Source: a virus
Direction: 5' to 3' (one strand)
IMG/VR virus record: IMGVR_UViG_3300044695_006483
Coordinates: 1-20,389 of that record
DNA: 20,389 nucleotides
Shown here: piece by piece, positions 1-20,389 of the stretch
Position numbering within the stretch: position 1 is the first letter of the stretch
Layout of the letters: every line of letters starts with the position of its first letter
Made by a program: the position numbers and the translations under genes
The notes under the pieces: generated by a model
Databases searched by the model: none
Told to the model about the DNA's origin: nothing
Seen by the model: only the letters and a program-made list of their open reading frames with translations

Positions 1-211
1 CAAACTCACTAGGCGCCAGCCAGTAAGGATCTGCTTCTGTGTGGTGCGCAATGCTTAGCAACTGCAGGTCTGCAGTATGTTCCACTTCCACCATTAGGTT
101 GTCGCCAAGCAATACGTCAAGCGACGCTGGATTTTGCAATTCTGGGTTGTACGGTACCACCATTGCATGTTGCTTGCACAGGCGGCAGATCTCGTGGTCA
201 GGAATGATCAT
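1..211 (-). CDS. dCTP deaminase / dUTPase-family protein, N-terminal part (cut by window edge)
   Basis: The reading frame opens with ATG at 211 and stays open for 70 codons to the left edge, so the C-terminal part is missing. It begins MIIPDHEICRLCKQHAMVVP and contains NPASLDVLLGD (residues 27-37). This matches the N-terminal signature of the dCTP deaminase/dUTPase superfamily, where N-P-[AS]-S-x-D-[LV]-x-L-G leads into the trimeric beta core. Family members deaminate dCTP or hydrolyse dUTP to supply dUMP for dTMP synthesis, and phages often carry them. The start overlaps the endolysin stop as TGATG, so the gene belongs to the same transcript. The catalytic segment lies outside the window, so deaminase, diphosphatase and bifunctional forms cannot be told apart. 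The family call is fairly secure; the exact activity is inference. Confidence 0.8.
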   Translation of the reverse strand, partial: MIIPDHEICRLCKQHAMVVPYNPELQNPASLDVLLGDNLMVEVEHTADLQLLSIAHHTEADPYWLAPSEF

Positions 212-1260
212 CAATAATCCCAGCGGACTTTAGGACGGCCAGCGCGGATGCCAAGATGCACAAAGCCCTTGGGTGCGCCGTAGCCAAGACTATACGGCCA
301 TTCCTTGTCGCACCATGCCTGCAACTTATTGATGTCAACGCCTTGGATGTAGAAATCCACAGCGCCCACGTTGGGTGCGTTGTATAGGTGCTCTGAACTG
401 CTGGCGCCACCTACTGAGCGGTTGATCGCTGCTGGCCGATAACCGCTGGTGATGATGACAGGCTTGCCACCAAATACAGACCGTGCGCGCTCCATAAATG
501 CAGCCAGCTCGGCCGCTGTATTTACTTGGTGCTGTGCATCAAATCGCCGCACCTCTTGATTTAATGCAAACTCACCTAGCGTGATGTGCGGTGTGATGCG
601 CGCGCCAAACGAACTAGATGGCGTCAGCTTGGCCGGTTGCTGCTGCTGCTCAAGGTTGCCAGTGAATAGCCGTACCTCAGCGGCACGGCGCCTTGCAAGC
701 CCTTCTAGCGTCTTGCCATCAGCTTTGTCCCATTTAGGAAGCTCCTCTGGCACGACTACGCTGGGCGCCTCGCCAGCCGCCAGCCGCTTGCGCAGAGTTG
801 ACTCCTCTACGGCACCGAGCCCTACATTGAATGCCCAAGACACCAGCGCAGCTTGCTGGTTAGGCTTCCATGCCTTCATCAAAGGCAGCAAGCCAAACAG
901 GCCAGGGGCAAATAGGTTTTCGACTTGATTGCGCAGCAGCTCCTCGGCCATCTGCTGCGTGATCTTGTCGCCCATGCGCACTGGCGCATCAATTAACCGT
1001 GTCGCGCCATAGCCAATGGTTGGCACGCCAGCTGGGCAGCGGTATGCATCAAGTCGCAAATTTTCGAATTCGCGGATGATCTTGAGCGCTGGCTCCAACC
1101 ATGGCGCTGCAGGCGTTGCCGGTGCAGCGCGGAACAGTTCTAAGAACTCCGCCTGCTGCTCCGCGCTCAACCAATCCCATGCTGCATTCCATGCTGCAAT
1201 TTGATGCGGCTGTGGATTCTGCTTGTCGGTCCACTTAGCTGCTGTGAGGAAGTTGCTCAT
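211..1260 (-). CDS. Two-domain endolysin: GH24 muramidase plus M15-type peptidase
   Basis: A 349-aa probable peptidoglycan hydrolase that releases progeny. Residues about 10-45 (W-rich, helical) may be a wall-binding or spacer segment. Residues 58-200 look like a T4-type lysozyme: E66 in REFENLRLDAYRCPAGVPTI, then C75 and T81, give the E-8aa-(D/C)-5aa-T catalytic spacing, with Cys in place of the Asp of T4 lysozyme. AFNVGLGA at 143-150 and GLARRRAAEVRLF at 187-199 fit the C-terminal lobe. A Q-rich linker (EQQQQ, about 204-208) leads to a peptidase M15-like domain: TSGYRP (271-276), SSEH with H291, D302 in GAVDF, and GFVHLGI with H335. The H291-to-D302 spacing is longer than in a compact S-x-H-x(6)-D motif. 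No signal peptide is visible, so a holin is needed. The start overlaps the 89-aa gene's stop by 4 nt. Confidence 0.9.
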   Translation of the reverse strand: MSNFLTAAKWTDKQNPQPHQIAAWNAAWDWLSAEQQAEFLELFRAAPATPAAPWLEPALKIIREFENLRLDAYRCPAGVPTIGYGATRLIDAPVRMGDKITQQMAEELLRNQVENLFAPGLFGLLPLMKAWKPNQQAALVSWAFNVGLGAVEESTLRKRLAAGEAPSVVVPEELPKWDKADGKTLEGLARRRAAEVRLFTGNLEQQQQPAKLTPSSSFGARITPHITLGEFALNQEVRRFDAQHQVNTAAELAAFMERARSVFGGKPVIITSGYRPAAINRSVGGASSSEHLYNAPNVGAVDFYIQGVDINKLQAWCDKEWPYSLGYGAPKGFVHLGIRAGRPKVRWDY

Positions 1261-1526
1261 CGCTTGATAATGGCGGCTTTGATGGGGTCGTAGGCCAGCA
1301 CAACAAGGTCCAGCATGTCTTTATTTAACTTTCCGCCTGTGCCTTTAACAATGGCGCTGCTTATTGCACTTTGCACAACAGATGGTGGCGCTTGGTTCAT
1401 GAGCATTTTGGGCACCTCGGAGTCAAGCTGCTTGTAGATCCTGGGCAGCGCCTGCTCTAAGGCTTTGTCCATTGCCAACTTAAGCAGCACTTTGGCTAAA
1501 CGGATCAGCAAATGCTTCATGGTCAA
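1257..1526 (-). CDS. Conserved small phage protein of unknown function, lysis region (89 aa)
   Basis: I do not recognise a function. The N-terminal third (MTMKHLLIRLAKVLLKLAMD) is a strongly amphipathic, basic helix, not a clean membrane span. The middle (about 30-60) carries QAPPSVVQSAISSAI, and the C-terminus is helical with a basic end (AAIIKR). It starts in an ATGA overlap with the two-helix membrane protein upstream and overlaps the endolysin start downstream, so all three are probably translated together. It could be a lysis accessory protein or an interfacial peptide acting with the holin candidates. That role rests only on position. Confidence that it is a real gene is high because of its length, coupling and clean frame. 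Confidence 0.75.
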   Translation of the reverse strand: MTMKHLLIRLAKVLLKLAMDKALEQALPRIYKQLDSEVPKMLMNQAPPSVVQSAISSAIVKGTGGKLNKDMLDLVVLAYDPIKAAIIKR

Positions 1527-1768
1527 TCGGCCTTCCTGCTAAGGCTAATCAGGGTAGTTAGCACGCCCATGAGTACAGTTACGGTACGGGCGTCAATGTC
1601 ATTGCATCCCATTGGCGCAAGGTCGATTTCAGTAGTGCCGCTGTATTTGGCATACCACGGCCAGACTTGCGGCAGTACGTAAAAGCGACACGCACCCCAC
1701 TGCGCGGTAGCCATCATGGTCAGCACAACGGCCACACCAACAATCGAGCGCCACAGCCAGTTAGGCAT
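1523..1768 (-). CDS. Small two-helix membrane protein, holin candidate (81 aa)
   Basis: Two hydrophobic segments are visible: residues about 7-25 (SIVGVAVVLTMMATA) and about 61-76 (RTVTVLMGVLTTLISL). They flank a roughly 35-residue loop with two cysteines (C27 and C55) and the aromatic cluster VWPWYAKY. The segment PMGCNDIDARTVTVLMGVLT resembles a small-protein family I associate with cyanobacterial phages, usually left unnamed. Size, two transmembrane helices, a charged C-terminus (SRKAD) and a place directly before the endolysin fit a class II holin, but no family signature proves it. The start forms a TAATG overlap with the upstream gene. The soluble endolysin needs some such membrane partner, and this or the adjacent 87-aa protein is the likeliest. 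Confidence 0.7.
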   Translation of the reverse strand: MPNWLWRSIVGVAVVLTMMATAQWGACRFYVLPQVWPWYAKYSGTTEIDLAPMGCNDIDARTVTVLMGVLTTLISLSRKAD

Positions 1769-2031
1769 TAGCGCACCTGAGCCGATGGGCTGTGCTCAAA
1801 GTGCAGCTTGGGTGCGGCTGCGTTAATTACGAACGGGATTAAAAAACTCAAACCGATGGCGAGACCAACCCCGATGGCTACGCGGGTTTCAATCTCGCGG
1901 AGGCGGGAGAATACAGCAGCCATGTCGCCACGCTTTTCACTGAGTTGGATCAACACAGTCTCAAGCTTGCCTTCGAGAGAACCAAGCTTGTGGTAAATGT
2001 CCCCATGCGAGACATCATCGGCTGGTGGCAT
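1768..2031 (-). CDS. Coiled-coil protein with one C-terminal membrane helix, holin-accessory candidate (87 aa)
   Basis: Residues about 9-50 form a charged helical stretch with heptad-like spacing (GDIYHKLGSLEGKLETVLIQ, then MAAVFSRLREIETR). This is followed by one transmembrane segment at about 52-71 (VAIGVGLAIGLSFLIPFVI) and a short polar tail. The order coiled coil then C-terminal helix is that of XhlA-like haemolysin/holin-partner proteins, and the family resemblance is architectural only. It sits 26 nt after the 44-aa basic gene and overlaps the next membrane protein by TAATG. It is probably in the inner membrane with the coiled coil cytoplasmic. A structural membrane role in virion assembly is an alternative. 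Start ATG at 2031. Confidence 0.7.
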   Translation of the reverse strand: MPPADDVSHGDIYHKLGSLEGKLETVLIQLSEKRGDMAAVFSRLREIETRVAIGVGLAIGLSFLIPFVINAAAPKLHFEHSPSAQVR

Positions 2032-2057
2032 GGGAACAATTACGCCTCAGTAGTAGC

Positions 2058-2192
2058 CTAGCGACCTTGGCCTTTGCGCAGCTTGCGTGTACCACGGGGT
2101 TTGCTGTGCTGACCGTTGCCTTGGCGGGTGCGCTTGGGTTTGCCAGGTTGATGCTGGAGAGCCCCGGTGCCAGTTTTGCTGCGGACTGCCAT
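2058..2192 (-). CDS. Very basic 44-aa peptide
   Basis: Translation from ATG at 2192 gives 44 residues, beginning MAVRSKTGTGALQHQPGKPK and ending KLRKGQGR, with TAG at 2058-2060. It has 7 Arg, 6 Lys and 2 His, no Asp or Glu, and almost no hydrophobic residues, so it is probably disordered and polycationic. The pattern PKRTRQGNGQHSKP with a terminal RKGQGR resembles small conserved peptides I recall from cyanophage genomes (KRTRQG...RGQG type), whose function is unknown. The start overlaps the stop of the 83-aa gene as TAATG, and the next gene begins 26 nt downstream; both support it as a real gene. Nucleic-acid or envelope binding is a plausible inference only. Confidence 0.78.
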   Translation of the reverse strand: MAVRSKTGTGALQHQPGKPKRTRQGNGQHSKPRGTRKLRKGQGR

Positions 2193-2443
2193 TAGAGCGT
2201 GCCTTCATTCAGGGTTGCTTGGTAGGCGGCAATAACCTCGTCGGTCCACAACGCACCAGCGACTGCTTGCAGCTCTTCACACTCGCCGCTCACGTCGTCG
2301 CCAGGGGAGTAGGCGCTGCGATGGTAGGTGCGGCCCACCTCAACGCCATCCTTTTCAATGATGTCGGCCCGGCGGCATTGCAACTGGGAGTAGGGCGGGA
2401 TGATCTCGATTTTGTGTTCGTGGCGTTCGGTGAAGGTAGCCAT
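2192..2443 (-). CDS. Conserved hypothetical phage protein, 83 aa
   Basis: A soluble 83-aa protein with no visible signal or membrane segment. The N-terminal half (KIEIIPPYSQLQCRRADIIE) looks like a beta-rich core, with a charged middle (YHRSAYSPGDDVSGECEEL) and a helical end (ALWTDEVIAAYQATL). It resembles a hypothetical family I associate with cyanobacterial phages, placed after fibre genes. I do not know its function. The ATG at 2443 is preceded by a perfect GGAGGA eight bases upstream, the clearest ribosome binding site in the window, and the gene lies 62 bases after the 791-aa fibre. It could be a fibre-associated protein or an assembly factor. The gene call is secure; the role is unknown. 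Confidence 0.8.
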   Translation of the reverse strand: MATFTERHEHKIEIIPPYSQLQCRRADIIEKDGVEVGRTYHRSAYSPGDDVSGECEELQAVAGALWTDEVIAAYQATLNEGTL

Positions 2444-2451
2444 TAGAAACG

Positions 2452-2457
2452 TCCTCC
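2452..2457 (-). promoter_or_regulatory. Strong Shine-Dalgarno site before the 83-aa gene
   Basis: Minus-strand GGAGGA lies 8 nt before the ATG at 2443. It is a consensus anti-SD match. Many other genes here rely on overlaps and have weak or no SD, so this independent initiation site suggests that the 83-aa and 44-aa pair is translated on its own account. Confidence 0.75.
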
Positions 2458-2505
2458 AGACGTAGCGGGTTTAGGCCGTAGTTTTGAGCCGTTGCGGGCT
2501 GGGGG

Positions 2506-4881
2506 TTAGGAGGCGGTTTCGTACACGCCAGCAATAATAATGACTCCTGCTGTATCCACTGGCACAGTAGTTGCAGCACCACCGCCAACAGGAGCTTGGG
2601 TAATAATAACCTGCGTAGAATTAGGGTTTACATATGATTGCGGATAATTAGATGCAGTCATGGCAATGTTAGCCACGTACATGGTCATGGGAGGACTCGA
2701 AGTTGTTACATTTAGCGATGTAAAAGGCAGTCCGCTTATCCTCATGGCCCCCGTACCAGTGTGGGCGGACCAGTGCATGTATATTTCTATCCTCACGCAG
2801 TTGCCGATCTTTGTGTAACGGCCTGTTTGAGTGATGTAAGTTCCTGTTCCAGCAGTCGTCGCGCCAACAATCGTCGGCGTAAACGTCCCCTCTTCGTAGT
2901 CATTCAGCGCATTGGTCGCAGCGGTATCGCCGTTGAACTGGATGCCGCCTGTGCCAGAGGCCATGCGGAAGTAACGGTCAGTAGTAGTGAAGCGGGCTTG
3001 TTCTTGGTTGTTGGTTTGAAATACAAGCGGTAGGTATGTTCCAGTTCCAGTTACAGCTGAGGTCAGTGTGGCTTTTGTGCTATCGACAAATACGCCACTG
3101 TACGCACTGTTTCCTGGGTCGGAGTCGTTGAAAGAGTAAAAAGCACTAGTGACATTTGTGCCATTGGGGATGGCACCAACAACTGTTGGGCTGTTTCCAG
3201 CTGTAGTTTGAAAATATGTCCTACTGGAAAGAGTCGCATTACTGAAGTCAGCCTTAATCAGACCGCCACCTGCGATGGTGATGTCGCCTGCGCTGTCGAT
3301 GCGGAGGCGCTCCGTCGGGGTGCTAGCTCCGTCGGCGGTGGTGCTGAAGACCAGGCGGCCCGGCATGTCGTTGGCGCCTGGGGTGCCGTCTACTTGGGCA
3401 TAAATTTCAGCGGCCTTGGTTCTTATGTCTGTACCATCAGCGCCTGCAAAAGCAATGGTTCCTAAATTGTCATTAGATGCAACAATAGTGCTACTACCTA
3501 CAAGAGTTCCTCTAGTTCTTGCAAAATAAAAATAAGGGCCATCATATGCTGCAGATGCGCTATTTTGAATAGCAGATACACTTCCGGGAACAGTAGAAGT
3601 CCCCTCAAAGGTACTGGACAATGTATAGCCAACAGCAGAGCCCCCCTGAGGCTCACCTACGCGAGCAGTAGAATTCCCCACCAACAGCCTGCCGGAGCTG
3701 TCGATGCGGGCGCGTTCGGCTGAGCCTTGGAGGAAACCAATTGGCGCCGTGTTGCCTTCCGATTGCAGCGCAAAGCCACTTCCGGTCCAGTTACCAGATA
3801 CACCCGCGGGCAGCACGGTAAAGGTGCCGGTACTTGTGGCACGCATGGATCCAGTGAAAGATCCGTTGCCGTTTACATCTAGGGCGTAGCTAGGGCTTGT
3901 GGTGCCGATACCTACGCGGTTATTCGTCGCATCGACGTGCAGCGTGTTGGTATCAACGGTTAAGTTGCTGTCAAATACTGCAGCACCAGTGACATCCAGT
4001 GTGCCTGGGATGTCTACGTTACTAGTCCATTCGACACCCGTGCCTGCCGCGTCGGTTTGTAGCAGTTGTCTGGCAGCACCATCGGCGAGCTTGCTGACGG
4101 CAATCTCGGCTGTGGCACTGATGTCACCGTCAACGATGGTGGCATCGACGATATTGCTACTGGTGACCGTGCCGCTGGCAATCATCGTGCCAGTTACCGT
4201 GCCGGTGTCGCCGGTTGTTACCACCGTGCCAGTGGTGTCGGGCAGGGTGATGGTGCGGTCGGCGGTGGGATCCACCACGGCAATGGTGGTCTCGAAGCCG
4301 TTGGCGGTCGCACCCTCAAAACTCAGGCTACCGGCGGTGCCGATCTCGAGGTTGCCGGTGACAACGCCGCCAGTCAGGGGTACTGCAGCAGCGGCCAAGT
4401 CGTAGGCAGCTTTGACTGCCGTGCTCGAAGCAATCGTGGTAGCGCTGGTGGTGCTGGTGCTATCCGAGAGCTTGGATTGCAGGCCGGCGGGTGTTACGGC
4501 GCGGGCGGTGTCACTGCCGGTTTGGGTTTCGGCGTTGGTGGCCAGTTCCAGCAGACCTTGGACGGTGGTGCTGCCGGAAGGAGTGGTGTTCTGCCAAGCT
4601 GAGCCATCCCAGATCTTGACGCCCACGGGAGTAAGGCTCGTGTCCAGCCACACTTCGCCGGTGCTGTTGCCGGTGCTGCCGCCGCTGCCGGGGGTGGCAT
4701 TTGGGGCGGTCGTGCCAACGTGAACTGGGCCGATTTTGATAATCGTGGCGCCAGTGGAGTCCTTGAAGAACAGCCCCGGAGAGGTTGCGTTCGTGTTGAG
4801 CGCGATTTGACCGTCGGCAATGGCGGTTGTGGGGCGCTTGTTCGCGGTGCTCGAACGCAGACTCTTATGGGTAGATGCCAT
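2506..4881 (-). CDS. Mosaic tail fibre / spike protein (791 aa)
   Basis: A probable host-recognition fibre. Order: an N-terminal part (1-100) with IADGQIALNTNATSPGLFFK and a VWLD...KIWDGSAWQN module; AVTPAGLQSKLSD-like collar sequence (128-140); beta-rich repeats ending in LLQTDAAGTGVEWTS (273-287); a RVGIGTTSPSYALDV module (322-336); an SAERARIDSSGRLLVG module (387-402); a second block with VDGTPGANDMPGRLVFSTT and TERLRIDSAG (497-532); and a C-terminal DYEEGTFTPTIVG...GRYTKIGNCV...GAMRISGLPF domain (661-720). These modules are widespread in marine and freshwater phage fibres and are shuffled freely. ATG at 4881 has GGAG about 10 nt upstream. Base composition swings sharply along the gene, a sign of module exchange. 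No intramolecular chaperone peptidase motif was seen. Confidence 0.85.
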   Translation of the reverse strand: MASTHKSLRSSTANKRPTTAIADGQIALNTNATSPGLFFKDSTGATIIKIGPVHVGTTAPNATPGSGGSTGNSTGEVWLDTSLTPVGVKIWDGSAWQNTTPSGSTTVQGLLELATNAETQTGSDTARAVTPAGLQSKLSDSTSTTSATTIASSTAVKAAYDLAAAAVPLTGGVVTGNLEIGTAGSLSFEGATANGFETTIAVVDPTADRTITLPDTTGTVVTTGDTGTVTGTMIASGTVTSSNIVDATIVDGDISATAEIAVSKLADGAARQLLQTDAAGTGVEWTSNVDIPGTLDVTGAAVFDSNLTVDTNTLHVDATNNRVGIGTTSPSYALDVNGNGSFTGSMRATSTGTFTVLPAGVSGNWTGSGFALQSEGNTAPIGFLQGSAERARIDSSGRLLVGNSTARVGEPQGGSAVGYTLSSTFEGTSTVPGSVSAIQNSASAAYDGPYFYFARTRGTLVGSSTIVASNDNLGTIAFAGADGTDIRTKAAEIYAQVDGTPGANDMPGRLVFSTTADGASTPTERLRIDSAGDITIAGGGLIKADFSNATLSSRTYFQTTAGNSPTVVGAIPNGTNVTSAFYSFNDSDPGNSAYSGVFVDSTKATLTSAVTGTGTYLPLVFQTNNQEQARFTTTDRYFRMASGTGGIQFNGDTAATNALNDYEEGTFTPTIVGATTAGTGTYITQTGRYTKIGNCVRIEIYMHWSAHTGTGAMRISGLPFTSLNVTTSSPPMTMYVANIAMTASNYPQSYVNPNSTQVIITQAPVGGGAATTVPVDTAGVIIIAGVYETAS

Positions 4882-4918
4882 TCCCTTAACTCCGGCCGGA
4901 CGGGATTACACCAGTAGT

Positions 4919-5089
4919 TTAATACTCGCCGTCATCGAGGACGACATCGTAGGTCTCGAAGACGTAGGTGAAGTCGCGCCAGGCCGTGTAGTAGTTGGGT
5001 GCCTGCACTTTCAGCAGTACGTCCCCAGGCTGGCCGCCGATGGGGACGTTTTCGGCGCTGTAAACAAAGGACTCTGTGCGGTGTGACAT
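4919..5089 (-). CDS. 56-aa fibre-associated protein between the two fibres
   Basis: The ATG at 5089 follows the TAA of the 984-aa fibre with no gap (TAA then ATG), and the frame ends with TAA at 4919-4921. The product begins MSHRTESFVYSAENVPIGGQ. Its centre, GGQPGDVLLKVQAPNYYTAW, matches the common fibre motif GGxxGxVLxKxxxxxYxxxW seen in many tail fibres. It ends DVVLDDGEY, closely echoing the VVDDGTY that ends the upstream fibre. It is acidic towards the C-terminus and has no membrane segment. Likely roles are a small fibre cap or adaptor, or a detached fibre module. The function is inferred from motif and position only; the gene call rests on the abutting start, the clean frame and the shared motifs. 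Confidence 0.75.
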   Translation of the reverse strand: MSHRTESFVYSAENVPIGGQPGDVLLKVQAPNYYTAWRDFTYVFETYDVVLDDGEY

Positions 5090-8044
5090 TTAGTAAGTCC
5101 CATCGTCCACGACTCCAATGGACATGGCGCCGGTGCTGTTATCAACAAGGACTTCGGTGGATTCAAGGACCGTGCCGATTTGGCTGGTGGTGGCGATTTG
5201 GGCGCGACCCCACAGCAGCACCAAGGCATCGCGAACGTCGGTCACCCCCGTCATGTCGGGAGTGAAGTACGTGCCGTCGCTCAGAATGTCGTAGTCGTTG
5301 AAGGTGCCGGTGGCGCCAGAAACAACGGCAATCTTTGTCCAGTTGGCGCCAGTGCCTTGGCTGAGTACCCAGTCGCCCGCGGCCAGGGAGACGGTGGGGG
5401 CTGGCGTGGTGCCGGTACCAGCAGTGGTGGCAATCAGGTAGACGCCGTTGTTTTGTGGGTTGGGGGCCGTCAGCGATTGGCCGATGGTCAGGCCGGCCTC
5501 GGTGCCGTACTGGTTCAGGCTGACGACGAGGTTGGTTGAGGCGTTGTAGGTGCCGCCAAAACGCAGGTTGAGTTGGGTGGGTGAGCCATAGCCCACAAGC
5601 AGCCAGTAGCCGTTGGGGGTGGGGCTGACGGTGCCGATCCAGATGTAGGCGGAGCGGTCGGATGGGTTGACCCACCACTGGCCAGCGAACTCGGGGGTGG
5701 GGGCTGATTCGCTGACTTGGGCGATGCCGTAGTCGGCCAGTTGGGCTGCAGTAACGCTGTTGGCAGCCAGGAACTCACCAGTAAAGGTGCCGGTGGTTAT
5801 TTTGCTGGCGTCCAGGCTGGGGACATCGGCAGCGGTCAGGTTTGCGCCAGTGCTGATATGGCCTTGGGCGTCAACCGTGACTTTGGTGTAAACGCCAGGG
5901 CTGACGATGTTGGTGTGATTGAGGACGCCGCCAGCGGCAACGGTCAGGCCGGTGCCGGGTTGGATGGCGCCGTTCGTACCCGCAGCTGCAACCGGGAGGT
6001 CAGCTGCGACAAGGGCACGGAAGCCAGGCGTGGTGGCCGAGCCAGTCGTTGGGCCGGCAAAAACGGTGTTGGCGTTTTGGTTTTCGAGGCCGGTGGTGAT
6101 GGTGGCGACACCGGCTGCACTGACCGAGGCGCTGAATGTCAGCGGGGTGCCGTCGGTAAAGGCGAAGCTTTGGACGCCTGCCTGTTGTTGCCAGGCTGTG
6201 CCGTCCCAGACGTAGGTGAAGCCTGTGTTGGTGTTGAACCACTGCTGGCCTTCAAATTCACCGCTGCCGCTGGGGGCGTTGCCCGAAACAACGGTGCTGG
6301 AGTCGGCGGCCAATTTGGCGCCAGTGACGGAGGCAGTACCGAGTTCGTCGGTGGTGACTGCGCCAGTGGCGATTTTGGCGGTTGTTACCGCGTCGGTCGC
6401 GATGCTTGCGGCGAAACTGCCGGTGCCGCTGCCGGTGACATCACCAGTCAGGGTGATGGTCTGGTCGCCGGTGTTGGTGCCAGAGCTGGTGCCGCTGAAG
6501 GTGCCGCTGAAGGTGCCGTCTTGTGTGGCGAGCGTCCCAAGGCCGAGGGTGGTGCGTTGGGCGGCCGCGTCTGCGTCGTCCAGCAATGCGCGACCGGCGC
6601 TGGTGCAGGCGATTTCCTCTACGGCGCCGGCACCAGCAGAGGAGCGACCCAGCAGTTTGTCGGTGTCGGTAACATTTTGAATCTTGGCGTAAGTAACACC
6701 GCCATCGGCGACTTTTGCGGTAGTTACAGCAGAATCTGCGAGTGCTGTTGCATCGACTGCGCCAGCGGCTAGTTTGTCAACAGTAACGGCGTCGTCTGCG
6801 ATCTTTGCCGTGGTAACGGCGTTGTTAATGATTTGGCCGGTGGCAACTGCATCAACTGCAATCTGGGTTGAAGTAATAGATGCGTCGGTTAGTTTTGCAC
6901 CTGGAACGCTGCCGTCGGCCAGATTTAATTTGGCATAGGTAATTTGCGTATCAGCAATCTTAACTGCCGTTACAGCGCCATCACCGAGTTTAGTTTCGGT
7001 AACGGATTCAGAAGCCAGTTTGCCTTCAGTTACCGCTAAAGCAACAATGGAAGCTGTGTCAACTGCATCGTCCGCTAACTCCGCTGCACCAACCGCGTTG
7101 TCGGCAATAGCGTCAGCTGTGACAGAGCCGGATGCAAGCTGAGTTGCCGTTACTGCGGCGTCAGCAATCTTTGCCGTAGTGACTGAATCGTCAATTAGTT
7201 CATCTGTGCCAACACTACCGGCTGCCATTTGAGTGACAGCGATCGAATCGGTCGCAATCTTGGAAGCTGGGATGCTGCCGTCGGCCAGGTTTAACTTGCC
7301 GTAAGCAATGGTTGTATTAGCGATCTTGTCGTTGGTAACTGCGCCGGCACCGAGCTTGGTTTCGGTGACAGCGCCAGCAGCGAGCTTGGCGTCGGTTACG
7401 GCGAGGGCGGCGATGGCTGCAGTGTCAACTGCGTTGTCCGCTAGTTCCGCTGCGCCAACCGCGTTGTCGGCAATGGCTGCTGCATCGACAGCGCCAGCTT
7501 GAAATTTGCTGGAGGTGATGGTGCCGTCCGCAATCTTGGCTGCGGTAACGGCACTATCAGCGATGGCGGCCGTGCCGAGGCCAGCAGCATCGATTTTGGC
7601 TGTGGTGACTGCGTTGGCGGCAATCTTGCCGGTGGTGACCGCCAGGTCTTCGATGCCGGCGGTGGGGGCGATGACCTGCTGGAATACGCTGCCATCCCAG
7701 ACACTTAGGTATTTGGTTGTGCTGCTGACGTGGCCGCGACCTTCAAAGTTGTCGGTGCTGGGGGCCGTGGGGCCGTAGTTGATGCTGGAGTCGTTAGCTA
7801 GTTTGGCGGCTGTGATCGCGTCATCAGCCAGCGCGGTGGTGCCGAGTTTGGTGGCGCTGCTTTGGTTAAGTTTGCTGAGGTCGATGCTGGAGTTGTCGGC
7901 CAGGGTTGCGCCAGCCTCGAACAGGTCTTTGGCGCGGACTTTTTTGGTCTCGCTGGCCGAGATGTCAACGATGGGCAGCACGTCCGTTGCTGCCACGTCA
8001 GCTTCGTTGAGCTGCGTAAGCTGGGTAATGCGCTGGTCGGCCAA
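5090..8044 (-). CDS. Repetitive tail fibre protein (984 aa)
   Basis: A long fibre with a conserved cyanophage-type head (ADQRITQLTQL...DVLPIVDISASETKKVRAKDL, residues 2-40), probably the virion-attachment part. Residues about 131-460 are roughly 33 decapeptides of the form [KAE][IL]ADxAVTTA. Beyond them lie LTGDVTGSGTGSF (532-544), an AIQPGTGLTV...GVYTKVTVDAQGHIS region (693-731) and a C-terminal globular region with SGATGTFNDYDILSDGTYF (909-927). A W...YVWDGTAWQQ module recurs at about 94-124, 590-622 and 781-816. The start is TTG at 8044 with GAGG nine bases upstream; no ATG, GTG or TTG lies in frame between it and the previous gene. The repeats probably form a trimeric beta shaft. The stop abuts the 56-aa gene. 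Confidence 0.85.
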   Translation of the reverse strand: MADQRITQLTQLNEADVAATDVLPIVDISASETKKVRAKDLFEAGATLADNSSIDLSKLNQSSATKLGTTALADDAITAAKLANDSSINYGPTAPSTDNFEGRGHVSSTTKYLSVWDGSVFQQVIAPTAGIEDLAVTTGKIAANAVTTAKIDAAGLGTAAIADSAVTAAKIADGTITSSKFQAGAVDAAAIADNAVGAAELADNAVDTAAIAALAVTDAKLAAGAVTETKLGAGAVTNDKIANTTIAYGKLNLADGSIPASKIATDSIAVTQMAAGSVGTDELIDDSVTTAKIADAAVTATQLASGSVTADAIADNAVGAAELADDAVDTASIVALAVTEGKLASESVTETKLGDGAVTAVKIADTQITYAKLNLADGSVPGAKLTDASITSTQIAVDAVATGQIINNAVTTAKIADDAVTVDKLAAGAVDATALADSAVTTAKVADGGVTYAKIQNVTDTDKLLGRSSAGAGAVEEIACTSAGRALLDDADAAAQRTTLGLGTLATQDGTFSGTFSGTSSGTNTGDQTITLTGDVTGSGTGSFAASIATDAVTTAKIATGAVTTDELGTASVTGAKLAADSSTVVSGNAPSGSGEFEGQQWFNTNTGFTYVWDGTAWQQQAGVQSFAFTDGTPLTFSASVSAAGVATITTGLENQNANTVFAGPTTGSATTPGFRALVAADLPVAAAGTNGAIQPGTGLTVAAGGVLNHTNIVSPGVYTKVTVDAQGHISTGANLTAADVPSLDASKITTGTFTGEFLAANSVTAAQLADYGIAQVSESAPTPEFAGQWWVNPSDRSAYIWIGTVSPTPNGYWLLVGYGSPTQLNLRFGGTYNASTNLVVSLNQYGTEAGLTIGQSLTAPNPQNNGVYLIATTAGTGTTPAPTVSLAAGDWVLSQGTGANWTKIAVVSGATGTFNDYDILSDGTYFTPDMTGVTDVRDALVLLWGRAQIATTSQIGTVLESTEVLVDNSTGAMSIGVVDDGTY
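6665..7654 (-). repeat. Coding tandem decapeptide array with 30-nt period
   Basis: About 33 units of ten residues encode the fibre shaft, typified by KIADDAVTVD, KLAAGAVDAT and ALADSAVTTA. Units are degenerate at DNA level and keep the reading frame. Two units carry two extra residues (KLNLADGSIP and KLNLADGSVP), which mark the larger duplication. Each unit has the small-hydrophobic/polar alternation expected of a beta-structured trimeric shaft, which is an inference. This is protein-coding repeat, not a CRISPR array: there are no unique spacers. Confidence 0.85.
6743..7474 (-). repeat. 366-nt tandem duplication inside the fibre array
   Basis: Residues 191-312 and 313-434 are two in-register copies of a 122-aa block (twelve decapeptides plus a 2-aa insertion). 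Landmarks repeat exactly 122 aa apart: IADNAVGAAELAD at 191 and 313, and KLNLADGS at 250 and 372. At DNA level the shared string AACCGCGTTGTCGGCAAT recurs at 7091 and 7457, and GCTGCCGTCGGCCA at 6908 and 7274, both 366 bases apart. The start of a third copy is visible after residue 434. Unequal recombination is the likely source. Confidence 0.85.
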
Positions 8045-8082
8045 CTTACGGAGCCTCGCGAAACGACAATTCTTAGGCCAGT

Positions 8083-8955
8083 CTAGTCTGTGACTTCTGT
8101 TAGCAGGAAGTCCAGGTTCTGCTGCAGCCGCAGGCGGTCGGTGTCTTCCTTAAGGATGTAACCGGAAGGCTCACCGATTAGTAACTTGATTTCGCCAGTG
8201 GTAACAAAGTCAATCGCGCAGTTAATGGTTTGATCTGTGGCTACTTCAATTCCGGTGCGTGTGATTGCTGCTTGAAACTCGTAGTAAATATCTTGTGTTC
8301 CCGCATATACGTCGTTTTCCGTTAGCTGCAAATAACAGTCAAACTCGCTACCGATGTCGGTGCGATTGATGAGTTGCAGCATCAAAAGCGAGTTTTCAAC
8401 TAGGCCGCTGTTGGTGGTATTAAAAATGCAATCGATGGAGCCGGAGCCGCTGATTAGGCCGGCTGAGTACATGCGCTGGAAGCGGTCGGACATCGTGGTT
8501 GTCACGAGCGCCTCGCGATCTGTATTGAAGGTGTAGCCCTTCACATCGCCAAGCACACGTTCCACTGATCCGTAGATCTGCACGGAAATGGGAAGTGCAT
8601 CTCCAGTGAAAGCCTCTAGTGGGTACTCCACTGAACGGTCGTTGTTGATGGCGGCGCTAAACGTCTCGAATAAGCGGATACCACCGATAGCGTTGATGTT
8701 GCAGTAAGCAACAACCTCTTGCTGAGTATCTCCCCCGCCGTCAGGCCAAGTGGAGGCAGGCAAAAAGTCCAGACCGCGGGAATCGGTGGTACGAATTACA
8801 AGCTGGTCTCCTGTAAGAAGATTCTCAACCGAACCGTCAAAGCCGAAGCGGTTGAGGGTTGTATTTACGTCCGCAGGCAATACAGAACTGGTGAACGTAC
8901 CAGCTGCCTTACGGCGCAGTTTGATTTTGCCGTATTGCCCTAGGAAGTAGGTCAT
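8083..8955 (-). CDS. Tail-tube-like minor tail protein, large paralogue (290 aa)
   Basis: I recognise no exact family, but the layout matches the two tube-like proteins elsewhere in the window. The N-terminus has YFLGQYGKIKLRRKAAGTF. Residues 48-110 form an inserted domain (LTGDQLVIRTTDSRG...) resembling the AGDPVKFRVINSQTG insert of the main tube protein. Then come GYTFNTDREALVTTTMSDRF (140-159) and GSGSIDCIF (170-178). These correspond to the SWSFEIS...IDVTTIG and GNGTATVYV positions of the tube. The end (FQAAITRTGIEVATDQTINC, then IDFVTTGEIKL) matches the AYITSASMQVSTGELSSVAI strand pair of the 164-aa protein. It starts in an ATGA overlap with that gene. It could be a tip collar or fibre-attachment ring. 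The tube-fold assignment is inference from motif order. Confidence 0.65.
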   Translation of the reverse strand: MTYFLGQYGKIKLRRKAAGTFTSSVLPADVNTTLNRFGFDGSVENLLTGDQLVIRTTDSRGLDFLPASTWPDGGGDTQQEVVAYCNINAIGGIRLFETFSAAINNDRSVEYPLEAFTGDALPISVQIYGSVERVLGDVKGYTFNTDREALVTTTMSDRFQRMYSAGLISGSGSIDCIFNTTNSGLVENSLLMLQLINRTDIGSEFDCYLQLTENDVYAGTQDIYYEFQAAITRTGIEVATDQTINCAIDFVTTGEIKLLIGEPSGYILKEDTDRLRLQQNLDFLLTEVTD

Positions 8956-9446
8956 GCGTCAACGAGTTCACGGAACGGCCCGTCAACAGTAAAGTTGATC
9001 GCTACGGACGACAATTCGCCAGTGGAGACCTGCATCGATGCGCTGGTGATGTAGGCGTTAAAGGCGATGTCGTCCTTGATGTCGGTGCCGACACCGGCGG
9101 TGGTTCCAACACGCAGGACGATACCAACTCGATCGGCTTCGGTCACACCAGCAACGCTGGTCTTCATGACTTTGCTGAGAAATTGGTCGAACTGCACACC
9201 GGGCTCGGTGCTAGTGGTACCTTCGCGGCGGTAGTACAAGACAGTGGCGCTGCCGGTAGAGCTGACAGCTCCAGGGGTGAAGGTCTTTACGGCGGTGTCA
9301 ACCGTGGTGGTTTCCAGCAATTCCATGGTCGTTTCTAGGGACCAATCGCGGAGTTTCAATGCTTGCTGCGAGGAAGTCACCGACACACCGCCTGTGCCAT
9401 CGGGGATCAGGTATAGCGCTCCCGTCCGCCCAGTGAAAAAAGCCAT
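8952..9446 (-). CDS. Second tail tube-like protein, downstream of the tip gene (164 aa)
   Basis: The sequence carries the marks of a tail tube beta-sandwich: TGALYLIPDGTGG (8-20), LRDWSLETTMELLETTTVDT (32-51), STGSATVLYYRRE (63-75) and a final beta hairpin AYITSASMQVSTGELSSVAI (131-150). Its N-terminus parallels SGALYYKPAGTNG of the 252-aa major tube. It lies after the gpJ-like gene instead of before the tape measure, so it is unlikely to be the main shaft subunit and may form a ring at the tip, a fibre adaptor or a tube decoration. GAAGGA about 7 nt before the ATG at 9446 gives a good ribosome binding site. It overlaps the 290-aa gene by ATGA. The tube-like fold is well supported; the role is uncertain. 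Confidence 0.75.
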   Translation of the reverse strand: MAFFTGRTGALYLIPDGTGGVSVTSSQQALKLRDWSLETTMELLETTTVDTAVKTFTPGAVSSTGSATVLYYRREGTTSTEPGVQFDQFLSKVMKTSVAGVTEADRVGIVLRVGTTAGVGTDIKDDIAFNAYITSASMQVSTGELSSVAINFTVDGPFRELVDA

Positions 9447-9472
9447 GGGTGCAATCCTTCAATGTGCCTATC

Positions 9473-12400
9473 CTAGCTGCGCACTGTAAATGCAGTGTCG
9501 CTGAAGTCTGCCAGCAGCGATTGCCCGTCTGTTGTACAGGGGTAGATAGTGGCGCGGACTGTGGTTTCGCCTTCCTCGTCCATTTGCACTTCGCTCACGC
9601 GGAAGACGCGCCTGGATGTTGCTTCCACACCCAACACAAACAGGAAACCTTCGTACGGCCGGAGGGCGTCGGATCGTCCGTTCGCGATCTGGACATTGGA
9701 GAGGTTCACTAAGCCCCGGTCACTGCGGTAAAGCTTGAAGTTGTAGGTGCCGTTGATGACGGTGTTGTCGAGGGGGGTGTTGAGCGTGCCATCGGTTGCG
9801 ATGACGCCTGTGCGGATGGCGTCCCAGCTGTTTTGGCCGATATCCACGTAGATGTAGGCGCCAGGGGAGATGGGATCGGAGGTTGGGTAGGTCTTGAACT
9901 CGATGGCCTGGCGGATGTAGCGGCGGGTGTTGCAGATCAGCTTGCCGAACAGGATGGCCTGATCGAGGTTCGAGACGTAGGCCGATAGGTCGAAGGTCTG
10001 GCGGATCGCGTCGGCTTCGAGGGTGTCCTTGCGTTGGATGTCAACGGACCGTTTTTTGGCGAATACGGCGTCGGTCGGGACTTCGGTGTAAATGATGGTC
10101 GCGATCATGTCTTGGACGTTGGAGCCGTAGTCGAGAAACTCTTCCTTGTAGGAGTCCTCGAGGATGTTGCCCGTGTTGAAGATGGCGCTGACGTTCACCG
10201 TGCGGGTGATGGCGCCTGTTGTGGCGTCGTAGGGCACTGCAGGCACCAGTGTTTCACGACCGCCGATGCGGGCAAACTCCAAGAGGTTGAAGGGCGCGAC
10301 TTCAACCCAGAACTCGCGCCAGCTGCGGGGGCTTGCAATCACGCAGTCCATGAACAGCTTGTTGCGGATGCAGAAGCGCTTGGTGATGGCGAGCTGGCGC
10401 ACGTCAATACCGCTAGCTACGGCGTAGTTGCCGATGCCGTCTTCCTTGTCGAGAACCGTGTCGAGGAAAATGTCGGGTGCCAGGCTGCTGGCACCGTTTG
10501 GTGTTGCCGGGTAGTAGGAGTAATTGGTGCTGCCCCAGGGGCGGTTTTGTTCGTCAACGCCTGACGTGCGGATGCGTCGAACAGAGCGGCCTTGGGTGGC
10601 AAAAACACTGAAGGATCGTAGGTCTTGGATGGTCTTGCCGGAGTAGGCGTTGAAGCCGAACAAAGCAAGGTTTTGGTACAGCCGGCGAATGATTACGTTG
10701 CGGCTGTTGCGTTGGTCGTAATCCGTAAAGGGTTGGGCTAGTTGTTCCGTGACTGCCGTGATGGCAAACTCTGGGCCGTTGTCAAAAGAGAACTGGATCT
10801 GGGTGTCGGCGCTGTAATTGAACAGGTCCCATTCGTTGATGCCGGTTGGGTTATTGTTGTAAGGGGGGAAATTGCCGTTGGCGGCACTGATGACCCGGCC
10901 TACAAACTGGATGTTGGGTGTAGTGGCTTGGCCGCTGCGCAGCGCGTAAGGTGTTAGGGACTGTGTGACGGCAGCGCCGCTATTTTCAAGGTAGTAGAAG
11001 GTATTGTTTACGGCGGTCTCGGCTATGGGATCGCTGATGGGCTCTAGCTCAAAAGCCCAGTTGGTGGCGTTGCTGGGATTGGTGGTGCCGCTATTGAATT
11101 TGAAGAACACGAAGTTTTCGTTATCGGCTGCGCGGCGGAGTGCAAAGATTGCTGGGATGGTGACCCACTGGGTCTGTCCGACCTCGCGGTAGCGGACTTT
11201 GAACATGGCCACCCGCATCTTGATGCCGTTGTCGCTTACGGGGTAACCCGCACGGCGGCCGCTGCCGTATTCCTGCTGGCGGCCGCTAATGCGTTTGAAC
11301 ACCAGCGCTTTCAGGGCAAAGTCAACAATGTGGCAGGAGCTGAGGGTTTCGTACTGAGCAGCGGCGACACGTACCAGGGCTTTTGTGTAGAAAATGTCGT
11401 CTTGTTTGCCGGTGGCGTTTAACGCATCGTCAAGGACGCCATAGCGGCGGAGTAATGCGGCTTCGGCGTTTGATAAATCGCGCTTCTTTGTGTAGCCAGT
11501 TAGGACGCTGACAGTCCTGTACCAGTAGCTCAGGTTGGGGCCGCCGTACACGAAGTAGTATTGCCAGCCGTCGCCTGGAGGCTTGGGTGAGGTTGCCGGG
11601 CTGGTTTCGCGCTTGGATACGTAGCTCGCTGTGAATATTTCTTTGCTGTCGGCGAGTTCATAGGCAGATGTGATATTTTCGCGCTGGTCTTCGTTGAGCA
11701 GACTTAAAGCGGTTGGGCGAAGGCGGTTGTATTCTTCACGTTCTGCTGCCGTGATTGAGCCTGTCGTAGTTTCAATGTTTGCTGCTGCGTAGATGGCTGA
11801 GGGGCCGCGACCGGCCTCGATGCACTGAAGTTTGACTACAACACTGGCTTCATCGATGGAGGTGTTGGAGATCGAGATGACTTTGAAGCGGGCGGTGCCC
11901 AACTTGAAAATTCCAGCCGAATCAAAGACGCTGATCAAACTGCGACGGGCATCTTTTGCTTCGCGTGTTACGTCGGAATCACCTCCGTTTTCTTCGGTAG
12001 AGGCAAAGGTCAGACTTAGAACCTGATTGACGGTAATTTGCGGATTTGTGCCAGCGGTCCAGGTGAGGCCGGTGGCTGTAATGCCGAGGTTTGCGATGGC
12101 AATGTCGCCAACGGAGTTGCGTACATAAACTTCGACGTTCAGCGGGACTACCCCGTAAATGCCGAAGGTGTTGGAGGTTGTGGGGGAGTACGCCTGACTG
12201 AAGCCGTCAGTTCTTGTGTTTTCTGTGCTCGGCTGGATGCGATAGGGGTTGTCGGTGAGTTTGCCGTACGCGGTGGGGTCGGATGCTTCTGCGTCTTGTA
12301 GTTCGTGTTGGCGCTGCAGGAAACCGGTTTCTGTCGGATTGAAGTACATCCACAGGTTTTCCGTGATCAGATCGCGGACAGGCGTCTGGCCGAAGGCGCT

Positions 12401-12898
12401 TTTGTTTTGGTCGATGGCGGTGATGGCACCACCGCTCAGCATCAACAGCATCTGGATGAACTGACTGGAGCCGTAGCTGCGGACAGCGGACCAGAGCAGC
12501 GAGGCTGCGACGCGCACACCGCCGTTGGGGTTAGCGCCGGCGGTCGAACCGCGATTGGCGTAGACAAGGTTGACCGGATCGCCGTAGGTCGCCAGCTCTT
12601 GGGTTGAGTTGAAGCCGAAGCGTGGGGAAAATCGTTCGTCCCGTGACTGCGCTTGACCGCCGGCCTGGTCAGGTGCGCTAATGCTGGGGATTGATGGACG
12701 TGGCGCGAGGAGTGCCGATGCCACTTGGGCGACAATGCCAACGACCGTCAGCACAATTGGAACTAACAGTGGGCCGGCGACAGGCTTTCCTTCAAAATCG
12801 GGAAGCTCTTGTAGTGCCAAAAACTGCAGGTACTCCTCTTTGCTGACGCCAAGCGCTGCGATGAGGTCGTGCTCGTAGGGCAGCAGCTTGCGGGTCAT
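9473..12898 (-). CDS. gpJ-like tail tip / central host-specificity protein (1141 aa)
   Basis: The largest protein of the tip. It begins with a charged helical segment (1-40), then a hydrophobic stretch at 43-65 (PLLVPIVLTVVGIVAQVASALL) as seen in tip proteins of this type, then RFGFNSTQELATYGDPVNLVY (about 93-113), a motif typical of gpJ-like proteins. The middle holds beta-rich domains, including TVSVLTGYTKKRDLSNAEAA. The C-terminus (FLFVLGVEATSRRVFRVSEV then QMDEEGETTVRATIYP) matches the gpJ pattern ending in a fibronectin-like region. It lies directly after the NlpC/P60-like gene, as lambda J follows K and I, and overlaps it by ATGA. The likely role is the baseplate hub that closes the tube, contacts fibres and triggers ejection. 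The sequence-level family match is good; receptor contact is inferred. Confidence 0.85.
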   Translation of the reverse strand: MTRKLLPYEHDLIAALGVSKEEYLQFLALQELPDFEGKPVAGPLLVPIVLTVVGIVAQVASALLAPRPSIPSISAPDQAGGQAQSRDERFSPRFGFNSTQELATYGDPVNLVYANRGSTAGANPNGGVRVAASLLWSAVRSYGSSQFIQMLLMLSGGAITAIDQNKSAFGQTPVRDLITENLWMYFNPTETGFLQRQHELQDAEASDPTAYGKLTDNPYRIQPSTENTRTDGFSQAYSPTTSNTFGIYGVVPLNVEVYVRNSVGDIAIANLGITATGLTWTAGTNPQITVNQVLSLTFASTEENGGDSDVTREAKDARRSLISVFDSAGIFKLGTARFKVISISNTSIDEASVVVKLQCIEAGRGPSAIYAAANIETTTGSITAAEREEYNRLRPTALSLLNEDQRENITSAYELADSKEIFTASYVSKRETSPATSPKPPGDGWQYYFVYGGPNLSYWYRTVSVLTGYTKKRDLSNAEAALLRRYGVLDDALNATGKQDDIFYTKALVRVAAAQYETLSSCHIVDFALKALVFKRISGRQQEYGSGRRAGYPVSDNGIKMRVAMFKVRYREVGQTQWVTIPAIFALRRAADNENFVFFKFNSGTTNPSNATNWAFELEPISDPIAETAVNNTFYYLENSGAAVTQSLTPYALRSGQATTPNIQFVGRVISAANGNFPPYNNNPTGINEWDLFNYSADTQIQFSFDNGPEFAITAVTEQLAQPFTDYDQRNSRNVIIRRLYQNLALFGFNAYSGKTIQDLRSFSVFATQGRSVRRIRTSGVDEQNRPWGSTNYSYYPATPNGASSLAPDIFLDTVLDKEDGIGNYAVASGIDVRQLAITKRFCIRNKLFMDCVIASPRSWREFWVEVAPFNLLEFARIGGRETLVPAVPYDATTGAITRTVNVSAIFNTGNILEDSYKEEFLDYGSNVQDMIATIIYTEVPTDAVFAKKRSVDIQRKDTLEADAIRQTFDLSAYVSNLDQAILFGKLICNTRRYIRQAIEFKTYPTSDPISPGAYIYVDIGQNSWDAIRTGVIATDGTLNTPLDNTVINGTYNFKLYRSDRGLVNLSNVQIANGRSDALRPYEGFLFVLGVEATSRRVFRVSEVQMDEEGETTVRATIYPCTTDGQSLLADFSDTAFTVRS

Positions 12899-13272
12899 CG
12901 GTCCATCCAGAAATAGTGGCCAATGCCTTCGGGCAGTTGGCTACGCACTACATTCTGGCTTGGGGCAATAAAAAGTACATCACCATCTAGTGCAGTGGCC
13001 AAGGCTGCCCCAGCTAAACCGGGCAGCAGTACAACCGCTCCGTGTCTGGGGGCGTTGATGCGTCTGCCGTGTTCCAGTAGCCAGCGCACGATCATGCGGC
13101 GGGGGAATGTCTCGTCCACGTAGCTGTTGTAGACCCAGGCGAACTTGTCGGTGTAGCTGGTTAGGCCCAAGCGCTGGCGGACCTCGCACACCAGCTGGAA
13201 GCAGTCGGTTTTGCCTGATCCGTCGCTTGGGGCGTGGCCCCAGCCGTAGCGCAGACCGATTAGATCGTTCAC
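12895..13272 (-). CDS. NlpC/P60-like tail assembly protein (lambda gpK-like), catalytic His not visible
   Basis: 125 aa starting at GTG, which forms a GTGA overlap with the upstream stop. The N-terminus LIGLRYGWGHAPSDGSGKTD followed by C24-F-Q-L has the classic NlpC/P60 cysteine motif (Y-x-W-G...D-C-x-x-L). Such domains in tail tips (lambda gpK C-terminal part) cut peptidoglycan during entry or act in tip assembly. After GAVVLLPG (78-85), where the family normally has H-V-G-[IV] before an L-D-G turn, this protein reads AALATALDGDVLFI, with Ala or Leu in place of His. H77 (PRHGAVV) and H119 (GIGHYF) are not in the standard place. It is therefore either a structural, inactive member or one using an unusual dyad. 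The family call is good. Confidence 0.8.
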   Translation of the reverse strand: MNDLIGLRYGWGHAPSDGSGKTDCFQLVCEVRQRLGLTSYTDKFAWVYNSYVDETFPRRMIVRWLLEHGRRINAPRHGAVVLLPGLAGAALATALDGDVLFIAPSQNVVRSQLPEGIGHYFWMDR

Positions 13273-13745
13273 TGCAGAACCACGTTGGCGTTTAGGGGCA
13301 GGGGACCGACAAGTTGGCGAGTGACGCTACGGGCGGGGAATCCAGAAATTACGCTGTCAATGGCGGAGCGGAAGCGTAATTCAATCGTTGTTTCGCTCAA
13401 ACTGGCGCCAATTCCGACAAGGAACTCCTGCTGCGTGGCTCCGTTTGCGGCGATTGCGTTGGTGGCTGTCAGCCACACCGTTGTCAGCACCAGGCGGCTT
13501 AGGCGGTTGCCGTTGCCGGCGTCAAGCAAACGCAGGGCGAATTCCACGTTGGGGAACAGCACTTGCATGATGCTGTTGTCCCCGGTGTTGTTGGAGACGC
13601 TGCCTTCGGCGCGGAAGGGGGCGAAGTTGAACCGCTGTCCTGCGTAGGTGTAGACCTCGTTTACGAAGTAGTTTTGGTACAGATGGCGGGTGCCATCTGT
13701 TGTGGTGAGATCAAAAAACTGGGCAATACGGATGTCGATGGCCAT
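13269..13745 (-). CDS. Minor tail protein, tail-tip module (158 aa; gpL/DUF1833-like candidate)
   Basis: A soluble beta-rich protein with no signal or membrane helix. It begins AIDIRIAQFFDLTTTDGTRH, has an aromatic patch (LYQNYFVNEVYTYAGQRFNF, about 22-41) and ends with RFRSAIDSVISGFPARSVTR followed by QLVGPLPLNANVVLQ. Position decides the call: it lies between the 138-aa minor tail protein and the NlpC/P60-like gene, the slot of lambda L (gpM-gpL-gpK-gpI-gpJ order). The LRFRSAIDSV...FP...LVG.LP ending resembles DUF1833-type tail proteins. It starts by TGATG overlap at 13745 and ends in GTGA overlap with the next gene. The tail-tip role is likely; the exact family is uncertain. Confidence 0.65.
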   Translation of the reverse strand: MAIDIRIAQFFDLTTTDGTRHLYQNYFVNEVYTYAGQRFNFAPFRAEGSVSNNTGDNSIMQVLFPNVEFALRLLDAGNGNRLSRLVLTTVWLTATNAIAANGATQQEFLVGIGASLSETTIELRFRSAIDSVISGFPARSVTRQLVGPLPLNANVVLQ

Positions 13746-14161
13746 CAGGCGTCATCCGTCCGTGGATCTCGGATTTCGCCGGCAAGGGAGATTGCCACGT
13801 TGTAGACGCCGGGGCGAACGGACTCGACCTTCGGTGGTTCGGCGTATTCCCAGCGCAGGTTGCCGCGGGCTGCAGCGAGGCTGGTGACTTCGCCAGCAAC
13901 GTCGCTGCTCATGCCAGCTGTGGTGTTGGCGGAGAGGCGAAAGCGCTTGTTTGCTGCGGTTTGGCTGTGGTAGTGATCTAGCAGGGTGTTGACCGCGGCG
14001 TCGGCGATGTTGGTGTACTGCAGGTCGAGTTTGGCGCCGTAGGGCGAGCTGCCGAAGGTGCGGCGAGCCAGTGCGCCAGACAGCGTGCGAAAGCTGCGTT
14101 GGGGGTAGACGGCAGGGGTGAAACTGCGTGAGGAGGGAGTTAGCGCAGGAAAATTAGCCAT
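13745..14161 (-). CDS. Minor tail protein following the tape measure (138 aa; gpM-position)
   Basis: Directly downstream of the tape measure with a TAATG overlap, the position of lambda M or a distal tail protein. It begins MANFPALTPSSRSFTPAVYP and has a basic, serine-rich N-terminal 50 residues, then a beta core (GAKLDLQYTNIADAAVNTLL, about 42-61) and a C-terminal strand (PGVYNVAISLAGEIRDPRTD). I recognise the PALTPSSRxFTPG-type N-terminus from cyanobacterial phage tail modules but know no characterised member. It probably starts the tip complex at the end of the tube. It is short for a full distal tail protein (usually 200 aa or more), so a gpM analogue is the better guess. Confidence 0.65.
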   Translation of the reverse strand: MANFPALTPSSRSFTPAVYPQRSFRTLSGALARRTFGSSPYGAKLDLQYTNIADAAVNTLLDHYHSQTAANKRFRLSANTTAGMSSDVAGEVTSLAAARGNLRWEYAEPPKVESVRPGVYNVAISLAGEIRDPRTDDA

Positions 14162-16476
14162 TAGAAACCAACTCTTCGGCGGGTGTTAGGCGATTGCTGG
14201 AGGCGGTCCAAGGTCATCGTCATGCCGCGTTGGGCGCCATCGCGAGCGGCTTGGCGGCGAGTGGCAGCCATGGCCAGCTCCAGTTGATCGCGGCTGACGT
14301 ATTCCACACCGCCGATGCTGGTGGTCTCAAAACTCATATTAAGAACGGGACTTCCGCCCATTCCCGGGGCAGAACCCATGGCGGAACGGAGGTCATTGTT
14401 TGAAACCACAGAACCGCCGGTGCCAGGAACAAACAGTTCAGGGCCGCGTTCGCCGACGACGTAGGGCGAGCCGCCGGTGACGGGGCCGCCGTTGGCGCGG
14501 TAGCCAAAACCACGAGCCAAGAAAGACAAGATCCCTTGAGGATTACCGGCACCGCCACCTAATGCCCCTAAAGCTTGGGCAATGCCATACATCATCAACA
14601 TTTTGCCGATCGTGGCAAGAAGGTCAGCTCCTAGACCTTTTAACGCTTCGCCAAGGCTTTGTGTGCCAGTGGTCGCAGCATCGATTGCCCCGGCAAAAGC
14701 TCCGGCAACGGTGCTCGATATGCTTTCAAATAAATCTTTTTCCATTTGAAGCTTGGCGTTTGCGGCTTCTTGTTCTTTGGTAAGCTTTCGGATTTCGGCA
14801 ATTTTCAGACCAAGAGCCTGCCTATCTGCATCGGTTAGAACGATGCCAGCCTTCTTAAGTGTGTTCTCAATTTCCAGCAGTTGCAGCGCTTGCTTCTGGG
14901 CTTCTGTCACAGCGGCTGTTTTGATCATTTGCATGTCAAGGCCGGCTAGTGCCTCTGCAATTGCCTTTTGCTGCTGACGGTCTTGCTCCTGTGCTTTGCC
15001 CGTTTGCTCGGCGAGCAATGTATTGATCTCCAGCTCGAGCCCAAGCCTTTTTGTTTTGAGATCATTGGTAGTCTCATCAAAAGCTAAAGCTGCACGTACC
15101 TTGTCTTGCTCGGATGCGATAATTTCGGCTCGAACCTCGGCCCGCTTGGTCAGTGTTTCGTCGATAGCACCAATCTGGTATTTGATATTTAGCAGCTTCG
15201 ATGAGTATTCGACCATTCGCTGTGCCTGCTGCGGATTCTCGCTTGCGGCGGCAGTGTTCATCATCTTTGCAGTAGCCGCAGACAACCTTGCCTGTTGCTC
15301 TTGCAGCCTGCGCCCGATATTGCCGCCGATTAGATCGTCAATGTTGAGCGCTTTGCTGGGTTTCTCTTTTTCAGCCAACAGTGCTGGTGTGGCTGAAGTG
15401 GCAGCGGCAGGCTTGGCTGGTTTGGACTGTTGGCGCAGACTGCCCAGCCTCTGCTCAAGTTTTTGAGCTTCTTTTTGTAGCTGCTGCAATTCATATTTCA
15501 TGCCAGGTAATGCTGGCTGGCCGCCACCCATCACCTGCCCATCTATGCCCAAAACAGGGGCGCCAGCTTGCGTGCCAATTCCAGCAGCTTCTCCCGCCTT
15601 AATGGCTGCTTGAAGTTCTTTGATTCGAGCGCGTGTGTTGAATAATTGATCGTTGGCTTTTTTGTAATCGGGACCAGCTAATGCCTGATTGATTTTGTCT
15701 ACCACCATCGTGGCAAAATCAAGAGTCTCTTTTAGCGCAGGCTTAAGTGTCTCGCCAATAGTTTTGGCGAGCGTCTCCACACCATCCGTAAGCGTGCTCC
15801 ATTTGCCGGCCAACGTATCACTCTGCGCGATGGCGCCATCTGCATATTTGCCGCCTGCGTTAGTCAGTCGAATAACCGCAACCTCAACCGCCTCGGCTCC
15901 AATGCGGCCTTTCTCTAGCGCTTTCTGGAATTCCTCACCAGAAAGCCCATACATCTTGCGCAGTTCTTCCTGCAGCGCCACGCCGCGCTCTTGGAACTGC
16001 AGCAGTTCCTCGCCTTGCAGCCTGCCCTTGGCCTGCACTTGGCCGTAGGCAGTAACCAAGCCTTGTAGTTCGGCACCGGTAGCGCCGCTAACATCAGCCA
16101 GTCGCCTAGTAGTTTCTACAACTTTCTCTGTTTCAACGCCAAACGCTTGCAATCGTTTAGCGGAATCAATTAGCTCGGTGCTGGTGAATGGCGTTACAGC
16201 ACCAAGCTGCTGCAGCTCTTTGATAATCTGTCCGGCTTTTTCTGCACTGCCAGTTAGTACCTCAAGACTGCGGGTTTGGCTTTCTAATTCAGCCGTCTTG
16301 GCAAATACAAACTTGAATGCTTGCAGCGCCCCAAAAGCAACCGCAAGCTTGCCGGCGGCGGCGGCAACACCATTGAACGCCTTTTCTGTCGCGCCTGCCT
16401 GCGCCTGCACTTCACGCAGTTTGCTGACAGCATTGCGGCTGTCAACGTTAATCGCGACATTAGCGACGACAGACAC
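14161..16476 (-). CDS. Tail tape measure protein (771 aa)
   Basis: It sets tail length and is ejected with the DNA. The N-terminal region (about 10-250) matches the tape-measure N-terminal family: KAFNGVAAAAGKLAVAFGAL (32-51), LESQTRSLEVLTGSAEKAGQ (64-83), GAVTPFTSTELIDSAKRLQAF and QAKGRLQGEELLQFQERGVA (148-167). Charged coiled coils follow (ELQQLQKEAQKLEQRLGSLR). A hydrophobic stretch lies at about 616-642 (LATIGKMLMMYGIAQALGAL), and a C-terminal GGPVTGGSPYVVGERGPELF motif starts near 663. The start is GTG at 16476, nine bases after the gpT-like stop, with only a weak GGTAGGG upstream. At the usual 0.15 nm per residue the tail would be about 115 nm, a family rule and not a measurement. Confidence 0.93.
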   Translation of the reverse strand: MSVVANVAINVDSRNAVSKLREVQAQAGATEKAFNGVAAAAGKLAVAFGALQAFKFVFAKTAELESQTRSLEVLTGSAEKAGQIIKELQQLGAVTPFTSTELIDSAKRLQAFGVETEKVVETTRRLADVSGATGAELQGLVTAYGQVQAKGRLQGEELLQFQERGVALQEELRKMYGLSGEEFQKALEKGRIGAEAVEVAVIRLTNAGGKYADGAIAQSDTLAGKWSTLTDGVETLAKTIGETLKPALKETLDFATMVVDKINQALAGPDYKKANDQLFNTRARIKELQAAIKAGEAAGIGTQAGAPVLGIDGQVMGGGQPALPGMKYELQQLQKEAQKLEQRLGSLRQQSKPAKPAAATSATPALLAEKEKPSKALNIDDLIGGNIGRRLQEQQARLSAATAKMMNTAAASENPQQAQRMVEYSSKLLNIKYQIGAIDETLTKRAEVRAEIIASEQDKVRAALAFDETTNDLKTKRLGLELEINTLLAEQTGKAQEQDRQQQKAIAEALAGLDMQMIKTAAVTEAQKQALQLLEIENTLKKAGIVLTDADRQALGLKIAEIRKLTKEQEAANAKLQMEKDLFESISSTVAGAFAGAIDAATTGTQSLGEALKGLGADLLATIGKMLMMYGIAQALGALGGGAGNPQGILSFLARGFGYRANGGPVTGGSPYVVGERGPELFVPGTGGSVVSNNDLRSAMGSAPGMGGSPVLNMSFETTSIGGVEYVSRDQLELAMAATRRQAARDGAQRGMTMTLDRLQQSPNTRRRVGF

Positions 16477-16485
16477 AGCGCTACC

Positions 16486-16671
16486 CTACCGCCTTTGCTT
16501 CATTCTACGCTCTTGCTCCTCGTTTTGAAGCTCAAAGTAGCTGCTCCAAATCAACAGCTCCTCTAGCGTCACTTCTTGATTGAGCTTAGCCAAGCTATAA
16601 CCAAGTTCCTTTGCAACGCCAAGTTGCAGCAGCAGCAGGTTGTCTTTACTTAACTCCTTCTTTAATGCTTT
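16486..16671 (-). CDS. gpT-like extension of the tail chaperone, reached by frameshift
   Basis: This frame is +1 relative to the gpG-like gene. It is open from just after a TGA at 16672-16674 to a TAG at 16486-16488. From 16650 it encodes 54 residues, beginning SKDNLLLLQLGVAKELGYSL, continuing with LEELLIWSSYFELQ and ending ERRMKQRR. Helical (L/I)-EEL-x-x-W-x-x-YF-x-L sequences are typical of the C-terminal T part of G-T tail chaperones. The N-terminal portion has no ATG, GTG or TTG start, so independent translation is unlikely. It fills the gap exactly between the gpG stop and the tape measure start, where lambda T lies. The fusion would be about 171 aa. A base indel error in the sequence would give the same picture. 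Confidence 0.8.
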   Translation of the reverse strand, partial: KALKKELSKDNLLLLQLGVAKELGYSLAKLNQEVTLEELLIWSSYFELQNEEQERRMKQRR

Positions 16672-17002
16672 TCATGTCCAGTTGCTCTGCATCTTCTGGA
16701 TTGGTGATGATTGCAAGCATCATACCTTGCAGATCAGCGTCTAGCACTTCTTCCTTAAGTTCGGCAATTTCGCCAGCTGCAAACAAGCGCTTGCCGGTGT
16801 CGTCCATTGCCTTGGTAACCAGCAAGTTCAATGCAAAGCCGTTGGTATTGCTGCCACCAGGCATGTTCTCTGCGCGCTCGCGTTCGGCCATGGTCAATGG
16901 CGCGGAGTAAAACTCAAACACACTGCCATCGGTTAGCGTTACAACCCGCTTGGTTGGCGTCAGGTTGGCTGCTTTTTTGAGGCGTGCAAGCGCGGATGCC
17001 AT
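16646..17002 (-). CDS. Tail assembly chaperone, gpG-like (118 aa)
   Basis: A small helical protein between the tail tube and tape measure genes, the position of lambda G. The N-terminus is basic (SALARLKKAANLTPTKRVVT), followed by a beta strand pair (VTLTDGSVFEFYSAPLTMAE, residues 21-40) and a long acidic helical half with IAELKEEVLDADLQGMMLAI (79-98) and NPEDAEQLDMKS (101-112). The DG...F.F.....A.R pattern is common in tail chaperones of siphophages. It binds the tape measure and recruits tube subunits in known systems. Start ATG at 17002; no clear Shine-Dalgarno precedes it, although it follows a terminator. The last codons AAG TAA sit beside the recoding site described separately. Confidence 0.85.
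   Translation of the reverse strand: MASALARLKKAANLTPTKRVVTLTDGSVFEFYSAPLTMAERERAENMPGGSNTNGFALNLLVTKAMDDTGKRLFAAGEIAELKEEVLDADLQGMMLAIITNPEDAEQLDMKSIKEGVK
16649..16671 (-). promoter_or_regulatory. Candidate programmed frameshift site, gpG to gpT-like frame
   Basis: The shift must occur in this 23-nt interval, bounded by the upstream TGA of the new frame and the gpG TAA. Two possible signals are visible. One is AAAA at 16669-16672, where a lysyl-tRNA on AAA could re-pair perfectly in +1. The other is AAGGAG two bases before the terminal AAG-TAA, resembling the release-factor-2 (prfB) layout of an internal SD followed by a slippery codon and a stop. AAG re-pairs poorly with AGT, which weakens the second option. 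No lambda-type GGGAAAG heptamer is present. Confidence 0.55.
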
Positions 17003-17034
17003 AAAAATTGGTGAGTTAGGTGTACTCTAAGCAC

Positions 17035-17060
17035 AAAAAAGCCCCAGCGCAAGCCGGGGC
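17035..17060 (-). terminator. Intrinsic terminator after the major tail tube gene
   Basis: Minus strand GCCCCGGC, loop TTGC, then GCTGGGGC makes an 8-bp stem with one G-U pair, followed directly by six T. It begins 10 nt past the tube stop. Strong termination here would make the tube mRNA more abundant than chaperone and tape measure mRNA, matching the copy numbers needed. Read-through must occur, or a promoter must lie in the 32 nt before gpG, where I see no convincing one. Confidence 0.85.
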
Positions 17061-17070
17061 CATTTTGCTA

Positions 17071-17829
17071 TCAGGCACTGGTGCTGAAATCAAACGTTGG
17101 CACGCCAGCTGGACGGAAGGTAATCTCCACCTGCTGGGCATCGTCAGGGTTGACATTCAGGCTGGCTGAGATCAGCACTGCATCCATGGCAATACTGCGG
17201 CTTAGCGCCTCAGTCCCCTGCTTGTCGGTGTACAGCTTGAATGCGCAGCCCACCTGCTGACGCTGCAGCACGTCTTCCACCATGCGGTTAGACAGGGCGG
17301 CATCTTCGTTGGTCACGTAGACGGTAGCAGTGCCATTGCCATCGGCAAAACCAGGGATGTAAGCGCGGAAGGGTGCGTACTGCCCAGCGGTCTGGCCGAT
17401 GGTTGTGACATCGATCTCGCTACGGCTGATCTCAAAAGACCAAGACTGCACTTGCCCAACGGCAGCAAAATCGGCGTAGTACACCTCAAATTCGTTGGGT
17501 GCTACTGCTGTCCCGTCGTCGGTGATGGCCAAGATGGTACCACCAGCAGCAGTAGAAACTGTCAGCGCGCCAGTAGCAGCTGTGTAGGACAGCACGTAGT
17601 AGGTGGTAGCTGCATCAATGGGAGCCGGCAGCGTGCCAGAGCCGGAGCCGCCTGTCTGGCTGTTGATGACGCGGAACTTGACAGGATCACCGGCCTTGAA
17701 GTTCAGGTACGGCTGAACGGTGATGACATCAGTGCTGGCATTGACGCCGGATTCGGGAAAGTTGCCGTTAGTACCGGCAGGTTTGTAGTAAAGGGCGCCG
17801 GACGTACCGGACAGAACAGTAACAGCCAT
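17071..17829 (-). CDS. Major tail tube protein (252 aa)
   Basis: The shaft subunit. It lies between the tail terminator and the chaperone, the canonical place. N-terminal SGALYYKPAGTNGNF (10-24) leads into an inserted beta domain at about 40-110 (FKAGDPVKFRVINSQTG and TTYYVLSYTAATGALTVS), then the tube core: QVQSWSFEISRSEIDVTTIG (126-145), ADGNGTATVYVTNED (162-176), LQRQQVGCAFKLYTDKQG (188-205) and SASLNVNPDDAQQVEITF (221-238). The W-S-F-E-I-S strand and G-T-A-T strand are typical of siphophage tube proteins, and gpV-type tubes can carry extra domains facing outwards. Start ATG at 17829 with no obvious Shine-Dalgarno. An intrinsic terminator follows the stop, suggesting separate high-level expression. 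Confidence 0.85.
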   Translation of the reverse strand: MAVTVLSGTSGALYYKPAGTNGNFPESGVNASTDVITVQPYLNFKAGDPVKFRVINSQTGGSGSGTLPAPIDAATTYYVLSYTAATGALTVSTAAGGTILAITDDGTAVAPNEFEVYYADFAAVGQVQSWSFEISRSEIDVTTIGQTAGQYAPFRAYIPGFADGNGTATVYVTNEDAALSNRMVEDVLQRQQVGCAFKLYTDKQGTEALSRSIAMDAVLISASLNVNPDDAQQVEITFRPAGVPTFDFSTSA

Positions 17830-17852
17830 GTTGTGAACGGTAGTGGCTGCGC

Positions 17853-18275
17853 TCAGTCTAAATAGGCTTCAAATGTTGCGGTTAGCTGCGTTTGGTAGTA
17901 AGGCTGCGGCGCAGCAGGCGTTACCTGCGCTGGACCAGATATTGGGTCAAAAATAATGCTGCTAAATTTGGCGCGATCAAACAAATCTTTAACGCGCTCG
18001 GCAATGGTGAAGTTAGCGGCAGTGCCTACGCCGATAGGGGTAAAAATGTTGACGGTTAGCACGCCATTGTGCCGGTTAAAACCTGCGCTACCAGTCGGCA
18101 GCAGCGTGGCATAAGCGTTGTCGCCAAAGCGGATAAATGCCTGCAACCACGGTGCATTATTTGGCGGCGTAAATGGCACGTTCTGGTAACTCACCGGATA
18201 TGCCGGTGCAATTGCCATCTGCGTAGCAATGCGCCCTTCAATGGCAGCACGGACATCATTGATGGTACTGCTCAT
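17853..18275 (-). CDS. Tail terminator protein (140 aa; gpU-like)
   Basis: A protein of the tail-terminator size class directly upstream of the tube gene, as lambda U precedes V. It begins STINDVRAAIEGRIATQMAI, an N-terminal helix pattern common in these proteins, followed by strands (PWLQAFIRFGDNAYATLLPT, 42-61) and NGVLTVNIFTPIGVGTAANF (70-89), where V-N-I-F-T-P-x-G is characteristic. A helix AERVKDLFDRAKF follows, then the closing YYQTQLTATFEAYLD. Known homologues form a hexameric ring that stops tube growth and joins tail to head. It starts in an ATGA overlap with the gp10-like gene and is 23 nt from the tube ATG. Confidence 0.8.
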   Translation of the reverse strand: MSSTINDVRAAIEGRIATQMAIAPAYPVSYQNVPFTPPNNAPWLQAFIRFGDNAYATLLPTGSAGFNRHNGVLTVNIFTPIGVGTAANFTIAERVKDLFDRAKFSSIIFDPISGPAQVTPAAPQPYYQTQLTATFEAYLD

Positions 18276-18688
18276 GATTCCCTGCCGATGCGATCTGCCG
18301 CAATTCTGACTCGGCCTTGCACGTCCTTGGCAATGCCTTGAATCCAGCCGGCTTGCCCACCAAGTGCTCCGCTGGTTTGCCTGCTACTGCCATTGGCTAG
18401 CGACTCCGCATATGGCAGGTTGTTGTGGACTGAGTAAACGTTGCCAACTGTTTCTTGGCTGTAACCAATGCGCGCTAATGGTGGTGCGCTGCCGTAGCTG
18501 CCAGGTGCTGCAACGCCTCCCGGTGCTGCATTCTCGCCTACCTGCCAGCTAGCACGAAAGCGGCCGGTATCGACGGGGCTGGCTTGCTTGAGCAGGCTGT
18601 CAGTTTCCAGCACCGATGCACGCAGCAACTTCTCCATTTGCCGCTCTGCATAATCACCAATATCGCCAACCCGTATGGTGCGTGCCAT
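18272..18688 (-). CDS. HK97-gp10-like neck / tail-completion protein (138 aa)
   Basis: The motif ASPVDTGRFRASWQV (residues 36-50) is the hallmark of the HK97 gp10 family (S-P-V-D-T-G-x-x-x-x-S). NVYSVHNNLPYAESLANGSS (83-102) supplies the second family motif, N-x-x-P-Y-A-x-x-L-x-x-G. The N-terminal helix (DYAERQMEKLLRASVLETDS) and C-terminal helix (KDVQGRVRIAADRIGRES) are also typical. These proteins sit at the head-tail interface and act in joining or tail completion. It starts in a TGATG overlap with the head-closure gene and ends in ATGA overlap with the terminator gene, the usual order of such modules. Confidence 0.85.
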   Translation of the reverse strand: MARTIRVGDIGDYAERQMEKLLRASVLETDSLLKQASPVDTGRFRASWQVGENAAPGGVAAPGSYGSAPPLARIGYSQETVGNVYSVHNNLPYAESLANGSSRQTSGALGGQAGWIQGIAKDVQGRVRIAADRIGRES

Positions 18689-19044
18689 CAGTCCCTCAGG
18701 ATTAGCTCGTAGGTGATGGGCGTGTTGTCCTGCTCAATAGTCCGCACCTCAATCACCTGCAGCGCACGGCCCGCAATGATGACGCGATCAGCGGTAGTTG
18801 GTGCGTTGGGCAAATCAGCTGCGGCAACCATTAACCGCTTGTCGCCAGCTTGAATGAGGTCGTTCACCTCACGCAGGCTGACATCTTCCAGTACGCCACG
18901 CACTGTGGTATCTGCAGTGGTTTCAGCAGCAGTGCCAGTTGTTGGGTTGTAGCTGCCCATCGTGACGCGGCGGATGGTTGCCTCACCGCCAAACCGCGCC
19001 ATTAGCTTGCTGGCAACCTTGCGTAGCGGGTTAGCTAAAGACAT
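18688..19044 (-). CDS. Head-tail joining / head closure protein (118 aa)
   Basis: The N-terminal basic helix (NPLRKVASKLMARFGGEATI) is followed by short beta strands with RRVTMGSYNPTTGTAAETTA (25-44), VRGVLEDVSLREVND, TADRVIIAGRALQVIEVRTI and a final ITYELILRD. The pattern of a small barrel with I.G....I..V......I.YEL..R is typical of phage head-tail adaptor/stopper proteins (HK97 gp7-like or SPP1 gp16-like), which close the connector after DNA packaging. It precedes the gp10-like gene with a TGATG overlap, as expected. Exact assignment to closure or adaptor needs a profile search, but the neck role is well supported by sequence and order. Confidence 0.8.
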   Translation of the reverse strand: MSLANPLRKVASKLMARFGGEATIRRVTMGSYNPTTGTAAETTADTTVRGVLEDVSLREVNDLIQAGDKRLMVAAADLPNAPTTADRVIIAGRALQVIEVRTIEQDNTPITYELILRD

Positions 19045-19577
19045 CAGGCCACCTGCACTGCAGTCAGGATAATGCCAGGGATAGATGGATGCGCCGGCCC
19101 CGATGGCGACGATGGCAATGATTGGATGCTAGCGGCTACATTTGTGGTAGACCAAATTAACTCTAGATAGTCGTTAGCGGCAAGTTTTAAGACGTAATTG
19201 ACGCAGCCAATGACGTGACCATCAACGCCGCCATGGCTAGAAATAATACTGAATTTGCTATCTGACGCAGGTACATCACCACTGGTGCCGCTGTCATTCT
19301 TGCGTAGCCAGATGTTGATGTCGTGAATCGATGTGCTGGTATTTACAAATTGGACCGAATAAATGATGCTGTAAACACCACTGCGGGAAAACGTAACGCG
19401 CGAACCGTTGGCAATGCTGATGCCTTGGCTGTCTGGATCTGTTGAGCCAATGGCAACTGAGTATGCCGTATTAGCTGCTGCGGCAATTTGCTGTGTTGTG
19501 TCATAAAACGACCCCCACAGCAATTGATTGCGGACGGTATCAAGCTGACTGGTAAACGGATTTAACTTAAATGCCAC
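19044..19577 (-). CDS. Probable virion surface protein with jelly-roll-like (C1q/TNF-type) strands (177 aa)
   Basis: It starts at GTG 19577, three bases after the previous stop, and begins AFKLNPFTSQLDTVRNQLLW. The N-terminal LNPFTSQLD segment is a recurrent attachment peptide in phage structural proteins. The rest is beta-rich: NTAYSVAIGSTDPDSQGISI (36-55), RVTFSRSGVYSIIYSVQFVN (60-79) and DINIWLRKNDSG (84-95), then LKLAANDYLELIWSTTNVAA (129-148). The SGVYSIIYSVQF...INIWLRKNG...ANDYLEL order is that of C1q/TNF-like jelly rolls found on phage capsids and fibres. Lying between connector genes, it may decorate head or neck. I infer a surface or carbohydrate-binding role; no enzyme motif is visible. 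Confidence 0.7.
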   Translation of the reverse strand: MAFKLNPFTSQLDTVRNQLLWGSFYDTTQQIAAAANTAYSVAIGSTDPDSQGISIANGSRVTFSRSGVYSIIYSVQFVNTSTSIHDINIWLRKNDSGTSGDVPASDSKFSIISSHGGVDGHVIGCVNYVLKLAANDYLELIWSTTNVAASIQSLPSSPSGPAHPSIPGIILTAVQVA

Positions 19578-19580
19578 AAG

Positions 19581-19790
19581 TCAACTCCGCACAACGGTCA
19601 GCATGTTGTTGTTGGTGTCGTAGGTCATTGTTAAAACAGCAACGACTTTGCCGCTAGTGCCGCCGCGCTTGTACGTTGCAGTCAGCAAATTGTTGCTGGC
19701 ATCGTAAGTGTTAACAATGCAGTCATGCGTTGGGATGTCAAGCCCCTGCCTAGGGAATGCATCGCCGCCGCCAGGAAGAACGTATGCCAT
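19581..19790 (-). CDS. Small beta-rich phage protein (69 aa)
   Basis: I chose ATG at 19790 over the GTG one codon earlier because ATG forms the TGATG overlap seen at many junctions here. It begins MAYVLPGGGDAFPRQGLDIP and contains two similar strand pairs, YDASNNLLTATYKRGGTSGK and LTMTYDTNNNMLTVVRS, each with Y-D-x-x-N-N-x-L. This internal YDxxNNxLT echo suggests a small beta repeat or hairpin. The pattern is one I have seen in phage structural clusters, without known function. Its neighbours are also small beta proteins, so a virion decoration role is plausible but unproven. Confidence 0.7.
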   Translation of the reverse strand: MAYVLPGGGDAFPRQGLDIPTHDCIVNTYDASNNLLTATYKRGGTSGKVVAVLTMTYDTNNNMLTVVRS

Positions 19791-20020
19791 CACACTTTGT
19801 AAGCAACGACTTTGCCGGAGGCAAGAGTAACACTGGTAAACACACCAGAGACCGAATCGCCCGCCTTGAGCGGCACTGATGCAAACGTATTGCCAGTTTG
19901 GTTCTCGATCACAGCGCTGGCGATTACTGCATCAGCCACAGCGTAGATCTGCCAGAAGCGGCCGGTATGTGCAGCAGTATCGTCGATGTACTCAAAGCCG
20001 ATGCTGTAAGACCGATCCAT
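19790..20020 (-). CDS. Small beta-rich virion-associated protein (76 aa)
   Basis: Begins MDRSYSIGFEYIDDTAAHTG and ends GVFTSVTLASGKVVAYKV. The arrangement WQIYAVADAVIASA...PLKAGDSVSGVFTSVTLASG (about 23-67) is typical of a small beta-sandwich family common in head-tail regions of environmental phages, with the constant ending G-x-F-[TS]-x-[IV]-x-L-x-[SA]-G-x-V-x-A-Y-[KR]. It has no cysteine and no membrane span. It lies 2 nt after the connector stop and overlaps the 69-aa gene by TGATG. It is probably a head or neck accessory subunit; the function is unknown to me beyond structural context. Confidence 0.7.
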   Translation of the reverse strand: MDRSYSIGFEYIDDTAAHTGRFWQIYAVADAVIASAVIENQTGNTFASVPLKAGDSVSGVFTSVTLASGKVVAYKV

Positions 20021-20022
20021 GG

Positions 20023-20389
20023 TCAGCTCCGTTTGATCGCAACGTTACCCGGTCCACTGATTCTAAGCCCTGTCAAATAGCGCTCCATGATCGGCGGTAC
20101 CTTGTCTACGCCGACAGCGCCATAGCCAAGGTTAGGCGTCACATCCAGACTGCCGATTTTGACGTTTTTGTAGTCTTCCAGCCCGCTAAGGCCAAGGCCG
20201 TCTGGGTTGTTGTTAAGGTAAACGGCCAGCACCACCTGCGCGCGCTTAATTTGATCTGGGATTTCGTTGTCGGCGAAGTAGTCGGTGGTAATGCGAAACG
20301 GAAATCCAACCGCGTAGGTATTGATATAGGTATCGGGCTTGCGAACACCAGTTCGCGGCCATTGCATTGACTGGGTATCAGTAGAGCGA
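20023..20389 (-). CDS. Head-tail connector, DnaT-like/gp6-like, 5' end outside window
   Basis: The frame is open upstream of the first ATG to the window edge, reading RSTDTQSMQWPRTGVRKPDT. S-x-x-Q-x-x-x-W-P-R-T-G-V is an internal motif of the DnaT-like/connector family, where it follows about 50 residues of helix, so the ATG at 20367 is probably internal and the true start is beyond 20389. Next comes FADNEIPDQIKRAQVVLAVY (about 31-50 from that Met), the I-P-x-x-[IV]-x-x-A helix. Then come SLDVTPNLGYGAVGV and VPPIMERYLTGL, the common C-terminal arrangement. Such proteins form the ring under the portal. Despite the database name, a role as ssDNA-binding protein is unlikely in this context. Confidence 0.75.
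   Translation of the reverse strand, partial: RSTDTQSMQWPRTGVRKPDTYINTYAVGFPFRITTDYFADNEIPDQIKRAQVVLAVYLNNNPDGLGLSGLEDYKNVKIGSLDVTPNLGYGAVGVDKVPPIMERYLTGLRISGPGNVAIKRS

Follow-up and report, generated by a model that had tools for sequence, protein, structure and literature searches.

AUG_AAA_AGC as a candidate programmed +1 frameshift site between tail chaperone genes G and T in a virus record and its relatives

How would a ribosome reach a tail chaperone frame that has no start codon of its own? In lambda (gpG and gpGT) and HK97, tail chaperones are made with a -1 frameshift, at GGGAAAG in the case of lambda. The window, by which we mean the whole 20,389-base virus record analysed here, carries its tail genes on the minus strand in the order tail terminator, major tail protein, G, T and tape measure, and its T lies in the +1 frame relative to G. 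The locus therefore raises the question of where, and in which direction, ribosomes would leave G. The features that bear on it are listed below.

17071..17829, minus strand: major tail protein gene, upstream of G (PHROG 158, E 6.5e-9; 81% identity with phage KBS-S-2A)
16646..17002, minus strand: G, zero-frame product of 118 aa, from ATG to AAG TAA (open reading frame; PHROG 20784, E 3.6e-29, a family of unknown function)
16667..16675, minus strand: candidate recoding site AUG_AAA_AGC, with the P-site Lys codon AAA at 16672..16670 and the fourth A at 16669 (AAA_AG in 132/132 distinct +1 junctions)
16672..16674, minus strand: T-frame stop TGA abutting the slip codon on its 5' side, with one base in common; upstream limit of the shift, conserved in place
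16654..16659, minus strand: AAGGAG, not conserved between slip and stop
16646..16648, minus strand: G stop TAA, eighth codon past the slip codon; position and identity vary among relatives
16486..16668, minus strand: T extension in the +1 frame, 60 codons and TAG (frame reading; T profile; tblastn, 77% identity to KBS-S-2A)
14161..16476, minus strand: tape measure gene, downstream of T, with a GTG start at 16476 (Pfam PF20155 TMP_3, 81.6 bits; several PHROG tape measure families)

The G and T frames and their setting

G and T are flanked by the genes for the major tail protein and the tape measure, the placement of a tail chaperone. Searches of G against Pfam and NCBIfam gave no family match, and a sequence profile search of the PDB gave no match. 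For an AlphaFold model of G built from a 46-row alignment (pLDDT 87.4), the top PDB structure was the HK97 tail assembly chaperone 2ob9_B (Foldseek E 2.8e-3, prob 1.00, TM 0.48-0.52). Comparison with 2ob9 gave moderate scores (VIA Z 8.2, rmsd 4.7, 102 aligned residues), YqbN (3klu) ranked second (Z 6.9), and several of the viral models matched are named tail assembly chaperone. Taking these moderate scores together with the place of G between the two flanking genes, we assigned G as a tail assembly chaperone. As far as the chaperone-like modelled fold indicates, G-T is a tail assembly chaperone pair of the lambda/HK97 type, with a predicted fusion product. The likeness lies in gene order, in the fold of G and in a start-less T in another frame joined near the end of G; the difference is that the shift here would be +1, at AAA_A, with the zero-frame stop some codons downstream.

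Several other features of the record were observed. The tape measure (16476..14161) appears mosaic: residues 1-295 resemble those of the -1 phage S-H1 (58% over 331 columns), whereas residues 575-696 resemble KBS-S-2A (60%). A 984-aa open reading frame (8044..5090, minus strand) contains many alternating AVTTAKIADDAV-like repeats and probably encodes a tail fibre. In the gap that separates G from the major tail protein gene, at 17061..17040 on the minus strand, lies a strong hairpin followed by a T run that resembles an intrinsic terminator (RNA fold of 17066..17025, -19.4 kcal/mol, z -2.98); it could make the chaperone and the genes beyond it less transcribed than the major tail protein gene. 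All Rfam matches at this hairpin were sub-threshold, NsiR1 being the best, and terminator-like sites across the region showed no excess (10 versus 8.1 in shuffles). The host is likely a cyanobacterium, since KBS-S-2A, the closest isolate, was propagated on Synechococcus WH7803 and a marine relative sits in a Prochlorococcus assembly; as a hint to the contrary, another relative sits in a gammaproteobacterial bin.

The +1 frame is open from TGA 16674..16672 to TAG 16488..16486, nearly reaching the tape measure GTG at 16476. Its first ATG, GTG or TTG is the TTG at 16593, within the conserved domain, with none upstream of it, so the T frame does lack a start of its own, as the original prediction held. 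The -1 frame past the G stop reads VKTTCCCC... and terminates after about 26 codons, confirming its description as Cys-rich and early-stopping. That prediction had also given T 54 codons and limited the shift to about 23 nt. The extension is real but comprises 60 codons if the shift takes place at AAAA, since T would then begin ahead of the G stop, at GCA 16668..16666; the shift window is indeed short but spans about 26 nt (16671..16646). The positions of AAAA (16672..16669), AAGGAG (16659..16654) and AAG TAA (16651..16646) were correct.

Relatives were drawn from five viral-contig scans, phage-record searches and one genome-contig scan, giving 297 scored loci (including five repeat fetches) that, with the window, make 298; L087 was fetched but unscored. 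Three viral-contig scans contributed the best 80 of 353, the best 80 of at least 593 and the best 80 of 568 relatives, and the other two contributed all 38 and all 13 (2 of the 13 already in the set). Among the 298 junctions examined with the T profile, T lay at +1 relative to G in 183, at -1 in 110 and in frame in 0, with 5 unscorable, and the net +1 arrangement originally proposed for the window therefore recurs widely, the expression of a fusion being predicted. We left out loci with no G stop (L033, L053 and L124), contigs ending in T (L099 and L103) and repeat fetches (L112-L116), and removed exact duplicates of the junction region (up to 390 nt), which reduced the +1 junctions from 178 to 132 (the window being L001) and the -1 junctions from 110 to 91. 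The +1 loci form three clades: clade A, that of the window (48 loci); clade M, which is marine (75 loci); and a third of 9 loci. In the downstream part of T in clade A, mean diversity at +1-frame codon positions 1, 2 and 3 was 0.224, 0.097 and 0.455, variation of the coding type. Judged from the alignments, the G-T arrangement exceeds chance, being retained in all 132 distinct +1 junctions with coding-type variation in T.

The slip site and competing readings

The candidate recoding site, ATGAAAAGC, occurs once in the record. In all 132 distinct +1 junctions, AAA_A stands in register within the stop-bounded window and is followed by G, the A-site codon being AGC in 125, AGT in 4, AGG in 2 and AGA in 1; the AAAA run, one of the candidate elements originally singled out, is thus conserved in homologues. 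From background, four identical bases in register would be expected at about 13%, 4% and 8% in clades A, M and D, a comparison that carries no p-value because the sequences are related. AAA_A is the sole perfect four-base slip in 127 junctions (5 have a second four-base run), and in 55 of the 132 the shift window is just two codons, AAA AGN, where AAA alone is able to re-pair. The slip Lys codon is the only codon free of synonymous change among 40 conserved-residue codons in clade A (48 loci) and among 45 in clade M (75 loci). Counting against this, the upstream clade M codon columns -10, -9 and -6 are likewise synonymously invariant, although their residues are less conserved.

The +1 frame past the slip is conserved in clade A (Ala 48/48, Leu 45/48, Lys 48/48), and the second zero-frame codon encodes seven different residues. 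However, the first and third zero-frame codons of the overlap are conserved too (Ser 48/48 and Lys 45/48 in clade A), which counts against a distinction, and overlap diversity by codon position failed to distinguish the frames in 32 loci (0.191/0.194/0.229 for +1; 0.200/0.191/0.194 for zero). A T-frame TGA or TAA lies directly 5' of the slip codon in 131 of the 132 junctions, the exception (L216) having CCA. Our guess is that this stop may block ribosomes that slip earlier. The G stop lies 1-9 codons past the slip codon and is TAA in 86, TGA in 44 and TAG in 2.

Because AAA_A is universal, the Lys codon invariant, the shift window in many relatives only two codons and AAGGAG not conserved, AUG_AAA_AGC is the most likely site. 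We conclude that AUG_AAA_AGC at 16675..16667 (minus strand) is very probably a site of programmed +1 frameshifting, from which expression of the fusion would follow. Most ribosomes would complete G (118 aa), and a minority would shift at AUG_AAA_AGC, where peptidyl-tRNA-Lys in the P site is predicted to move +1 from AAA to the overlapping AAA, ahead of the G stop. With the tRNA-Lys so shifted, the next codon would be GCA rather than AGC, and translation in the +1 frame would yield a 171-aa G-T fusion. We infer production of the fusion, its ratio to G and P-site slippage in preference to out-of-frame decoding by tRNA-Ala. By analogy with lambda, G may coat the tape measure, and recruitment of tail tube protein would fall to the T part of the fusion. 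Counting against this reading, +1 slippage in vitro on consecutive AAA codons is described as minor, at <5% of ribosomes (PMC9207662); a low +1 level may be enough for the phage, which is our assumption.

Slippage by -2, as reported for phage Mu (PMC2628397), would give an identical frame. Here the tRNA-Lys would have to re-pair on UGA where the context is AUG, UUG or CUG, or, with two of three pairs, on UAA where it is UUA; otherwise tRNA-Ser would have to pair with AAA. No such pairing is a full match. Re-pairing on UGA or UAA would be needed in 131 of the 132 junctions, whereas +1 pairing is perfect in every one, and we regard -2 slippage as very unlikely.

In the known prfB layout, a Shine-Dalgarno (SD)-like sequence lies close to a +1 site at a stop codon. 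The window recalls this layout in that AAGGAG lies two bases ahead of AAG TAA, and the original prediction noted the resemblance and speculated that chaperone ratios might respond to release-factor activity. In such a mechanism an internal SD, together with slow decoding at UAA, would drive a ribosome waiting on AAG into the +1 frame at the end of G. Among homologues neither element is conserved: just 14 of the 132 junctions, all in the window's clade, have AAGGAG in the stretch from slip to stop, and AAG TAA ends G in 16/48, 1/75 and 0/9 loci of the three +1 clades. The AAA-to-stop distance varies from 1 to 9 codons, so that the slip codon does not adjoin the stop, and re-pairing of AAG on AGU would be poor, while that of AAA on AAA is perfect. 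Such a mechanism would also leave the conserved AAAA and the +1-frame residues ALK unexplained. Since neither the G stop, variable in kind and distance, nor AAGGAG is conserved, the prfB analogy (the prfB frameshift is described in passages of PMC3711429 and PMC10885494) and the release-factor response both lose their basis, and we consider this mechanism extremely unlikely here.

Equally improbable is that T is translated independently, whether from a start in its own frame or by reinitiation after the G stop. An ATG, GTG or TTG does occur within the first 17 T-frame codons in 53 of the 132 loci, but the other 79 have none, and no distinct +1 junction (0/132) has a T-frame start with an SD-like site within the first 12 T codons. 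Moreover, there is conservation of the +1-frame residues beside the slip, which precede the G stop. This absence of SD-served starts in homologues favours frameshifting, as does the recurrence of the same junction in 132 distinct sequences, by which a chance frame-restoring indel is rejected. RNA polymerase slippage or a sequencing or assembly indel, to both of which A runs can give rise, is the least probable reading of all, because the run is short (the window has 4 A's and UUA contexts give 5; the GeneTack paper, PMC3711429, names runs of >7 A for transcriptional slippage) and the same junction recurs in all these distinct sequences.

Codon usage and candidate stimulators

A rare-codon pause can be rejected in clade A, where AGC is common (28.2 per 1000, rank 52 of 61; 29.9 in the window) beside the Ala codons GCG (25.0), GCA (39.5) and GCT (40.6), so a hungry-codon account of the slippage fails there. 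It is possible in clade M, where AGC is used at 5.7 per 1000, compared with 43.9 for GCT and 43.4 for GCA, the zero-frame A-site codon being rarer than the +1 codon.

We found no stimulator common to all +1 clades. RNAalifold, applied downstream of the slip in clades A and M, gave no shared stem in clade M and nothing better than shuffles in clade A; the fold of 16610-16680 in the window was likewise no better than shuffles (z 0.75), and the three Rfam matches up to E 1 in 16400-17100 did not reach family gathering scores. Upstream, the fold of region -30..-1 was equalled in stability by synonymous resampling in 0/60 cases for A, 0/60 for M, 25/60 for D, 38/60 for K and 60/60 for S. A common 5' stem in clade A was rejected despite 0/60, as its stems vary between sub-lineages. 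SD-like scores against the synonymous null gave 0/200 for M, 5/200 for A (marginal), 88/200 for D, 48/200 for K and 200/200 for S.

Clade M carries an SD-like element, [A/G]GGRGGT, at -30..-23 of the slip codon, scoring -11.15 versus -5.11 under synonymous resampling and persisting across amino-acid changes. Between it and the slip codon, at -16..-7, lies a 3-bp hairpin (GGC-UAAA-GCC) whose three pairs are present in 36/36 distinct rows (37-row subset of the 75), with one compensatory change common to five rows that is probably a single event. The loci with these elements, 30 to 7 nt before the slip codon, are L083, L126-L205 and L298; the window's clade has no comparable element. A 22-nt SD spacing matches neither the short spacing of prfB nor the longer one of dnaX.

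We tentatively propose, as a possibility somewhat short of even, that these phages use a distinct +1 signal: [A/U/C]U[G/A]_AAA_AGC with a T-frame stop abutting it on the 5' side, needing neither a hungry codon nor a stop next to it nor structure on the 3' side. Phages of the marine lineage would back it with the 5' hairpin and a strong SD-like element 22 nt upstream, beyond known SD-frameshift spacings, and in sister phages it would have been swapped for (or by) a -1 heptamer with the fusion kept the same.

Change of shift direction among relatives

The homologous cyanophage KBS-S-2A is close to the window (81% identity in the major tail protein, 62% in G and 67% in the tail terminator), yet its T lies in the -1 frame behind A_AAA_AAC. 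The fusion products of the window and KBS-S-2A can be aligned (DVKKLKQELKKDNLL versus DMKALKKELSKDNLL), as can those of the other -1 relatives (L088-L108 and L111). A classical heptamer lies within 45 nt of the stop in 88 of the 91 distinct -1 junctions (A_AAA_AAC in 85, A_AAA_AAA in 2 and GGGAAAG in 1), whereas the window, whose T is +1, does not have the lambda-type arrangement of X_XXY_YYZ with a -1 T. The -1 relative S-2L has CCCAAAG further upstream than 45 nt. In P-HS2 (L085) and L297 the search of the 45 nt before the stop showed no heptamer of this kind; they read GCA AAG GAA TCC TAA and GAC CCC AAG AAC TAA, in which A_AAG and C_CCC may be the slip sites.

A first tree was built with 70 representatives and a second with 68, omitting L086 and L125 as long branches. 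The tree of 68 fusion proteins requires three direction changes, as does the 5-95% range of bootstrap trees. It places the window's clade, represented by L001, as the sister group of three -1 phages, one of them KBS-S-2A (support 100/85, bootstrap not fully settled). A tree in which the nine KBS-type -1 rows form a single clade was not rejected (p-AU 0.239). That the window's +1 clade is nested among -1 phages therefore has bootstrap support but is unproven, and the change may have run either way. Sequence comparison suggests that the fusion is retained while the shift direction changes between close relatives. Given opposite directions with alignable fusions in such relatives, selection appears to keep the fusion and not the mechanism.

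Review and tool papers describe tail chaperones as usually shifting by -1 (PMC5009743, PMC10885494 and PMC3711429). Forward shifts in phage structural genes are also described there: the Listeria phages PSA, A118 and A500 shift by +1 in tsh and, in the gene for the capsid protein, by +1 or -1 (PMC5009743). Those phages resemble ours in having a +1 shift in a structural gene whose direction differs between relatives, but there the ribosome slips on a proline codon, CCC, ahead of a stop or a pseudoknot, and the product is a lengthened capsid or tail shaft protein and no tail chaperone. The tail chaperone of halovirus HSTV-2 is given as very likely +1 (PMC5009743), and PRFect lists 350 forward slippery-site cases in SEA-PHAGES genomes (PMC10885494). 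These cases are likewise inferred forward shifts, and the PRFect forward motif also has four identical bases, but the passages describing them name no AAA_AGC site. PRFect further demands a +1 A-site codon commoner than the zero-frame codon, which is generally not the case in clade A. Within the literature covered, beyond which most subscription papers lie, we found neither a +1 tail chaperone with an AAA_AGC site nor a switch of direction within this family. Thus +1 tail chaperones are already known in kind; what looks new against these sources is the AAA_AGC site, together with its invariance and the change of direction between close relatives.

Tail chaperone frameshifting is among the most widespread recoding events and is described nearly always as -1. 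T is without annotation in the KBS-S-2A record, and a search restricted to -1 would overlook +1 cases. Here natural variants pin a +1 site to a few bases, with an A-site codon that is common in one clade, and these phages therefore offer a natural series for probing what drives +1 slippage in bacteria.
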